From: an uncultured Lachnospiraceae bacterium
Lineage (GTDB): Bacteria > Bacillota > Clostridia > Lachnospirales > Lachnospiraceae
NCBI GenBank assembly: GCA_900317825.1
Contig: ONIH01000012.1
Span: forward strand, 1-62,211
Reading direction: 5' to 3'
Length of the DNA: 62,211 bases
The notes below the pieces were generated by a model, which was given only the letters and a program-made list of their open reading frames with translations, searched no databases and had not been told where the DNA came from. A program made the translations under genes and the position numbers. This document shows positions 1-62,211 of this stretch, in pieces. Positions within the stretch are counted from its first letter, which is position 1, and each line of letters opens with the position of its first letter.

Positions 1-776
1 AAGCGGCGGCCTTCCTCGAATGCGTCGTCATTCTCGATAGGGATGATCTCATCGTATACCTTTGTATCCAGAACCTTCGGTACGAATCCTGCGCCGATTC
101 CCTGGATCTTATGAGGTCCTGCCTGTCCCTTTGAAAGAACCGGGCTTCCTGCAGGCTCTACTGCGATGATCTTCACATCCGGGTTCTTCTGCTTCAGATA
201 GTGGCCTACACCTGTAAGGGTTCCACCTGTTCCAACACCTGCGATGAAGAAGTCTACCTTTCCATCTGTCTGCTCCCAGATCTCAGGTCCTGTGGTCTTC
301 TCATGAGCAGTAGCGTTTGCCGGGTTATCGAACTGAGCAAGGATAACTGATCCAGGAATCTGCTCATGGAGCTCATTTGCCTTTGCAATGGCCCCCTTCA
401 TTCCCTTGGCTCCGTCTGTAAGTACGAGCTCTGCGCCGTATGCCTTGAGGAGATTTCTTCTCTCTACTGACATCGTCTCAGGAAGGGCAATGATGGCTTT
501 GTAGCCCTTTACTGCTGCTACTGCGGCAATTCCGATTCCTGTGTTTCCTGAGGTAGGCTCGATAAGTGTAGCGCCTGGCTTAAGGATTCCCTTTGCCTCT
601 GCGTCCTCGATCATTCCGAGTGCGATACGATCCTTTACTGAACCTGCCGGGTTAAAGAGCTCCAGCTTTGCAAAAAGTGTCACATCGTTTGCTCCGGCTG
701 CCTTTGCGTAACGGTCTGCCTTGAGGAGCGGTGTGTTTCCGATCAGCTCTAGTGTGTTGTTTACGTATTTACTCAT
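1..776 (-). CDS. cysK: Cysteine synthase A (O-acetylserine sulfhydrylase), 3' end cut by window
   Basis: Makes L-cysteine from O-acetylserine and sulfide; cytosolic PLP enzyme. The gene starts at the ATG on 774-776 (protein [19 protein letters not shown]) and runs off the left edge after about 258 codons of a usual ~305. Seen: the substrate loop SGNTGIG, the PLP lysine region [11 protein letters not shown], the phosphate-binding [12 protein letters not shown], and the EPAGSPVLS block. The ribosome site AAAGGA is weak and distant compared with that of the small ORF in its leader. A consensus promoter at 988-1016 gives a leader of about 200 nt with a translated-looking small ORF (851-922) and an inverted repeat (953-969), so expression is probably controlled by cysteine or sulfur status (inference). 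Confidence 0.95.
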
Positions 777-850
777 GTGGTGGTTTCCTTTCTTCTCTTT
801 ATTTAAAAAATATCGCTTTTTCTTTTTCCTTATAAAAATAAAATCCAGTC

Positions 851-922
851 TTATGCGGAGATCCGCATCCAGTCATTCCTCGCTTCGCTCCAACATCGTA
901 TGTCTCTCCAGATATGTTTCAT
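851..922 (-). CDS. Small upstream ORF (23 codons) in the cysK leader
   Basis: A 23-codon ORF in the cysK 5' leader: ATG at 920-922, TAA at 851-853. It has a perfect eight-base ribosome site AAAGGAGG (928-935) five bases before the ATG, stronger than that of cysK itself. The peptide starts [11 protein letters not shown], ends NDWMRISA, has three Trp and a single Cys at codon 10, and is basic. Its last codons and stop lie in a perfect 16-bp palindrome ATGCGGAGATCCGCAT (853-868), flanked by direct copies of ATCCAGTC (843-850 and 867-874). The layout fits a leader peptide whose translation affects RNA folding before cysK. No known family was recognised and the function is inference. Confidence 0.55.
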
Positions 923-952
923 CAGAGCCTCCTTTAATAACTTCCCACAATT

Positions 953-969
953 CCTATCGGGTTAATAGG
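953..969 (-). promoter_or_regulatory. Inverted repeat, candidate sulfur-regulator operator for cysK
   Basis: CCTAT-N7-ATAGG, an inverted repeat with exact 5-bp arms, lies about 20 bp downstream of the cysK -10 box (988-993), around +15 to +30. On the coding strand it is followed by GAATTGTGG. The position suits repression by a dimeric protein. Rrf2-type regulators (CymR/IscR) commonly control cysK in Firmicutes, but assignment to that family is inference. Confidence 0.35.
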
Positions 970-987
970 TTTTCTTGTTATGGTTGT

Positions 988-1016
988 ATTATATTCATAT
1001 ATTTGCTGTTTGTCAA
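988..1016 (-). promoter_or_regulatory. cysK promoter
   Basis: On the minus strand TTGACA (1011-1016), a 17-bp spacer and TATAAT (988-993): a full consensus sigma-A promoter. The -35 box overlaps the stop codon of hydE (1013-1015), so cysK has its own promoter at the end of the preceding operon. Predicted transcript start is near 981. Confidence 0.85.
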
Positions 1017-2158
1017 GAGGATTTTTCAAAAAATCTATTGGATTTCTTCACATCTCCTCGATCAATTACGATGTGGTAGCCGGTGGTGGCGGCACGGCGG
1101 GCGATGCAGCTGCGGCAGGCGGAGGATAGCTCTCCGGTGCAGATCTTGTTCTCGTAGAGAGCGTAGAGCTTCCGGACGCCTGTCGGAGAGAGGTTCGGCA
1201 TCACTACATTTGCTCCTGCGGAGAGCCCGTACTCACGGCCTTTCGGATGAATGGTGCCAAGCGCCGTCGTTGCCGGGATCAGCGCATACGGAAACATCAG
1301 CCTGAGAATCGAAGTAAGCCTGAGAGTCATGGCGATCGAGCCGTTGCAGCAGTCCTTAAACGGCGTCGCATGATGCGTCAGGTACGGACCAATCCCTATC
1401 ATATCCGGTTCCAGCTCCTGCAGAAATCTCAGATCTTCGAGCAGATTCCCTGGCGTCTGCTTTAAGGAGCCGACCATGAATCCCGCTCCTATCTGATAGC
1501 CGATATCCTTCAGGTCATAGAGGCACTGCTTTCTGTGCTTTAGCGAAAGCTCTGCCGGATGAAGAATATGGTAATGCTCTTCAGATGCAGTCTCGTGCCT
1601 CAGCAGATACCTCTCGGCTCCGGCGTCGAAGTATTTCTGATAGGATTCCTTTGATTTTTCTCCGATGGAGAGCGTGATAGCGCAGTCCGGGTACTTTTCG
1701 TGTATGGATGAGACGATGTCACAGATCCTGTCATCCGTGTAATAAGGGTCTTCTCCGCCCTGCAGCACAAAAGTCCTGTAACCCAGGCCGTAGCCATCTT
1801 CTGCACATTTCAGTATATCTTCTTTCGAAAGGCGGTATCTCTTTATCTCCGTATCGTCTCTTCTGATGCCACAGTAATAACAGTTATTTTTACAATAGTT
1901 CGTGAATTCTATAAGGCCGCGGACATAGACGTCCGTGCCGTAGACCTGTCTCCTGACTTCATCTGCCGCTGTAAAAAGTGCTTCCTCATCATCTGTAAAG
2001 GCAAGCTCCAGCGGGAGACGGCCGGCAGGATGAGACGCTGCCTCCGGTGTATTCGGGAACAGGTCCTCATCTACTCCCGTAGGCATTTTTAAAAGCTGCA
2101 TCAGCTCATAGTCAGGAAGGTCGTGATCTGTCTTTAATTTTTTTATAAGATCTGTCAT
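1013..2158 (-). CDS. hydE: [FeFe]-hydrogenase H-cluster maturase, radical SAM HydE
   Basis: Radical SAM enzyme of the HydE family, which acts with HydG and HydF to build the diiron centre of [FeFe]-hydrogenase in the cytosol. The 381-aa length is normal. The radical SAM cysteine motif CKNNCYYCGIRR is at about residues 88-100, followed by VLQGGEDPYY and, near the C-terminus, the HydE-type GLSAGANVVMPNLSP. Further Cys residues near the C-terminus (CRSCIARR) could bind a second cluster as in some HydE. It is the last gene of a minus-strand operon with hisC, a COG2426 protein and the DUF6472 gene, one base from the latter. hydF and hydG are not in the window. Confidence 0.92.
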   Translation of the reverse strand: MTDLIKKLKTDHDLPDYELMQLLKMPTGVDEDLFPNTPEAASHPAGRLPLELAFTDDEEALFTAADEVRRQVYGTDVYVRGLIEFTNYCKNNCYYCGIRRDDTEIKRYRLSKEDILKCAEDGYGLGYRTFVLQGGEDPYYTDDRICDIVSSIHEKYPDCAITLSIGEKSKESYQKYFDAGAERYLLRHETASEEHYHILHPAELSLKHRKQCLYDLKDIGYQIGAGFMVGSLKQTPGNLLEDLRFLQELEPDMIGIGPYLTHHATPFKDCCNGSIAMTLRLTSILRLMFPYALIPATTALGTIHPKGREYGLSAGANVVMPNLSPTGVRKLYALYENKICTGELSSACRSCIARRAATTGYHIVIDRGDVKKSNRFFEKSS

Positions 2159-2159
2159 A

Positions 2160-2342
2160 TCAGAATGCCTGGTGTTTTACGACTTCATACTCGTCGTCTG
2201 ACTGGTAGTAGGGGCAGGATGGGTAGTGTCCACTGTAAAGCCGGACCATGTCATCCTCGTCCATATCTACCTCGCAGGTGTAGGCCTCTTCGTCCTCGTC
2301 GTAGACCAGGTTATTGCACGTGTCACATTGATTTCCGTTCAT
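2160..2342 (-). CDS. DUF6472-type small acidic Cys protein
   Basis: A 60-aa acidic protein of the DUF6472 type common in Lachnospiraceae (family recalled from the pattern, not searched). It begins MNGNQCDTCNNLVYDEDEE and has four Cys (CDTC, TCEVDMDEDD, SCPYY), enough for a small zinc or iron-sulfur site. It lies between a 60-aa membrane protein and hydE, 1 bp from hydE, so the two are almost certainly cotranscribed and probably translationally coupled. A role in hydrogenase maturation is inference from this tight linkage only. Confidence 0.75.
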   Translation of the reverse strand: MNGNQCDTCNNLVYDEDEEAYTCEVDMDEDDMVRLYSGHYPSCPYYQSDDEYEVVKHQAF

Positions 2343-2352
2343 ACTTCTCCTT

Positions 2353-2535
2353 CTATCTGAATATCAGATACCTGATCAGGCCACCCACTACACAGGCTGC
2401 CACTATGGCGATTATCATGATAAATACCTGGTACTTCGCCCTGGCCTTTCCCCATGAAGTATGCATGACCCCCAGGTATATAAGTACACCGCCTATCAGG
2501 CAGATAAAACTCGTAATGACTCCACTCCAGTCCAT
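2353..2535 (-). CDS. Small two-helix membrane protein, unknown function
   Basis: A 60-aa protein with two hydrophobic segments (about residues 7-24 and 37-57) separated by a short basic loop (SWGKARAKYQ). No family was recognised. It sits 10 bp after the COG2426 gene and 10 bp before the DUF6472 gene in the same operon and starts after an AGGAGG-like site, so it is probably a real gene. Confidence 0.6.
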   Translation of the reverse strand: MDWSGVITSFICLIGGVLIYLGVMHTSWGKARAKYQVFIMIIAIVAACVVGGLIRYLIFR

Positions 2536-2545
2536 TCAGACCTCC

Positions 2546-3043
2546 TTATGCTCCTATGGCTCCGAGCAGCCCATAGCTTAACGACGCCACTATGACTGTC
2601 GCAATGGCAACTCCTAAGAGCTCAGCCAGTACAGCCTTTTTTACATCCATATCGAGAAGCGCTCCAATAAGGCTTCCAGTCCAGGCACCGGTTCCCGGAA
2701 GCGGGATACCTACGAAAAGCATCAGTGCCACAAATTCCCCGTTTTTTAGCTTCCCGCTCCGCTTTGCCGCATGGCGTTCCACCCAGTCTGCTATGCCATG
2801 GAGTTTAGTACCTTTCATCCAGTGAAGAATTTTCTTGATGAAGAGCAGTATGAATGGGATCGGCAGGATATTGCCGATGACGCAGAGCGGGACTGCGTGA
2901 ATGATCGGGACTTTTAGAAGCGCCGCGGCAATAAGGCCTCCGCGGCACTCAAGTATCGGAAAAAGCGATACGATAAAAACTGCCAGTTCCTTTGAAATGT
3001 ATCTGCCGAGCGTACCCGCGAACCAGTTTACAAATGCGTTCAA
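2546..3043 (-). CDS. COG2426 / Sm_multidrug_ex family membrane protein
   Basis: A 165-aa integral membrane protein matching the 'putative small multidrug export' family (PF06695, COG2426): early LFPILECRGGLIAA, a central basic loop, then LFVGIPLPGTGAWTGSLIGALL, the family's most conserved block. About four membrane segments. Despite the family name, the substrate is unknown. Its start overlaps the end of hisC by 4 bp, so the two are probably translationally coupled. Confidence 0.85.
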   Translation of the reverse strand: MNAFVNWFAGTLGRYISKELAVFIVSLFPILECRGGLIAAALLKVPIIHAVPLCVIGNILPIPFILLFIKKILHWMKGTKLHGIADWVERHAAKRSGKLKNGEFVALMLFVGIPLPGTGAWTGSLIGALLDMDVKKAVLAELLGVAIATVIVASLSYGLLGAIGA

Positions 3044-4107
3044 TCTCTGCCCTCCAGATATTTTTTCAGGAAATCGAAGAGAGCATTCATCTGCTCCTTC
3101 GTTCCGATAGTAACTCTCAGGTGGTCGTGAACCCGCTCCCCGTCGAAGTGACGCACGAAGATATTATTCTCTCTTAACGCCTTAAAAATATCTTCTGCCG
3201 CGACCTTCGGATGATGTACGAAGAGGAAATTACTCTTAGAGTCAGGAAAATCAAAGCCCAGCTCCGTGAACTTTTTCTTTGCTCTCTCACGCTCATTTAT
3301 GATGGCAAGACAGCGCATCTTGAAATAGTCAGGATCTGAAAGTGCCGCAGATCCAACCTTCTGTGTCAGCGCATCCATCGTATATGAGTTAAACGAATAC
3401 TTCACGTCATTTAAGTATCTGATCAGCTTCTTCGAACCGAAAGCAAATCCTATACGGCTTCCGGCCAGAGCTCTCGACTTTGAAAAAGTCTGTGTCACCA
3501 GCAGGTTATCGTATTTTTCTATCAGAGGAAGAACTGACTTCGCCCCGAAATCCACATAAGCCTCGTCTATAATAACGACGCACTGCGGGTTTGAACGGAT
3601 TATCTTCTCCAGCGCATCGACACCGGCGTCAAGTCCTGTAGGCGCATTCGGATTTGGGATAACTATGCCGCCTGCCGTTCCTTTGCAGAACCCGTCTATG
3701 TCTATAGAAAAATCAGGCATCAGCGGTACTGTATCAAACGGGATCCTGAACTCGTCAGCCCAGACATCATAAAATGAGTAGGTCACGTCCGGGAAAAGTA
3801 TTTTTTCTCCTGAGGTGAAGAAAGTCAGAAAGCTCATCGCAAGAACATCGTCAGAGCCCACTCCGACAAAGATCTGGTCTGCCGGGACTCCGTAAGTGTC
3901 TGAAAGCGCACACACAAGGCCTGCTGCTGCAGGATCCGGATATTTTCTCAGCACTTCATAGTCGAAGCCAGCTATCGCCTTCTGCACCGCAGGTGCCGGC
4001 GGATACGGATTCTCGTTCGTATTCAGCTTTATCACATCTGCGTTCTTAGGCTGTTCACCCGGCGTATACGGTGTGACTTTGTGGACTTTTTCTTCCCAGG
4101 TACTCAT
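3040..4107 (-). CDS. hisC: Histidinol-phosphate aminotransferase
   Basis: PLP-dependent class I/II aminotransferase of the HisC type, converting imidazole-acetol phosphate plus glutamate to histidinol phosphate. 355 aa, normal for the family. Visible: LNTNENPYPPAP near the N-terminus, IPNPNAPTG, the VIIDEAYVDFG strand, and the PLP lysine in TFSKSRALAGSRIGFAFG (about residue 210). It starts directly after the stop of the L,D-transpeptidase gene and overlaps the next gene by 4 bp. No other his genes are nearby; a broader role with aromatic keto acids is possible. Confidence 0.93.
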   Translation of the reverse strand: MSTWEEKVHKVTPYTPGEQPKNADVIKLNTNENPYPPAPAVQKAIAGFDYEVLRKYPDPAAAGLVCALSDTYGVPADQIFVGVGSDDVLAMSFLTFFTSGEKILFPDVTYSFYDVWADEFRIPFDTVPLMPDFSIDIDGFCKGTAGGIVIPNPNAPTGLDAGVDALEKIIRSNPQCVVIIDEAYVDFGAKSVLPLIEKYDNLLVTQTFSKSRALAGSRIGFAFGSKKLIRYLNDVKYSFNSYTMDALTQKVGSAALSDPDYFKMRCLAIINERERAKKKFTELGFDFPDSKSNFLFVHHPKVAAEDIFKALRENNIFVRHFDGERVHDHLRVTIGTKEQMNALFDFLKKYLEGRD

Positions 4108-5571
4108 TTAATTATCTCCTTTGTATTTCCAACCAGTCTCTGCTTTTTCTCTTGCCTTATCTGTCTCTTGCTGATCATAGACTATGACCGGAAAGCCGGT
4201 CTCTACGTACTTGTACAGCTTCTTTGCCATCTCAGGCGGCATGTTCACACAGCCATGCGATCCGGCAGTCTTGTAGATCTCACCACCGAACCTGCCATGA
4301 CGCCACGGAGCATCGTGGAAACCGATATTGCCATTAAATGGCATCCACCATGAAACCGGTGAAGCATAACCCTGCCCCTTCAGAGTGGCGTCCTTTGTCT
4401 TATATGTGATCCGGTAAGTACCTGTAGGTGTCCGCCTGTCAGGGACATCCTTTCCAGTCACGACATCAGAATCGAGCACTTTTTTACCGTTTATCACGAG
4501 GAACATATGCTGGGTGGCGATGTTCACCTCGGCGTAGCTGTTTCCGTAATCGTGCGCATAGTCGCCGTGATTTGCAGCTTTGTAATGGTACACAGGCTCT
4601 CTGGTCACGTCCTTACCGGCCTTCAGGTCAGCCTTTATCTGGTCACGCTCTCCGGCATAGTTTATCCACCAGCCGTAGTTTCCTCCCTTTACTGTCGCTG
4701 TCTTACCATACTGTGTCTTCAGTTTTCTCGGAAGACCCATGGTATTGTACTTATAGCCGAGAGTCATCTGGGCGTATTTATAAATGGCATCATCGTCAAA
4801 AGTGACTTTTCCGTTCTTGTCGACCTTGAGCCATTTGACCTGGTCTTCTTTAGCGACCTTCACTTTTCCCTTGTCGCCCATATCATATGTGATATCGACC
4901 TTCAGGTATTTATTCAGGTTCTTTACTGTCTTTTTGAGCTGTGCATTGTCGCTTTTTATCTCAGGCTCGATGTAGTCTCCGCTCTCCCTTAAATCAAGCG
5001 TCTCATCGAGTGAAGTCAGCGCCTTTTCGATGCTTTTTATCAGGGCATCACGGTCTATCTCTGTCCCGTAGATCTCCTTTTTGACCTTAGCACCTTCATC
5101 GGTTATCTCATATGTAGCGTTTTCAGACTTCACAGGCTCTGAAGTAACAGCAGAAAGTCCGTCTACAGCACTCTCGAGCGCAGCCTTGTCAAAATTCGCA
5201 GACATGGACGGAACCTCGACGTCAGTATTCTTTCTGAAGAAAGCTTCAGGCCAGGAGCCGACCTTCTGTGAGTCAAGGATCTTCTGCGCAGCGGCCTTTG
5301 CCGAGCTGTCATCAAGGGACAGGGAAACGTCCTTTCCGTACAGCACGTCGTCTGTGTTATCGCCTTTTATGTCAAGCGAATAAGACGATGATGAGTCCTT
5401 TAAGATGTCGACTATGCCATCCAGGTCTTTACCGTCTGCCTTCTCGCCTGCTATACGGCTTCCCGGCATCACATGGCTCGTGTAATAGAAGGCCGTGCCG
5501 GCATATATGGCTGCTATCGCTGTGACCACGAGAACCGTGATCAGTAAACCCTTGTGCTTCATTTTTTTCAT
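4108..5571 (-). CDS. L,D-transpeptidase (YkuD) with peptidoglycan-binding-like repeats
   Basis: Membrane-anchored enzyme forming 3-3 crosslinks in peptidoglycan or attaching proteins to it. 487 aa: a short cytoplasmic N-terminus, one membrane segment (about 7-28), an extracellular region of about 300 residues resembling the paired PG_binding_4 domains, then a YkuD domain from about residue 340 with the catalytic motif SHGCVNMPP and the upstream IGFHDAPW. First gene of a six-gene operon; a promoter TTGAAA-N17-TAGTAT is visible at 5597-5625. Linkage to hisC and hydE is not explained by function. Confidence 0.92.
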   Translation of the reverse strand: MKKMKHKGLLITVLVVTAIAAIYAGTAFYYTSHVMPGSRIAGEKADGKDLDGIVDILKDSSSSYSLDIKGDNTDDVLYGKDVSLSLDDSSAKAAAQKILDSQKVGSWPEAFFRKNTDVEVPSMSANFDKAALESAVDGLSAVTSEPVKSENATYEITDEGAKVKKEIYGTEIDRDALIKSIEKALTSLDETLDLRESGDYIEPEIKSDNAQLKKTVKNLNKYLKVDITYDMGDKGKVKVAKEDQVKWLKVDKNGKVTFDDDAIYKYAQMTLGYKYNTMGLPRKLKTQYGKTATVKGGNYGWWINYAGERDQIKADLKAGKDVTREPVYHYKAANHGDYAHDYGNSYAEVNIATQHMFLVINGKKVLDSDVVTGKDVPDRRTPTGTYRITYKTKDATLKGQGYASPVSWWMPFNGNIGFHDAPWRHGRFGGEIYKTAGSHGCVNMPPEMAKKLYKYVETGFPVIVYDQQETDKAREKAETGWKYKGDN

Positions 5572-5596
5572 CCTTTACAGTGTTCAGTCAAAGCAT

Positions 5597-5625
5597 ATAC
5601 TACATCAATCGACTGCTTTTTTCAA
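5597..5625 (-). promoter_or_regulatory. Promoter of the L,D-transpeptidase to hydE operon
   Basis: On the minus strand TTGAAA (5620-5625), 17-bp spacer, TAGTAT (5597-5602), about 26 bp before the ATG. A fair sigma-A match at the head of the six-gene operon. Confidence 0.6.
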
Positions 5626-5693
5626 TGGACCCGTTTACAAACAGGGGCTTTTGTAACTTCTAAAAGGTACTTTTTTATCGTACAATAGAATTT

Positions 5694-6350
5694 ATGGGAA
5701 AATCAGTTCAAGAATTTTTATTAAAAAGAAAAAAACGCATTCTGCTACTTCTGTATATCTTCATCTACCTGGTCTTTTTTCACCTGATAGAGCATGTCTG
5801 GATAGCCGGACACTACCATGTGCTCGACACTCCGCTGGACCATGCGCTTCCCTTTATCCCGGTCTTTGTCGTGCCATACTACTTCTGGTTTGCTTATCAT
5901 GTCTGGGCGATGCTGCCTCCGTTTATCGACGATAATCCATGCGAGTACTACAGGACAGCTCTCACGCTTTTTTCAGGCATGACAGTTTTTATAATAGTAT
6001 CCATCATATTCCCGAATATGCAGACGCTTCGTCCATCTCACCTCGGAAACGACATTTTTTCAAAAATGATCGGTGCCATCTACGCCGCCGACACACCGAC
6101 AAATATCATGCCATCGATCCACGTGTACAACGCTCTCGTCGCAAATACCGCTATCCATCGCCGTGCAAAGCGTTTTCACCGCAGATGGGAGTCGGTGCTG
6201 TCTGTTTTCTGCTGCGTCATGATTATCCTCGCCACAGTCTTTATCAAACAGCACACCCTCTACGATCTGCTCGGCGCCGCTGCCATGTACGTCGTATTCT
6301 ACATAGTCTGCTTTAAAAAATTCCGGCTGCCGAAGTTCCTCGCTGAATGA
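5694..6350 (+). CDS. PAP2-family membrane phosphatase-like protein
   Basis: A 218-aa polytopic membrane protein with about six hydrophobic segments. The PAP2 active-site pieces are recognisable: PSIHVYNAL (motif 2, PSxH) near residue 141 and VFIKQHTLYDLLGA (motif 3, H and D) near 185, with a possible motif 1 around TLRPSHLG. Family members remove phosphate from lipid phosphates such as undecaprenyl or phosphatidyl phosphates; the substrate here is unknown. No ribosome site precedes the ATG, and a TACAAT -10-like box ends 7 bp before it, so the mRNA may be leaderless. Its stop abuts that of convergent nadE (TGATCA). Confidence 0.8.
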   Translation: MGKSVQEFLLKRKKRILLLLYIFIYLVFFHLIEHVWIAGHYHVLDTPLDHALPFIPVFVVPYYFWFAYHVWAMLPPFIDDNPCEYYRTALTLFSGMTVFIIVSIIFPNMQTLRPSHLGNDIFSKMIGAIYAADTPTNIMPSIHVYNALVANTAIHRRAKRFHRRWESVLSVFCCVMIILATVFIKQHTLYDLLGAAAMYVVFYIVCFKKFRLPKFLAE

Positions 6351-8282
6351 TCAGAGGTTCTCGACAGCATCAAGCCAGAGACGAGCTGAAGCATCGGACG
6401 GCATTCTAAGGTCTCCGCGCGGCGATAGAGCCACAGTTCCGACCTTCGGGCCGTCCGGAATGGCACTTCTCTTGAACTGCTGTGAGAAGAACCGGCGATA
6501 GAAGACTTTCAGCCATTTTTTTATAGTATCAGTATCATAGGCTTCCTCTGAAGTCCCTGTCTTAAACGCTGCTTTTGCCAGCAGATATATCTTCTCAGGC
6601 GTATACCCGAATCTCAGCACATAGTATAGGAAAAAGTCATGAAGCTCATAAGGCCCCACCAGATCCTCGGTCTTCTGGGCTATCTGTCCGTTTTCTTCAG
6701 GCGGAAGAAGCTCAGGAGACACCGGAGTATCGAGCACATCGAGAAGCACTTTTCTCAGATTCTCATCGTCTTTTCCATAGAAATCCGCATAGAAACGCAC
6801 CAGATGGCGCACGAGCGTCTTAGGCACAGAACAGTTCACCGCGTACATCGACATATGGTCACCGTTATAGGTAGCCCAACCTAGTGCCAGCTCCGACAGG
6901 TCACCGGTTCCTATCACAAGCCCGCCTTCTTTATTCGCTATATCCATGAGGATCTGCGTGCGCTCCCTGGCCTGTGAATTCTCATAAGTCACATCGTGCA
7001 CAGCCTCATCCTGTCCTATATCAGAAAAATGCTGCCTCACCGCGGCAGAAATATTTATCTCACGGAAAGTGACTCCTAAAGTCTGTATCATCGTGACTGC
7101 ATTTTCATAGGTCCTGTCTGTCGTGCCGAATCCCGGCATCGTGACTCCGATGATACCCTTCCTGTCCAGTCCCAGGATATCAAAAGCCCTTACCGTAACT
7201 AAAAGCGCAAGTGTCGAATCCAGGCCTCCCGAGATGCCGATAACAGCAGTCTTTGAATGTGTATGCTCCAGGCGCTTTCTGAGTCCATAGGCCTGAATAT
7301 CCAGGATCTCCTCGCAACGCTCCCTCAGATGCTCCCTGCCAGAAGGCACAAACGGATGCGGGTCGATTGGCCTGGTAAGTTCTATCCTCTTCGGAGAAAG
7401 CCTGAACGGGACCCTCTCATAGTCGTCATCATCCAGCTCAAAGGTCGTCATCTGATCCCGTCTCTTGAGTGACTCGGTATAATCGATCTCAGTTATCGTC
7501 ATCTGTCCTTTGAATGGCTTAGTCTCTGCGAGGATTCTGCCGTTCTCAGCTATGATGCCTCCGCCAGGATAGACCACATCCTGTGTCGACTCGCCGATCC
7601 CGGCGTTCGAATAGATGTAACTGACGTAGCACTTAGCCGACTGCATCGAGACCAGCTGTCTCCTGTAGGCTGCCTTTCCCGTCAGCTCATCTGAAGCCGA
7701 CAGGTTTACGATGACAGTAGCTCCCGCCATAGCTGCCCTTGTCGACGGGCTGTCCGGAACCCAGAGATCCTCACAGAGTTCCGCAGCTATCTCTACTCCC
7801 GGAATGCTCTCACACGAAAAAATAAGTTCCGCTCCTATAGGTATATCACCATTCGGATAGCTGATACTCTCAGCGTATTCAGGTCCTGCTTCGAAATACC
7901 TGGCTTCGTAGAATTCGCTGTAGTCCGGCAGATGTGTCTTCGGCACAAATCCCAGCACTTTGCCATGAGATATGGCTGCAGCGACATTTCTCAGATGGCC
8001 CTTGTAATAAAGCGGCATCCCGACAAAAATGATAGCATCCAGCACCTTCGTATTCTCAGCTATGGTCCTTAGCGCCTGCAGAGCTTCTCCTAAAAGCGTG
8101 TCCTGGAAAAACAGCTCTCCACAGGTATAGCCTGTGATACAGAGCTCTGGAAAAACTATGATCTGCGCACCAGCATCAGCAGCCTTGAATGACCAGTCTA
8201 TGATGCTTTTCGCATTTGCCTTTGTATCAGCTACGGTAGTTTCCGGTGTAACTGCCGCCACCCTTATGTATCCGTGTGACAT
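6351..8282 (-). CDS. nadE: Glutamine-dependent NAD+ synthetase
   Basis: Two-domain enzyme of 643 aa: an N-terminal nitrilase-type glutaminase (Glu in VFPELCITGYTCG; Lys in VPKTHLPDYSEFYE; Cys in AAELCEDLWVPDSP) that supplies ammonia through an internal tunnel, and a C-terminal synthetase with the ATP-pyrophosphatase P-loop ISGGLDSTLAL. It makes NAD+ from deamido-NAD+, the last step of NAD synthesis. AGGAGG ends 4 bases before the ATG. It lies 18 bp downstream of hslO and is probably cotranscribed with it. Convergent with the PAP2 gene, stop against stop. Confidence 0.95.
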   Translation of the reverse strand: MSHGYIRVAAVTPETTVADTKANAKSIIDWSFKAADAGAQIIVFPELCITGYTCGELFFQDTLLGEALQALRTIAENTKVLDAIIFVGMPLYYKGHLRNVAAAISHGKVLGFVPKTHLPDYSEFYEARYFEAGPEYAESISYPNGDIPIGAELIFSCESIPGVEIAAELCEDLWVPDSPSTRAAMAGATVIVNLSASDELTGKAAYRRQLVSMQSAKCYVSYIYSNAGIGESTQDVVYPGGGIIAENGRILAETKPFKGQMTITEIDYTESLKRRDQMTTFELDDDDYERVPFRLSPKRIELTRPIDPHPFVPSGREHLRERCEEILDIQAYGLRKRLEHTHSKTAVIGISGGLDSTLALLVTVRAFDILGLDRKGIIGVTMPGFGTTDRTYENAVTMIQTLGVTFREINISAAVRQHFSDIGQDEAVHDVTYENSQARERTQILMDIANKEGGLVIGTGDLSELALGWATYNGDHMSMYAVNCSVPKTLVRHLVRFYADFYGKDDENLRKVLLDVLDTPVSPELLPPEENGQIAQKTEDLVGPYELHDFFLYYVLRFGYTPEKIYLLAKAAFKTGTSEEAYDTDTIKKWLKVFYRRFFSQQFKRSAIPDGPKVGTVALSPRGDLRMPSDASARLWLDAVENL

Positions 8283-8300
8283 ATATCCTCCTAAAAACCG

Positions 8301-9158
8301 TCAGACTATCTCGTCAGGCTCAAACGTGTACTTCTTTCCGCAGAAACGGCAGACCACTTCTATCGGATCACCCGGCTGGGCGAGATCCTGCTTGTCCTGC
8401 TGGGAGAGAGTCTTTAGCTTTGATAAGAACTTCTCCCTGCTGCACTCGCATCTGAATTCTACAGGCTGCTTCTCGGTAAACTCGAGGTCAAAACCATTTA
8501 AAACAGTCTGAAGTATCTCTTCAGGCGTCATGCCTTTTTCAAGCATAGTAGTGACTGAATCAATATGTGAGATATTCTCACTGAGCCTGTCTATTACTGC
8601 ATCGTCCGTATCCGGCATCAGCTGGACTATAAAACCGCCTGACTGCTTTACGGTGAGGTCGGTATCTACCAGGACTCCCAATCCTACAGATGACGGAACC
8701 TGCTCACTCTCTGCGAAGTAATAGGTAAAATCCTCAGCGACTTCGCCTGACACGAGATTTATAGATCCGCTGTATGGTTCCTTCAGTCCCATGTCCTTTA
8801 TGACACGCAGGTATCCTTTTCCAATGGCGCCGCCTACATCCAGGTGTCCCGGGCTCTTTTCCGGCAGATCCACATGAGGGGTATTGGCAAATCCTTTCGC
8901 GTGTCCATGGGAGTCAGCCGTAACAGTCACTCCTCCTGCCGGACCGTCGCCTATCAGCTGGACAGTTATCTCGTCATTATCCCCGTCCATCATAAATCCC
9001 ATCATAAGCCCTGCAGAAAGTGTTCTGCCAAGTGCTGCCGTGGTGACAGGCCAGGTATCATGGTCTTTTCTGGCAGTTTCCACTACTCCCCTGTCAGTTA
9101 TCGCAAAAGCTCTTATCTGGTCATGCGCTGCGATCGCGCGAACCATGTAGTCGTTCAT
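8301..9158 (-). CDS. hslO: Redox-regulated chaperone Hsp33
   Basis: 285-aa cytosolic holdase activated by oxidation. The C-terminal zinc site is complete: C-x-C in EFRCECSREK (about 235) and C-x-x-C in VVCRFCGKKY (about 270). The N-terminal core with SAGLMMGFM and DGPAGGVTVTAD is typical. GGAGG lies six bases before the ATG. A 98-bp gap separates it from the methyltransferase gene upstream; nadE follows. An OhrR-type peroxide regulator is a few genes upstream on the same strand, which fits a redox theme but is not evidence of shared control. Confidence 0.95.
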   Translation of the reverse strand: MNDYMVRAIAAHDQIRAFAITDRGVVETARKDHDTWPVTTAALGRTLSAGLMMGFMMDGDNDEITVQLIGDGPAGGVTVTADSHGHAKGFANTPHVDLPEKSPGHLDVGGAIGKGYLRVIKDMGLKEPYSGSINLVSGEVAEDFTYYFAESEQVPSSVGLGVLVDTDLTVKQSGGFIVQLMPDTDDAVIDRLSENISHIDSVTTMLEKGMTPEEILQTVLNGFDLEFTEKQPVEFRCECSREKFLSKLKTLSQQDKQDLAQPGDPIEVVCRFCGKKYTFEPDEIV

Positions 9159-9213
9159 AATAGTCCTCCGATATAATCGTAGTTTGCGGTCGGCCGCTGC
9201 AGACAGCGTCCTC

Positions 9214-9270
9214 CTTCAGATGCGTGGTTTGGGCTTCCATCTTATCTTTGGCTTCTTCAGATGCGTGGTT
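9214..9270. repeat. 16-bp direct repeat at the methyltransferase 3' end
   Basis: CTTCAGATGCGTGGTT occurs at 9214-9229 and 9255-9270, 41 bp apart. The right copy encodes the last residues and stop of the methyltransferase gene; the left copy is in the gap before hslO. This looks like a short tandem duplication of the gene end. Confidence 0.7.
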
Positions 9271-10090
9271 GCACTGAACCGTCCTTGTAGTAGCCTGGTC
9301 TGTCTGGATCCTTTAAGTGCTCTCTGGTCACGAATGTCAGCTTCTCGGAATCCATTTTTGGAGCCCCCAGGGTATCTGTATCCAGGATTTCTATCAGCTC
9401 CAGGCCAGCGGCCTCTATCATATCCTCGATTTCCACGCGCTGGTAGGCCTTTTGCACGTGCTGCTCGAAAAATTTGCCAAAGCGGCCATCACTTTCTCTT
9501 ATGAAAAGTGTCAGATCGTAGATATTCAGCTTCGTGTCAGGCTCGTATTCGTTTTCCCAGATGAAGCTGCCCTCGTCCCTGTTCTCCGCAAAGGTGTTAT
9601 CCGCGAGGATTTTCTCATACTTATACTCTGTATTCACATCGAAGATAAACACTCCGCCCGGATGGAGGAAATTATTCACCCGCTTCAGGACTTCGATGAA
9701 ATCCTGACTATCCGTTATATAGTTCATACAGTCGCAGACACTGACTACGCCCTGGTATGTCCCGAAGAGATCCAGTTCTCTCATATCCTGGCAGATATAT
9801 AGTATCGAGTCATCAGTTTCTCTGGCTCTGGCGATCTCAAGCATTTCATCTGACGAGTCCACGCCTGTCATATCATAGCCTAAGTCTCTGAGCCGCCTGG
9901 TGATCTGTCCCGTCCCGCAGCCCAGATCCAGAACCATAGGCCTGTCAGCGGAGGATGGCAGATATTTTTTCAGTAGAGAATCTATTCCCGAAGCCCACCT
10001 GTCATATGGGACATTATCCATGAACATGTCATAGACTTCAGCAAATGAGGTGTATGAATCACACACTTTTAAATCCTTCCTTTGAGCCAT
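9257..10090 (-). CDS. Class I SAM-dependent methyltransferase
   Basis: 277-aa cytosolic methyltransferase of the UbiE/Methyltransf_25 type. Motif I is VLDLGCGTGQITRRL (about residues 54-68), followed by GVDSSDEMLEIA, and motif IV is YQGVVSVCDCMNYI. The substrate cannot be told; relatives act on small molecules. Its start overlaps the end of the lipase gene by 22 bp, so the two are a coupled pair. Confidence 0.85.
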   Translation of the reverse strand: MAQRKDLKVCDSYTSFAEVYDMFMDNVPYDRWASGIDSLLKKYLPSSADRPMVLDLGCGTGQITRRLRDLGYDMTGVDSSDEMLEIARARETDDSILYICQDMRELDLFGTYQGVVSVCDCMNYITDSQDFIEVLKRVNNFLHPGGVFIFDVNTEYKYEKILADNTFAENRDEGSFIWENEYEPDTKLNIYDLTLFIRESDGRFGKFFEQHVQKAYQRVEIEDMIEAAGLELIEILDTDTLGAPKMDSEKLTFVTREHLKDPDRPGYYKDGSVQPRI

Positions 10091-11022
10091 TTATAGATGT
10101 AGTCATAGACGTCGGCACGGTCAGTCTCGTTTAGGATCTCATGTCTGTCATTCGGGAAGAGCTTAAGAGTCAGGTCCTTGATGCCGGCCTTCTTAAAGCG
10201 CTGGAACGCACTCTTGACGCCCCTGCTCATGGCACCGACCGGATCATCTGCTCCCGAAGCAAAAAGTATCGGCAGATTTTTCCTGATGCGGTCTACATTC
10301 TTCTGTGAGTTGTCGAAAAGCATCGCAGAAGTCATCCCCCGGTAACCGTTCACCGAGAACAGATATGTGTCAAGCGGATCGCTGTAGTATTTCTTTACGC
10401 TCTCCACGTTCTTCGACAGCCAGCTATTCTCCGGTTCCGAACCATCCATGCAGAACTTATGATAATCGCCTGCAAACAGGAAATTCGTGACTGCCCGGCT
10501 CTTGTAATCCCATCCGTGAAAAAGTGCTGTGATCCTGATCACAAGCTTTGCCACGATGATAGCTGCGTTCGGAACTGTACCCGTCCCGACAATGATGGCT
10601 CCTGAAAGCCCTTCAGTCTCTTTTGCATACACAGATAAAAATCTCCGGAGCATGTAGCTTCCCATCGAATGTCCCAGAATAAAATACGGCACATCAGGAT
10701 ATTTTTTCTTCCCGTATCTGTATACGGAAAGCATATCTTCGCACATCGTCTTCTCCGGAGCCTTGGAATGCATGATGCCGAGCTCCGCCGGATCGTCTTT
10801 CGGAAGCGAGTGACCGTGGCCGATGTGGTCATGTCCTATAACGACAAACCCGTGATCAGTCATGTACTTCGCGAACTCCTCGTACCTCTCGATATACTCG
10901 ATCATGCCGTGCACCAGCTGGAGTACAGCGACAGGCTTCCCGGCGTCTCCCTTCCACTCCACACAGTGTAGTGCTGTACCCTTATCGTCATGTGACCTTA
11001 TAGAAAAATTCTCCTTTACCAT
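10069..11022 (-). CDS. Alpha/beta hydrolase, lysophospholipase/monoglyceride lipase type
   Basis: 317-aa serine hydrolase (Hydrolase_4 family). Oxyanion region LVHGMIEYIERY, HDHIGHGHS, nucleophile elbow FILGHSMGSYM (Ser about residue 116), Asp in FASGADDPVG and His in PNDRHEILNE form the expected triad. No signal peptide, so probably cytosolic or membrane-associated, acting on lysophospholipids or monoacylglycerols. It follows recJ by 9 bp and overlaps the methyltransferase gene. A second relative is encoded at 28516-29481. Confidence 0.85.
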   Translation of the reverse strand: MVKENFSIRSHDDKGTALHCVEWKGDAGKPVAVLQLVHGMIEYIERYEEFAKYMTDHGFVVIGHDHIGHGHSLPKDDPAELGIMHSKAPEKTMCEDMLSVYRYGKKKYPDVPYFILGHSMGSYMLRRFLSVYAKETEGLSGAIIVGTGTVPNAAIIVAKLVIRITALFHGWDYKSRAVTNFLFAGDYHKFCMDGSEPENSWLSKNVESVKKYYSDPLDTYLFSVNGYRGMTSAMLFDNSQKNVDRIRKNLPILFASGADDPVGAMSRGVKSAFQRFKKAGIKDLTLKLFPNDRHEILNETDRADVYDYIYKWLKGRI

Positions 11023-11031
11023 TTTAACCTC

Positions 11032-12876
11032 CTATAACCTTACCCTGTATTTTTTTATCTTCGCCTGAATGCTCCGCACTCCGTTATATTCATTTATATC
11101 CGGATCGTAGACGATGTCAAGCCTTATTTGATTTTTCTGGCCAGAAAGCGCCTTCGCAAGCTCGCCTTCACCGAATGCCCCGGTAATGTCCCTGTCCATC
11201 GCATCTCCGTCTCCGAAGTAAAGCGCATCGACCATCGTGCCTTTTGATGAAAGTGTCAGTTTCCTGTACTGCTGTTCTTTTCCTATTCTCCTGTATGACA
11301 GGACATCCAGCCCATTCTCCGCAAAAACCGGCTTCTCATTCCCGTTTCCGAATGGTTCGAGCTTCTGCAGGTCATCTATCAGTGAAAAACTGGCGTAGTA
11401 CAGCGGCATCGGTACGTCTATCATGACCTTCTCCTGCAGGTCATCGTCTACAAGCCCGCTGTGATCATTTAAAAATGTCCTTAGCCAGTCCACATCCTCT
11501 CCTCTCATAGAAAGGCCTGCTGCCATAGGATGTCCGCCGAACTTCGTAAAGACTCCGTCCCCGCCGTATGCTTCGTTGGCTTCGACCATTTTTTCATACA
11601 TGGAATAGGCCTCGATGCTTCGGCCACTGCCCTTTACATCTCCATTCTCTGTCTTACAGAGGACAAATACCGGGCGATAGAACTTCTCCTTGAGCTTCCC
11701 TGCCACCAGTCCGCATAGGCTCTCATGCAGATCCGGTATGTATAAGACCATGACCTTTGGCAGCTCTGTCCTGCCGCTCAGCTCTTCAAAGGCTCTGTCC
11801 ACACCCTTCTGCGTCATGCCTTTTCGCTCTTCGTTAATAGATACGAGTTCTTCTGCTTTCTCCATGGCTCTGCCCGGGTCATTCTCCAAAAGAAGGTCTA
11901 AAGCCTTCTCAGCACTGTCTATACGTCCTGAGGCGTTAAAGCACGGTCCTAAGACAAAGCCTATGTGCCATGCCTGGATGTGGTTTCTGTCAAGACCAGC
12001 AGCATCTATAAGTGCGTCAAGTCCGACATTCCCGGAATGTGACATCTGCTTTAAACCGAAGCTCACTATAACACGGTTCTCATCCCGGAGCTCCATGATG
12101 TCAGTCACAGTCGCAAAAGCAGCTTCAGGCAGATACTTAAGAGCATCCATCCTGCCACAGTCTTCAAAAAGTGCCGTTATCATCTTAAACGCTACGACTG
12201 CGCCACAAATACCTGGGAACGGATAACTGTCATCCGCCCTGTGCGGATCTACCACACAGTTCGCATGAGGCAGATGGTAGACCTTCCCATCGCTGAAAAA
12301 ATCGTAAACACCATGCTCAGTGTCAGCCTCTTTCGGAAGCCGTGCAGTATCATCTCCTTCTTCAGGAGTGGAATACGGGATCTCGTGATGGTCAGTGACT
12401 ATGACTGTCATGCCTTTATCTCTCGCCAGCTGTACAGCCTCAGCTGCAGCTATGCCATTGTCACAGGTGATCACTGCTTCTATGCCCTCAGAAGCTGCCT
12501 TCTCCACCATCTCAGGGTTCAGGCCGTAACCATCATGGACTCTGTCCGGCAGCTTGTAATCGACATCGGCTCCGACTGACCTAAGTCCATCGACAAGGAT
12601 ATACGCGGAGCAGATACCGTCTCCGTCATAGTCTCCGAATACACGGATTTTTTTCTTATCGTGTATCAGTGACTGTATAAGCCTGACTGCCATGTCCATG
12701 TCCTTCATCAGATGGGGGCTGTGAAGCTGCGACAGATCCGGGGATAAGAACCTTCCCATCTCTTCTTCATGTATATCACGATTTATCATGATGCGTGCCG
12801 TGACCTGATCTATACCATACTTTGCTGCCAGCTTCTTGAAATCCGCCTTTTTACAGTAGCATTCCCATTTTGCCAT
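11032..12876 (-). CDS. recJ: Single-strand-specific 5'-3' exonuclease RecJ
   Basis: DHH-family exonuclease in recombination and mismatch repair. Motifs: FGDYDGDGICSAY (motif I), TCDNGIAA, VIVTDHHEIP (DHH), then the DHHA1 domain with KGSGRSIEA and FGGHPMAAGLS. I chose the ATG at 12874-12876 (MAKWECYCKKADFKKLA), which matches the usual RecJ N-terminus and gives 614 aa. An upstream in-frame ATG at 12933 would add 19 residues but lies inside the hairpin at 12891-12947. The OhrR-type gene lies upstream; the lipase gene follows after 9 bp. Confidence 0.92.
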   Translation of the reverse strand: MAKWECYCKKADFKKLAAKYGIDQVTARIMINRDIHEEEMGRFLSPDLSQLHSPHLMKDMDMAVRLIQSLIHDKKKIRVFGDYDGDGICSAYILVDGLRSVGADVDYKLPDRVHDGYGLNPEMVEKAASEGIEAVITCDNGIAAAEAVQLARDKGMTVIVTDHHEIPYSTPEEGDDTARLPKEADTEHGVYDFFSDGKVYHLPHANCVVDPHRADDSYPFPGICGAVVAFKMITALFEDCGRMDALKYLPEAAFATVTDIMELRDENRVIVSFGLKQMSHSGNVGLDALIDAAGLDRNHIQAWHIGFVLGPCFNASGRIDSAEKALDLLLENDPGRAMEKAEELVSINEERKGMTQKGVDRAFEELSGRTELPKVMVLYIPDLHESLCGLVAGKLKEKFYRPVFVLCKTENGDVKGSGRSIEAYSMYEKMVEANEAYGGDGVFTKFGGHPMAAGLSMRGEDVDWLRTFLNDHSGLVDDDLQEKVMIDVPMPLYYASFSLIDDLQKLEPFGNGNEKPVFAENGLDVLSYRRIGKEQQYRKLTLSSKGTMVDALYFGDGDAMDRDITGAFGEGELAKALSGQKNQIRLDIVYDPDINEYNGVRSIQAKIKKYRVRL

Positions 12877-12890
12877 ATCTTTATAAAAAT

Positions 12891-12947
12891 GGAGCTGTGG
12901 GTCATAAATGAAAATGGGACAGACCCTTTTCATATCTGCACAGCTCC
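12891..12947. repeat. Nested inverted repeat between ohrR-like gene and recJ
   Basis: Outer arms GGAGCTGTG (12891-12899) and CACAGCTCC (12939-12947) are exact; inside, TGAAAATGGG (12909-12918) pairs with CCCTTTTCA (12924-12932) around GGGACAGACCC. The GGGACAGACCC style resembles dispersed palindromic (REP-like) units. It may also end ohrR transcription, but no long T run follows. Confidence 0.6.
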
Positions 12948-12956
12948 GGTTCAGTT

Positions 12957-13403
12957 TTATTCTTTACTACAGTTGTTATCTAAGAACTTATACAGAAGTC
13001 TGTACAGTTCCTTTGCCTCGTCCCCATCCAGTCTCACACATTTCGCCATTTCCTTAGGCACCGAAAGCGCCCTGTCGCGGAGCTTCATACCTTCGTCTGT
13101 TATCGAGATAAGAAGATTCCTCTCGTCTGTCTTACTTCTGTGGCGATAGATATAGCCCTTCTGCTCCAGCTTCTTCAGAAGAGGTGTAAGTGTTCCCGAA
13201 TCGAGGTACAGGCACCTGCCTATCTCCTTGACGTTCATCTCCTTTTTCTCCCAGAGGACCATCATCGTGATGTACTGGGTATATGTCAGATCCAGCGCAG
13301 AAAGGTAAGGCTTATACGCCCTGACCACTTCCTTCGCACAGGCATAGAGCGGGAAACAGAGCTGGTTCTTCAGTTCGAGGCATGCATACTTGTTCTCTTC
13401 CAT
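12957..13403 (-). CDS. MarR-family regulator, OhrR type
   Basis: MarR-type winged-helix repressor of 148 aa when started at MEENKYACLELKNQL. The first residues LKNQLCFPLYACAKEV carry the conserved reactive Cys of OhrR organic-peroxide sensors (NQLCFxLY). The winged helix is around LYLDSGTLTPLLKKLEQKGYI and RSKTDERN. I rejected the in-frame ATG at 13433 because it lies inside the operator; GGAG precedes the chosen ATG. The promoter TTGACA-N17-TACAAT at 13438-13466 is overlapped by a TACAAT-TAC-ATTGTA palindrome, so it is probably autorepressed. No ohr peroxidase gene is in the window. Confidence 0.85.
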   Translation of the reverse strand: MEENKYACLELKNQLCFPLYACAKEVVRAYKPYLSALDLTYTQYITMMVLWEKKEMNVKEIGRCLYLDSGTLTPLLKKLEQKGYIYRHRSKTDERNLLISITDEGMKLRDRALSVPKEMAKCVRLDGDEAKELYRLLYKFLDNNCSKE

Positions 13404-13428
13404 TACATTACATCTCCAAAAAACGAAA

Positions 13429-13466
13429 TACAATTACATTGTACACAATCTTTTAAAAACTGTCAA
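13429..13466 (-). promoter_or_regulatory. ohrR promoter with overlapping operator
   Basis: Minus-strand promoter TTGACA (13461-13466), 17-bp spacer, TACAAT (13438-13443). The palindrome TACAATTACATTGTA (13429-13443) includes the -10 box and matches the known OhrR operator style (TACAATT/AATTGTA), giving direct steric repression. Confidence 0.8.
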
Positions 13467-13498
13467 CGGAAGAAGATGTTTTTTTAAATGTGCTTTAG

Positions 13499-13652
13499 CA
13501 TATACTCTACAACAGCCGCGCATCGTTACGAGCACTTAGCGGCTGTTCTTTAGCCGCTTACGTGCGATACATGCGCGGCTGTTGGCGGCCGTCCTTCAGG
13601 CCGCCTACGGCCTTCAGAGATTTTTCAACATATACTCTACAACAGCCGCGCA
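13499..13652. repeat. 24-bp direct repeat with GC-rich hairpins after mtnN
   Basis: A 24-bp sequence starting CATATACTCTAC occurs at 13499-13522 and 13629-13652. The right copy codes for the mtnN C-terminus (AAVVEYM). Between them are a 14-bp perfect inverted repeat (CAACAGCCGCGCAT 13510-13523 / 13571-13584) with a nested AGCGGCT/AGCCGCT stem (13538-13544 / 13552-13558), and a second hairpin GGCGGCC/GGCCGCC (13584-13605). It looks like a partial duplication of the gene end turned into a long hairpin downstream of mtnN; it may act as a transcription stop. Confidence 0.65.
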
Positions 13653-14309
13653 GTGCCTTGCTGCCTTCTTCTCGAATGTCGGATAGTCCTCAGAGCCTGA
13701 GTTGTCAGCCTTATCAGAGATAGCGCGGATGATAACGAAAGGCACTTTGTTCAGGTAAGCCACCTGTGCAATGGCAGTTCCCTCCATCTCAGTGCACATA
13801 CCGCCTACGAGATCGTGGATAGCCTTCTTCTGGTCATTTCCGGCGATAAACTGGTCTCCGGATACGACCCTTCCTGAAAACACATGGATATCAGGAGCAG
13901 CCTCCTGTACAGCCTTTACAGCACAGTCATGGAGCATTTTATCAGCTGGGAAGCTGACAGTTCCGACTCCCGGAACCTCGCCTGGCTTGTATCCGAGTGG
14001 AGTCACATCGAAGTCATGGTAGATAGCATCCTCAGAAACCACGATATCTCCTATGTCGATATCAGCATCCATCGAACCTGCAACTCCGGTATTGATCACA
14101 TGTGTCACATCGAAGCAGTCACAGAGTACCTGTACACAGGCAGCTGCATTTACTTTTCCGACTCCGCACTGGACTACTACGACATCCGTATCTCCTATCT
14201 TTCCTTCGAAGAACTTCATGCCGGCCTTATCTACCGTGCGCTCCGTCGTCATCTCTGCTTTGAGGTGGTCGACTTCGATTTCCATAGCTCCTATAATTCC
14301 GATCTTCAT
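13614..14309 (-). CDS. mtnN: 5'-Methylthioadenosine/S-adenosylhomocysteine nucleosidase
   Basis: 231 aa, the usual length. Cleaves SAH to S-ribosylhomocysteine and adenine, and MTA likewise. Signature parts: MKIGIIGAMEIEVDHL, QCGVGKVNAA, NTGVAGS, GRVVSGDQFI, and the active site CTEMEGTAIAQVAY with IIRAISDKAD. Lies 36 bp downstream of luxS, so the two consecutive steps of SAH recycling are encoded together. Confidence 0.95.
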   Translation of the reverse strand: MKIGIIGAMEIEVDHLKAEMTTERTVDKAGMKFFEGKIGDTDVVVVQCGVGKVNAAACVQVLCDCFDVTHVINTGVAGSMDADIDIGDIVVSEDAIYHDFDVTPLGYKPGEVPGVGTVSFPADKMLHDCAVKAVQEAAPDIHVFSGRVVSGDQFIAGNDQKKAIHDLVGGMCTEMEGTAIAQVAYLNKVPFVIIRAISDKADNSGSEDYPTFEKKAARHCAAVVEYMLKNL

Positions 14310-14345
14310 TTGTCTTTCCTTTCCTATTCCATTTCCTTAACCTGA

Positions 14346-14822
14346 TCAGTCTGGATATACCAGGTTCTCTTCTGTGGCGTTCTGCAGTACATTTAAGTAC
14401 TTCTTTGCCAGGTAGTGCGCCATGCCGAGGTTCTGATCCAGGTAATTACCGCAGTTTCTCGGAGCTGCTCCAGGTACATCGCCTTCAAAGTCCCTGATGA
14501 AGTCGAACATCTCTATGACAAGCGGAAGTACATCCTTCGAATCATAGTCTCCTGCAAGAAGCATATAAAATCCTGTCCGGCATCCCATAGGTCCAAAATA
14601 AACAGTCTTATCGCCGAAATCCTTATGGTTTCTTAAAAAAGTGGCTCCGAGATGCTCTATAGTGTGCATCTCCGCTGTATTCATGACAGGCTCTCTGTTC
14701 GGCGCTGTCATTCTGAGGTCAAAAGTCGTGATGACTGCATCGCCATAGCGGTCTTTTCTCGACACATACACTCCCGGTAGCAGCTTCAGATGGTTTATAG
14801 TAAAACTCGTGATCTTCTCCAT
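14346..14822 (-). CDS. luxS: S-ribosylhomocysteine lyase (autoinducer-2 synthesis)
   Basis: 158-aa metalloenzyme converting S-ribosylhomocysteine to homocysteine and DPD, the AI-2 precursor. The metal site HTIEH (about 53-57) and a later Cys in AAPRNCGNYLDQNLGMA are present, and FGPMGCRTGFYMLLAGD is the family's core. Probably cotranscribed with mtnN. Gives the cell SAH recycling and possibly AI-2 release; no Lsr-type uptake genes are in the window. Confidence 0.96.
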   Translation of the reverse strand: MEKITSFTINHLKLLPGVYVSRKDRYGDAVITTFDLRMTAPNREPVMNTAEMHTIEHLGATFLRNHKDFGDKTVYFGPMGCRTGFYMLLAGDYDSKDVLPLVIEMFDFIRDFEGDVPGAAPRNCGNYLDQNLGMAHYLAKKYLNVLQNATEENLVYPD

Positions 14823-14839
14823 AGCTTATGTCCTTTCTT

Positions 14840-14878
14840 TAAAAAATAAAATAAGGGGCTGTGTTTCCGCAGTCCCTT
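14840..14878 (-). terminator. Intrinsic terminator after tRNA-Leu
   Basis: On the minus strand a hairpin AAGGGACTG...CAGCCCCTT (14853-14878) is followed by a T-rich tail. It lies just downstream of the tRNA-Leu gene and upstream of luxS. Confidence 0.65.
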
Positions 14879-14889
14879 AAAATATGCAG

Positions 14890-14969
14890 TGCGGATAACA
14901 GGACTTGAACCTGCACGGTCTCCCACTAGAACCTAAATCTAGCGCGTCTGCCAATTCCGCCATATCCGC
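14890..14969 (-). tRNA. tRNA-Leu (anticodon UAG)
   Basis: Minus-strand sequence folds as a tRNA: acceptor GCGGATA with TATCCGC plus discriminator A, D-arm with AATTGGCAGA, anticodon stem CTAGA/TCTAG with loop TTTAGGT giving anticodon TAG, an extended variable arm (TGGGAGACCG) typical of tRNA-Leu, and the T-loop TTCAAGT. The CCA end is not encoded. A terminator follows at 14840-14878. Confidence 0.93.
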
Positions 14970-14984
14970 CCACTACTATACGCT

Positions 14985-15194
14985 TTACTCGTCGTCATCC
15001 TTTGAAAGAGAGTTCAGTGCATCGAGAATATCCTGACTGTCGATCTCCGAGAAAGCATTCAGTGCCTGCTCCATCTTTCCGAAAAGAGGCTCTTCTTCCT
15101 GCTGATCCTTGATCCCCAGGTGCTCGCGAAAGCTCTTGATCTCTGCTTCTGTAGTATCTGATGAGTTCTGCTCTGTCTTTTTCTCTTCTGCCAT
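14985..15194 (-). CDS. Small acidic protein, unknown function
   Basis: 69 aa when started at MAEEKKTEQNSSD, which has GGGAG six bases upstream; the longer in-frame start at 15215 has no such site. Highly charged and acidic, no membrane segment, ends SKDDDE. The C-terminal half (EQALNAFSEIDSQDILDALN) could form an amphipathic helix. No family recognised. It lies just upstream of tRNA-Leu. Confidence 0.6.
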   Translation of the reverse strand: MAEEKKTEQNSSDTTEAEIKSFREHLGIKDQQEEEPLFGKMEQALNAFSEIDSQDILDALNSLSKDDDE

Positions 15195-15286
15195 ATGCGA
15201 CTCCCTTACGGCCATCAGAATGACCTATGAGTTTTGCGTTGCAACTCATATATGATACAGGATTTCAGAAAAGAATGCAAGTATTT

Positions 15287-16147
15287 TCAGATGCCTTCTG
15301 AACGTCCATAGTAAAACATATACTGCTGGATGACCCCGGCATAGGGACTGTAGCGCCGGTCGTCAAACGAACCACCATATACATCATCTATAACCCGTTT
15401 TATCCATACATCTATAGGAAAGAAATCCAGGCGGTGGAATCCAAACAGTGCAGTGCAGTTAGCAACTTTCTTTCCGACTCCCTTAAAGCCCAGGAGCTCT
15501 TCGTATAAAGCCTTATCATCGAGCTGCATCATATACTCTAGAAGGTCAGGATTCATAACAAGTCTGCTGACAGTCTCCTGGATATATGGCATTCTGTAAC
15601 CCAGTGAACAGCTGTCCATACCAGCTTTTTTATAGGAACAGAACTCTCCTCCGCACTTCTCACACGAGAGACCTGACAGCTGTACCAGAGACGGGAATGC
15701 ATACACCTCATCGCCATCAAACTGTCCTATATAGGTACCACAGGCTGCACACAGCTTCTCTACGCATGATTTGATGGCCGGAATGTTCTTCCTCTGGGAG
15801 ATGATGAAGGTGATCAGTGTCTCAAGAGGATCCTGTCTCAATATCCTTATGCCACGGCCATAGTCTCCTGCATTTGTAAGAAAAATGTCACCAGAATCTA
15901 TGGATGCAATAATTCTGTCATAATCTGTGTCTACATCCAGGTAGTCTTTCCAGACATTCTGATACTCACTTTCATCACAGTCTATCGTAATGGTATGGTC
16001 ATCCACCTGCGTGAAATACCTGACCATGCCGAAGGCTGTGACTCTGAATGTACCATCGGTGATCTCTTTCCAGCGGAAACACTGTCCGCTGTCTGCTATT
16101 TTCTTCAGGTCTATGCTGTCATTTAAGCTAACTACGTACTTTTTCAT
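15287..16147 (-). CDS. ogg: 8-Oxoguanine DNA glycosylase, OGG1-like
   Basis: 286-aa bifunctional glycosylase/lyase of base excision repair. The N-terminal OGG_N-like domain (SGQCFRWKEI) is followed by the helix-hairpin-helix LLGFKGVGKKVANCTALFGF, with the catalytic Lys in GVGKKVA and Asp in FPIDVWIKRV. A CEKCGGEFC segment in the middle could be a small metal-binding insert. This organisation matches the clostridial OGG1-type enzymes (DNA-3-methyladenine glycosylase 2-like in automatic annotation). No strong ribosome site is seen. Confidence 0.88.
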   Translation of the reverse strand: MKKYVVSLNDSIDLKKIADSGQCFRWKEITDGTFRVTAFGMVRYFTQVDDHTITIDCDESEYQNVWKDYLDVDTDYDRIIASIDSGDIFLTNAGDYGRGIRILRQDPLETLITFIISQRKNIPAIKSCVEKLCAACGTYIGQFDGDEVYAFPSLVQLSGLSCEKCGGEFCSYKKAGMDSCSLGYRMPYIQETVSRLVMNPDLLEYMMQLDDKALYEELLGFKGVGKKVANCTALFGFHRLDFFPIDVWIKRVIDDVYGGSFDDRRYSPYAGVIQQYMFYYGRSEGI

Positions 16148-16541
16148 AACACAGTTATTATAACCATCCGTGTACCCGTTCGCAAGGTCAAAAACCAGAC
16201 TATCAATGTGGCTTCAGCGTGAAATTCACAGCAGGTGCACCAGTTATCCACATACTTATCCACAATAGTACATTCTTGCAGCACCAGATGTCCAGGCAGT
16301 ATCGTTGACCAACGTCTCAACTAAACACTTGTGGACTCAGAAAGTGGATAACGTGCATAGTTCCGTTGATAAAGTATTCAAAAGGCGGATTTTAGGGAAA
16401 TCATTCCACAAAATCCGGTGGATTTCTGTGGATAACTGTAATAGTTTCCACTGTGAATTTGTGGATAACTTCATCTGACAGTTCTTTTGATTTTTGAATC
16501 AACTAATTCCCCGTCTATTCTCACCTCCACTTATACACAAT
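16148..16541. promoter_or_regulatory. Gene-free region with a DnaA-box cluster
   Basis: A 394-bp gap without ORFs holds four perfect DnaA boxes: TTATCCACA at 16244-16252 and 16256-16264 on the plus strand, and the reverse TGTGGATAA at 16427-16435 and 16460-16468. A one-mismatch reverse box AGTGGATAA lies at 16343-16351. The forward boxes point toward the reverse ones across about 160 bp. An inverted repeat GGATTTT/AAAATCC (16387-16393 / 16410-16416) lies between. dnaA/dnaN are not nearby and gene strand does not switch here, so a DnaA-titration or regulatory cluster, as in Bacillus, is likelier than oriC. Confidence 0.75.
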
Positions 16542-17549
16542 TCAGTTATCACTAGCTGGTCTTCCCCAGTTCTCACCGTAAAGCCTGTCCAGCTCTGACT
16601 TAATAGGTGCCATATCTATAACACAGCGGTTCTCCGATATGAGCACTGGTATCCGGTCAGTAAAGTGATAGACCGATACCTCGTAGCCTTCTCGCATGTC
16701 CTCCGTAGATGTATCATCACACCCATCCTCGTATGCCTTATCACGCATGTCATAGACCACTATCTCCCGCTTGGTCGGGTCGATGATCCAGTATTCGCTT
16801 ACTCCTGCCTCTGAATACTTCGCCAGTTTATCGATCTGATCCTTTCTCCTCGTGGAAGGCGAGAGAACTTCAAGGATAAAAGCCGGAGGTCCCTGAACAT
16901 TTCCCGGAGTGATCTGTGACTCATCGCAGACCACAAAGACATCAGGCTGTACCATGGTGTAAGCATCCCTGTCTATCTGAACATCCAACGGCGCCATAAA
17001 TGCATGACAGAGCATACCGTGTTTTACTATACATTCATAAAGCCTCATATATACATACTGAGATATCATCTGATGGTAGGTGGTAGGAGAAGCCATATCA
17101 TACAGGATTCCGTTTATGAGCTCGGTTCGTCTGTCATCCGGGAGCTGTTCCCTCTCTTCTACAGTATATATGTGAGGGATCCCGTCTTCGGGCATAGTGA
17201 TTCTCTGCCTGTAAGTCCTTAATCTCTCATCATCTCCGTTCTGAGCAGTATCATCAGCCTTCTCAGTCTCGCTTCCATAACTGAACGGAGCATAGTAATT
17301 TCCTCCGTCTCTGACTACCTGTATATCGCGCTTTTCCGGCGTAAACGTACCTCTGGCAAGCTCCCTGTTCCTCTTCATCCTGCAAAGAGCATCCTCTATA
17401 GAATGCAGCGTAGACGCCCTCGGATCCTTAGTAAATCCACCCAGGACCTTCTGCAGAGTACCAAGAGGGACACCAGACTCCTTACTCAGTTCCTGATATG
17501 TGATTCTCAGCTCACCCTTTATCGCATTCATCTGATCCACAGTCATCAT
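16542..17549 (-). CDS. HTH (XRE-like) - Uma2 family nuclease-fold protein
   Basis: 335 aa. The N-terminal ~70 residues form a helix-turn-helix (ITYQELSKESGVPLGTLQKVLGG). Residues ~130-310 are a Uma2/DUF820 domain of the PD-(D/E)xK nuclease fold: TELINGILYDM, QPDVFVVCDES, FILEVLSPSTRRKD with the expected D, E and K. GGAG lies eight bases before the first ATG. Such proteins are scattered, often multicopy, and of unknown role. A LexA-like sequence lies 22 bp upstream. It follows the DnaA-box region. Confidence 0.8.
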   Translation of the reverse strand: MMTVDQMNAIKGELRITYQELSKESGVPLGTLQKVLGGFTKDPRASTLHSIEDALCRMKRNRELARGTFTPEKRDIQVVRDGGNYYAPFSYGSETEKADDTAQNGDDERLRTYRQRITMPEDGIPHIYTVEEREQLPDDRRTELINGILYDMASPTTYHQMISQYVYMRLYECIVKHGMLCHAFMAPLDVQIDRDAYTMVQPDVFVVCDESQITPGNVQGPPAFILEVLSPSTRRKDQIDKLAKYSEAGVSEYWIIDPTKREIVVYDMRDKAYEDGCDDTSTEDMREGYEVSVYHFTDRIPVLISENRCVIDMAPIKSELDRLYGENWGRPASDN

Positions 17550-17570
17550 AATATCAACTCCATCACCGTT

Positions 17571-17584
17571 CGAATATTTGTTCT
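17571..17584 (-). promoter_or_regulatory. Candidate LexA (SOS) box upstream of the Uma2 gene
   Basis: CGAATATTTGTTCT matches 11 of 14 positions of the Firmicutes LexA consensus CGAACATATGTTCG and sits 22 bp before the start codon. Weak evidence; it could be chance. Confidence 0.3.
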
Positions 17585-17664
17585 ATGCATAGAGTATATC
17601 ATGCTGCATTCTGTTTGTCAATCTCTTTTGGAAATATTTTTCCTCTAATGGAAAATACATAGAC

Positions 17665-17696
17665 AAAAAAGGACTCCCCCGTTTCCGGAAGAGTCC
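17665..17696 (-). terminator. Intrinsic terminator of truA
   Basis: Minus strand: GGGACTCTTCCGG, AAAC loop, and GGGGGAGTCC followed by TTTTTT (17665-17696), about 30 bp after the truA stop. A classic rho-independent terminator. Confidence 0.85.
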
Positions 17697-17727
17697 CAGC
17701 TTAAAGTATATCTATGAATAAAGTATT

Positions 17728-18510
17728 TCAATAGTCCACGCTTATCAGCATAAGCCCTTTAGCCGGAGCCGTAGGCCCGGCTTTTTTTCTGTCTTTTGCA
17801 TCAAGGATTTCACTGACATCCTCCGGTGCAAGCTTTCCTTCCCCGACCAAAAGCAGAGTTCCTACTATGATCCGCACCATATTCTGTAAAAATCCGGTGC
17901 CATGAAGTGTAAAGTAAATATAGCCCTTCGAACGTCTGACATCGATCCTGTCTACGAGGCGGACAGTGGATTTTTTCATATGGGAATTGCCGCAGAAACT
18001 TTTAAAATCATGCTCACCGGTGAGAATATCCGCGGCCTGCTGCATTTTTTCGACATCTACATCGTGCTCCAAAGCAGTGTAGTATTTCCTGTTAAAAACC
18101 GGATGCACCGGACCGAAAAATGCCGTGTACTGGTAAGTCTTGCCGACAGCGTTGTATCTGGCGTGGAACCTGTCTGAGGCTACAGAGACTTCACGGATCG
18201 CTATATCATCCGGCAGATACCTGTTGCAGTAATCTCTTATAGCGTCACAGTCAAGTGACGTATCGAGCTTTACTGAAGCCACCATGCCTCTCGCATGTAC
18301 ACCTGCATCCGTTCGCCCGGCTCCTATCACCTCAGGGATCGTCGCCGGCTCATCAGTTCCTTCCCGTTCGATATCTTCCTTACTCATCAGCATGAAACCA
18401 AGGACTCTTTCGATCTTCCCCTGGATCGTCGGCCTGTCCGGCTGATGCTCCCAGCCATAGTACCTCGTACCATCGTATTCTATTTTAATCTTATAATTTT
18501 TTTCACTCAT
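17728..18510 (-). CDS. truA: tRNA pseudouridine synthase A
   Basis: Forms pseudouridine at tRNA positions 38-40. Started at MSEKNYKIKIEYDGTRYYGW the protein is 260 aa; the longer in-frame start at 18546 lacks a ribosome site. The catalytic Asp is in GAGRTDAGVHARG (about residue 70), followed by FHARYNAVGKTYQY and HGTGFLQNMVRIIVGTLL. It stands alone between a 180-bp long-hairpin element and its own terminator. Confidence 0.95.
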   Translation of the reverse strand: MSEKNYKIKIEYDGTRYYGWEHQPDRPTIQGKIERVLGFMLMSKEDIEREGTDEPATIPEVIGAGRTDAGVHARGMVASVKLDTSLDCDAIRDYCNRYLPDDIAIREVSVASDRFHARYNAVGKTYQYTAFFGPVHPVFNRKYYTALEHDVDVEKMQQAADILTGEHDFKSFCGNSHMKKSTVRLVDRIDVRRSKGYIYFTLHGTGFLQNMVRIIVGTLLLVGEGKLAPEDVSEILDAKDRKKAGPTAPAKGLMLISVDY

Positions 18511-18552
18511 GCCACCTAGTTTAAAGCATATAGCAGAGAAATACAAGCATCA

Positions 18553-18735
18553 GTGAGCCCGGGCGGCCGCAGTGCGCGGGCGAATAGCAGGGAGACGTCG
18601 TGAGGGAGCACGCTAGTTACTGCCCGGGTGGCCCGCGGTGCAGGCTCCGTTTGGGCCAGAGGGCAGTTAAGAGACGCGTGCGACCGAACAGGAACCCCGC
18701 TGTTGAGCCCGCGCACGCGGCTATCCCGGGCTCAC
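18553..18735. repeat. Long GC-rich imperfect hairpin (element A)
   Basis: 183 bp that fold nearly end to end: GTGAGCCCGGG (18553-18563) with CCCGGGCTCAC (18725-18735); GCCGC with GCGGC; GTGCGCGGGC (18572-18581) with GCCCGCGCAC (18707-18716); GCACGC with GCGTGC; GGCCC with GGGCC. The middle is bulged. The apical loop holds GCAGGCTCCGTTTG (18640-18653), which resembles the loop of element B (48540-48553). GC is well above the neighbours. It lies between the ABC permease stop and truA. Could be a small RNA, a miniature inverted-repeat element or a terminator-like spacer. Confidence 0.7.
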
Positions 18736-18737
18736 AT

Positions 18738-20483
18738 CTAGTAACTTATCTTCTCCGGAAAAGTATAAAACCCACTGTATAACGAGTTCCTGTCCACCTC
18801 TTTTTTCGGCAGATCCATGTACATATGGTTATCCTTCAGAAACTGTATCGTATTCGAAAAAGAAGCATAAACAGGCAGATACTCTTCACCATTCTCCGAA
18901 GGGATATCCAGAACTATCTGACCGATCTCCATCTTAAAACCTGCCGTATCGAAGTCATAGTGCTCCAGATCCTTCAGATAAGCCTCCTTTAAGGACTGAT
19001 AGATATCAGTGCTATTGGCATAAAGCCGGGTAGCATCGGCATCCGCGTTATCATATGCTATCGAGGCAGAAGCCCGTTTCAGGCCTTTTGCTATATCGTC
19101 GTCATGGTACAGTCTGAAGAAGCCTTCTTTGAATTCTTCAGAACCCATGACTTTATTCATTAGATCTCTCGCAGTCGCTGGAATATAGACTTTTCTCGAC
19201 ATAGTCTTCCCATTTTTCATACGATAGTAGATCTTTATCTCACAGGTGTTGGCAGGACTTCCGTCCTCAACCGGAGTATTCCTTGTGGTCTCCTCTCCTA
19301 TCTCGAGCAGATGGTTTACCGTATCTATATCGGTCAGTTTCATATAAGAAGCGGCATACGTAGTATCCTCGATCTCATTACCGGAAGTGTTTACTATGTA
19401 GGCACTCTTCACCCCAGCTTTATCTGGAATCCAGCGGCTGTACCCGACTACATCATATCGGCAGAAGACCATAAGCACGATGGCACATACGCCCCCGATG
19501 GCAGTAAAGCCAAGTCCCTTGAACACTTTTCTTATGTCGGCGTTGTAGATAGCCTCCATGACACCTCCTACCACAAGAGCTGAGATGATCATCGAAATGA
19601 TACCGCCTGCCATCCCGGCACTCTGTTCGAAGAAAGACCCGGCAATTATCGCCGCGAGAAAAATAAGCGCAGCTTTTGTGATCGCTCTTACAGCCTTCAG
19701 TGGCACAGTCTTTCCGGCGTCCTCATTTTTCCTGTACCTGTAGAACAGGTATGCAGCCACCAGCGCAATCGCAGCACAGAGCAGGTTATGCGGTATCGCG
19801 TACCAGGCCGGTCTGTAAAAAGTCTCCACCGGTGAAAAAATGCAGTGAGTCGTGAAGTCCCTCCCATTATAGGTAGGAAGCATCATCAGACAAGTGTTCA
19901 CACAAGCATCAAATGCAGGCTCAAACGCGAGCAGGACCACAGCAGCTATTACAGAAACCGCCAGAGTTCCGGTAAGCATTACTGCCAGCGTCGATACGGA
20001 AAAAGTCGCCAGTGAAAGTATCAGATTACTGCCAAAACCTGTAAACGCTGTCTTTACCACTGCTCCTGTGCAGGCTTTGTATGAAGCTGCAACTATAAGT
20101 CCGAGAACGATGCCAGTCAGGTACGATGTCACCAGGATCACAGCGCTGTTTATGATCACGCCTACGAAGTGTGCGTTTCTAGATATCGGCTGGCTCTCAT
20201 AAAAGTCTATTTTCTGCTTGTTTGAAAGCCAGTGAAATCCCTCTATCGCCAGCAGTACGGAACCCACCAGTACGATCACTGTGTTAATGTTCCCGGCTCC
20301 AAGCATCTCCTTAGCTGCATCTATAGCAGAACTCCTCGTCAATCCCGTCAGATACAGTGACAGGAATCCGGCATCAAATAGTATAAAAGTCACAAAGGCC
20401 AGAACTATAAGCCATTTGCGCCGTTTAAAAATATTTTTCTGTAAAGTAACGAAGTTACTGAATGATGAGTTTTCTGACATCAT
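18738..20483 (-). CDS. ABC transporter permease (ABC-2-like, large)
   Basis: 581 aa. The N-terminal part has about eight membrane segments, starting after FKRRKWLIVLAF; SNKQKIDFYESQPISRNAHF resembles the conserved loop of large clostridial permeases paired with YtrA-regulated ATPases. The C-terminal ~230 residues are mostly soluble and extracytoplasmic. It overlaps the ATPase gene by 29 bp and ends the operon gntR-ATPase-permease. The substrate is unknown; relatives are linked to cell-envelope stress or antimicrobial response. Confidence 0.8.
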   Translation of the reverse strand: MMSENSSFSNFVTLQKNIFKRRKWLIVLAFVTFILFDAGFLSLYLTGLTRSSAIDAAKEMLGAGNINTVIVLVGSVLLAIEGFHWLSNKQKIDFYESQPISRNAHFVGVIINSAVILVTSYLTGIVLGLIVAASYKACTGAVVKTAFTGFGSNLILSLATFSVSTLAVMLTGTLAVSVIAAVVLLAFEPAFDACVNTCLMMLPTYNGRDFTTHCIFSPVETFYRPAWYAIPHNLLCAAIALVAAYLFYRYRKNEDAGKTVPLKAVRAITKAALIFLAAIIAGSFFEQSAGMAGGIISMIISALVVGGVMEAIYNADIRKVFKGLGFTAIGGVCAIVLMVFCRYDVVGYSRWIPDKAGVKSAYIVNTSGNEIEDTTYAASYMKLTDIDTVNHLLEIGEETTRNTPVEDGSPANTCEIKIYYRMKNGKTMSRKVYIPATARDLMNKVMGSEEFKEGFFRLYHDDDIAKGLKRASASIAYDNADADATRLYANSTDIYQSLKEAYLKDLEHYDFDTAGFKMEIGQIVLDIPSENGEEYLPVYASFSNTIQFLKDNHMYMDLPKKEVDRNSLYSGFYTFPEKISY

Positions 20484-21360
20484 ATCCTGCTCCTTCCGTT
20501 TCCGCTATGAAAAGCTCCTCCAGTGTCAATGGCAGTATCTCAAAGAATACCGTATCTATATGTGAAAAAATTTCCGTAACCTGCTCTCTGGTCCCACGGA
20601 CAGTCATCACATGAAGCCGTCCCTGTCTTTCGTCAGACAGGACTTTTAAAGACTTCGAGACATTCTGTGCGTCATTCTCATCTGAAAAAACGCACTGCAG
20701 CTTCAGAAGTCCGGTCTTCATGTCATCCAGATCCTCAGACAGAAGCAGTCCGCCCTTGTGCAGCAGGCCCACATGGTCACAGATATCCTCGAGCTCACGG
20801 AGACTGTGTGACGAGATAAGCGGCGTAAGTCCCCGTTCTGACATCTCATTTGCAAAAAGTGACTTGACCGCTGCTCGCATAACAGGATCCAGTCCATCGA
20901 AAGTCTCATCGAGAAGCACATACTTTGTCTTCGCGCAGACAGCCAGAAGTATCGCGAGCTGCCTCTTCATTCCCTTTGAAAAAGTGGCCACTCTCCTGGT
21001 CATCTCAAGGTCAAATGCTTTTATCAGCCTGTCGAACTGCGCCTTATCAAAGGCAGGATAAAGGCTTCTATAGTAGTCAGCCATGTCTTTCGGAGTCGCA
21101 TTATTAAAAAAATACGGATCATCCGATACGAACACGAACTGCGATTTGGCCTTCGGATCGTCCCAGACCGGCTGCCCGTCGACTGTGATCGTTCCCGCAT
21201 CCGGTTTCAGGACACCTGCCATTAATCTGAGCAATGTGCTCTTTCCTGCTCCGTTAGTTCCCACAAGCCCAGTGATCTCGCCGTCCGACACCGTAAGCGT
21301 TACCTTATCAAGTGCCTTAGCCCCGTCAAATGACTTGCACAGATCCTTCGTCTCTATCAT
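20455..21360 (-). CDS. ABC transporter ATP-binding protein
   Basis: 301 aa, cytosolic motor subunit. Walker A GTNGAGKSTLLRL, a signature region with FSKGMKRQLAIL, Walker B KYVLLDETFDGLDP and the switch His in SSHSLRELEDI are all present. The C-terminal ~90 residues are a regulatory extension. Overlaps its regulator by 4 bp (ATGA) and its permease by 29 bp, so one coupled operon. Confidence 0.95.
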   Translation of the reverse strand: MIETKDLCKSFDGAKALDKVTLTVSDGEITGLVGTNGAGKSTLLRLMAGVLKPDAGTITVDGQPVWDDPKAKSQFVFVSDDPYFFNNATPKDMADYYRSLYPAFDKAQFDRLIKAFDLEMTRRVATFSKGMKRQLAILLAVCAKTKYVLLDETFDGLDPVMRAAVKSLFANEMSERGLTPLISSHSLRELEDICDHVGLLHKGGLLLSEDLDDMKTGLLKLQCVFSDENDAQNVSKSLKVLSDERQGRLHVMTVRGTREQVTEIFSHIDTVFFEILPLTLEELFIAETEGAGYDVRKLIIQ

Positions 21361-21719
21361 TTCTTCCCATCCTTTCCGTCTAGAAGTTCGGACCGGCTGA
21401 TACCGATCTCATCCGCCTCTTTAAAAATCTCCGCAAGCCTCGACTGAAGCTCCGCCTTTTTCTTCTCACGAAGCGCCGGATCTTCTTTTACGAAGTTCCC
21501 TCGACCCTTCACCGAATATATAAAGCCCTCATGCTCAAGCGCCGTATATGCCTTCTGAACCGTATTCGGGTTCGTCGAAAGCTCCATCGCAAGCTTCCTT
21601 ACCGACGGCAGCGGCTCATCGGTCTTCAGCACGCCCTGAAGTATCAGCTTCTTATACATATCAGCTATCTGCTCGTATATCGGACGCGGATCCTGAAAAT
21701 CCAGGAAATTCATAGGCAT
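21357..21719 (-). CDS. GntR-family regulator, YtrA subfamily
   Basis: 120 aa: a GntR winged helix (RPIYEQIADMYKKLILQG, LPSVRKLAMELSTNPNTVQKAYTALEHEGFIYSVKGRG given here in parts) with only a short dimerisation tail, as in YtrA. First gene of an operon with an ABC ATPase and permease that it presumably represses. AGGAG precedes the ATG; the stop overlaps the ATPase start. Confidence 0.92.
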   Translation of the reverse strand: MPMNFLDFQDPRPIYEQIADMYKKLILQGVLKTDEPLPSVRKLAMELSTNPNTVQKAYTALEHEGFIYSVKGRGNFVKEDPALREKKKAELQSRLAEIFKEADEIGISRSELLDGKDGKK

Positions 21720-21790
21720 CTCCTTTCATTTTTGTTCTAACTGTACTAATTATACTAATACAGCTGCGTTTTGTCAAGAATTTCTTCCAC

Positions 21791-21823
21791 AAAAAAACAC
21801 CGGGAAGATCTTTCTTCCCGGTG
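21791..21823 (-). terminator. Intrinsic terminator of the zinc-ribbon gene
   Basis: Perfect 9-bp stem CACCGGGAA (21798-21806) / TTCCCGGTG (21815-21823) followed on the minus strand by seven T. It lies 21 bp after the stop of the zinc-ribbon gene and insulates the GntR operon. Confidence 0.9.
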
Positions 21824-21844
21824 AAATAGAATTTAAGAATGATA

Positions 21845-22024
21845 TCAGGTGCGCTTTATGAAAGCAGTCCCGCACTTAGGGCAGGTTATCTGCACTTTAC
21901 CGTGTCCGCGTGGAACCCTTACCTTCTGGCCACATGACGGACAGGCGAAAACCTTTACGCCATTTTTTCTGCCGTAACGTATTTTCCTATACAGTTCTAC
22001 AAAAAATGCCCTGATCCGCCACAT
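21845..22024 (-). CDS. Small zinc-ribbon protein
   Basis: 59 aa when started at MWRIRAFFVELYRK, which has GGAGG eight bases upstream (an in-frame ATG five codons earlier overlaps that site). Two CPxCG knuckles (FACPSCGQKVRVPRG and ITCPKCGTAF) form a zinc ribbon; the basic N-terminal helix RAFFVELYRKIRYGRK may contact membrane or nucleic acid. Single gene with its own terminator. Common in Lachnospiraceae, function unknown. Confidence 0.75.
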   Translation of the reverse strand: MWRIRAFFVELYRKIRYGRKNGVKVFACPSCGQKVRVPRGHGKVQITCPKCGTAFIKRT

Positions 22025-22183
22025 AATGCCATCCTCCATTGATTACCTGAACAGTGCTGTCATTCGCACCCGCTTTTACAAAATTTTCTTAAATGCAAAC
22101 CCCATTACAGGGATTATTCTAACACTTCATTTGCATTATTACCACACAAAATTTTGAAAAAAAACTCGTCTATATTTGCGCTC

Positions 22184-22212
22184 TTGTGGAAGCGTTCTCA
22201 TACGTGTATAAT
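22184..22212 (+). promoter_or_regulatory. Promoter and overlapping operator of the LacI gene
   Basis: TTGTGG (22184-22189), 17-bp spacer, TATAAT (22207-22212). The 18 bp TGTGGAAGCGTTCTCATA (22185-22202), spanning the -35 box and spacer, match the PTS-promoter palindrome TGTGAGAACGTTCTCACA (39425-39442) at 14 of 18 positions. This suggests autorepression and a shared regulon. Confidence 0.7.
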
Positions 22213-22241
22213 GAACAAAAAATAAAAAGGAGGGCAAAAAA

Positions 22242-23222
22242 ATGACTATAAATGAAATAGCTGAGATGGCGGGGGTTTCGAGGGCGACAGTTTCCAGATA
22301 TTTAAATGACGGCTATGTAAGCGATGAAAAAAAGGACCGGATCTCCGCAGTCATCGAAAAGACCGGCTATGTGCCGTCAGTTTCAGCAAAGCTTTTACGC
22401 TCACACCATTCGAACTTCATCGGAGTCGTGATCCCGAAACTGAATTCCGATTCGATCAGCCGGATGACAGACGGAATCAGCAGGCGGCTTTCAGATGAGG
22501 GCTACCAGATGCTTCTCGCCTGCACCGATAATGACGAGAAAAAGGAGCTTAAATTCTTAAAGCTCTTCCAGGAGAATAATGTCGATGGCATCATCCTGTT
22601 CGGGACTATTTTTACGGCGGCGCACCGGAGGTTTTTAGACCAGCTGAACATCCCCGTCGTGATCTTAGCCCAGGAAGAAAAAGGCTATTCGTGCATCTAC
22701 TCAGATGACTATACGGCAGCATATGACCTCGGCACACATCTGGCTGAGAAAGCTGAGAAAGTCGGTATGATATCGGTCACATCTTCTGACGCGGCCGTAG
22801 GAAGAAACAGAAGAAACGGATTCCTGGACGCCTTTAAAAAAGCGGGCATCCGGATACCAAAGAGTTATATCCGGGTTTCCGGTTTTGACGCAGCATCAGG
22901 AGAACAGGAGACACTCGCACTTTTTAAAGAGCACCCTGATATCGACACCCTTGTATGTGTGACCGATACCATAGCGTCCGGCGCTTCGCGAGCACTTCGC
23001 ACCCTGAAGAAAAAAGTACCAAGGGATGTCCAGCTCTCCGGATTCGGTGACAGCACAGTCTCGGAAGTGCTCTACCCGACTCTTACGACAGTTCATCTCT
23101 ACTACGAAAAAGCCGGCTCCTCGGCGGCGGCGATGCTTTTAGAGCACATTGCCTCGCCGGAGGAACCGGTCAATGAAATGAAATTCTCATATGAAATAAA
23201 GATCCGCGAATCTACGAGGTGA
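22242..23222 (+). CDS. LacI-family regulator, probably sucrose-responsive (ScrR-like)
   Basis: 326 aa, full length. N-terminal HTH MTINEIAEMAGVSRATVSRYLNDGY with hinge region KTGYVPSVSAKLLRS, then a periplasmic-binding-protein-like sensor ending KIRESTR. The sequence style resembles ScrR-type repressors of sucrose PTS genes, and an operator-like site in its own promoter recurs at the PTS promoter at 39.4 kb. No sugar genes are adjacent; it ends 16 bp from the convergent aldolase gene. AGGAGGG precedes the ATG. Confidence 0.88.
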   Translation: MTINEIAEMAGVSRATVSRYLNDGYVSDEKKDRISAVIEKTGYVPSVSAKLLRSHHSNFIGVVIPKLNSDSISRMTDGISRRLSDEGYQMLLACTDNDEKKELKFLKLFQENNVDGIILFGTIFTAAHRRFLDQLNIPVVILAQEEKGYSCIYSDDYTAAYDLGTHLAEKAEKVGMISVTSSDAAVGRNRRNGFLDAFKKAGIRIPKSYIRVSGFDAASGEQETLALFKEHPDIDTLVCVTDTIASGASRALRTLKKKVPRDVQLSGFGDSTVSEVLYPTLTTVHLYYEKAGSSAAAMLLEHIASPEEPVNEMKFSYEIKIRESTR

Positions 23223-23238
23223 TCTTATTCTGCCTCAT

Positions 23239-23925
23239 TCACGATGGCCTTCCACCCCTGTGGATACCAAGACTCTCACGGATTGAGATGAGTCCATCCA
23301 GCTCGTCATCAGTGAACTCGCGGTAGTCCTTCATGACATATTTCGACAGAATCACTATCTTTGCGTAATGCTCAAGTGTCTCCATACGCATATATGCCTG
23401 CATGAGATTCGATCCCCAGGTCAGTACGCCATGATTTCCCAGAAGCACTGCATTGTAGTCATGTACATAAGGAAGAACTGACTTCGGTACTTCATCAGTT
23501 CCAAGCATTGCAAACGGTGCGCAAGGCACGACTCCCAGCTGCATCACACCTTCCGGAAGGATCCTCTCATCCAGATCCTTTCCTCTTATGGCAAAAGCTG
23601 TACCGCATACCGGATGCGCATGACAGACCGCATGAATTGAAGGCTCCTCATTATAAACACCGAGGTGCATCCTGATCTCACTTGATGGCTTCCATGTACC
23701 TTCGATCACATTGCCATCCAGGTCCATTTTTATCAGCATATCCTCTGTCATGAAACCCTTGCTCACATTGGTCGGGGTTGCCCAGAGCGTGCTGTCTGAT
23801 ACCTTTACACTGATATTCCCGTCATTTGAAGCTACGAAGCCCTTGTCGTACATGCGGCGACCGACTTCAAGAATCAGTTTTCTTGCCTCTTCGTCCGATG
23901 GATAATTGGTTACATTCTCGTACAT
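23239..23925 (-). CDS. Class II aldolase/adducin family protein (L-fuculose-phosphate aldolase-like)
   Basis: 228-aa zinc-dependent aldolase fold. Motifs: SNDGNISVK, SSEIRMHLGVY (catalytic Glu), the zinc ligands AVCHAHPVCGTA and LLGNHGVLTWG. Relatives cleave fuculose-1-phosphate or epimerise ribulose-5-phosphate; the exact substrate cannot be told. It ends the minus-strand run with a cytidylate-kinase-like gene and two transporters, which may supply its substrate (inference). Confidence 0.85.
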   Translation of the reverse strand: MYENVTNYPSDEEARKLILEVGRRMYDKGFVASNDGNISVKVSDSTLWATPTNVSKGFMTEDMLIKMDLDGNVIEGTWKPSSEIRMHLGVYNEEPSIHAVCHAHPVCGTAFAIRGKDLDERILPEGVMQLGVVPCAPFAMLGTDEVPKSVLPYVHDYNAVLLGNHGVLTWGSNLMQAYMRMETLEHYAKIVILSKYVMKDYREFTDDELDGLISIRESLGIHRGGRPS

Positions 23926-23948
23926 ATTAGAATCCTAATTTCGTAAAA

Positions 23949-23973
23949 AGACAGGAGAACCGTCCCCTTGTCT
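23949..23973. repeat. REP-like palindrome (GGGGACGG type)
   Basis: AGACAGG ... CCCTTGTCT can form a hairpin around AGAACCGTCC. The sequence GGGGACGGTTCTCCTGTC on the minus strand is of the dispersed palindromic type seen in many Firmicutes and other bacteria. It overlaps the gap between the aldolase gene and the kinase-like gene. Confidence 0.5.
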
Positions 23974-23974
23974 C

Positions 23975-24589
23975 TTAGATTATATCACGAAGTTTCAAAT
24001 AGTCATAGAGTACCTGAGCGCTCCTGTCGACTCCTAAAAGAGATGATGAAAGTATCATCTCGTAATTGTCTGCATCGCCCCAGCGACCCTCTGAATAGGT
24101 GTCATGGTACATCCGTCTCGACCTGTCATGGCGGCGGATTGCTGCTTTGGCATCCTTCTCATTCATTTCGCGGCGTTCCATGATACGTCTGATCCTGTAA
24201 TCCAGCTCGCCCGTAATGAAAAAACGGACCAGATACGGATAGTCCTTCAGGATCTCGTCTCCTGCCCGGCCTATCAGTACAAATGATTTCCCAGCCTTCG
24301 CCTGTCTGATGATATACTCATGCTGCGCATGTGCGATCATCTTGGTCGGATTGTTGGTGATGCTTGTGTTCATGGCCTGAACCGTACGATAGGCAAAAGG
24401 ATTGACTACCTTTTCATCATATTTCTTGAGGAGGTCTATATCAATTCCGAACTCCTCAGACATTCCATCAAGCATATTCCTGTCAATGAAATCAATGCCC
24501 AGCATCTCTGACAGCTTCTTCCCGATATCATGCCCGCCGCTTCCGTACTTACGGCTGATGCTGATCAGGATCTGATTACTCTTTCCCAT
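23975..24589 (-). CDS. Cytidylate kinase-like family protein
   Basis: 204 aa started at MGKSNQILISISRKYGSGG, with AGGAGG four bases upstream; the longer ORF start at 24724 lies inside the hairpin at 24616-24737 and is rejected. P-loop-like SRKYGSGGHDIGKKL, then IDFIDRNML, FVLIGRAGDEIL and RIRRIMERREM match the Cytidylate_kin_2 family (PF13189), a P-loop kinase whose substrate is unproven. Not the housekeeping cmk. Confidence 0.85.
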   Translation of the reverse strand: MGKSNQILISISRKYGSGGHDIGKKLSEMLGIDFIDRNMLDGMSEEFGIDIDLLKKYDEKVVNPFAYRTVQAMNTSITNNPTKMIAHAQHEYIIRQAKAGKSFVLIGRAGDEILKDYPYLVRFFITGELDYRIRRIMERREMNEKDAKAAIRRHDRSRRMYHDTYSEGRWGDADNYEMILSSSLLGVDRSAQVLYDYLKLRDII

Positions 24590-24615
24590 ATATCCTCCTA
24601 TTTCCGAGGGATATC

Positions 24616-24737
24616 GGACACATGCAGCCATTTGTGACACGCTCTCGCTAATGTTTAGACGCAGCGGACGCATAGGCGGCCAAAAAACGGCCGCCAAGCG
24701 CCGGCGTCTCAAAAGGTCACTCACAACTCATGTGTCC
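24616..24737. repeat. Long GC-rich imperfect hairpin (element E)
   Basis: GGACACATG (24616-24624) pairs with CATGTGTCC (24729-24737); GTGAC with GTCAC; AGACGC with GCGTCT; innermost GGCGGCC (24675-24681) with GGCCGCC (24689-24695) around AAAAAAC. It lies just after the stop of the ArsB/NhaD-like gene and upstream of the kinase-like gene, so it may end or process the transporter mRNA. Confidence 0.6.
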
Positions 24738-24751
24738 TCATCCCTTATAAA

Positions 24752-26107
24752 CTACAGATATCTCGCGAATATAAATACCGTTGAGAATGCCAGCACCAGT
24801 ATAGTTGCCGGCGCCGCTGCCTTGCAGTACCTGCCCCAGCTGATCGGATGTCCTGCACGGGTTGAGGCCGATGTACCAACTACATTTGCAGAAGCACCAA
24901 TCGGTGTTGCTGAACCACCGATATCTGTTCCGATCGACAGCGCCCAGGCAAGCACATCCACATTGACCCCAGGTGTAACCCTCGCCAGTGCCTTGATGAT
25001 CGGAATCATAGTCGCTGAGAACGGGATGTTGTCGATAAATGCACTTGCAATTCCTGAGATCCAGATGATGATCGCAACCATTGTGAAAACATTGCCACGA
25101 GATACCCTGGCAATGAATCCGGCGACTGTTTCCAGAACACCTGTCTCTTCAAGACCTCCGACAACCACGAAGAGTCCGACGAAGAACAGCAGCGTCTTGA
25201 AGTCGACAGATTTCATGATCTCTTTCACATGCTTCGGAGCCGTCACCAGTGTGAGACATGCAATCAGAACTCCGATGAATGCGACTGTGAGTCCTGTGCT
25301 GCCATGAGTGATGAGAAGCACTACAGCCAGTGCAAATATGCAGGCACTGATGATGAACCCACGCCGGTCTGTGATCATTGTCTTCGGGTCAGGAAGCTTA
25401 GAATAATCCACATTTGCATTCTGGGTGCGAAACTGCCTCCTGTATACGATATAGAAATAAAATACAGTGATCACAAGTGCGATTATAGATACAACGCCTG
25501 TATTCGTAAGGAAATCAAAGAATGTGAATCCGAGAGATGTACCAATGATGATATTCGGCGGATCTCCACACATGGTGGCACTTCCACCCAGATTAGCACA
25601 GAATATCTCGGAAATGATCATTGGAACCGGGTCAAATGACAAGAGCTGCGCCAGCTCAATCGTCACCGTCGCCAGGAACAGTATGACTGTGATCGAGTCT
25701 ATAAACATAGACAGTCCGAAGCTCATGATCATAAACACGATAAAGATCCTGACCGGCTTATAATCTATAGCTCTGGCCAGTGTCATGCACAACCATTGGA
25801 AAAATCCAACTCTCGCCATGCCAGCCACCATGATCATCATTCCTGCTATAAAAATGATCGTTGACCAGTTGATACCGATTGAAGAGCTGGCTCCACGCCC
25901 GGACACATGCCAGAAATCAGATGTAAAAATTGATGACACATTCAGCGTCTGAAGTAATGCTGCACCATCGCGCATCTCTATCCCAAATACCAGGATAATA
26001 GTCCCCAGCGCACAGCACAGTGTGATGATATAATGCTCCCACCTGTCAAGAACGATGAGTATGAACATCAGAAGAAAGATAATGATTGCAGTAATCTCTG
26101 CTGCCAT
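24752..26107 (-). CDS. ArsB/NhaD-family ion transporter
   Basis: 451 aa, about 11-12 membrane segments. Typical features: early IIIFLLMFILIVLDRWEHY, GMMIMVAGMARVGFFQW, the repeated ICANLGGSATMCGDPPNIIIGT and IGTDIGGSATPIGASANVVGT blocks that bind substrate in this superfamily. Members carry arsenite, sodium/proton or organic anions; the substrate here is unknown. AGGAGG eight bases before the ATG; 41 bp after the sugar symporter gene. Confidence 0.85.
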   Translation of the reverse strand: MAAEITAIIIFLLMFILIVLDRWEHYIITLCCALGTIILVFGIEMRDGAALLQTLNVSSIFTSDFWHVSGRGASSSIGINWSTIIFIAGMMIMVAGMARVGFFQWLCMTLARAIDYKPVRIFIVFMIMSFGLSMFIDSITVILFLATVTIELAQLLSFDPVPMIISEIFCANLGGSATMCGDPPNIIIGTSLGFTFFDFLTNTGVVSIIALVITVFYFYIVYRRQFRTQNANVDYSKLPDPKTMITDRRGFIISACIFALAVVLLITHGSTGLTVAFIGVLIACLTLVTAPKHVKEIMKSVDFKTLLFFVGLFVVVGGLEETGVLETVAGFIARVSRGNVFTMVAIIIWISGIASAFIDNIPFSATMIPIIKALARVTPGVNVDVLAWALSIGTDIGGSATPIGASANVVGTSASTRAGHPISWGRYCKAAAPATILVLAFSTVFIFARYL

Positions 26108-26148
26108 TTTTATAACCTCCTGTTTCTTCTGCCTCCAGAACTACCCAC

Positions 26149-27648
26149 TTATTTTACTACTCTTGTACTCATCCGTCTCCCTATCCACTCATTCTTCGGA
26201 TCCCAGAGCCTGTCATATGAGAGTCCGGTTACTTTTTCACAGATCTGCTTCTCTTCATCTGTAGTCACGGAATTGTCCTCGCCGCGGCGTCTTGCGATCT
26301 CCTTCTTGATGACATTGAATTCCTTCTCCGTCATCGGAAGTCTGTATCCGAATATGAAGAGGCAGACGCAGAGGATCACCGGCATCAGGATGAATACAAG
26401 TGCGATTCCATGCTGTGTAGAAAGAGCCTGACGGCCGCCGGCATTAGCGATCTTTTCACTGTAGCCAACAGCGGCGAGAAGCACACCTATGAGCCATGAT
26501 GAAAGGCCGGATGATATTTTTCTTGCAAAAGTAGACATCCCGGATACAACCCCAGGTCTGTGAACACCGGTCACGAGCTCATCTACATCCGGCATATCAG
26601 CCATGATTGCAAAAATACTTGTAAGCGTAGCAGCATTTCCTATACCAATGCCGCATGCCAGAATGAGAATCGGGATGATGCTCGCACCCTCATTTGAAAA
26701 CGGAATCAGAAGAAGCGTCGACACAATCCTGATAGGAGCTCCGATGAGGATCGTCGTGCGCTTCGAAGTCTTTGCCATCACAGGCCCCCAGATCAGCATG
26801 CCGATAAGCTGTGACAGAATGATTGCAGCCATCAGATAGGTAAAATAGTGGTTCCCGTATCCATTGATCACATCATCCACATAGTAGACAGCCATTCCGG
26901 TGACGAAGTCCGTCCCGCACTGTCCAGTCAGATAGATGCCGATGAAAAGCCTGAATGTACGGTTCCTGAACACACTTCCAGCATGATTGAAGCTGTCCAC
27001 AAGCCTTGACTTCACAGGTGCATGCTGATTCTCCCAGGTGCCTGCAACAGTTATAAGACATGTGATCAAAAAGCACAGCCCGAATATCAGACAGCACTTC
27101 AGATACATAGAAGCCTTGGTCGGATCAGTGATCAGAAGCGTCGGCACAACTCCGCATACCATGGAACCAAGCGTCGACCAGATCATTCTCACATTTGAAA
27201 ACTTCGATCTCAACGCATAGTCATCGATCATATCCGGCAGCAGTCCGTTGTACGGAACCATCAGGATCGTCGATCCTGTAGAGAACAGGCAGTACATGAT
27301 CACATAAAAGATAAACATCGCTGCCGTTGACTTCGTAGAAAACGGAACCCACAGCATGACAAAAGTGATCGCCGTCGCGAATGATCCGATCAGCATATAT
27401 AACCGCTTCGGTCCCATTTTTGCAGAGGTCCTGTCAGTGATATTGCCCATCATAGGGTCCGTGATAGCATCCCACACATGTCCGATCAGCGGCACCGTCC
27501 CCGCAAGTGCCGGCGGCATCCCCATTGCCTTGATCAGAAAAACCGTAAAGAACGATCCGATGATGACGAAGGCGCCTCCATTGAAAAACTCGGCCATGCC
27601 GTACATCATCTGTGCCCCAAATCCCGTTTTGTGCTTTTTTTCCTCCAT
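26149..27648 (-). CDS. GPH-type (MFS_2) glycoside-pentoside-hexuronide:cation symporter
   Basis: 499 aa, 12 membrane segments, inner membrane. Family marks: YGMAEFFNGGAF, GHVWDAITDPMMGNITDRT (the DxxxDP motif that binds the coupling ion), and YNGLLPDMIDD. Probably carries a sugar or glycoside with Na+ or H+. First gene of a minus-strand run toward the ArsB-like transporter; GGGAGG precedes the ATG. A promoter TTTCAA-N17-TATAAT is visible at 27683-27711. Confidence 0.85.
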   Translation of the reverse strand: MEEKKHKTGFGAQMMYGMAEFFNGGAFVIIGSFFTVFLIKAMGMPPALAGTVPLIGHVWDAITDPMMGNITDRTSAKMGPKRLYMLIGSFATAITFVMLWVPFSTKSTAAMFIFYVIMYCLFSTGSTILMVPYNGLLPDMIDDYALRSKFSNVRMIWSTLGSMVCGVVPTLLITDPTKASMYLKCCLIFGLCFLITCLITVAGTWENQHAPVKSRLVDSFNHAGSVFRNRTFRLFIGIYLTGQCGTDFVTGMAVYYVDDVINGYGNHYFTYLMAAIILSQLIGMLIWGPVMAKTSKRTTILIGAPIRIVSTLLLIPFSNEGASIIPILILACGIGIGNAATLTSIFAIMADMPDVDELVTGVHRPGVVSGMSTFARKISSGLSSWLIGVLLAAVGYSEKIANAGGRQALSTQHGIALVFILMPVILCVCLFIFGYRLPMTEKEFNVIKKEIARRRGEDNSVTTDEEKQICEKVTGLSYDRLWDPKNEWIGRRMSTRVVK

Positions 27649-27682
27649 AATAAAAAAGCCTCCCTTCTGTAAAACTATTTCA

Positions 27683-27711
27683 ATTATATCAATAATTCAT
27701 CGATGTTGAAA
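27683..27711 (-). promoter_or_regulatory. Probable promoter of the GPH symporter gene
   Basis: Minus strand: TTTCAA (27706-27711), 17-bp spacer, TATAAT (27683-27688), about 35 bp before the ATG. Good -10, weak -35. Confidence 0.45.
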
Positions 27712-27781
27712 GTAAAATGTTGGTAATATCGGTTGAATATCGCTATGCAAAAATATAAAATAAGCATAGGAGGTTATATCT

Positions 27782-28513
27782 ATGAAAACACCACTAGTAT
27801 GGGCTCACAGAGGAGCCAGCGGATATGCGCCAGAGAACACGATTCCGGCATTTGAGCTTGCAGCAGAGATGGGAGCCGACGGAGTCGAGCTCGATGTCCA
27901 GTTCACCAAGGACGGACAGATCGTTGTCTGCCACGATGAGACCATTGACCGTACTTCAAACGGCTGTGGCTGGGTAAAGGACCACACACTTGAAGAGCTC
28001 AAGGCACTCAGTTTTGACAATGGAAATAAAGCATACGAGGGCGCACAGATTCCTACGATGCAGGAAGTATTCGACGCACTTCGCCCTACGAATCTCACGA
28101 TAAATATTGAGCTCAAGACCGGCATTATTTTTTATAAAGGTCTTGAAAATGATATCATCGACCTTGTCCATAAGAATAAATTCGAGGACAGGGTCATCTA
28201 CTCTTCATTCAACCACTATTCCGTGATGAAGATAAAGGAGCTCGACCCACAGGCAAAGACCGGCTTCCTGTACATGGACGGCCCTCTCGATATGCCGGCA
28301 TATGGCAGGCTCCATGGTGTGGATGCGCTTCATCCGGCGCTATACAATCTCCAGTTCCCTGACTTCATGAAAGAGTGCGCAGAGAACGGCCTCGATGTAA
28401 ATGTCTGGACCGTAAATGAAGAGAAATATATGCAGATGTGCCAGCAGGCCGGTGTTCATGCGATCATCACGAACTATCCAAAGAGAGCGCTCGAGCTGTA
28501 TGGGAGAAAATAA
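27782..28513 (+). CDS. Glycerophosphodiester phosphodiesterase
   Basis: 243-aa TIM-barrel GDPD: WAHRGASGYAPENT (catalytic His, Arg), GADGVELDVQFTKDG (Glu, Asp), VVCHDETIDRTSNG (His). Releases glycerol-3-phosphate from deacylated phospholipids. No signal peptide, so cytosolic. AGGAGG precedes the ATG. It ends 2 bp before the lipase gene at 28516, which could supply lysophospholipid products; a coupled lipid-turnover pair is a reasonable reading. Confidence 0.93.
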   Translation: MKTPLVWAHRGASGYAPENTIPAFELAAEMGADGVELDVQFTKDGQIVVCHDETIDRTSNGCGWVKDHTLEELKALSFDNGNKAYEGAQIPTMQEVFDALRPTNLTINIELKTGIIFYKGLENDIIDLVHKNKFEDRVIYSSFNHYSVMKIKELDPQAKTGFLYMDGPLDMPAYGRLHGVDALHPALYNLQFPDFMKECAENGLDVNVWTVNEEKYMQMCQQAGVHAIITNYPKRALELYGRK

Positions 28514-28515
28514 TT

Positions 28516-29481
28516 ATGGAGCTGCCAGGTGAAGACGATTTCCTCGATGCGATGAAGGGGCCATGCCGCGAGTGGCGTGAGCGTTGTGTCAAAAATGCTG
28601 CGTTCACATCATTCGACGGTACCAGGATCAACTATTACTATGCCATCCCGGATGACCCGAAGGCAATCATTGTGATGTTCCACGGATTCTGTGAATTCTG
28701 GGGCAAATATCACGAGATGGCATGGTATTACTACAGGCAGGGATATGGATTCTTCTTCCCGGAAATGAGAGGCCATGGCCTCTCAGGCGGCAAGCTGCCT
28801 GAGAAGGATCTCGTGCATGTGAAGAACTATGATCAGTATGTCACTGATATGAAGATGCTCTATGATCAGGTGGTATCTCAGAAAAAGATCCCGTCCGTGC
28901 CGCGGATACTTTTCGCTCATTCTATGGGAGGAGCCATTGCTGCCCTGTATCTGGAGAAATATCCTTCGGACTACAGTGCAGCCATCCTTTCAAGCCCGAT
29001 GGTTAAGCTGAAGACTGGAGGCATCTCTCCTGCAAAAATAAACCTGCTCCGTCTCTATGTGCATCTCTTTCATAAGGAAAAGAAGCTGTCTGTCGGCCAG
29101 CATCATTTCGATGGAGTAAATGTATTTGAGACTTCCAGCTGTCAGTCTGAGCCGAGGTACAACTACCTGTTCGGCCAGCGTCTGGAGAATGTCGAATATC
29201 AGACATATGGGGCCACCTTTGGCTGGTCCCTGGCATCTCTTTCAGCCACAAAAAAGCTGATAAAGAATGCTGACCGCATCAGAGTTCCTCTCCTGGTCTT
29301 CGAAGCAGGCAACGATCACCTAGTGGATCCGTCAGGCTATACAGAATTCCTGGCAAAGGTGCCACAGGCACAGCATATAAAGTATCCTACGTCAAAGCAT
29401 GAGATTTTCAATTCAACAACGGATGTGAGGACAGATTATTATAAGAAGATATTTGAGTTTCTGGAACAGAGAAGCAAATGA
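28516..29481 (+). CDS. Alpha/beta hydrolase, lysophospholipase (PldB)-like
   Basis: 321 aa from MELPGEDDFLDAMKGP, with GGGAG about nine bases upstream; the in-frame start at 28438 lies inside the GDPD gene and is rejected. VMFHGFCEFWGKY, MRGHGLSGG, LFAHSMGGAIAALYL (nucleophile Ser), an Asp in FEAGNDHLVDP and His in SKHEIFN complete the triad. Follows the GDPD gene by 2 bp. Its 3' end overlaps the antisense OPT remnant. Confidence 0.9.
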   Translation: MELPGEDDFLDAMKGPCREWRERCVKNAAFTSFDGTRINYYYAIPDDPKAIIVMFHGFCEFWGKYHEMAWYYYRQGYGFFFPEMRGHGLSGGKLPEKDLVHVKNYDQYVTDMKMLYDQVVSQKKIPSVPRILFAHSMGGAIAALYLEKYPSDYSAAILSSPMVKLKTGGISPAKINLLRLYVHLFHKEKKLSVGQHHFDGVNVFETSSCQSEPRYNYLFGQRLENVEYQTYGATFGWSLASLSATKKLIKNADRIRVPLLVFEAGNDHLVDPSGYTEFLAKVPQAQHIKYPTSKHEIFNSTTDVRTDYYKKIFEFLEQRSK

Positions 29482-29698
29482 AAACCCTGTGAAAAATAAA
29501 CCTCACAAGTCCCATAGAAACTACGGCTGCCGGGACCGACGCCGACACCGTCATCCCGACACAGAGTCCGAGATACGCGTTTGCCGCCCCGAATACGATA
29601 GCCAGGATAATACCCAGAATCACCGAGAACGGCGTCATCTCAGCCATCTGCTTGTCATCGGAAATGAATGGCTTAAACTGCGACTGCTGTACTGACAT
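29408..29698 (-). pseudogene. Truncated OPT-family oligopeptide transporter (N-terminal remnant)
   Basis: The first ~70 residues match the start of OPT/YSL transporters: EMTPFSVILGIILAIVFGAANAYLG, VGMTVSASVPAAVVSMG. The full protein should be about 600 aa, but the frame runs into the end of the opposite-strand lipase gene and stops after 96 aa. The ribosome site AGGAGG is intact, so a short peptide may be made. The rest was lost on the left side, presumably when the lipase/GDPD genes were joined here. Confidence 0.75.
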
Positions 29699-29887
29699 TT
29701 TTATAAGACCTCCTGAAAATAGTTAGCAGACGTCAAAAATCTTTTACTTTTGACATTTGCTGTGCCGGATTTGCGCCGCATAAGTGGCACGTTTCCTTTG
29801 CAAATCCGTGCACAACAATAGTAGAGCCATGCCTCTAAGCACAGCCCTACTATTAAAAATGAGCGAGAACAAAGTCAATAAACAGTA
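29699..29887. other. Non-coding stretch with three hairpins left of the island
   Basis: Three inverted repeats in a row: GTCAAAA/TTTTGAC (29732-29754), GGATTTGC/GCAAATCC (29767-29808), and AATAGTAG/CTACTATT (29817-29854) extended by a wobble-containing stem. Before the island arrived this DNA would have been directly downstream of scrB, so the last hairpin may be the old scrB terminator, and the first may be an operator of the lost OPT gene. Confidence 0.5.
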
Positions 29888-29908
29888 TTATACGATTGTC
29901 CATCCTTC
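29888..29908. repeat. Left 21-bp direct repeat of the island (attL-like)
   Basis: 21 bp starting TTATACGATT and ending CCATCCTTC, identical to 36109-36129, the last seven codons of scrB including the stop. Bases outside the repeats differ on both sides. Confidence 0.85.
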
Positions 29909-29945
29909 CATGATTTGTTATAAAATAGTTTTGCCTGAGATGAGA

Positions 29946-29980
29946 AAAATCTTGATTTTATTCGCGATTGAGAGTATAGT
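29946..29980 (+). promoter_or_regulatory. Promoter of the methyltransferase operon
   Basis: TTGATT (29952-29957), 17-bp spacer, TATAGT (29975-29980); predicted start about 10 bp before the ATG, giving a very short leader with GAGGTG. A 14-bp palindrome AAAATCTTGATTTT (29946-29959) overlaps the -35 box and could be an operator. Confidence 0.6.
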
Positions 29981-29996
29981 AAGTTTGAGGTGACTT

Positions 29997-32627
29997 ATGG
30001 ATTATATATCAATTAATGAATTATCAGGGAAATGGGATATAAGCAAGCGCAGAATACAGACACTGTGTAGGGAGGGACGTATACATGGCGCCATTCAAGT
30101 GGGTAATATGTGGATCATTCCTGAGAATGTGTCACGCCCAGCTGATGAAAGAAAAAAGAATGTAGTCAGTAAATTTCAGACTGATATATCTAGTAGAAAT
30201 ATGCTGAAGAGGGCCATAAGTGCATCTGTACAAGCTTGCCGTAAGTATGGAATACCAGACAGGTATATACGGGACAAGATTATTACTATATTTGCAGCAT
30301 CCTTATTAAATACATATTTTCCAGACAAAAAATATGAAGATTGCTGTCAGTTAATTACTGATACCATAGGAACCTGTCAGTATAATAAAGTTGGAGCAGA
30401 TGCAATAAGAAATGTTGCTATGGATCTTGTTAATAATCCGACAATAAATAAAGACAATTTTATCTCATGGACATATCAGTATCTTGGAAAAATTTTTTCT
30501 AATACGCCGGTAACAAGAACACAGTTTTTTACTGAACAATACATGGTTGATTTTCTTATCTGTTCTAATGATCTGATCAGTGATAAATACAAAGTTGTTG
30601 ATCCATGCTGTGGTGGGGGAAATTTCCTTGCGGGTTATCTGGAGCATATATGTCAAAAAAAACAGAATTGCTCAAAGTTGGATATATTCCATATAGTGAA
30701 TCATCTGTATGGATATGATATAGACGAAGATATGGTTAAGGCATCGTTGCTTAATATAAGACTAAGAGCAGAAAAGATTATATCTCTATATGATGTTCCT
30801 GATATAGAAGACTGGAAAAAACTCAACCCTTGTCTGTGGAGTACATCAGGTAGAAAAAATAAGTATGGCTCTCTTGATTATGAAAATCAAGTAGTGAATA
30901 TTCTTAGTGGAAAAAAGGCTACAATTAAGGAAGCACTTGGGGAAGCAGATATTATTATGACTAATCCTCCTTTTGCAACTGCAAAAGGAATGGATCCGGA
31001 ACTAAGGGATTTTCTGCGTAATAACTATAGTATTGCTGAATCAGATATGTGTGTTTCCTTTTTTATGGAAATCAATAGTCTGTTAAAAAAGAATGGGTAT
31101 TGTGGAATAGTCACGCAGACGGCTTGGATGCATTTGGATTCTTTTAAGGATTTCAGAAAATTCTTTGTGAAAAGCTATGGGGTGGAAAAAATAGCTGATC
31201 TTGGTTCAGGAGCTTTTCAGGATTTATCTGGAGAGAAAACCAATGTAGCTTTACTTTCTATAAGAAAAGGTATAGATCGTAAATCATTCTCATATGGTAG
31301 TTTTAAATCACTTGGTTATCAGAAAAAAATTTCAAGTCTGTCAAACAAGGAATATTGGAAGGATATGAAAACATCAGATGTATTCAAAACTGATGGTTCT
31401 CCGGCAGATTTTGAAATGACATCAGAGATGAAGTCTATTTTTGAAAATTGCAGCAATTACAAAAGCTATGCTGTACCTATGCAAGGTACATCAACAGGAA
31501 ATGCTAAAGAACTCATCGATTTTTACTGGAAACATATTGGAGATGGGGATTGGATTCCGGTAAGCAAAGGTGGAGGATATTGTAGATGGGAGGGGCTTAA
31601 CAGGTATGTAGTAAAATGGGGCAAGGACGGAGAATATATCAAAGAAAATAAAGGATCGGCAATAAGAAATGTCAGGTATTTTAATGAAACACAGATGGTA
31701 TTTAGTGATACCGGTACATCAGGACTTAATGTAAGGATGCTTATGCCAGGTCAGATTTTTGTTGCTTCAGGTCCGGGAATTAGAGTCTTACAAGGAAAGA
31801 CAGGTGCACATATGGCTTACCTTAATTCACGTATGGCCAGCTGTTTCATGAAGATATTCTCACCTAAACTTACTATATCGGCCGGATATATATCAAGACT
31901 GCCATCGAATGATGCGCTACTTGATTCGGATGTGCTTGAAAACCTGGCCAAAAGATGCATAGAAATGAAACGACGGTCACTAAGACGAAGACCTGTGAAT
32001 AGAGAATACTCATTTGATGACATTGATATGTCGACAGTAGATATTGAATATCTGGCAGCAAAGACAATATCTGATGAGTTGAATGAAGAGCTGGAAAAGC
32101 TCAGATGTGAAGCTGAAATAGATAGCGAGATAATGAGAATATTAGAAGTTTCTGATGAGGAGGAGATACATCTAGATGAGTCTGAGGGATTATGCGCCTA
32201 TAATATTGATAATCGTCCTGTACTTGATGTACATAATCTTGACAAGATGATTTGCGCAAATCTTGATTGCAGATGTCAGCTGAAGAGAACTAAAGTAGAT
32301 GGACATTCTCTTGGGTGTGATGGAATTCTGGAATTTTTATCAAGAAAGCTGACTGTTAATCCTGAGTATATAACTGGTATTGTAGTGAAAAATATTGATA
32401 AGATGTCAGGACTTATAGCATTGTACAAAAAAATGTTGCTACAGAATCTGATACTTAATGAAGCGGGCTTTTCTATACACAGCAATATATCTGGTGGGTG
32501 GAACTATGACGATGTTGTAGGAAATATCATCAGTAGATATAATCTGACCAGAGAAGACACGGAATGGATAAGGAATGGTTTTAAAGGTTATCATAATGAG
32601 TTTTTCTATGGTAAGGGGATATTATAA
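29997..32627 (+). CDS. Gamma-type N6-adenine DNA methyltransferase with N-terminal HTH
   Basis: 876 aa. Residues ~4-50 are a helix-turn-helix (ISINELSGKWDISKRRIQTL). Methyltransferase: motif X near TRTQFFTEQYMV, motif I DPCCGGGNFLAG (202-213), motif IV IIMTNPPFATAKG (from ~319), so N6-adenine, gamma order. Residues ~500-650 (WIPVSKGGGY, YVVKWGKDG, FVASGPGI) resemble the target-recognition region of PglX and type IIG enzymes. No nuclease domain is visible. Its stop overlaps the next ATG (TAATG). The HTH could let it regulate its own or the nuclease promoter, as some type II methyltransferases do (inference). Confidence 0.88.
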   Translation: MDYISINELSGKWDISKRRIQTLCREGRIHGAIQVGNMWIIPENVSRPADERKKNVVSKFQTDISSRNMLKRAISASVQACRKYGIPDRYIRDKIITIFAASLLNTYFPDKKYEDCCQLITDTIGTCQYNKVGADAIRNVAMDLVNNPTINKDNFISWTYQYLGKIFSNTPVTRTQFFTEQYMVDFLICSNDLISDKYKVVDPCCGGGNFLAGYLEHICQKKQNCSKLDIFHIVNHLYGYDIDEDMVKASLLNIRLRAEKIISLYDVPDIEDWKKLNPCLWSTSGRKNKYGSLDYENQVVNILSGKKATIKEALGEADIIMTNPPFATAKGMDPELRDFLRNNYSIAESDMCVSFFMEINSLLKKNGYCGIVTQTAWMHLDSFKDFRKFFVKSYGVEKIADLGSGAFQDLSGEKTNVALLSIRKGIDRKSFSYGSFKSLGYQKKISSLSNKEYWKDMKTSDVFKTDGSPADFEMTSEMKSIFENCSNYKSYAVPMQGTSTGNAKELIDFYWKHIGDGDWIPVSKGGGYCRWEGLNRYVVKWGKDGEYIKENKGSAIRNVRYFNETQMVFSDTGTSGLNVRMLMPGQIFVASGPGIRVLQGKTGAHMAYLNSRMASCFMKIFSPKLTISAGYISRLPSNDALLDSDVLENLAKRCIEMKRRSLRRRPVNREYSFDDIDMSTVDIEYLAAKTISDELNEELEKLRCEAEIDSEIMRILEVSDEEEIHLDESEGLCAYNIDNRPVLDVHNLDKMICANLDCRCQLKRTKVDGHSLGCDGILEFLSRKLTVNPEYITGIVVKNIDKMSGLIALYKKMLLQNLILNEAGFSIHSNISGGWNYDDVVGNIISRYNLTREDTEWIRNGFKGYHNEFFYGKGIL

Positions 32628-34804
32628 TGCAAACTAATCTGGAACTGATAGACAGAATCATTAGTGACGAAATAAATAAGAAGTGTGACCTATCGGACTG
32701 GAAACAGGTCAGAAAGATGTACGGAGCTTTTTCTTTTGATGTATTTCTTACGTTGGTAGCTGATTGTGATGCTGACCCGGCAGGGTATGCTGCTGAATGC
32801 CGATATATTTCTGAGGACATATACAATTATATTAATAGTAATTCTTCTATGTCTGACTTTCTGAAAAAGACTTCAAAATATTTGAAAGATATTAATTCTG
32901 ATAATATATGTTTGTTGTATCAGAATTATCTGGCTCAGGATTTTTCTATCATAGATGGCAGCTTTTGTTTTGCTTCTGGGAAAAACCACAGAGATGTGAT
33001 AGGAGCATACTATACCTCAGAAAAATTAGCTGCATCAATAGCTGAATGGTCGTTGGATAGCTGGTTTGAAAAAAATGGATACGCTGTCTTTCCCAAAGTA
33101 CTTGATAGTACGTGCGGTGGAGGAGAGTTTCTGCTTGAAGTGATTCATTATTACAGAAAGAAAGGTATTGATATTTCACGCCTGGTTGGAAAAAATATAT
33201 GCGGATTCGATGTTGATCCGCTGGCTGTGCTTATTACAAGATACAGACTCACTATGGAGACAGGGCAAAAAAAATGTGATATGGATATCAGACTGGGGAA
33301 TCCTTTGTGTGTTTCCGCAAATGAAAACAATTCAGATAAGTTTGATATGGCCTTGGAGGGACGATATTATTCTTCAGATATGGGTATAGAAACTGATGAA
33401 AAGTATGATGTTATTCTTGGCAATCCACCTTGGGAGAAAATTAGATTCGAGGAAAAAAAGTTTTTAAAGCCTTATGTGGAAAATGATGTTATAAAGGAGA
33501 AGAATAAGCGTGCTGAGTTCATTGCATCTATAGGTGCATTGAATCGTAAATATATAGAATCGGTGGTAGGGGATTATACATCTTTTAAAAAAAATGTAAA
33601 AAGGCATCCTCTGTTGAGTGATTCATTGGTAGGAGAATTAAATACATACGCGCTTTTCTCTGAACTAACATCAAGTATTATGCGGGAACGTGGTGAAGCT
33701 GCATTGATAGTTAAGGCCTCGCTGCTTAAAATGCCTGTCTATAAAAACCTCTTCAGGAAATATACTCAGAATGGACAACTCTATAAAATAGATTTGTTTA
33801 AGAATAATAAAAGAATTTTTCCGATAGATTCAAGAGAAGAATTCGCGGTTATATATATGCATGAGGATATGAATGATGATAACGGCGTTATCAACACAAG
33901 GTTCGGGCTTAAATCAATTGAAGATTTAAAAAAAGATAATCTGATATGCCAGATGTCAACAGATTTTTTCTTAAAGGTTAATCCTGATACTGGAATGCTG
34001 CCAAACGTCAATAGTATTAAGGATGTGTATTTCCTGAATTCTGTATATGAAAAATGCAGATATTTTGAAGAAGTTTTTCCGGATTGCAGATATGGTAGAC
34101 TGGTGCATTTTACTAATCATGCTGCTCATATTGAGAGACAGTACCATGATGGATATATACCGGTGTATGAAGGAAAATTTATAGACAGGTATTCAGGGAA
34201 ATATGCAACATTTGCAGGGATGGATGATTCTGATAAATATAAGAACAAGGCCAATGCAAGAAAGATAGATGATACACATGGAAATGAGTATCCGGTAAGT
34301 CGATACTTTATACAGGGCGAGTTCTGGAAAAGATTGTCAAAGAACATGCATGAACCGTTTTCTGTAATGTGGAGAAGTTTGACATCAGCGACCAATTCAA
34401 GAACTATGATAGCTACAATTCTCCCAAATATTCCGACAAGTCAGTCAATTCAATTATTGCAGACAGAAAAAGAAGATGAGATTTTGATTCTGGCCTTATT
34501 TAATTCTGAATGTTTTGATAGGATAGTAAGAAAAAAAATGGTAGGATTAGATATGACTCAGGCAGTAGTGAAGCAGATGCCTGTCCCTGAAAAGAAAAGT
34601 TTTGATAGTAAATGTACTCTATCAGGAATCAGAGCATCTCTTAAGGTGCATATTTTCTCGAGGATTAGGAAACTGTACCTAGATGACAGCAGACTTGACA
34701 CACTGTTTGATGGGATAGAATTCTATGATATTGATGGAACGTTAAATAGCAGGCTGATGATATTAGAAATTGATCAACTTGTAGAAATGGCATACGGTTT
34801 ATAG
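32627..34804 (+). CDS. Second gamma-type N6-adenine DNA methyltransferase (Eco57I-like)
   Basis: 725 aa. Motif X GAYYTSEKLA (126-135), motif I LDSTCGGGEFLLEV (~159-172), motif IV VILGNPPWEKIRF (~262-274). The C-terminal half with VHFTNHAAHIERQY, VYEGKFIDRY and SATNSRTMIATILP is the Eco57I-like type of substrate region. Starts on the stop of the first methyltransferase (1-base overlap), so coupled. Two distinct methyltransferases suggest an asymmetric site methylated on each strand by a different enzyme. Its stop interlocks with the stop of the opposite-strand nuclease gene (TTATAG, 34799-34804). Confidence 0.88.
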   Translation: MQTNLELIDRIISDEINKKCDLSDWKQVRKMYGAFSFDVFLTLVADCDADPAGYAAECRYISEDIYNYINSNSSMSDFLKKTSKYLKDINSDNICLLYQNYLAQDFSIIDGSFCFASGKNHRDVIGAYYTSEKLAASIAEWSLDSWFEKNGYAVFPKVLDSTCGGGEFLLEVIHYYRKKGIDISRLVGKNICGFDVDPLAVLITRYRLTMETGQKKCDMDIRLGNPLCVSANENNSDKFDMALEGRYYSSDMGIETDEKYDVILGNPPWEKIRFEEKKFLKPYVENDVIKEKNKRAEFIASIGALNRKYIESVVGDYTSFKKNVKRHPLLSDSLVGELNTYALFSELTSSIMRERGEAALIVKASLLKMPVYKNLFRKYTQNGQLYKIDLFKNNKRIFPIDSREEFAVIYMHEDMNDDNGVINTRFGLKSIEDLKKDNLICQMSTDFFLKVNPDTGMLPNVNSIKDVYFLNSVYEKCRYFEEVFPDCRYGRLVHFTNHAAHIERQYHDGYIPVYEGKFIDRYSGKYATFAGMDDSDKYKNKANARKIDDTHGNEYPVSRYFIQGEFWKRLSKNMHEPFSVMWRSLTSATNSRTMIATILPNIPTSQSIQLLQTEKEDEILILALFNSECFDRIVRKKMVGLDMTQAVVKQMPVPEKKSFDSKCTLSGIRASLKVHIFSRIRKLYLDDSRLDTLFDGIEFYDIDGTLNSRLMILEIDQLVEMAYGL

Positions 34805-36028
34805 CATACCGTATGCCTTCGAACCCGCACCTGCACCATTAAGAGCCCATATCATGCTGCTATTCTTGATTTGTTGCAGAAAACTGCTGTCTACTGTTGA
34901 AAGAGCGTAATAATCTTTTCTGATCTTTTCAAATATAAGAATTTTATCGACAAAATCACCATTACTTCCATACGCAGAAAGTTTTTCTGAACCATCATTC
35001 GGAACAGGATCGCCTTTTAACTGTATTCTCCAACTTCCATTATTAGGAGCGTAAAGAATGGTAGATGGGTAATAATCTCTTCCGAGATAGTTGATGGTTA
35101 TGTTATTCCTTGTTCCAGTTCTATCAGGTGTTATTCCAAAGAATTTTATTCCTCCCAGCATTTTATTAGTTTCTCCAGGGATTTCATATTGTGTTCCAAC
35201 GACTGAGCCATGTTGTATTACACCAGTCATGGACAGATCAAGTATATTTCTTGATCCTCCGGTGGATTTACGCATTTCAAACCAAAACCTTTCATTTGTA
35301 GATGGGTATATCTGAGTATTACTCCTGGATTCAACAATGCCTTTATAGGCTTTTTTTAAATAAGCGGTAGAAGAATCTTTCTTACTGATATTCAGCTTTG
35401 GTATCGATACTTTGTCACTTCCAAATATTTTATTTCCTCGAACCTTTCCTGTTATTTTTCCTTTGCTTCTCACACGGACAATCTGAGATGTTTCGAAGTC
35501 AATATATCCATTTGCATACAGCCTATCAATATCTTTTACTGAATCAACCTTTAAAGAGCAAGGATATGAAGGATCCGTGTATCTGTTTATTATATCAGCG
35601 ATTTCAGAAGGAATATCGTCAAATTCAGTGAACATTGCAGTTTCATAATTTGTCCACAAACCTCCACCAGTGAGGTTATTAGACCCGACAGCGCACCAGC
35701 AGGAGTCTGCACTATTAAGACAATATATTTTGCTGTGATATGTGGATGCCATATTTTCAGAATGGATTACATATAGACTGTCACACATGTGATAGAGGTT
35801 TTCCAGGGCTTCATAAGAAGTACCATCCAGATCGACACCAATAAAGGCTGTGATTTTGCCATCATTATTGTTATGGAATATATCAATAGCGTTTTTTAGA
35901 CGCAGTACCCCGCTGTTTTTTGCGAAGGCTGAAAAAATATATAACTCATTATATTTCTCTTGGAGCTTATTGATAATAATTTTTCCAAATGCACCATCAA
36001 ATGGCTGGTTAAATAGTTTAGCATTCAT
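34799..36028 (-). CDS. PLD-family restriction endonuclease, BfiI/NgoFVII-like
   Basis: 409 aa. N-terminal PLD half-site TYHSKIYCLN ... AVGSNNLTGGGLWTNYE: His98, Lys100, Asn118, Glu129. The spacing (20 residues H to N, 11 N to E) equals that of the catalytic H105/K107/N125/E136 of BfiI as I recall it, and like BfiI it lacks the usual PLD Asp. Such enzymes dimerise and cut without metal. Residues ~230-400 (ERFWFEMRKSTGGSRNILDLS) match the B3-like DNA-recognition half of the NgoFVII family. No ATPase or helicase is encoded nearby. Promoter TTGTTG-N17-TAAAAT overlaps a 22-bp palindrome. Confidence 0.88.
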   Translation of the reverse strand: MNAKLFNQPFDGAFGKIIINKLQEKYNELYIFSAFAKNSGVLRLKNAIDIFHNNNDGKITAFIGVDLDGTSYEALENLYHMCDSLYVIHSENMASTYHSKIYCLNSADSCWCAVGSNNLTGGGLWTNYETAMFTEFDDIPSEIADIINRYTDPSYPCSLKVDSVKDIDRLYANGYIDFETSQIVRVRSKGKITGKVRGNKIFGSDKVSIPKLNISKKDSSTAYLKKAYKGIVESRSNTQIYPSTNERFWFEMRKSTGGSRNILDLSMTGVIQHGSVVGTQYEIPGETNKMLGGIKFFGITPDRTGTRNNITINYLGRDYYPSTILYAPNNGSWRIQLKGDPVPNDGSEKLSAYGSNGDFVDKILIFEKIRKDYYALSTVDSSFLQQIKNSSMIWALNGAGAGSKAYGML

Positions 36029-36083
36029 TTTTTAACATTCCCTTCTTATATCATTTCAAACTTCAAAAGTTATTTTAACATAG

Positions 36084-36105
36084 ATTTCTTGTTACAACAA
36101 GAAAT
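36084..36105. promoter_or_regulatory. 22-bp palindrome over the nuclease promoter
   Basis: ATTTCTTGTT-AC-AACAAGAAAT: perfect 10-bp arms, 2-bp centre. On the minus strand it overlaps the -35 region of a TTGTTG-N17-TAAAAT promoter for the nuclease gene and lies between that gene and the right direct repeat. A good candidate operator for timing nuclease expression; it could also fold as a weak terminator of scrB. Confidence 0.6.
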
Positions 36106-36108
36106 TAT

Positions 36109-36129
36109 TTATACGATTGTCCATCCTTC
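36109..36129. repeat. Right 21-bp direct repeat of the island (attR-like)
   Basis: Identical to 29888-29908; on the minus strand it encodes EGWTIV and the TAA stop of scrB. Confidence 0.85.
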
Positions 36130-37467
36130 AAGGCTTTTAGCGTTGTCAGCCTTAAGGATAACGTCGTCCGGGTCCTCTGGATAATACCTCGTCGTAAATA
36201 CAGTTTCGCCGTCATTTACGAAAATCTCCAGAAGACTCCTGTCAAAAATCAGCCGGATTTTTTTCACAGGTGAAGACTCCGCGTGTCTTACCGTCCTGCC
36301 ATCACCGGTATCATTTAAGAACTCAAGCCTGAGTCTGCCATCCTTTACTGAAAAAATCAGATCGTCGTTTAGCCTGAAAAGTTCAGCGTCAGATACGTTA
36401 TCGAATTCGAGAGTCATATCCCAGGCTCCGCCCTCCGGTGCAGTAATCTGCTTTTCGTGTCTCGTATCAAGCTCCCTTACCGGCAGCTGATACAGCTTTC
36501 CATTCTTAGCCTTAAGTTCACGCAGCAGAGTCATAGAATGCTGCCATCCCTCTGCTATTGTGGGAGCGTTCTCATATCCGGCATCCGGAACTCCGGCCCA
36601 TCCTATAAGGATCTGTCTCCCGTCAGGTGTCGTAAAAGTCTGCGGCGCGTAAAAATCAAATCCCTTGTCCCATTCCTGAAAGCATTCTATACTTATCTGC
36701 CTACTCAGCTCTTCATCAGAAGCACTCCCGATTATATCCCCGTTCAACTCACAGTATCCCGATTCGTAGGTGTTCTGGAACCTGTCTGACTCATGCCTCA
36801 TTCCCTGCGGACAGAAACCCACGAACTGTCTTCCATCCACAGTGAAATAATCAGGACACTCGAGCATATATCCGAAATCGTTCTCAGGAAAATACTCCCT
36901 GGCTAGAGACCATTTTTTCCTGTCCGGCGACTTCATCAGAAGCAGTCCGCCTTTCGATGTACGGCTTCTCATACCTAGAAGCATATAGTAAGCCTCACCG
37001 CTCTTCCAGACCTTCGGGTCCCTGACATGGCAGGACAGATCGGACGGGTAGTCATCGTTTGTCAGAAGGAGCTGCTTTTCTCCCGGATGGATCCCGTCCT
37101 TAAAATCCACCCTCAGTACATTATGTCCACGGCCTTCATTTATGTAGTCGTAATCACCAGGATGCTTGACATTTCCTGTATAGTAGGCCTCGAGGACACC
37201 GTCTCCGGTGTATGCAGTTCCTGAATAGACTCCGTCGCTGTCCCACTCCGTGTCAGTGACTATCGGCGTGTCCACGTAAGTGAAGTGCGCGAGATCCTCA
37301 GATACATAGTGGCCCCAGTACCTTCCTCCTTCTCCTGTCGGACTGTCGGGCGTATACTGAAAAAATATATGATACTTCCCGTCAAACCAGCAGGAGCCAT
37401 TCGGATCATTGAGCCATCCCTCAGGCGGCTGTATATGAAATCTATGTCTGTATTTTCCTTCAAGCAT
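36109..37467 (-). CDS. scrB: Sucrose-6-phosphate hydrolase (GH32)
   Basis: 452 aa. Hydrolyses sucrose-6-phosphate delivered by the PTS to glucose-6-phosphate and fructose. GH32 motifs: HIQPPEGWLNDPNGSCWFDG (nucleophile Asp), FQYTP, SCHVRDPKVW (stabilising RDP) and MLECPDYF (acid/base Glu). The C-terminal beta-sandwich is complete. Cytosolic, no signal. It follows the PTS gene by 23 bp and is cotranscribed. Its last 21 bp are one copy of the direct repeat flanking the island, and the frame is intact. Confidence 0.95.
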   Translation of the reverse strand: MLEGKYRHRFHIQPPEGWLNDPNGSCWFDGKYHIFFQYTPDSPTGEGGRYWGHYVSEDLAHFTYVDTPIVTDTEWDSDGVYSGTAYTGDGVLEAYYTGNVKHPGDYDYINEGRGHNVLRVDFKDGIHPGEKQLLLTNDDYPSDLSCHVRDPKVWKSGEAYYMLLGMRSRTSKGGLLLMKSPDRKKWSLAREYFPENDFGYMLECPDYFTVDGRQFVGFCPQGMRHESDRFQNTYESGYCELNGDIIGSASDEELSRQISIECFQEWDKGFDFYAPQTFTTPDGRQILIGWAGVPDAGYENAPTIAEGWQHSMTLLRELKAKNGKLYQLPVRELDTRHEKQITAPEGGAWDMTLEFDNVSDAELFRLNDDLIFSVKDGRLRLEFLNDTGDGRTVRHAESSPVKKIRLIFDRSLLEIFVNDGETVFTTRYYPEDPDDVILKADNAKSLEGWTIV

Positions 37468-37490
37468 TTGTTACTATGCCCTTCTATCAG

Positions 37491-39374
37491 TTATTTTCTT
37501 ACAGTGATAAGTGACTGCCCCTGCTCGATGAGTCCTTGTGAGACCGATTCCACACTCGTGTACTCACCTGCGTTTGTTATAAGAACTGGTGTCACCAGCT
37601 GGTATCCAGCCTTTTTTATCTCTCCCATATCAAACGACAGCAGCAGGTCTCCCTTCTTTACTCTGGCATTCTCCTGGGTATGAGTCTCAAAGAATTTTCC
37701 ATCGAGTTCTACCGTGTTAAGTCCCACATGGACCAGGATCTCCGCTCCCCTGTCAGTTGTGATCCCAACCGCATGCTTTGTCGGGAAGAATGAGGTGACA
37801 GTGCCGTCTGCAGGCGCGTATATTTTTCCTTCAGATGGCTCTATGGCAACGCCTTTTCCCAAAACTCCGGAAGCAAAAGTCTGATCAGGTACTTTTTCAA
37901 GCGGTATGACCTCTCCATTTACAGGAGCTGCGATCTCTTCCTCACCAGCTTCTACCTGCGGTCTGTCGTCGACAGGTGCTTCAGCCTCTTCAGTAACCGG
38001 GTCTTTATACATGATGTATGAGCAGATGAAAGCTACCACAAAGGAAACTGCCATCGTGAGAGCATACATGATAGTAGACTGTGTCGTGATCAGGAATCCG
38101 AAAAGTCCGGTAATTCCATAAGCTGTGGCATAAACGCCAGAAACTGCTGCCACGAATCCGCCTGCTGCGCCGCCGATACATCCAGCGATGAAAGGCTTCA
38201 TGAAGCGGATGTTCACTCCGAAAATGGCCGGCTCGGTTATTCCTAAAAATGCTGAAAGCGATGAAGGCGCAGCCATTGATTTTATCTTTTTATCCCTGGT
38301 CTTTACTGCAACTGCGAGTGCTGCGGCACCCTGACCTACATTTGCTGCTGTAGCGATAGGCATCCAGGTATTCTTCGGGATAGCCTGAGCGCACATCTCG
38401 GCCTCGATCATATTGTACATATGATGGAGTCCGGCAACTACGGTTATCGCATAGAGTCCGCCGATCAGGATTCCGCCGATTCCGAACGGGAGTCCGATCA
38501 GTGCCTGCGCTCCGTGGAGTACCCAGGTCTCGACTGTAGAAAATACAGGTCCGATGATAGTCAGTGTCAGATATCCTGTGACAAGAACTGATACGAGAGG
38601 TGTCACGAATAGATCTATCATAGCCGGAACGTGCTTGTGGAGCCACTTCTCGAGTTTGCTCATCAGGAAAATGGCGATGATCACAGGAATGACGTGTCCC
38701 TGGTATCCGACCTGATTTACATGCCAGGCGCCGAACCATACACTCCACTGCGGGATCTTCTCGCCTGCCTCTTCAAGCGAGGCTACGTTCCAGGCATTTA
38801 TCAGATTCGGGTGGATCATTATGAAACCGATTACAGCTGCAAGGAACTGATTTCCGCCGAATTTCTTCGCCGCGCTTATAGCGATGAGGATCGGCAGCAT
38901 AGAAAGAGCTGCACCTGCGAAGAGATTAACGATATTATACGTATCGCTCTGGGTGATCGATGGAATGGCGCTCGAAAGTCCTCCGAGGAGTCCGTTCAGA
39001 AGTCCGCTCGCTACGATAGCCGGGATGATCGGTACGAAGATGTCTCCGAGTGTCTTTATAGCACGCAGGAACCAGTTCTGCTTCTGTGCTGCTGCTTCCT
39101 TGACATCGTCCTTTGTCCCGCCCTCGATATGCGCGATGTCGATGAACTCGTCATAGACATGGTTTACGATGCCTGTGCCAAAAATGACCTGAAGCTGTCC
39201 GCTTGCTTCAAAGCATCCCTTGACTCCGTCGACATTCTCGATAGCCTTCTTGTCGACCTTCGAATTATCCGCGATGACAAGGCGAAGTCTCGTCGCACAG
39301 TGCGCTTCCGAGACTATGTTCGATGGGCCTCCGATGTGGTCTAAGACCCCCTGGGCTGACTTTCTGTGGTCCAT
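37491..39374 (-). CDS. scrA: PTS sucrose/beta-glucoside-type EIIBCA
   Basis: 627 aa, membrane. Domains in order: IIB (VSEAHCATRLRLVI, phospho-Cys ~26), IIC with about ten membrane segments (residues ~100-460, NAIYLTPV-like loops absent but GITEPAIFGVN present), and IIA from ~480 (EILVHVGLNTVELDG, phospho-His). Takes up and phosphorylates a sugar; the adjacent scrB points to sucrose. A promoter and a perfect 20-bp LacI-type palindrome precede it. Confidence 0.92.
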   Translation of the reverse strand: MDHRKSAQGVLDHIGGPSNIVSEAHCATRLRLVIADNSKVDKKAIENVDGVKGCFEASGQLQVIFGTGIVNHVYDEFIDIAHIEGGTKDDVKEAAAQKQNWFLRAIKTLGDIFVPIIPAIVASGLLNGLLGGLSSAIPSITQSDTYNIVNLFAGAALSMLPILIAISAAKKFGGNQFLAAVIGFIMIHPNLINAWNVASLEEAGEKIPQWSVWFGAWHVNQVGYQGHVIPVIIAIFLMSKLEKWLHKHVPAMIDLFVTPLVSVLVTGYLTLTIIGPVFSTVETWVLHGAQALIGLPFGIGGILIGGLYAITVVAGLHHMYNMIEAEMCAQAIPKNTWMPIATAANVGQGAAALAVAVKTRDKKIKSMAAPSSLSAFLGITEPAIFGVNIRFMKPFIAGCIGGAAGGFVAAVSGVYATAYGITGLFGFLITTQSTIMYALTMAVSFVVAFICSYIMYKDPVTEEAEAPVDDRPQVEAGEEEIAAPVNGEVIPLEKVPDQTFASGVLGKGVAIEPSEGKIYAPADGTVTSFFPTKHAVGITTDRGAEILVHVGLNTVELDGKFFETHTQENARVKKGDLLLSFDMGEIKKAGYQLVTPVLITNAGEYTSVESVSQGLIEQGQSLITVRK

Positions 39375-39423
39375 AGTATAATCCTCCGTTTTTCCGAACC
39401 CTCCGGGTTCGATGTCGTGTGTT

Positions 39424-39443
39424 ATGTGAGAACGTTCTCACAT
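39424..39443. promoter_or_regulatory. LacI-type operator upstream of the PTS gene
   Basis: Perfect 20-bp palindrome; inner 18 bp are TGTGAGAACGTTCTCACA. It lies about 12 bp downstream of the -10 box, so binding should block transcription. The same motif, 14 of 18 identical, overlaps the promoter of the LacI gene at 22242. Confidence 0.85.
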
Positions 39444-39454
39444 CTGATGATTGA

Positions 39455-39484
39455 ATTATACTATCCTGAACCGCGATTTGTAAA
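39455..39484 (-). promoter_or_regulatory. Promoter of the sucrose PTS operon
   Basis: Minus strand TTTACA (39479-39484), 18-bp spacer, TATAAT (39455-39460). Confidence 0.7.
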
Positions 39485-39515
39485 TTAGCACAATCTGCCA
39501 AAATTTCATTCCAAT

Positions 39516-39536
39516 TTTTGTGCAAGGTGCACAAAA
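39516..39536. promoter_or_regulatory. Second palindrome upstream of the PTS promoter
   Basis: TTTTGTGC-N5-GCACAAAA, exact 8-bp arms, about 35-55 bp upstream of the -35 box. The position suits an activator or an extra repressor site; it partly overlaps the neighbouring terminator. Confidence 0.45.
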
Positions 39537-39577
39537 GCCTGTCAGTTGTCTCATAGAAAGACAGCTTACAGGCTTTT
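39533..39577. terminator. Symmetric terminator between the hypothetical gene and the PTS promoter
   Basis: AAAAGCCTGT (39533-39542) pairs with ACAGGCTTTT (39568-39577), with GTCT/AGAC inside. It has a T run in both directions; it ends the 39595-40287 gene on the minus strand. Confidence 0.8.
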
Positions 39578-39594
39578 CTTATAAATGCACTCAG

Positions 39595-40287
39595 TCACAT
39601 CGATATATCGAATCGGCTTTGTTCTGGTATTATCCCATCTGCGGTCACCATGCCATCGGCATGATCATCTGAGACCGTTCTCAGTGTCGAATTATATATC
39701 GAGTAAAATTTCTGTCCTTTGTTCCACTCCTCCGGTGTCATTTCATATGTCCAGCCATCGCCAAGATTCGAGAGCACATTTTTGCCCTGCGAATAGACGT
39801 TTATGCCGAAACCACCTGTGGTAAGTGCCGGGAAAGTCACATACGCTCCTCCTGAGAGAGAAAAACGCTTTGAAGCCAGGTCTTTATCAGTATTCAGACC
39901 ATCCGCCATGTCTAAGAAATAAAGCAGCGTATCCCTGCCTCCAATCGCCCGAGTCTTTGCTGACAGTCCCTGCTTTCTGGCTGTATTTTCTGCCTGTCTG
40001 TATAGTGATCTCCTGTCAGGTGATACATCAGATATATACTCTGCCCGAAGTTTTATTTTCTTATCATCTATCTGTTTCAGCCGGTCTGCATCATGGGTCT
40101 TCGCCTGCTCAGAAGCCAGTTTCTTTATATCTTCAATGATTTCACTGTCGCTCCGCTTTGCCATTCCCTTGCTAGGGATCACAGACCAGTCTGGTGTTGT
40201 AGCACTTGAAACAGTCATTTTTCCTGATATTGTATTTGCCATTATCAAGTCTGAGGATGGTCTTATTGTCTCAAGTGTCCCTAACAT
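39595..40287 (-). CDS. Hypothetical protein, conserved-looking, unknown function
   Basis: 230 aa, no signal peptide or membrane segment. The middle (IIEDIKKLASEQAKTHDADRLKQI and KIKLRAEYISDVSPDR, given in part) is helical and charged; the C-terminal half (ALTTGGFGINVYSQGKNV, DGWTYEMTPEEW) looks like a small beta domain. I know no function. A second possible start is at MANTISGK (40242); neither has a good ribosome site. It has its own terminator and lies 119 bp downstream of malG. Confidence 0.6.
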   Translation of the reverse strand: MLGTLETIRPSSDLIMANTISGKMTVSSATTPDWSVIPSKGMAKRSDSEIIEDIKKLASEQAKTHDADRLKQIDDKKIKLRAEYISDVSPDRRSLYRQAENTARKQGLSAKTRAIGGRDTLLYFLDMADGLNTDKDLASKRFSLSGGAYVTFPALTTGGFGINVYSQGKNVLSNLGDGWTYEMTPEEWNKGQKFYSIYNSTLRTVSDDHADGMVTADGIIPEQSRFDISM

Positions 40288-40406
40288 ATGCTGTACTCTT
40301 TATGCATATAATATCATAATTTGTCTAACGAATTAAATATAGCATCATAAGTTCTACTAGTCAATAAGCAGCCATGCTATCGAAATGAACATCTTTAAGT
40401 ATCATT

Positions 40407-41237
40407 TCACCCCTTCACAGCACCTGCTGAAATGCTTTCCACCAGATTCTTCACGAGTGCGAAGTAGAGGATTATGATAGGTACCGCTATAAATACACTC
40501 CCAGCTGCAAACCGGGCGAATTCAGTTTCATCGAGGCTCATCAGACCTACTGCTACTGTGTAAAGATTTTTTTCTTTTAGAAGCAGCTTTGGAAGGATGA
40601 AATCACTCCACGGCCAGGTAAATGATGTTAAGGCTGTATATACTATGATAGGTCTCGACAGCGGCAGATTTATCTTTGTGAATATCTGAAAATTAGTCGC
40701 TCCGTCTATTTTTGCAGCTTCATCTATGGCCTTTGGTATCGTATCGAAATATCCTTTTTGTGTCAGATATCCCATCGGTGCACCTGCTGCATATATAAGT
40801 ATCAGCCCCCATGGCTTATTTATAAGACCAAACTGGGTCATCAGCAGATATACGGCTGTCATTCCCATAAATGACGGAAACATACCAAGTATCATGGTCG
40901 CCTTCATCAGCGGCTTTCTCGCTTTAAAGCGAAAGCGTGACATGGTATAGGCAGTAAGTATAGTAAGAAAAGTACCAAGCACACAGCTTCCGGCTGCGAT
41001 GATAAGCGTATTTAAAAACCACCGTGGATAGTTATACATCCTTGTGTCAGTGAACAGCTTTTTAAAAGTATCCAGACTGTATGACTTTGGAAAAAAGCCA
41101 TCGAATGAATAAATGCTCCCAGACTTAGAAAATGATGCAAGTATTATCCACAGACACGGAAAGAAAAATACAAACGCAACAACTATCAGTATTATATAAG
41201 TCACAGCCGTATCGACCGGATCATGATATTTTTTCAT
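40407..41237 (-). CDS. malG: Maltodextrin ABC permease MalG-like
   Basis: 276 aa, six membrane segments. The EAA loop YFDTIPKAIDEAAKIDGATNFQIFTKINLPLS (given as two parts: EAAKIDGATN, KINLPLS) docks to the ATPase. C-terminus VESISAGAVKG is typical of MalG. Overlaps malF by 4 bp. No dedicated ATPase gene is present; as in many Firmicutes a shared MsmK/MalK-type ATPase elsewhere is probably used. Confidence 0.92.
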   Translation of the reverse strand: MKKYHDPVDTAVTYIILIVVAFVFFFPCLWIILASFSKSGSIYSFDGFFPKSYSLDTFKKLFTDTRMYNYPRWFLNTLIIAAGSCVLGTFLTILTAYTMSRFRFKARKPLMKATMILGMFPSFMGMTAVYLLMTQFGLINKPWGLILIYAAGAPMGYLTQKGYFDTIPKAIDEAAKIDGATNFQIFTKINLPLSRPIIVYTALTSFTWPWSDFILPKLLLKEKNLYTVAVGLMSLDETEFARFAAGSVFIAVPIIILYFALVKNLVESISAGAVKG

Positions 41238-42550
41238 TGGAAAGTATCCTCCTCTCTGTACGAAGGTGACTTCACATACACTGCAAGCGAGATTGCTGAC
41301 GTGATGATAAAGATCACAAGGCTTATAGCAGCTCCGATGCTATAGTAATTATTGTCAATAGACAGATTATAGAGCCAGTTGATCAGCAGATCTGTATCAG
41401 ATGCCAGGAAATACCCGTCCTTATACAATCCTCCACGCAGGAAATAGAATATACCGAAATTATTGAAGTTTCCGATAAACTGGCTTAAAAGCACCGGCAT
41501 TGTCGTAAACAACATATATGGCATAGTGAGCTTGTTAAACTGCTGCCTTCTGTTTGCGCCATCAATATCGGCTGCTTCGTATATAGACATATCTCTGTTT
41601 GACAGATTCCCGGTAGCCAGAAGCATTATAGAAGGCACGGAAATCCAACAGTTGACAAGAAGCCCTATTATCCTGGCACTCCACTTTGCATCTATATCTA
41701 AAAATCCTATAGCAAAACCGCCATGTGCCACAATGAACTGATTTATTGGTCCTCCATATGAGAACATGAACCTGAAAGCTAGCAGCGTTATGAATCCCGG
41801 AACAGCATACGCAAGTATAGGGAAAGCTCTCCAGAAGTTCTTACCTCTGACACAGTCTTTATTCAGAAGCAGAGCCAGTCCGAGTCCCGCGAAATAATTC
41901 AGCACAGTCGACATGACAGCCCATAAGAGGTTCCATCCCAGGATCTTAATAAATGTAGGGCCAAATTTTTTGAGAACTATCAGCTTTTTGAAGTTCTCAA
42001 GTCCTACCCAGTCCACCAGCTCCGGTGGTACTGTATTACCGCCGTAGTTTGTAAACGCGATAAGGATCATGAATACTATCGGCAGCACATTAAAAATACA
42101 GACACCTATGACAGGAAGCGCCAGAGCCAGACAGTAGAATTCTCTGTCGAGCAGTTCCCTGAAGTTCTCTTTCAGAGTCTTCTGTGGTATGGCTTCTTCA
42201 AAACGACGCTGTGCCTCCCTTGCTCCCTTTACATTCTGCACATAGATATATATGAAAGCGCCTGCCACGATCCATGCAAAAATCCCCATCAGAAGCATTA
42301 TAATGGAATTATCTCCTGCAATTCCCGCCCAGGCATCGGCTTTTTGTGTTCCAAGTGTAAAAAATCCCTCTATGTCCTTAAAACCACGTCTGATCAGATA
42401 CCATATCATGGAGACCTCTACCAGCAGATACAGTATTCCTTTTGATATGGATCCATACCTCAAATGTCCGGCGCCCATTATCACTAGCGACGTTTTTACC
42501 GCCGGTGATGATGTCCTGAAAAAATCCTTTATTATCTCTTTTCTTGTCAT
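41234..42550 (-). CDS. malF: Maltodextrin ABC permease MalF-like, with N-terminal extension
   Basis: 438 aa. After an N-terminal extension of ~130 residues with about three membrane segments (IMGAGHLRYGSISKGILYLL, IMLLMGIFAWIVAG), the usual MalF core follows with FWRAFPILAYAVPGFITLL and the EAA loop YEAADIDGANRRQQFNKLTMP. This longer form is common in Clostridia. 11 bp after malE, overlapping malG by 4. Confidence 0.92.
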   Translation of the reverse strand: MTRKEIIKDFFRTSSPAVKTSLVIMGAGHLRYGSISKGILYLLVEVSMIWYLIRRGFKDIEGFFTLGTQKADAWAGIAGDNSIIMLLMGIFAWIVAGAFIYIYVQNVKGAREAQRRFEEAIPQKTLKENFRELLDREFYCLALALPVIGVCIFNVLPIVFMILIAFTNYGGNTVPPELVDWVGLENFKKLIVLKKFGPTFIKILGWNLLWAVMSTVLNYFAGLGLALLLNKDCVRGKNFWRAFPILAYAVPGFITLLAFRFMFSYGGPINQFIVAHGGFAIGFLDIDAKWSARIIGLLVNCWISVPSIMLLATGNLSNRDMSIYEAADIDGANRRQQFNKLTMPYMLFTTMPVLLSQFIGNFNNFGIFYFLRGGLYKDGYFLASDTDLLINWLYNLSIDNNYYSIGAAISLVIFIITSAISLAVYVKSPSYREEDTFQ

Positions 42551-42561
42551 ATATTCTGCCT

Positions 42562-44031
42562 TTACTTAAGCGTTGTTATCGCATCACTTATCTGTGAGCA
42601 CATATCCTCAAGCCCCTTTTTCATAGCAGCCTCATTCTTGTATTTTTTCTTATCCTTTGTTCTGAATACATCCTTTGCCAGATCAGAGAAAAATGTCTTT
42701 CCCGGAGTCCATATCTGACCGACCTCAGTGATCGAAGGCATCAGGATGATATCACCGCTGTCAAGATTCTTATACAGCTGCTCTGATGTACCGCCTGCAT
42801 CCTTTGCTGCATCTTCTCTTGCTGGGGCAATTCCTAAAATGTCGGCACGTTTCTTTACCATTTCATAGCTTGTAGCAAACTTCACAAATTCAAGGCAGGC
42901 ATTTGGAGCTTTCGTATATGAGCTTATAGCATATCCATTGATGCCGCCCATACTTTTTGAAACAAGCGTATTCTCACTGCCATCAGTCAGATCTCCGCTT
43001 TCAGGAAGTTTCGGGAGTGTCGTCATCACAAGGTTCTCCTTTGCTTTCTTTTCAGCATCTTGCTTGCTGTCCCCGTTTTCCTCATAATTCTTCTCTAACT
43101 CCTCAAGAAAAGTCGAATATACATCAGGTGTAGATATCGTGGCAAAATAACTGCCATTCCCCAGCTTCGAATAGGCATTTGTAGTTATCGTATCATCTAT
43201 GCAGTCCTCATTCATTACTGATGCCAACTGGCTTAATACGTTAGCACCTTTTACAGCGTCACCTGCTGCAAATCCTATATCAGACGGGTCTGTATTGTCC
43301 TTGCCGAATATATATCCGCCATATGAAAACAGAAATCCACTTGAAAAATACATATCATTCAGAGATTTCATATAGCCGTATTTTTTGCTGTCCTCCGCAT
43401 GGCGTTCCTTTGAAAAATCATACATCCTTGACCATGATTCTGCCATGTCCGGAATATCATTCCCGTTTTCGTCCCACTTTTCTTTCCAGTCATCCGGAAG
43501 CAGATCCTTACGGTAATAGAGCATCGGCGCCTGCACATTTACAGGCACTGCACAGGTATAGGTCTTTCCATCTATTTTTGTCTGATAGGCTTTCCAGGCA
43601 GATTCAGGTATCTCCTTATAGCAGTCCATATCCTCCACTGGAAGCGGCAGGATATGCTTTCCATCTACGTATTTCATTATCACATCGTTTGCCTGGTAGA
43701 GCACATCAGGGCCATATCCGTAAGGGCCATCATTCGCCAGATCCAGATACTGATCCATATTTGCATCCACTGCCTCAATTCCCTGATCCTTGTATTTTTT
43801 ATTAAAGGCATCGATCAGTTCCTTGAAGTACCCTTTCGAAATAGCAGTGTCATTCTCAAGTACCTGTATCTTCACATTTTTTTCGAGTTTACCTGTAAAA
43901 AGTGCTGATCCTGTACCTGATGACTGCGAAGTCTTCTTGCTGCTTTCTGAATCTGAACCTGAATCACTGCACGCCGTAACTGTAACGAGCATTGTGCATG
44001 CCAGTATTAACGACAGAATTCTCTTCTTCAT
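42562..44031 (-). CDS. malE: Maltodextrin-binding lipoprotein MalE-like
   Basis: 489 aa. Signal peptide with lipobox (LVTVTACSDSG, lipid Cys ~21), a Ser-rich linker, then a family 1 solute-binding protein (VLYQANDVIMKYVDGKHILPL, FSYGGYIFG, SMGGINGYAIS). Anchored outside the membrane to feed MalF/MalG. Start fixed by AAGGAGG seven bases upstream; that start lies inside the 3' end of the amylase gene (68-bp overlap). Confidence 0.92.
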   Translation of the reverse strand: MKKRILSLILACTMLVTVTACSDSGSDSESSKKTSQSSGTGSALFTGKLEKNVKIQVLENDTAISKGYFKELIDAFNKKYKDQGIEAVDANMDQYLDLANDGPYGYGPDVLYQANDVIMKYVDGKHILPLPVEDMDCYKEIPESAWKAYQTKIDGKTYTCAVPVNVQAPMLYYRKDLLPDDWKEKWDENGNDIPDMAESWSRMYDFSKERHAEDSKKYGYMKSLNDMYFSSGFLFSYGGYIFGKDNTDPSDIGFAAGDAVKGANVLSQLASVMNEDCIDDTITTNAYSKLGNGSYFATISTPDVYSTFLEELEKNYEENGDSKQDAEKKAKENLVMTTLPKLPESGDLTDGSENTLVSKSMGGINGYAISSYTKAPNACLEFVKFATSYEMVKKRADILGIAPAREDAAKDAGGTSEQLYKNLDSGDIILMPSITEVGQIWTPGKTFFSDLAKDVFRTKDKKKYKNEAAMKKGLEDMCSQISDAITTLK

Positions 44032-45658
44032 TTTTTGCCTCCTTATAAATACTGAAGCTGTCCTTATCCTTTATCTTCAGAGTGATCTTTTCTTCCGGAA
44101 TACTTCTCTCGACTACCAATGCACCATTCTCTGTGTATATTCTCGTATCACCGTATTGAATAGCTCTGTCTTCTTTTAGGGCGAGTATTTTTTTCATATG
44201 AGACATAAACTCAAAGTCCCAGAAATCCTCATCCCAGTTGAAGCATCTGCGTGAATCCGGGTCATATCCGCCCTCCAGGCAGATTTCAGTTCCATAATAG
44301 ATGCACATGGCTCCTGGAAAAAATGCTTCGAGTGCCAGCGCCGTGAGAAGTTTTTTCTTATCTCTGTCGACCTCCGTAAAGAACCTGTGGGTATCATGTG
44401 AATCCAGCAGGTTCAGCATCATATCATTGACAGGTGTCATATTTCTCATCAGGATCCCGTTGAGCTTATCGGACATCTGCTTCTCATCAAAACGGTCATG
44501 TGCAAAATAATCAAGGCAGGCCTTGGTAAAAGCATAATTCATTATACTGTCGAACTGGTCTCCTCTCAGATAGTCTGAAGCATCATGCCAGCTTTCACCA
44601 ATTATCACCGCGTCTGATTTTTCTTCCTTGACAGCTCTTCTGAACATGCGCCAGAAATCATGTGATACCTCATCTGAGACATCAAGTCTCCAGCCATCTA
44701 TATCTGCTTCTCTGATCCAGTAAGTCCCGACATCTATCAGAAAATCCTGAACAGCAGGTACAGCTGTATTCAGTTTCGGCATATAATTGCAAGCTGCAAA
44801 ACACTCATAGTTTATTTGAGCCGGGTCAGGACGGTCACCGTCTATTATGAACCAGTCATAGTATTCAGATTCACGGCCTTTTTTCATCACATCCTGAAAC
44901 TGTGACAGATACATGCTGCAGTGGTTAAACACTGCATCAAGTACCACCCTTATCCCAATCCTGTGGGCTTTTTCTACCAGTTCTTTTAAGTCTTTTTCAG
45001 AGCCAAACATCGGATCTATCTGTTTATAGTCGGATATATCGTATTTATGATTCGATACTGACTTAAATACCGGTGTCAGATATATAGCATTTACGCCCAG
45101 GCCTTTAATATGATCCAGCTTCTCGATTATCCCACGTATATCACCGCCTGCAAAGCTTTTCGGAGTAGGGCGCTCACCCCAATTCATATTGATATACGAA
45201 GTATCCTTCTCATGATCCCCATGATAAAATCTATCTACAAATATCTGATAGAATACCGCATTTCTCATCCAGTCTACGGTCTTTACCCTGTCATTTTCAT
45301 TTATATACGGTATCTGGAAAAAATTGTAGAAACTTTCAGTAAAGGAATATCCGTCCGTCAGGCCGTCTTCACTGAAAAAATAACTTTTTCCATCTTCTTC
45401 TATCCTGAATACGTATGCCAGTCTGACATCCGATAGTGTAAGCTTTTTTTCAAAATACTGAAATACACCGTCTCTGTATTCGGGCTGCATCTGGGCCTCA
45501 TACTGTCTTATCTGATATTCGTACTTCGGTCCGTAAACCAGAAACACCTTAATTCCTCTGTCCTCTTCGGCCGCTCTCAGTCGTATTGTGACTTCATTTT
45601 TCCCTGTGGCAAAGCAGAGGCTGGAATCAGGTATATGTAATAGTGCCTGTTTATTCAT
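43964..45658 (-). CDS. GH13 alpha-glucanase (neopullulanase/maltogenic amylase-like)
   Basis: 564 aa, no signal peptide, so intracellular. N-terminal ~110 residues form a beta domain as in maltodextrin-degrading GH13 enzymes; the barrel has VDAVFNH-type DAVFNHCSM, DGWRLDVSDEV (nucleophile Asp), VIIGESWHDA (acid/base Glu) and LLDSHDTHRF (Asp). Degrades imported maltodextrins. First gene of the malEFG operon. The frame reads through the malE ribosome site and 22 codons into malE, an unusually long overlap; function should not need that tail. Confidence 0.92.
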   Translation of the reverse strand: MNKQALLHIPDSSLCFATGKNEVTIRLRAAEEDRGIKVFLVYGPKYEYQIRQYEAQMQPEYRDGVFQYFEKKLTLSDVRLAYVFRIEEDGKSYFFSEDGLTDGYSFTESFYNFFQIPYINENDRVKTVDWMRNAVFYQIFVDRFYHGDHEKDTSYINMNWGERPTPKSFAGGDIRGIIEKLDHIKGLGVNAIYLTPVFKSVSNHKYDISDYKQIDPMFGSEKDLKELVEKAHRIGIRVVLDAVFNHCSMYLSQFQDVMKKGRESEYYDWFIIDGDRPDPAQINYECFAACNYMPKLNTAVPAVQDFLIDVGTYWIREADIDGWRLDVSDEVSHDFWRMFRRAVKEEKSDAVIIGESWHDASDYLRGDQFDSIMNYAFTKACLDYFAHDRFDEKQMSDKLNGILMRNMTPVNDMMLNLLDSHDTHRFFTEVDRDKKKLLTALALEAFFPGAMCIYYGTEICLEGGYDPDSRRCFNWDEDFWDFEFMSHMKKILALKEDRAIQYGDTRIYTENGALVVERSIPEEKITLKIKDKDSFSIYKEAKNEEENSVVNTGMHNARYSYGVQ

Positions 45659-45671
45659 TTTTTCTCATTTC

Positions 45672-45700
45672 TTGACTTTTACTCCTGTTACGCTGATAAT
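45672..45700 (+). promoter_or_regulatory. Promoter of the short LacI gene
   Basis: TTGACT (45672-45677), 17-bp spacer, GATAAT (45695-45700), 31 bp before the ATG at 45732. It lies in the 73-bp gap divergent to the amylase gene. Confidence 0.65.
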
Positions 45701-45731
45701 GAAAGAAATATTTTTGATGGAGGCAGTCAGC

Positions 45732-46529
45732 ATGGCAAAGAAAAAAGTAACTATAAAAGATGTCGCTCGCGAGGCAGGTGTTTCTACCGCCGCCGTTTCC
45801 TATGTCATGAATAACCGCACCGACGTCCGCATCTCTGATGAGACCAGAAAAAAAATACTTCAGGTCATAAACCTCTTAGACTACACACCTAACCAGGCTG
45901 CCAGATCGCTTGTCGCTAACAAAAAAAGTATCTTCGCCATTTACATACCTGCTTCTGACAGTATACTCATAGAAGCCGAGTATATGCGCAAAACCAGAAT
46001 TCTCACAGATTTTTTTCACAGGAACAGCTACGAGACCATTCTCTTAAATGACGATGACCCGGGCAAATGCGACCAGGCTGATGCCATCATCTGTATCGAT
46101 TCATCCTCTGATGATTTCAGAAGACTTGGTGACTCGAATTTCATTCCTCTGGTCGCCCTCGACTGCATGATAAATGACTCTCTGTTTTTCCAGGTGAACG
46201 ATGACCCGGAAAGGATCATTTCTGAAGCTGAGACGCATTTTGGCCATGACTTCCATGTGCTGATGCTCAGGACTCCTAATCTGGAAAAAATATCGTTCTA
46301 CCGGAGATATTTCAAACACCTGGAGATCATTACATCTATGGCTGATGCCCTGCATTTTTCCGATCAGAATGTCGTTGTACTGAACTGGTCTGTCTATTCT
46401 CTTATGAGTGAACGGGCTGACCTGCTGTATCTTCCTTCATTATCCGACAGCAAGCTCACGCAGCTGCTCTCCTGTATCGAGAAAGCCATGTCACGTAAGC
46501 CCGCCGAATTGCATGATATACTCGTTTAG
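45732..46529 (+). CDS. Short LacI-family regulator, probably of maltodextrin genes
   Basis: 265 aa started at MAKKKVTIKDVAREAGVSTA, with GGAGG eight bases upstream; the in-frame start at 45588 lies inside the amylase gene. HTH and hinge (YTPNQAARSLVANKK) are normal, but the sensor part is about 65 residues shorter than usual and diverged, ending PAELHDILV. Divergent from the amylase-malEFG operon and convergent with the lipoprotein gene, with interlocked stops (TTAG, 46526-46529). Probably regulates these genes through TTAATCGTTTAA-type sites (inference). Confidence 0.82.
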   Translation: MAKKKVTIKDVAREAGVSTAAVSYVMNNRTDVRISDETRKKILQVINLLDYTPNQAARSLVANKKSIFAIYIPASDSILIEAEYMRKTRILTDFFHRNSYETILLNDDDPGKCDQADAIICIDSSSDDFRRLGDSNFIPLVALDCMINDSLFFQVNDDPERIISEAETHFGHDFHVLMLRTPNLEKISFYRRYFKHLEIITSMADALHFSDQNVVVLNWSVYSLMSERADLLYLPSLSDSKLTQLLSCIEKAMSRKPAELHDILV

Positions 46530-47323
46530 CCATTATAAGCAAAGGTGATCGTATCGTATGGGTTCAGGTTAAAATTCTCCTTCTTGCTCTCACTGTAATA
46601 CGAATCCTCTGTGTCATAGTAATCCGCTGCCGGATAAGTAGTCAGGGTAAAAGTATAATTTCCTGCTACCTGAACTTCTATATTCGACTTCTTTACATTT
46701 GCATCACCAAGAGCTCCTGAATTCTTGAAATACTCTTTTCCATCCTGCTCGATAGTCGTCATATAGCCAAATCCTCTTTGATCAGCCCAGGTCTTGTCTA
46801 CAGCAAACTGCAGCTGGTCACCTGCTTCGAGATCAAGAGTTATCGTATAGACATTAGCCTCTTTGTCATCTTCTTTTTTCATTTTCATGGAATCGTCCAG
46901 CTCTGCTCCCCAGTTTGATTTCTTGAGCACAGCACTCTTTCCGCTTCCCAGCACATAGAAATCTCTCGTATCCTCTTTATACTGTACAAAACCTGCATAA
47001 AGTGAAGTATCAGCATCAACTGCCTTTGTGTCATCGTACTTTCTTGTCAGATCAGGTGTCACGTACCATCCCATGAAAGTGTATCCATCCTTTGTCGGAT
47101 CCTCCGGTTTGTACGTCTCACCTTTTGCCACAGTTTCTTTGCCGAGCTCTGTCTTTCCATCACTGTCATACAGCGTAACAGTCACTTCGTCTTTCTTTTC
47201 GGTATCTGCGCTGGCTTCAGTCTTAGTGCTTTCTTTTGTCTCTTTACTCTCACCGCAGGCAGAAAATGCCATGCACCCAATAAGAGCCGCTGCTGTCAGG
47301 ATAGTCATTCTTCTTTTAAACAT
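46526..47323 (-). CDS. Surface lipoprotein with InlB-type repeat and carbohydrate-binding-like domain
   Basis: 265 aa. Lipobox AALIGCMAFSACGES (lipid Cys ~24), an acidic linker, then one Listeria/Bacteroides-type repeat (YDSDGKTELGKETVAKGE, KDGYTFMGWYVTPDLTRKY). The C-terminal ~150 residues (FYVLGSGKSAVLKKSNWG, NVYTITLDLEAGDQLQFAVD) resemble beta-sandwich starch-binding domains of the SusE/CBM type. Lies next to the maltodextrin genes and its promoter region has two TTAATCGTTTAA sites. Probably a glucan-capturing surface protein; binding is unproven. Confidence 0.75.
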   Translation of the reverse strand: MFKRRMTILTAAALIGCMAFSACGESKETKESTKTEASADTEKKDEVTVTLYDSDGKTELGKETVAKGETYKPEDPTKDGYTFMGWYVTPDLTRKYDDTKAVDADTSLYAGFVQYKEDTRDFYVLGSGKSAVLKKSNWGAELDDSMKMKKEDDKEANVYTITLDLEAGDQLQFAVDKTWADQRGFGYMTTIEQDGKEYFKNSGALGDANVKKSNIEVQVAGNYTFTLTTYPAADYYDTEDSYYSESKKENFNLNPYDTITFAYNG

Positions 47324-47355
47324 TGGTGTACTCCTTTTCCTTATCGCCTTTGCTT

Positions 47356-47425
47356 AGTTTAATCGTTTAAACTCATGTCAAAAAATATAAGCAACGCCAC
47401 GCGTTCACGTTGCTTAATCGTTTAA
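47356..47425. promoter_or_regulatory. Two LacI-type operators upstream of the lipoprotein gene
   Basis: AGTTTAATCGTTTAAACT (47356-47373; exact 7-bp arms) and a second core TTAATCGTTTAA (47414-47425). The two cores are 55 bp apart. The nearby LacI-family gene (45732) is the likely binder (inference). Confidence 0.65.
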
Positions 47426-47595
47426 CTGTAATTAAACTATCACTTTTAATTTACGGTGTCAATCAGTAATTTTTCACAAAATCTTTATCCTGTTTTTATG
47501 CAGGTTGCACAATGTCCTTCATCACCAAATGCTTTTGGCAGCTTATTCTTATTCCTCTCAGAATAATGGCTTACTTTTTTAAGGTTACTATTCAC

Positions 47596-47691
47596 GGCAC
47601 CTCCCCAATCAGACCGCAGACCAACCGCGCTTACGCGCGTTTGCCGCATCTTCGATGCTAAAAGTCTGCGGTTGCTGGGGTGTCTTTTTTT
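47596..47691 (+). terminator. Branched hairpin with T run (element C)
   Basis: GGCAC...CCCCA pairs with TGGGGTGTC (47676-47684) and is followed by seven T; inside, CCGCAGAC (47614-47621) pairs with GTCTGCGG (47664-47671), enclosing CGCGC/GCGCG and GCATC/GATGC hairpins. An intrinsic-terminator-like three-way structure on the plus strand, but no plus-strand gene lies upstream, so a small RNA ending here is possible. Confidence 0.55.
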
Positions 47692-47750
47692 CCTACCTTT
47701 ATCCTGAAAAATATGATAAAATGAGAGAAAAATAACCGGAGGTAGACATA

Positions 47751-48053
47751 ATGCTTAAGACTTCAGATATAAAAACCGGAAAGGCCACTGCCACGGGCTA
47801 TCTGCTCGAAAATCCAGGTGGCGAGGGACACCCGAATATGATAGTCGTACAGTGCCAGAAAGGCTATCTGATGTGCGGATATCTGAATATGGATGCCGCA
47901 GAAAAATTCGGAGACGCTGCTGTACTTGTTGGCGGTGCAGGATTCGATGAAGTGCTTAAAAACCAGATAAAGGGAGCTACTTCTAAAGCCCGCGAGCTTG
48001 GCATAAAGGACGGCATGACAGGACTAGAGGCCGCGGAGCTTCTGAACGCATGA
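47751..48053 (+). CDS. YunC/DUF1805 family protein
   Basis: 100 aa, the usual size of DUF1805 (PF08827). Core: NMIVVQCQKGYLMCGYLNMDAAEKFGDAA (conserved GYLMCGYL), VLVGGAGFDEVL. Cytosolic, function unknown. GGAGG precedes the ATG; its stop overlaps dgkA by 4 bp, so coupled. Confidence 0.88.
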   Translation: MLKTSDIKTGKATATGYLLENPGGEGHPNMIVVQCQKGYLMCGYLNMDAAEKFGDAAVLVGGAGFDEVLKNQIKGATSKARELGIKDGMTGLEAAELLNA

Positions 48054-48451
48054 GCAGTTCAGAAAAAAAGCCGGGACCGAGGAGACATCAGCCGATCTAT
48101 AAGAGTTTCGGCTACGCTTTCCAAGGCATATGGGAATGCATCAGAGACGAGCGTAATATCCGCATTCACCTGACCATGACCACACTCGTAGTCATAGGTG
48201 GGATAATTCTCCACATTTCGCTTCTCGAGTGGATCATCTGTCTGATCCTTTTCGGACTCGTGATAAGCCTCGAGCTCGTGAACACAGCTGTCGAGAGCAC
48301 AGTCGACCTGGTGACAGAGGAGAAGCGCCCGCTCGCGAAAAAAGCCAAAGACACAGCCGCCGGCGCGGTTTTAGTCAGCGCGATATTTGCAGCTATCATA
48401 GGGCTTATCATCTTCGTACCGAAGATCATAGATTTTTTCTCAGGTATATAA
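48050..48451 (+). CDS. dgkA: Diacylglycerol/undecaprenol kinase family protein
   Basis: 133 aa, three membrane segments, prokaryotic DgkA fold: FGYAFQGIWECIRDERNIRIH (Glu/His active-site face), LVISLELVNTAVESTVDLV (ELVNTAIE signature), KDTAAGAVLV. In Firmicutes this type mostly phosphorylates undecaprenol for cell-wall lipid recycling. Overlaps the yunC-like gene. Confidence 0.93.
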   Translation: MSSSEKKPGPRRHQPIYKSFGYAFQGIWECIRDERNIRIHLTMTTLVVIGGIILHISLLEWIICLILFGLVISLELVNTAVESTVDLVTEEKRPLAKKAKDTAAGAVLVSAIFAAIIGLIIFVPKIIDFFSGI

Positions 48452-48459
48452 GCCATGTA

Positions 48460-48626
48460 AGTGTGGCGCAAGGCGGGGCATGAGTGAATGGCGTTTTTCG
48501 TCGCGACACGGCGCGATGTGCAGCCGCTGGAGCACCGATACAAGCTACGTTTGCGGAAGCGGCTGCCAATAGACGAGCGCGAGGAAGGCAAAAAACGTCG
48601 TTGAACAATGCACCGCCTGCGCCACT
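48460..48626. repeat. Long GC-rich imperfect hairpin (element B)
   Basis: 167 bp folding end to end: AGTGTGGCGCAAGGCGG (48460-48476) with CCGCCTGCGCCACT (48613-48626); GGCGTTTTT (48490-48498) with AAAAACGTC (48591-48599); AGCGGCTGC pairs GCAGCCGCT (48520-48528 / 48558-48566). The centre is open. The apical loop ACAAGCTACGTTTG (48540-48553) matches element A's loop at 11 of 14 positions. Lies between dgkA and the phasin-like gene; the T run at 48636 may make it a terminator too. Confidence 0.7.
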
Positions 48627-48668
48627 CGATACAGGTTTTTACACAGCTAACAAAAAGGAGGAACGCAT

Positions 48669-49031
48669 ATGGCAAGAGAAGACGACATTTTTACAGGGAC
48701 ATTAAGGAAGGTATTCCTTGCAGGCGTCGGCGCAGTAGCTGCCACCGCAGACAAGAGCGAGGAGATATTTAACGACCTCGTAGAGAAGGGCGAGCTCACA
48801 GTCGAGCAGGGCAAATCCTTAAACAAAGAACTCAGGCACACAATAAAGGAGCGCGCAAAGTCCGACACAGAGAAGGCAAAGCAATCGGAGAACCCGATCA
48901 AGGACTTAAATGCCATCCTCGCCGGCATGACAGCCGAGCAGCTCGAAGCCTTAAAGGGCAGGATCGATGAAGCAGAAGACAGGGCCAAGTCCGCAACCGA
49001 GAAAAAGGATACCGAAGAAAAGGATTCATGA
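48669..49031 (+). CDS. Phasin-like coiled-coil protein
   Basis: 120 aa, highly charged and helical: FTGTLRKVFLAGVGAVAATADKSEEIFNDLVEKGELTVEQG (seen in parts) is the phasin/PHA-granule type; ends with a Lys/Glu-rich tail. Typically found next to ubiB genes in Clostridia, where no PHA is made, so a helper or regulatory role at the membrane is likelier. AAGGAGG precedes the ATG; overlaps ubiB by 4 bp. Confidence 0.75.
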   Translation: MAREDDIFTGTLRKVFLAGVGAVAATADKSEEIFNDLVEKGELTVEQGKSLNKELRHTIKERAKSDTEKAKQSENPIKDLNAILAGMTAEQLEALKGRIDEAEDRAKSATEKKDTEEKDS

Positions 49032-50680
49032 GCGATCAGAGATCAAGACTCCGCGAGATAACAGCGGTACTGCACAGATATCAGATCACAAGAGGCGTAA
49101 CTCCAGAAAAGTTACGCCTTATTTTAGAGGACCTGGGACCGACCTACGTGAAGATCGGACAGATCATGTCGCTGCATTCCGACATCCTCCCGAAGGCTTA
49201 CTGCGACGAACTGATGAAACTGACATCAGACGTCAAGCCGATGCCATTTGCCGAGGTGGAACAGGTCATCAGCGAATCATACTCAAAGCACGGGATCGAC
49301 TGGCATGATATTTTTGAAAAAATAGACGACACTCCGATAGGTTCCGCTTCGATAGCCCAGGTGCACCGCGCTACGCTAAAAGACGGCTCTGATGTCATCG
49401 TAAAAGTACGGCGAAAAGGCATCTACACGACGATGAAGCGTGATATCGACCTGCTGCACAAGGCGGTTCGTGTCCTTCCAGCTGTACCTCCGCTTAAGAA
49501 TATCGTCGACCTCGACATGGTCTTAGACGAACTCTGGCAGGTGGCGCAGGAAGAGATGGACTTCACCCGCGAAGCTGCCAATATGCAGGAATTTGCCGAG
49601 AAGAACCGCTCCATCGTCTATGTGACGACGCCAGATTTTTATCCGGAATACACGACTCACCATGTGCTGGTCATGGAGTACATCGACGGCTGGGCGATAA
49701 ATGACGCCTGGGCTCTCAAAGAAAACGGCTATGACCTGAATGAGATCGGACAGAAATTCGCGAATAATTTCATCAAGCAGGTCATGGACGACGGATTTTT
49801 CCATGCAGACCCGCACCCTGGGAATGTAAAGATCCGCGATGGAAAAATAGTCTGGCTCGACATGGGAATGATGGGGCGTCTGACCGAGCACGAACGGAAG
49901 ATAATGGTCCGCGGAGTAAAGAGCATCGCACTTCACGACATCTCAAAAGTGACCGATGCAGTCCTGGACTTAGGTGATTTCTGGACAAAGCCCGACAGGG
50001 ACTCTCTGTATAACGACCTTCGGGATTTTTTGCAGGAGTACCAGTCGAAGGGAATGGGTGAGATCGATCTCGCAGAGGCCATGCAGTCGATGATGGACAT
50101 CATGAAACAGAATCACATGAGCATGCCTCACGGAATGACTATGCTCGCCCGCGGCCTCACCCAGGTCGAAGGAGTGCTCGCTGCGATAAGCCCCGACATC
50201 AATATGATGGAGATTGCCTACAACCGTCTTTCCGAAGAAGCGATACACGACCTGGACTTACGCCATGAGGCAAGCCACATCACCAGAAAAATGCTCCGCA
50301 TGGTATCAAACGGTTCAGAGATCCCGTCACTTACTTCTGAGATCATGAAGGAATACCTGCGTGGAAAGGGGCGGATGACTCTGGACCTGGAACCTACCTC
50401 TGATCTTACCAGAGTCATAGACCGCGCCGTGAGAAACCTCGTGATCGGCATGTGCATCACCGGGCTCCTGGTAGGTTCCAGCATCATCTGCGCAACCGAC
50501 CTCCGGCCGAAAATACTTGGAATACCTTTTCTCGGATTCATAGGATTTTTCATAGCGGTCGCTGCTATTTTTTACTTTACCGTACGATATTTCATCCGCA
50601 AATGGATAAGACACAGACACGAAAAGCCGCCAAAACGAAAGAGACAAAGGCATGAAGGAACTGATCTTAAAAAATCATAA
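49028..50680 (+). CDS. UbiB/ABC1 (AarF)-family atypical kinase
   Basis: 550 aa. Protein-kinase-like ABC1 domain: LGPTYVKIGQIMSLHSDILP (KxGQ motif), PIGSASIAQVHRA (Ala-rich loop), catalytic VMDDGFFHADPHPGNVKI and metal-binding WLDMGMMG. Two C-terminal membrane segments (~490-530). In quinone-using bacteria it supports ubiquinone synthesis; in anaerobic Clostridia the role is unknown, perhaps lipid-related ATPase activity. Coupled to the phasin-like gene and overlapping the next gene by 29 bp. Confidence 0.9.
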   Translation: MSDQRSRLREITAVLHRYQITRGVTPEKLRLILEDLGPTYVKIGQIMSLHSDILPKAYCDELMKLTSDVKPMPFAEVEQVISESYSKHGIDWHDIFEKIDDTPIGSASIAQVHRATLKDGSDVIVKVRRKGIYTTMKRDIDLLHKAVRVLPAVPPLKNIVDLDMVLDELWQVAQEEMDFTREAANMQEFAEKNRSIVYVTTPDFYPEYTTHHVLVMEYIDGWAINDAWALKENGYDLNEIGQKFANNFIKQVMDDGFFHADPHPGNVKIRDGKIVWLDMGMMGRLTEHERKIMVRGVKSIALHDISKVTDAVLDLGDFWTKPDRDSLYNDLRDFLQEYQSKGMGEIDLAEAMQSMMDIMKQNHMSMPHGMTMLARGLTQVEGVLAAISPDINMMEIAYNRLSEEAIHDLDLRHEASHITRKMLRMVSNGSEIPSLTSEIMKEYLRGKGRMTLDLEPTSDLTRVIDRAVRNLVIGMCITGLLVGSSIICATDLRPKILGIPFLGFIGFFIAVAAIFYFTVRYFIRKWIRHRHEKPPKRKRQRHEGTDLKKS

Positions 50681-52148
50681 AAAACTGATCACCTCAGGAC
50701 TATTTCTGCTCTTCCTTATTGCTGGGCTTTACTACATGCAGGATGGGTATTTCGACACGATATCCGCAAAGACGAACGCCTTCTACTTCTGCTGCGCTGT
50801 GGCGGCCGTTCCAGGTGTTTATCTGCTTTTCACGTATATACATGAGAACGGTCTCAGAGGTTTTCTGCGATTTCCGAAAGCAGCGTATATCGTCTCACTT
50901 TTTGCACTGAGCTATCTGCTCTCTTCTCTTGGTGATGCTCATGCGCTCGACGGGTCTGTCGGCTGGAATGTCGGAGCTTACTCGTATCTGCTGGGGCTGA
51001 TGCTGTTTTTTATTTTTCTGATAGGAGATACTGATGAGAAGGTTCTCATAGTAATGCTCGCCGCAGCGACCATCCCGTTCTACCTGGTCGCGGCATTGCA
51101 GGGAGCTGGCTGGGACGTATTTAACCTGCACAAAGAGCTCGTAAGCGACGAGCGGTATGACTATATTTCCACTGCTGGCAATATCACGGTCTATTCGGGA
51201 ATCGCTTCACTTTTTATCCCTGTCATCTGCGCTGCTCTCGACCATTCAGAGGATTTCCGCTGGCAGAAACCTGTAAAGCTGCTCTTCATGGCTGATATCG
51301 TTCTCGGAGGAACGAGTATCTGTCTCGTCGGAAGTGACAGCGCCTACATCGGGATTTTCGGAGCACTGGCTGTTCTCTACATAGTAGAATGTAAGAAAAA
51401 AACTCCCCTCTGGAAGCTCGCAAGGATCGCTGCACTGCTGTCCTTTTCATTCTGCATTGCTGAGATCCTTCAGGCTTTTAATCCGAAGACCGCATTTCCG
51501 GTCAGGAAATATTTCTCCTATTATGTGTTTAAGTTCCACCTGGCGTTCATCCTGTTCCCTGTGCTTTTGATATTTACTCTGGTGCTCTATAAGTGGGCGA
51601 AGAAGTCTGCCTTCCCGTGGATCCCGATCAGCCTTATGATAGTAGCTGCTGTAACACTTACTGAAATCCTCTCTCCTAAGGGAAGACATTTCGGAAGTGG
51701 CCGCGGGGAGATCTGGCCATTTGCCGTCAGGACTTTTAGAAATGCCGGCACGCGGCAGAAACTTCAGGGAGTAGGTGCTGACTGCTTCGGATATCTGACC
51801 GGCGCTTACATAAATGACCTGCCTTCAACTGACAAGTGGTTTAAGATAGCAAACGGCGCCTTCGACGGTGTAAAAATGCAAAAAAATATCCTCACGGTCG
51901 GTGGCCGTGAGGTCGTAAACTGTCACAATGAATTTCTTCAGCATCTGCTCTGTGGCGGCATCATAACTGCCGGCTTCTGGAGTCTTTCAGTCATATCGGT
52001 CATTTTTTCAGGACTCAGGCGAAAGCATATCTCACCGTTCCTGTTCGGATTCATCGGCTGGCTGATCCAGTCGATGCTAAATAACCCGCATAACCTGCTG
52101 CTTTCATTTGCTTTTATCTTCGCCGCACTCACAGTAAAAGATCAGTAA
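50652..52148 (+). CDS. O-antigen ligase-like (Wzy_C) membrane protein
   Basis: 498 aa, about 11-12 membrane segments. The long extracytoplasmic loop in the last third (SGRGEIWPFAVRTFRNAG, GVGADCFGYLTGAY, VVNCHNEFLQHLLCGGI) with conserved Arg and His matches the O-antigen ligase/polymerase superfamily. Probably joins or polymerises lipid-linked surface glycans. No other surface-glycan genes are near. It overlaps ubiB by 29 bp and the convergent GGDEF gene by 7 bp. Confidence 0.8.
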   Translation: MKELILKNHKKLITSGLFLLFLIAGLYYMQDGYFDTISAKTNAFYFCCAVAAVPGVYLLFTYIHENGLRGFLRFPKAAYIVSLFALSYLLSSLGDAHALDGSVGWNVGAYSYLLGLMLFFIFLIGDTDEKVLIVMLAAATIPFYLVAALQGAGWDVFNLHKELVSDERYDYISTAGNITVYSGIASLFIPVICAALDHSEDFRWQKPVKLLFMADIVLGGTSICLVGSDSAYIGIFGALAVLYIVECKKKTPLWKLARIAALLSFSFCIAEILQAFNPKTAFPVRKYFSYYVFKFHLAFILFPVLLIFTLVLYKWAKKSAFPWIPISLMIVAAVTLTEILSPKGRHFGSGRGEIWPFAVRTFRNAGTRQKLQGVGADCFGYLTGAYINDLPSTDKWFKIANGAFDGVKMQKNILTVGGREVVNCHNEFLQHLLCGGIITAGFWSLSVISVIFSGLRRKHISPFLFGFIGWLIQSMLNNPHNLLLSFAFIFAALTVKDQ

Positions 52149-53290
52149 CTGAAGTGGACTTTCTTCAGGTAGTTCGTACCTGTCGGATCGTAGATTCCGT
52201 AGTTATTCTTGCCGCTGTTCTTGACCTGGTAGAGAACCTTGTCGGCAGCTGTCACAAGCTCCTGGTAAGAGCGGCCGGCCGATGGGTAGATGGCTATTCC
52301 TATCGAGAGCGACGGACATTCGGGAACGTCCGTGACACGGAGACACCGCTCCCTGTCATCGACTAAGTCGAGGATTCCCTGAGCCGTCTTCTGGATCTGG
52401 TAGATATCGTCGACTTCTGGCAAGAAAGCGATGAACTCATCACCGCCGTAACGCCCTATAGTAGCGATATCCGGGCAGCCCTGCCTGATCGAATCAGCTA
52501 TGTACTTAAGGATCGCGTCACCCGCAGCATGACCGTAGGTGTCGTTAAAATGCTTGAAATTATCTACATCCAGGAACATCAGAGCGCAGTCGTGAAATGC
52601 TGAAAGCTGCAGCGTCTCATTTACTGTTCTTCTGACCACATCCTTGTGATATAGCTGCGTCAGCGAATCTATGTCACGCTCATGTTCGATCCGACGGCGG
52701 GTAAGGATATCGGCGAATTTGATCTGCATCATGTAAGGGCAGAGGAAAAGGCTCGCGACCCCGAATATAAAGATATTCAGCAGATCATACTCGAACATCT
52801 TCGTGCTCTTGTTCATAGCGGATGTCAGTATCATAAGAAACTCCGTCGAACCCGCCAGGATAAACATATGCCATGGCAGATCAGTAAATATCATCATAAA
52901 AATGACCGCACAGGCGATATAGGAAACGCAGGACACGTGATCATTTATGATACCGCACATCAGGACAGTAGCCAGAAGTATGATAGCCGAATAGACATAG
53001 ACCAGCGGCAGACAGTACTTCGCGCGCGAATACGGAATCCCCAGAGTCACATAGGCCACTATCCCCAGAGCACCGCTTATAAACATACAGCAGACAAACC
53101 TGCCGCAGATACCCGCTGTCAGAAGATAGAAAATCCCTGCCAGAAAAAAGAGGATCATACTGACCACAGTAAGCTTTCTCAGTGTCCTGAGGTTGGATTT
53201 TCCGGTCACGCACTTCGCTTCTTCGTATATTTTTTTATCTATAGAGCCGTATAAGACAAACTGGATCAGCTCGTGTGGTTTTCTGTCCAT
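52142..53290 (-). CDS. Membrane diguanylate cyclase (GGDEF)
   Basis: 382 aa: about six membrane segments in residues ~35-205, then a GGDEF domain with LTQLYHKDVV, DVDNFKHFNDTYGHAAGD and the intact active site GRYGGDEFIAFLPE. Should make cyclic di-GMP. No I-site (RxxD) is clear just before GGDEF. Single gene; stop overlaps the O-antigen ligase-like gene (TCAGTAA). Confidence 0.92.
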   Translation of the reverse strand: MDRKPHELIQFVLYGSIDKKIYEEAKCVTGKSNLRTLRKLTVVSMILFFLAGIFYLLTAGICGRFVCCMFISGALGIVAYVTLGIPYSRAKYCLPLVYVYSAIILLATVLMCGIINDHVSCVSYIACAVIFMMIFTDLPWHMFILAGSTEFLMILTSAMNKSTKMFEYDLLNIFIFGVASLFLCPYMMQIKFADILTRRRIEHERDIDSLTQLYHKDVVRRTVNETLQLSAFHDCALMFLDVDNFKHFNDTYGHAAGDAILKYIADSIRQGCPDIATIGRYGGDEFIAFLPEVDDIYQIQKTAQGILDLVDDRERCLRVTDVPECPSLSIGIAIYPSAGRSYQELVTAADKVLYQVKNSGKNNYGIYDPTGTNYLKKVHFSY

Positions 53291-53382
53291 TTAGCCCTCC
53301 CTTGGCTTTTCGAATGAAAAATCTAACCCTTATATTTTACCACAATTTAGACTTTAGTAAAGAAATTTTCGTGCTTTTATGA

Positions 53383-53388
53383 TATAAT
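53383..53388 (+). promoter_or_regulatory. -10 box at the GDPD start (possible leaderless mRNA)
   Basis: TATAAT ends 8 bp before the ATG of the GDPD gene, so transcription should start at about the first codon. No ribosome site is present. The -35 region is poor. Confidence 0.5.
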
Positions 53389-53396
53389 ACAAGTGT

Positions 53397-55208
53397 ATGA
53401 AAGTATTTCAGGACGTAAAACAGACATTTATCCTTATAAAAAGAAACGCTGGCGGGCTTATCAGATACGAGATCCTGTATAAGCTGATGTCCTTTCTTAT
53501 TTTTTTCCCACTGCTCGAACAGATGGAGAGGCTGGCACTCAGAGTCGCCGGCGTCTACTACATCAGTAATTACAACCTCCGGATGGTACTCCGCTCACCT
53601 GCATTCTGGGCGGCAATGACAGTCATTCTTCTGGCTCTTGCCATTTTTATCTCACTCGAATTCTTTGGGCTATCATACGGCATACACGCTTCGTACTGCC
53701 GCAGAAAAGTGACCGCAAGACAGATGTTTGCAGCGTCGGCAAGAATGAGTGCACACATACTAAAGCCCAGAAATCTGCTTTTTCTGCTGTATGTATTTCT
53801 GATACTGCCTCTCGCTGACTTTTACGAGGCTTTTTCTTCGGCGAGGAATTTTTCACTGCCCGGATATATGGTCCAGAGGATAGTCCAGAACGACAGGTAC
53901 AAGTATCTGCTTCTGGCCGCTGTCATAGTGCTCGGGATCCTGACGCTTCTGCTCATATACGTGATACCGTCTATGACTCTTCTCGATGAGAGCTTTTTTA
54001 CTTCGGTTAAAAGAAGCATCCACTACACGTCGAAGAGATTTCCGAAGGTCATCCTTACGGCGGTGCTCTGGCTTGCGCTGATAGCCGCTGTCTTTGCTGC
54101 TGCGTTTGTCGGGATCCTGGCCGCCATAAAGCTGGTCGTGATGTGGGTTGAACCGTCATTCCACCTGAAGTTCAGCTGGTCGTCTCCTGTAGTCCTGGTA
54201 GTCGAATCACTTCTGCTACTTACTCTGACCTGGCTACTGACTCCGCTGATACTGGCACGGATCTTCACGGCTTTTTATCATTTTTCAGAGGATGAGGAGA
54301 TACCTCAGTTTACGAGAGAATACGGCAAAAGTATCAGATACGTGGCTGTAAAGATCACGACTTACGGGCTTATAGCGCTTGCGCTCTATTTTTTCGTGCC
54401 GCAGAAATACGACCAGATAAAGACTGCCCTACTGTATGGTGGCAGAGACACGATGATAATGGCGCACAGGGGTGACTCGGTATCAGCGCCAGAAAATACG
54501 CTTCCAGCTTTCAGAAAAGCCATCCAGAACGGTGCCGATGCTGCCGAACTCGACGTGCAGCTGACTAAAGACGGGACTGTCATAGTCTTACACGATTCTT
54601 CGCTCAAGCGGACGACCGGCCTCAAAAAAAATGTCTGGGAAGTGACTTATGATCAGATAAAAGACCTGGATAACGGCAGCTTTTACGATCCAAAGTATGA
54701 GTTTACCAGGATCCCGACCCTCGATCAGGTATTAAAGGTCTGCAAGGGCAAACTGTATCTGAATATCGAGATAAAGCGGACCGGCCACGATGCGGGCATC
54801 GTCGAAAAGACCCTCGAGGTCATTTCCGCAAACCACTATGAAAAGGACTGCGACATCACTTCATTCGACTACGATACCCTAAGAATGGTCAAAAAAATAA
54901 ATCCCGAGATCTACACCGTCTATACTACTACCGTCGGCGGAGGCTCGCTCGCAAGACTCAAGGACATAAATGCCTTTTCTGTCGAGCAGAACTTCGTGAC
55001 TGCCGAGTTCGTACAGTATATGAGAAGTGAAAATAAGGGGATTTTTGTATGGACTGTCGATGAGCCGTCAATGATGAACAGGATGATCGACCTGAACGTC
55101 GACGCTATAATCACGAATAATGTCCGCCTGGGGCGGAGCATGAAAAAGACCAACAAAGGCATTTCCGGTATGCTCCGCAGGATCCAGCGGCAGCTGCTGG
55201 CGTTTTAG
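53397..55208 (+). CDS. Membrane glycerophosphodiester phosphodiesterase
   Basis: 603 aa: an N-terminal membrane domain of about seven segments (residues ~25-345, 'GDPD membrane domain' type with VIPSMTLLDESFFTSVKRS), then a GDPD barrel: MAHRGDSVSAPENTLPAF (His, Arg), GADAAELDVQLTKDG, VIVLHDSSLKRTTG, LNIEIKRTGHD, VWTVDEPSMM. May act on lipoteichoic acid or phospholipid head groups near the membrane. No ribosome site before the ATG. Convergent with galK, stops interlocked in TTAG. Confidence 0.9.
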   Translation: MKVFQDVKQTFILIKRNAGGLIRYEILYKLMSFLIFFPLLEQMERLALRVAGVYYISNYNLRMVLRSPAFWAAMTVILLALAIFISLEFFGLSYGIHASYCRRKVTARQMFAASARMSAHILKPRNLLFLLYVFLILPLADFYEAFSSARNFSLPGYMVQRIVQNDRYKYLLLAAVIVLGILTLLLIYVIPSMTLLDESFFTSVKRSIHYTSKRFPKVILTAVLWLALIAAVFAAAFVGILAAIKLVVMWVEPSFHLKFSWSSPVVLVVESLLLLTLTWLLTPLILARIFTAFYHFSEDEEIPQFTREYGKSIRYVAVKITTYGLIALALYFFVPQKYDQIKTALLYGGRDTMIMAHRGDSVSAPENTLPAFRKAIQNGADAAELDVQLTKDGTVIVLHDSSLKRTTGLKKNVWEVTYDQIKDLDNGSFYDPKYEFTRIPTLDQVLKVCKGKLYLNIEIKRTGHDAGIVEKTLEVISANHYEKDCDITSFDYDTLRMVKKINPEIYTVYTTTVGGGSLARLKDINAFSVEQNFVTAEFVQYMRSENKGIFVWTVDEPSMMNRMIDLNVDAIITNNVRLGRSMKKTNKGISGMLRRIQRQLLAF

Positions 55209-56443
55209 CCTAAATAAACAGCTCCTGTCTGGCGGATATTCATCGGGTAGACATTCTCTCTGCCGAAGTACTGGGACATGAAGTCGACGTATCCGGCTGT
55301 CTCCTCTTTCGGGAGTACGCACTGGATGACGCCTGCAAAGCCGCCTCCGTGGACACGGCAGATACCTTTTCCTGTCTTTGCCAGGTACTCTTCAGAGAGC
55401 GCAAGTGCCAGAGCTATCTTCTGTTCTTTCCAGGCTGCGTTCGTGTAGCAGTTCTGGAGCAGCTTATATGATGAGTTTCCAGATACGTTCATCAGAGCGA
55501 GGATCTTCTGGAAATCCTTATCTGCCACAGCCTGTGCCATATCTGCGACTCTCTGTGTCTCATTGAAAAAGTGGAAGGCACGAAGGATGGCACGGTCATT
55601 TCCGATTTTTTCATCGATCTCATTTAAGTGCGCGAGCAAGTCTTCTTTCTTCACATCACAGAGTCTCTCGCCGCCGAGCTCTTTGGCGACTGCGAACATC
55701 TCCTGTGGAACTGCCGAATAGTCGTCTGAAAGGTCCGCATGTCCTTTTCCGGTATTCGTAATGACCATCTCATATCCGTAATCGCCAAAGCCGAACGGGA
55801 TCTTTTCAACTGAGATATCACCCTTGAAGTCAAGGAGGATCGGGCCGCCGTATGCGCATGCCATCTGATCCATCAGGCCTGACGCCTTGTTCCAGAAGTG
55901 ATTCTCGCTGTACTGACCGATCTTCGCGTAGTCTGTCACAGGTATTTTATCCTGATTGAAAAAGTGGTTTATCATCGCGCAGAAAAGCATCTCAAATGAT
56001 GCTGATGAGCTGACGCCTGCTGCAGCGATGACCGTGGTAGTCACATAGGCCTTGAATCCGTGAACCTTATAGCCATTCTGCTGTGCAGCCTCTACCATTC
56101 CTGCGACAAGGCTTAAAGTGCCGCACTCCTTCGGTACCTGTGCGAGCTTATCTATGTCGATCGTCACCTTCTGGTAGCCTTCACTAAGGATCTCCATCCT
56201 GTCATCTCCGCTCACTTTTGCGGCGCCGATAGTATCTAGATTTATCGAAGCAGCAATGACTTTTCCACCATTGTGGTCGGTGTGGTTTCCGATTATCTCA
56301 GTCCTTCCCGGTGCTGTGAAAAATGACAGTTCCTTACTGTCACCATACTCACCAGCAAAGCCTTCCTCTAAGTGCTCGAATCTCTTTTTTGCGTCAGCGG
56401 CATCCTCGCCGTACACTTTTTTTAATACCTTATCTTTTACCAT
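55205..56443 (-). CDS. galK: Galactokinase
   Basis: 412 aa started at MVKDKVLKKVYGED, with AAGGAG eight bases upstream; the longer start at 56479 has none. GHMP kinase: TAPGRTEIIGNHTDHNGG (sugar site), VIAAAGVSSSASFEML (ATP loop), CRVHGGGFAGVIQCVLP. Phosphorylates galactose at C1. galE/galT are not in the window. Divergent from an AraC regulator that might control it. Confidence 0.94.
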   Translation of the reverse strand: MVKDKVLKKVYGEDAADAKKRFEHLEEGFAGEYGDSKELSFFTAPGRTEIIGNHTDHNGGKVIAASINLDTIGAAKVSGDDRMEILSEGYQKVTIDIDKLAQVPKECGTLSLVAGMVEAAQQNGYKVHGFKAYVTTTVIAAAGVSSSASFEMLFCAMINHFFNQDKIPVTDYAKIGQYSENHFWNKASGLMDQMACAYGGPILLDFKGDISVEKIPFGFGDYGYEMVITNTGKGHADLSDDYSAVPQEMFAVAKELGGERLCDVKKEDLLAHLNEIDEKIGNDRAILRAFHFFNETQRVADMAQAVADKDFQKILALMNVSGNSSYKLLQNCYTNAAWKEQKIALALALSEEYLAKTGKGICRVHGGGFAGVIQCVLPKEETAGYVDFMSQYFGRENVYPMNIRQTGAVYLG

Positions 56444-56518
56444 TTTTATAGCTCCTTTTGAAGTATATTCTGTTTTCATTTTCTAAAGTATATCATATCA
56501 CCAGCGGTTTTTCATTCC

Positions 56519-56547
56519 TTGAAAAGGGTGTTTGATTATAGTAAAAT
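56519..56547 (+). promoter_or_regulatory. Promoter of the AraC-family gene
   Basis: TTGAAA (56519-56524), 17-bp spacer, TAAAAT (56542-56547), 28 bp before the ATG; GGAGGTG ribosome site follows. Confidence 0.6.
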
Positions 56548-56575
56548 ATTGTAAAAATGACGGAGGTGACCTGCG

Positions 56576-57487
56576 ATGTCAAAGCAGATAATAACCGATA
56601 CGACCAAAAAAGAAAAGAAAGAGCACGGGGACTACGGTTTCCCGTTTCTGATAAGCTACGAGCATCTGGACGGATATGACGGCGGTTCGTTTCTCTGGCA
56701 CTGGCACCCGGAGGCCGAGCTTACCCTGATCACCGACGGAGCTATGCAGTACAGGATAAATGACGCTGTTTTTTCTGTAAAAAAAGACGATATCATCTTC
56801 GCAAACTGCGGCGCGCTCCACTCCGGAGAGAAGCTGACGGGAAGTCACGAGGACTGCCACTATATCGCAGTCACTTTTGACCCGAAACTGATCTACGGTT
56901 TCGACGCGAGCCGCATTTATGAGAAGTATGTATCGTCGCTTTCGGATAATTTTTCCTGCTTCGGTTTCTGTATCCATCACGAAAAAATGGATACCTGGGA
57001 GCGTGAGTTTTCAGAACACACCCGTTCCCTGATATCCAATGGAGAAAAATCCGATTCTGGATTTGAGCTCTCTGTCGTATCCGACCTGTCCGCCCTGTGG
57101 AGACTTTTCTATCTGCACGGTGCCCCGGAAGAGAGCAGCCAGAAGCACCTGAATGCCAGAAACTACGGCCGCATCCGTGACATCATCTCCTTCATCGAGG
57201 AAAACTACCAGGATGATATAAGCCTTGAGGACATCGCCAGGTCTGTAGGGTTTTCGAGGAGCGAGTGCTCCCGGACTTTCAAAGCAGGCATGAACGTCGC
57301 ACTTTTTTCATTTCTGCAGGAATACCGGGTCAGGAAATCACTCTCCTACCTGACCGACACTGACACCTCCATTTCGGAGATAGCCGGTCTGGTCGGTATC
57401 CCGGATTCCAATTATTTCTCGAAGGTCTTTTCCCGGGTCATGGGCTGCTCGCCGCGTGACTACAGGAAAAAAATGACCGATAAGTGA
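56576..57487 (+). CDS. AraC-family transcriptional regulator
   Basis: 303 aa. N-terminal cupin sensor (FLWHWHPEAELTLITDGAM, FANCGALHSGEKL), C-terminal double HTH (DDISLEDIARSVGFSRSECSRTFK, DTSISEIAGLVGIPDSNYFSKVF, GCSPRDYRKK). Sugar-type regulator lying between divergent galK and the convergent GH13 gene; either could be a target. Stop abuts the GH13 stop (TGATCA). Confidence 0.92.
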   Translation: MSKQIITDTTKKEKKEHGDYGFPFLISYEHLDGYDGGSFLWHWHPEAELTLITDGAMQYRINDAVFSVKKDDIIFANCGALHSGEKLTGSHEDCHYIAVTFDPKLIYGFDASRIYEKYVSSLSDNFSCFGFCIHHEKMDTWEREFSEHTRSLISNGEKSDSGFELSVVSDLSALWRLFYLHGAPEESSQKHLNARNYGRIRDIISFIEENYQDDISLEDIARSVGFSRSECSRTFKAGMNVALFSFLQEYRVRKSLSYLTDTDTSISEIAGLVGIPDSNYFSKVFSRVMGCSPRDYRKKMTDK

Positions 57488-58810
57488 TCAGTCCTCTACG
57501 TGCAGGAAGTAAGCGCAGTGAGGCTCCATGACGAGTCCGCCGCCAAAGTCATGCCACTCGCCTGTGATCAGGTCGCGGGCACGTCCTGCCTGTGCGTCAA
57601 AGTGAGCATGGTACTCATTATCCTCGAGATTTATCGCTACCATGACCCTGTCGCCATCGCAGTTTCTCTCAAAGACACAGTGCAGATTCTCAAGCAGGCG
57701 CATCGAGAAGTCTCCGTAGCAGAGCGCTTTCGACTCGCGATGAGCCTTCGCCATGGCTGCTATCGTAGTCGTCAGGTCATTCCACTCCGGCTTGTCTATC
57801 GCCGGACGAAGTGACAGATCTCCGTCTTTTTTATCTCCCTTTATGCCCCACTCTGAACCATAGTAGACTATAGGGATTCCCGGCTGTGCAAATACAAACG
57901 CATAAGCTATCGGGAGATTTCTCTCGTCATTTAGCTCTGATGCTATACGGCTCACATCGTGGTTATCGACGAATGAGAGCAGATGAGCACCCCTGTAAAG
58001 GCACCAGTCCTCTTTTCCGAACTGTCTCAGAAGGGAATGGCAGATCTCGAAGAGATTTCCGGAATTTATAGCTGAGTAGATTCCCTTGCGGCACTCGTAG
58101 TTCGTAGCTGAATGACACATCTCAGGGTTCATGATGTCGTTATAGTTTCCACCGATCATCTCGCCTGCGAGGAAGAAATCATCTTTCCACTCTGAAGTCT
58201 CTCTGCGGAGACGCTTTAAGAACTCCCTGTCGACCATGTATGCCACATCGAGTCTCAGCCCGTCGATACCGAATTCATCAATCCAGTACCTGACCGAACC
58301 CATCAGATAATCGGTGACTGCCGGATTCTGGAGGTTTAGCTTTACAAGGTCGTAGTTTCCTTCCCATCCTTCATACCAGAAACCGTCGTTATAGTCTGAG
58401 TTTCCGTCGAAGCTGATGTGAAACCAGTCCTTGTACTGTGAATCCCACTTCTTCTCCTGGACATCCTTAAATCCGAAAAATCCTCTGCCGACATGATTAA
58501 AAACTCCGTCGAGAATGACCTTTATGCCTGCCTCATGGAGAGCGTCGACCACTTTTTTCAGATCGTCATTAGTTCCGAGACGAGTGTCTACCTTGCGGTA
58601 ATCGCGGGTATTGTAGCCATGCGTATCACTCTCAAAAAGCGGAGAAAAATAAACGGCATTCACATTCAGCTTCTGTAAGTGCGGTATCCAGTCCAGGACT
58701 TTAAGGATCCTGTGCTCTAAAACTCCGTCATTTTCAAACGGAGCTCCACACATTCCCAGCGGATAGATCTGGTAAAATACCGCATTTTCCCACCATTTTT
58801 CTTCAGCCAT
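57488..58810 (-). CDS. Intracellular GH13 alpha-amylase/cyclomaltodextrinase-like
   Basis: 440 aa, no signal peptide. Barrel motifs: LDGVFNHVGRG, DGLRLDVAYMV (nucleophile Asp), FFLAGEMIGG (acid/base Glu), FVDNHDVSRI (Asp), with IYPLGMCGAP at the N-terminus. No N-terminal beta domain, unlike the GH13 enzyme at 43964. Degrades short glucans in the cell. Followed downstream by convergent AraC; upstream is the NSS transporter gene 26 bp away. Confidence 0.9.
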   Translation of the reverse strand: MAEEKWWENAVFYQIYPLGMCGAPFENDGVLEHRILKVLDWIPHLQKLNVNAVYFSPLFESDTHGYNTRDYRKVDTRLGTNDDLKKVVDALHEAGIKVILDGVFNHVGRGFFGFKDVQEKKWDSQYKDWFHISFDGNSDYNDGFWYEGWEGNYDLVKLNLQNPAVTDYLMGSVRYWIDEFGIDGLRLDVAYMVDREFLKRLRRETSEWKDDFFLAGEMIGGNYNDIMNPEMCHSATNYECRKGIYSAINSGNLFEICHSLLRQFGKEDWCLYRGAHLLSFVDNHDVSRIASELNDERNLPIAYAFVFAQPGIPIVYYGSEWGIKGDKKDGDLSLRPAIDKPEWNDLTTTIAAMAKAHRESKALCYGDFSMRLLENLHCVFERNCDGDRVMVAINLEDNEYHAHFDAQAGRARDLITGEWHDFGGGLVMEPHCAYFLHVED

Positions 58811-58836
58811 GGTTATGATCTCCTTTCCAACTCAGT

Positions 58837-60225
58837 TTACAGTTTTGACAAAAGCCCAGTGCTCTGTAAAAACAGCACGACCATGATCACCGGACAGACG
58901 AAACGCACCATAACGATGTAGAGCTGTTTTCTGTGGAAGCGCACGCCTCCTGTCTCGACTTCGCCGATGATCCACTTCGGGCGCACGATCCAGCCGATAA
59001 GTATAGTCGAAAGCAGCGAGATGAACGGCATCATGACTGAGTTCGAGATGTAGTCCATCAGGTCTAAAAGCTGTCCGACTGTCCCGTTCGGCAGCGGTAT
59101 CTCACAGTAAAAAATGCTGTAGCCCAGCGCTATAACGATCGAAGCGATGGTATAGATGATGCCGAGCACGAGTGTAGTCTTATGTCTCTCTGAATGAAAG
59201 ACTTCCATGCAGTTTGCGGTTATGGCTTCGAGCACCGAGATACATGAGGTCAGTGTCGCAAAGACTGCCATCAGGAAAAATGCCGCTCCGACTATATTTC
59301 CAAAAAATCCCATCGAGGCAAAGACCTTCGGGAGCGAGATGAACATAAGTCCAGGTCCCGCATTCATACCATCAAGTCCCGAAAATACATAGATGGACGG
59401 GATGATGGCCATTCCAGCGAGAAGAGCCACTCCGGTGTCAAAGATCTCGATCTGGCTTACCGCCCTGTTCAGGTCGACTTCCTTTTTTACATAGGAACCG
59501 TAAGTGATCATGATTCCCATCGAAACTGACAACGAGAAGAACAGCTGGCTCATCGCGTCTAGCAGGAGGCTTAAGAATTTTTTCAAAGTAAGGCCTTTGA
59601 CGTTCGGCGTGATGTAGACCAGAAATCCCTGCAGTCCGTTCCTGTCGCCATGATGTATAAAAAGTGAATACACCGCCACGAATACGATCAGGACTAAAAG
59701 CACCGGCATCATAAAACGGGAACAGCTCTCGATTCCCTTTTCAACTCCACGGTAGATGACAACTGCCGTAAGCACCATGAAAAACGCTGCGTATATCACC
59801 GACTCGACCGGATTCGAGATAAACGCCGAAAAATATCCGTCTGCCGCCGCTGCCTTTCCATGCCCTGTAAAGTAGTCAACCATGTACTTTGTGATCCAGC
59901 CTCCGATGACTGCGTAATAAGTCATGATGATCACCGGTACGAAAAATGTCAGGACGCCTAAGAACTTCCACTTCGGATTCATCTCCGTGTAGGCTCCTAT
60001 CGCACTTTTTCCGGTCTTTCTGCCGGTAGCGATATCCGATGTCAGCAGCGTAAATCCGAAGGTCAGCACCAGGATCAGGTAGACTATCAGGAAGAGTCCG
60101 CCGCCGTCTTTTGCCGCGAGATACGGAAATCTCCAGATATTCCCCACTCCTACTGCTGAGCCTGCTGCCGCAAGCACAAACCCGAGCTGCCCTGTGAATG
60201 AGCCTCTTTTACTTTCTTTTTCCAT
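58837..60225 (-). CDS. Sodium-dependent (NSS/SNF family) transporter
   Basis: 462 aa started at MEKESKRGSFTGQLGFVLAAAG; the longer start at 60339 lies inside the 60317-60368 hairpin and has no ribosome site. SAVGVGNIWRFPYL and GGGLFLIVYL are the family's Na+-binding signature; 11-12 membrane segments. Probably imports an amino acid with Na+. Lies between thrS and the GH13 gene on the same strand. Confidence 0.9.
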   Translation of the reverse strand: MEKESKRGSFTGQLGFVLAAAGSAVGVGNIWRFPYLAAKDGGGLFLIVYLILVLTFGFTLLTSDIATGRKTGKSAIGAYTEMNPKWKFLGVLTFFVPVIIMTYYAVIGGWITKYMVDYFTGHGKAAAADGYFSAFISNPVESVIYAAFFMVLTAVVIYRGVEKGIESCSRFMMPVLLVLIVFVAVYSLFIHHGDRNGLQGFLVYITPNVKGLTLKKFLSLLLDAMSQLFFSLSVSMGIMITYGSYVKKEVDLNRAVSQIEIFDTGVALLAGMAIIPSIYVFSGLDGMNAGPGLMFISLPKVFASMGFFGNIVGAAFFLMAVFATLTSCISVLEAITANCMEVFHSERHKTTLVLGIIYTIASIVIALGYSIFYCEIPLPNGTVGQLLDLMDYISNSVMMPFISLLSTILIGWIVRPKWIIGEVETGGVRFHRKQLYIVMVRFVCPVIMVVLFLQSTGLLSKL

Positions 60226-60267
60226 TTTCCAAAAATATCCTTTCTTTCTAATGAAAGGTATTATAGC

Positions 60268-60304
60268 AAAAAAGCGCCACTTGTACCAGTGGCACAAGTG
60301 ACGC
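60268..60304 (-). terminator. Intrinsic terminator of thrS
   Basis: Minus strand: GCGTCACTTGT ... ACAAGTGGCGC followed by TTTTTT. CACTTGT/ACAAGTG stem exact, extended by GCG/CGC. Confidence 0.8.
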
Positions 60305-60316
60305 GGGTGTGTCAGA

Positions 60317-60368
60317 GGGGACGCGTTCAGCTGACACATATAAAAATGTGTCAGCCGAACGCGTCCCC
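60317..60368. repeat. Large near-perfect palindrome (REP-like) after thrS
   Basis: GGGGACGCGTTC-A-GCTGACACAT (60317-60339) pairs with the reverse complement at 60346-60368; one A/C mismatch in 23 bp, loop ATAAAA. The GGGGACGCGTTCGGCTGACAC style is that of dispersed palindromes. It lies 9 bp after the thrS stop, before the thrS terminator. Confidence 0.75.
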
Positions 60369-60377
60369 ATCGTCACA

Positions 60378-62162
60378 TCAGTCTTCTGATGAAGGGATGT
60401 GATCTAAGAGATCGAGGGAATGCTCCTCTACCATCTGATCGCACATATCGAGGAAGACGTCAAGCGGTACATCGTTTAACTGCTTGTTGCTTCCGCGGAG
60501 ATTTATAGAAACTGTACGGTTCTCTTTCTCCTTGTCTCCAAGAACGAGGATGTACGGATCCTTGTAGTTCTTGAATGTCTTGATCTTGTTTTTCATGTTA
60601 GCTTCTGAGTAGTCTGCTTCCACACGGATATGGTTCTTGCGGAGAAGAGACTCGACCTCTTTGGCGTAGTCGTTATGCTCTGCCCTTATCGGAACTATGC
60701 CTACCTGATACGGTGAAAGCCAGAACGGGAAGGCTCCCTTGAAGTTCTCGATCAGGATTCCGATGAAACGCTCCATAGATCCGAAGATGGCTCTGTGGAT
60801 CATGACAGGTCTCTTTATCGTGGAGTCTGCAGCGGTGTACTTCATATCGAAGTTCAGAGGGAGCTGGAAGTCGAGCTGGATGGTTCCCATCTGCCACTCA
60901 CGTCCTAAAGCATCCTTCATCTTCAGGTCGATCTTCGGGCCGTAGAAAGCTCCGTCGCCTTCATTTATCTCGTAGTTTCCAGGGCCGTAGGTCTTCTCGA
61001 GGATGTCCTTAAGGTCAGCCTCTGCCTTGTTCCAGACTTCGATGTCTCCCATGTAGTCATCAGGTCTTGTAGAAAGCTCTGCCTTATATGTAAGTCCGAA
61101 GGTACCATATATCTCTGTAGCGATATCCATGATATCCTTGATCTCAGATGCGATCTGATCCTCGGTCACAAGGGTATGTGCGTCATCCTGTCTGAACATC
61201 TGAACACGGAAAAGTCCGTTCAGCTCGCCTGACTTCTCTTTTCTGTGGATGACATCGACCTGGTTGATACGGAGAGGAAGCTCTCTGTATGAACGGGCCT
61301 TGTTCATGTAGACCTTAATGGCGTTCGGGCAGTTCATAGGCTTAAGAGCATAGGTGTCGTTATCATCCTCGCCAGGGATAACGAACATGCCGTCCTGATA
61401 ATGTGCCCAGTGTCCTGATGTAACCCAGAGCTCTTTCTTTGAAACTACAGGTCCTGAGATTTCCTGATAACCGTGAGCCTCATGAATACCTCTCCAGAAA
61501 TCAAGGAGAGCATTGAAGACCTTCCAGCCTCTTGGGAGCCAGTATGGCATTCCAGGTGCTGTCTCATCGAACATGAACAGGTCGAGCTGTGGTCCGATCT
61601 TCTTGTGGTCTCTCTCTTTTGCTTCGCGGATCAGAGCCTTGTGCTCCTTCAGCTGCTGCTTGTCCGGGAAAGCGTATGCATAGATACGGGTCAGTGAGTC
61701 GTTATGCTCATCGCCTCTCCAGTATGCGCCTGATACGCTTCTGATCTCAAATGCGGCACTCATCAGCTCCTGTGAATTATCCACGTGAGGTCCGCGGCAG
61801 AGATCTACATAGTCATCGCCTGTCCAGTAGATAGTGATCTTCTCGCCTTCCGGGAGATCCTTTATCAGCTCTGTCTTATACTTCTGATCCTTGAACAGAT
61901 CAAGAGCTTCCTGCTTTGAGACTTCCTTTACTGTCCAGTCCTCACGGCGCTTTATGATCTCACGCATTTTGTCTTCGATCTTCCTGAAGTCTGACTCCTG
62001 GATGCTGACGCCCTCCGGGAATCCGAAATCATAGTAGAAGCCGTCGGCGATCTGCGGTCCGATGGCGTACTGTACGTCCTTACCATAAAGCTCGATCACG
62101 GCTTTCGCAAGAATGTGTGCCAGTGAGTGACGATACACTTCTAAATACTTTTCCTTGTCCAT
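60378..62162 (-). CDS. thrS: Threonyl-tRNA synthetase lacking the TGS domain
   Basis: 594 aa versus about 640 for the usual enzyme: it begins directly at the editing domain (YRHSLAHILAKAVIELYG, HxxxH), so the N-terminal TGS domain is missing. Editing Cys/His region DDYVDLCRGPHVDNSQEL; catalytic motif 2 GLFRVQMFRQDDAHTLV, zinc ligands in KPMNCPNA and later His; motif 3 MIHRAIFGSMERFIGIL. Anticodon domain to the end. Loads Thr on tRNA and edits Ser. The window ends 49 bp upstream, so a T-box leader cannot be judged. Confidence 0.96.
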   Translation of the reverse strand: MDKEKYLEVYRHSLAHILAKAVIELYGKDVQYAIGPQIADGFYYDFGFPEGVSIQESDFRKIEDKMREIIKRREDWTVKEVSKQEALDLFKDQKYKTELIKDLPEGEKITIYWTGDDYVDLCRGPHVDNSQELMSAAFEIRSVSGAYWRGDEHNDSLTRIYAYAFPDKQQLKEHKALIREAKERDHKKIGPQLDLFMFDETAPGMPYWLPRGWKVFNALLDFWRGIHEAHGYQEISGPVVSKKELWVTSGHWAHYQDGMFVIPGEDDNDTYALKPMNCPNAIKVYMNKARSYRELPLRINQVDVIHRKEKSGELNGLFRVQMFRQDDAHTLVTEDQIASEIKDIMDIATEIYGTFGLTYKAELSTRPDDYMGDIEVWNKAEADLKDILEKTYGPGNYEINEGDGAFYGPKIDLKMKDALGREWQMGTIQLDFQLPLNFDMKYTAADSTIKRPVMIHRAIFGSMERFIGILIENFKGAFPFWLSPYQVGIVPIRAEHNDYAKEVESLLRKNHIRVEADYSEANMKNKIKTFKNYKDPYILVLGDKEKENRTVSINLRGSNKQLNDVPLDVFLDMCDQMVEEHSLDLLDHIPSSED

Positions 62163-62211
62163 TTGGTTCCTTTCCTTCTCTGCGGTCGGCCGGCATAGCC
62201 TGCTGCTCAGG

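Follow-up and report, generated by a model that had tools for sequence, protein, structure and literature searches.

Introduction

Nobusato in 2000 and Furuta in 2010 reportedly described restriction-modification (R-M) units that had inserted with target duplication. According to the available text of PMC3874152 and PMC3031569, such insertions carry short duplications in some cases and duplications of about 100 bp in others, often with rearrangements. Elements mobilized by tyrosine recombinases generally have flanking repeats of 8-60 bp and many lie in the 3′ ends of genes for housekeeping proteins, where one flanking repeat carries the end of the target gene (PMC5704250, available part). CIMEs are decayed elements that keep only their repeats and cargo; those bearing cargo measure 1.2-13 kb, and they are very prevalent in streptococci, some of them being part of composite islands that occupy the fda 3′ end (PMC7563491, available part). 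Among PLD-type restriction enzymes, BfiI has the active-site residues H105, K107, N125 and E136 and works through a covalent DNA intermediate (PMC4081073, in excerpt), and the EcoRII, SsoII and Ecl18kI methyltransferases repress their own genes through an N-terminal helix-turn-helix (PMC3874152, in excerpt).

Here, we analyzed a 62,211-nucleotide stretch of DNA from an uncultured Lachnospiraceae bacterium (the window), in which a first-pass annotation had placed an AT-rich R-M cassette, without a recombinase of its own, between 21-bp direct repeats at the 3′ end of scrB.

The insertion at scrB

The insert lies between two exact copies of TTATACGATTGTCCATCCTTC (Table 1), as annotated. Away from the locus, the longest word common to both edges was 13 bp in a chance control of 1,107 window segments, each 6.2 kb long, with the edges taken as 100 bp on either side. 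The sequences had been said to differ outside the repeats; the exact match does stop at 21 bp, but an imperfect match continues up to 29 bp, with 26/29 positions shared by the two copies. When the organism's own genome was searched at up to 3 mismatches, the 21-mer occurred only in these two copies.

Contig C137 of a close relative, G005, is an empty site with one copy of the 21-mer (L013, 13028-13048), and its left flank, corresponding to window positions 29822-29887, runs contiguously into scrB. The single copy and the contiguous flanks show that 6,221 bp were inserted precisely, in agreement with the annotated insertion at the 3′ end of scrB that leaves the reading frame whole, and the site matches the repeat, as the annotation had anticipated for a relative without the cassette. 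Over 29 bp, the left copy agrees with the empty site at 27/29 positions and the right copy at 28/29. We prefer a gain in the organism's own lineage, after G005 had branched off, since the alternative of a precise loss in G005 is less simple.

The 21-mer itself is rare. In the genus sample it was found in two of 13 genomes at up to 3 mismatches (G000 and G005), and in the family sample in one of 397 at up to 1 mismatch, this match being the organism's own genome and G005 not being among those listed. Other cassettes at the same scrB site, for which the annotation had suggested a search, were not found, and the PLD gene was present in one of the 13 genus genomes; likewise, no relative was seen with the cassette at the scrB site and no border repeats. 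An OPT-type gene does adjoin the locus, as annotated, but it is truncated.

Table 1. Positions of the features in the window
Feature	Position	Strand	Basis or remark
Left 21-bp repeat copy	29888..29908	.	imperfect continuation up to 29916
Operator-like GATGAG-N15-ATTCGC, overlapping MT1 promoter	29939..29965	+	conserved pattern
MT1, 876 aa; N-terminal HTH_17-like domain and Eco57I/N6_Mtase-type adenine methyltransferase (PglX-like)	29997..32627	+	profile matches
MT2, 725 aa; second Eco57I/N6_Mtase-type adenine methyltransferase	32627..34804	+	profile matches
Predicted PLD-family restriction endonuclease, 409 aa, BfiI-like; PLD and B3-like C-terminal domains	34799..36028	-	profile, residues, fold
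22-bp palindrome ATTTCTTGTT-AC-AACAAGAAAT, between PLD gene and right repeat	36084..36105	.	read directly from sequence
Right 21-bp repeat copy	36109..36129	.	final 21 bp of scrB, with stop codon
scrB, GH32 sucrose-6-phosphate hydrolase, target gene, intact	36109..37467	-	G005 copy 97% identical

Gene content of the insert

The insert contains three genes only, two for adenine methyltransferases and, convergent with them, one for a BfiI-like PLD nuclease, and no integrase, as the annotation had proposed. Its other ORFs of at least 80 aa are two short ones, both overlapping the MT1, MT2 or PLD genes. The G+C content is 35.7%, compared with 47.6% in the rest of the window, which upholds the annotated AT-richness. 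The repeats sit tightly on the unit, 88 bp ahead of MT1 and 80 bp beyond the PLD start. Judged from its sequence, the cassette is a complete type IIS-like R-M unit of a known kind, bare of any recognized mobility enzyme, in which MT1 and MT2 presumably divide the task as one enzyme per strand of an asymmetric site.

The nuclease belongs to the BfiI family by sequence and predicted fold. Its putative active-site residues H98, K100, N118 and E129 are invariant in 27 aligned homologues, and a profile search matched BfiI (2c1l), NgoAVII (4rct) and SauUSI (7clg). From active-site spacing, profile match and predicted fold, it looks like a restriction endonuclease of the BfiI/NgoAVII type; its best PADLOC match was DrmC (8e-6).

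Among the PADLOC models, MT1 matched those for PglX and one of type IIG (179 and 173 bits); in NCBIfam it matched the BREX PglX model BREX_1_MTaseX at 199.9 bits against a curated cut-off of 500. We rejected a BREX or DISARM identity, the scores being far under curated cut-offs and no further BREX or DISARM gene being found in the insert. A type IIG reading of MT1 was also set aside despite the PADLOC match, as no nuclease domain was found in the protein. The HTH_17 score of MT1 was 25.2 bits (cut-off 27), and that of its relative at locus L041 was 27.8.

A conserved operator-like sequence

A candidate MT1 promoter was recognized by eye, with a -35 element TTGATT at 29952-29957 and a -10 element TATAGT at 29975-29980. 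Over the promoter of the first gene, the pattern GATGAG-N15-18-RTTCK was present in 20 of 23 rows with the methyltransferase N-terminal HTH and in none of the 13 without it. The pattern was derived and then counted on one set of sequences, so the 20/23 describes rather than tests, and because the 13 rows without the pattern are mostly from Bacteroidetes, the contrast partly reflects kinship. Shuffled upstream regions contained the pattern in 0.13% of cases, the shuffles preserving base content only. The three misses are L056 and L076, which are one locus counted twice, and the decayed L047; in L056/L076 the motif becomes visible if the start is placed further downstream. One of the 20 positives, L058, ends in TTCT rather than TTCG, and the 13 negative rows include L077, which is cut by a contig end, and L068, which is a partial match.

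This pattern is probably an autoregulatory operator of MT1, through which the methyltransferase would repress its own gene. It is a new observation of this analysis; we met no description of such an operator in the literature searched and make no claim that it is unpublished. The operator is common to systems from Lachnospiraceae, Facklamia and Enterococcus whose first methyltransferase is approximately 35-42% identical to MT1, and it gives a PLD-type system a regulatory circuit that is concrete and can be checked.

Related loci

MT1, MT2 and a convergent PLD gene occurred together in 31 of 35 related loci, a tally in which L056 and L076 count separately although they are one locus; of the other four, contig ends truncate L048, L052 and L060, and L069 shows no PLD gene. 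Broken genes were seen in L047, L068 and L077. In the two Lachnospiraceae pairs with more than 75% DNA identity and differing surroundings, homology was confined to the unit, from -66 to +61/+60 in L073/L074 and from -69/-66 to +75 in L040/L041. Bacteroidetes pairs had longer homology, from approximately 690-750 bp ahead of the MT1 match, which begins inside the gene in these loci, to at most 256 bp beyond the PLD match.

Flanks were scanned in 30 relatives. The scan left out loci without both MT1 and PLD (L048, L052, L060 and L069) and L077, which is too short, and on one side it could cover no more than 207 bp at L040 and 151 bp at L046. Strong flanking repeats were found in four: L061 (178 bp, 95.5% identical), L059 (73 bp, 97%), L065 (86 bp, 89.5%) and L041. 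The L041 repeat is made of paralogous gene fragments, and we rejected it as a duplication at the unit edge; the repeats of L059 and L065 lie 0.5-1.3 kb beyond the PLD start, with other ORFs in between. Recombinase or replication genes lie within a few kb of some relatives, namely a large serine recombinase at L058 and RepA_N at L044, L050 and L067. By eye, the neighboring ORFs of the relatives revealed no common target gene. Clean empty sites were found neither for the relatives in G047, G116 and G216 (3, 1 and 3 genus genomes) nor, among the plasmid matches listed, in usable form for the Enterococcus gallinarum and Psychrobacter loci. E. coli, searched for cassette relatives, gave short methyltransferase matches only.

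Discussion

Two copies of the repeat around the unit and one in the empty relative are expected for att sites and for target duplication alike, and other evidence has to be weighed. We tentatively favor, a little short of regarding it as probable, an insertion by att-type site-specific recombination in which the unit is passive cargo, a CIME-like passenger without a recombinase. A circle bearing its own copy of the final 21-29 bp of scrB would cross over with the gene end, and the incoming copy would then supply scrB with its C-terminus. The recombinase would be encoded outside the unit, either acting in trans or lost together with the remainder of a larger element, and the remnant between the repeats would be the CIME-like passenger; both this mechanism and the source element are what we infer here. 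The single-copy empty site and its contiguous flanks, the foreign base composition of the insert and the recombinase or replication genes near some relatives are consistent with this account. The edge of the repeat coincides exactly with the stop codon of scrB, which could result from selection on an att site for restoring the end of its gene; on the other side, this is a single coincidence noticed afterwards, and we estimate that roughly one random edge in 60-100 would show it.

Several results speak against the att-type account. Because the repeats are tight on the unit, a larger element must have shed everything else yet kept both repeats. The poor conservation of the 21-mer makes it an unlikely target for a dedicated integrase, and we rejected a dedicated integrase site at the scrB end given its occurrence in the genus and family samples and the lack of an exact copy in viral contigs, where six degenerate matches look unrelated, being internal to viral sequence and by eye not gene ends beside an integrase. 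An ICE, IME or prophage with its own integrase was discarded on the gene content of the insert. No integrative element with the same att core was found in the genus genomes, the family sample or the viral contigs, no DNA or protein match in phage records, and no confirmed relative of the PLD protein in viral contigs. In the 90%-complete draft genome, profile searches for two recombinase families yielded one match to PF00589 (tyrosine recombinase), Xer-like and on another contig, with XerS as the best model at a score below its curated cut-off, and none to PF00239 (serine recombinase).

That the only recombinase found in these two families is Xer-like is also a point in favor of R-M insertion with target duplication, an explanation we consider plausible but somewhat less likely. 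Here, a staggered break at the end of scrB would have captured the unit, with 21-29 bp copied on both sides and restriction-linked rearrangements alongside. Such insertions have published precedents; the unit is bare, its relatives occur in many contexts, and the homology confined to the unit in two Lachnospiraceae pairs points the same way, as do the repeats of L061, L059 and L065, although the distance of the latter two repeats from the PLD start weakens them and the paralogous nature of the L041 repeat removes that case. About 400 bp away from the insert is a rearrangement junction, where the OPT gene is cut at approximately 29482, and base 22 of the left copy is the empty-site base, with the scrB copy differing. 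However, a repeat edge at the stop codon would then be chance, terminal inverted repeats are not significant (none anchored; p of approximately 0.09 with small offsets), and strong flanking repeats are limited to 4 of the 30 relatives scanned, none with a known empty site.

The remaining explanations fare far worse. Dif-exploiting elements and pdif modules integrate through host Xer recombination, and the host's Xer-like recombinase, the sole tyrosine recombinase found, could similarly have used a dif-like sequence at the end of scrB to join a module there, which we regard as very unlikely. The host junction agrees at 14/22 positions with a dif consensus, but 187 of 124,368 window positions reach 14, other window sites score up to 16/22, and the alignment was picked after the site had been seen. 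The available part of the dif paper PMC3025954 contains no match to that consensus. Of four comparisons between the junctions and the sequence ahead of the Xer gene, the one for the right junction on one strand came near significance (p = 0.058) and the others gave 0.33, 0.49 and 0.94; the likeness to difSL was not significant on the forward strand (p = 0.24 and 0.50). The Xer/dif route is not supported.

That the unit moves itself, with the PLD enzyme and the MT1 HTH, which may recognize the unit's left end, performing capture or insertion, is highly improbable. BfiI does form a covalent DNA intermediate (PMC4081073, in excerpt), as the PLD enzyme should too, and the conserved GATGAG sequence coincides with the left edge of DNA homology in L073/L074. 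A specific version, scarcely credible to us, would have the HTH bind GATGAG-N-RTTCK as a unit end while the PLD enzyme cuts target and unit and drives capture at gene ends; if true, it would amount to transposition that needs neither a transposase nor an integrase. Since the GATGAG sequence overlaps the promoter, an operator is the simpler reading, and there is no conserved right end by eye, no inverted repeat and no common target gene among the neighboring ORFs. The first-pass annotation's speculation that the nuclease takes part in mobility found no support.

An assembly artefact at a repeat of k-mer length is extremely unlikely: 21 is a common k-mer size, the repeat is exactly 21 bp and the insertion was read from assembled sequence, but scrB of G005 ends in the 21-mer as well, the three genes are intact and in family order, and it is very unlikely that chance would produce two joins at one 21-mer.

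Because this bare R-M unit can be set against the clean empty site of the closely related G005, the means by which such units move in the absence of a recombinase become testable at a single locus. With R-M units inserted by target duplication, it has in common a recombinase-free unit, duplicated target flanks and an adjoining rearrangement. It differs in having 21-29 bp against about 100 bp in the long-duplication class, in lacking the imperfect terminal inverted repeats of the short-duplication class, and in its edge exactly at the stop codon. As in CIMEs, as far as the available parts of PMC7563491 and PMC5704250 describe them, cargo lies between direct repeats at a gene 3′ end, the target is intact, and genes for integration, recombination or transfer are absent from the insert. 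Unlike in CIMEs, the insert carries the bare unit and nothing else as cargo, its target shows little conservation, and we found no related ICE or IME with the same core.

Compared with BREX PglX, DISARM DrmC and type IIG systems, only the model matches of MT1 and the PLD protein are present, and the partner genes are absent. EcoRII, SsoII and Ecl18kI are cytosine-5 methyltransferases. They share with MT1 an N-terminal HTH and a conserved site over their own promoter; here, an HTH_17-type domain sits on an adenine methyltransferase, and the regulation is predicted from sequence. The NgoAVII system has an ATPase gene, unlike the cassette here. The same difference separates the cassette from CglI, which has an ATPase gene (PMC5737866, available part). 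The PLD protein has HxK, N and E spacing identical to that of BfiI and, like BfiI/BmrI and NgoAVII/NgoFVII, combines a PLD catalytic domain with a B3-like C-terminal recognition domain, although identity to BfiI/NgoAVII-type folds is only 10-21% in fold alignments. As in BfiI/NgoFVII-like systems, companion methyltransferase genes are present; the first methyltransferase here differs in being PglX/Eco57I-like with a fused helix-turn-helix.

Results

A precise insertion at the scrB stop codon

Inspection of the sequence confirmed what the first-pass annotation had described: two exact copies of a 21-mer, the second forming the end of scrB, enclose an AT-rich segment with two methyltransferase genes and a PLD nuclease gene. 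The methyltransferases (MT1 and MT2) are of the adenine type, and the nuclease, encoded convergently, is BfiI-like. At up to 3 mismatches, these two were the only occurrences in the own genome (a draft of 53 contigs, about 90% complete). The match stretches imperfectly to 29 bp (26/29 identical), and in a control of 1,107 segments of 6.2 kb from the window, the longest word common to two edges away from the locus was 13 bp. Located 3 bp from the right repeat is a perfect palindrome, with 10-bp arms around a 2-bp centre, that may serve as a terminator or as the binding site of a dimer.

The empty site expected from the proposed insertion is present in G005, a relative of the same genus (83% complete) whose scrB is 97% identical; there the 21-mer is single, and the left flank, alignable to 29822-29887, continues directly into scrB. 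Therefore, 6,221 bp were either gained in the window lineage or lost very precisely in G005. Because the PLD gene was found in 1 of 13 genus genomes (one per species), gain is the simpler reading. The 21-mer itself was found in 2 of the 13, and the scrB 3′ end differs in three other members. Downstream of scrB, the relative G008 carries a gene for IscB (NCBIfam NF040563, 393 bits).

Left of the insert, the transporter gene OPT is cut after about 70 codons, where it adjoins the stop codon of a gene for an alpha/beta hydrolase. OPT continues in G005, in which the same hydrolase end (L024) borders other DNA and a different ORF, transposase-like by eye. About 100 bp between OPT and the left repeat are missing from G005.

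Positions of the features discussed
Feature	Sequence	Position (strand)
Alpha/beta hydrolase gene	window	28438-29481
OPT gene, cut at about 29482	window	29408-29698 (-)
Segment missing from G005	window	29720-29821
Left 21-mer	window	29888-29908
MT1	window	29997-32627 (+)
MT2	window	32627-34804 (+)
PLD nuclease gene	window	34799-36028 (-)
Inverted repeat	window	36084-36105
Right 21-mer	window	36109-36129
scrB	window	36109-37467 (-)
IscB gene	L014 (G008)	9068-10306 (-)
Tyrosine recombinase	L072 (own genome)	1447-2526 (-)
Direct repeats around related unit, Bacteroidetes	L059	4598-4670, 11866-11938
Direct repeats around related unit, Bacteroidetes	L061	4473-4651, 11425-11602
Direct repeats around related unit, Bacteroidetes	L065	2557-2642, 11199-11284

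Relatives of the unit

A single scan of genome contigs with six peptide patterns yielded 30 MT2 relatives, and 12 of 397 sampled family genomes, own genome included, had a PLD match. MT1, MT2 and the convergent PLD gene follow in that order at 31 of 35 loci examined (L056 and L076 being the same locus); of the other four, three run off their contigs and L069 has no visible PLD gene. The surroundings vary, with neighbors encoding a uracil-5 RNA methyltransferase (L045; rlmD in Enterococcus gallinarum), IMP dehydrogenase (L064), an amidotransferase/phosphoribosyltransferase (L077), a class II tRNA synthetase (L046), RepA_N proteins or a large serine recombinase. Between the members of the two Lachnospiraceae pairs with >75% DNA identity and different surroundings, homology is limited to the unit: it begins 66-69 bp ahead of MT1 and ends 60-75 bp beyond the PLD start. 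The window repeats begin 88 and 80 bp out from the unit genes; thus, the insert is likewise a bare unit.

Strong flanking repeats were found in 4 of 30 relatives scanned for them, three of these being Bacteroidetes with repeats of 178 bp (L061), 73 bp (L059) and 86 bp (L065); only that of L061 starts near the unit, at 136 bp beyond the PLD start. In L065 the repeats enclose a ParDE pair as well. The small Psychrobacter plasmid pA3H10 (L085) encodes a related PLD protein (37.5% identity) near DNA matching EcoRI-family methyltransferase genes, a placement suggesting that the nuclease may formerly have been paired with other methyltransferases.

A conserved promoter sequence

GATGAG-N15-18-RTTCK precedes MT1 in 20 of 23 entries whose MT1 matches from the N-terminus and in 0 of 13 lacking that part, counts made on the sequences that supplied the pattern and between groups that also differ in kinship; it occurred in 0.13% of shuffled upstream regions, and 18 of the sites were aligned. 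The site flanks a possible -35 box on both sides. The MT1 N-terminus is HTH_17-like (25.2 bits in the window, cut-off 27; 27.8 in the related L041). A separate HTH gene (Pfam HTH_31/HTH_3) stands ahead of MT1 in L053 from Bacteroidetes, and ORFs similar by eye occur in L055, L057, L063, L065 and L068. Since PMC3874152 describes methyltransferases whose N-terminal HTH binds an operator within the promoter of their own gene and so represses it, an operator bound by MT1 is the likeliest reading; possibly, the site is instead the system's own methylation site.

Discussion

The first-pass annotation left two routes open, a recombinase acting in trans or restriction-modification insertion with target duplication, and evidence was found on each side of both. 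We lean tentatively, at slightly less than an even chance, towards att-type recombination. The repeat length, the position at a gene 3′ end with the edge exactly at the stop codon, and the intact target gene argue for it, as does the reported prevalence, in streptococci (PMC7563491), of cis-mobilizable elements, passengers between att repeats without their own recombinase (PMC7563491, PMC5704250). However, the unit indeed carries no recombinase, as had been noted, the target sequence is poorly conserved, and the repeats hug the unit closely. Moreover, the draft genome (~90% complete, 53 contigs) gave no PF00239 recombinase and one Xer-like tyrosine recombinase, best matched by XerS, then XerC and XerD, all under the curated cut-offs.

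Target duplication, which Furuta (2010) and Nobusato (2000) reportedly described for restriction-modification units (as cited in PMC3874152 and PMC3031569), is a somewhat less probable route. Precedents appear in PMC3874152 and PMC3031569, and the bareness of the unit, the long repeats around the three Bacteroidetes relatives and the rearrangement breakpoint about 400 bp away speak for it. Nevertheless, no significant terminal inverted repeats were detected in its support, the edge coincides with a stop codon, and strong repeats are confined to few relatives, close to the unit in one.

Overall, the insertion is real and precise. The conserved predicted operator is the more novel part of the finding; the inserted DNA is a restriction-modification unit of known kind, and the locus makes a good test case, not a novel type of element.
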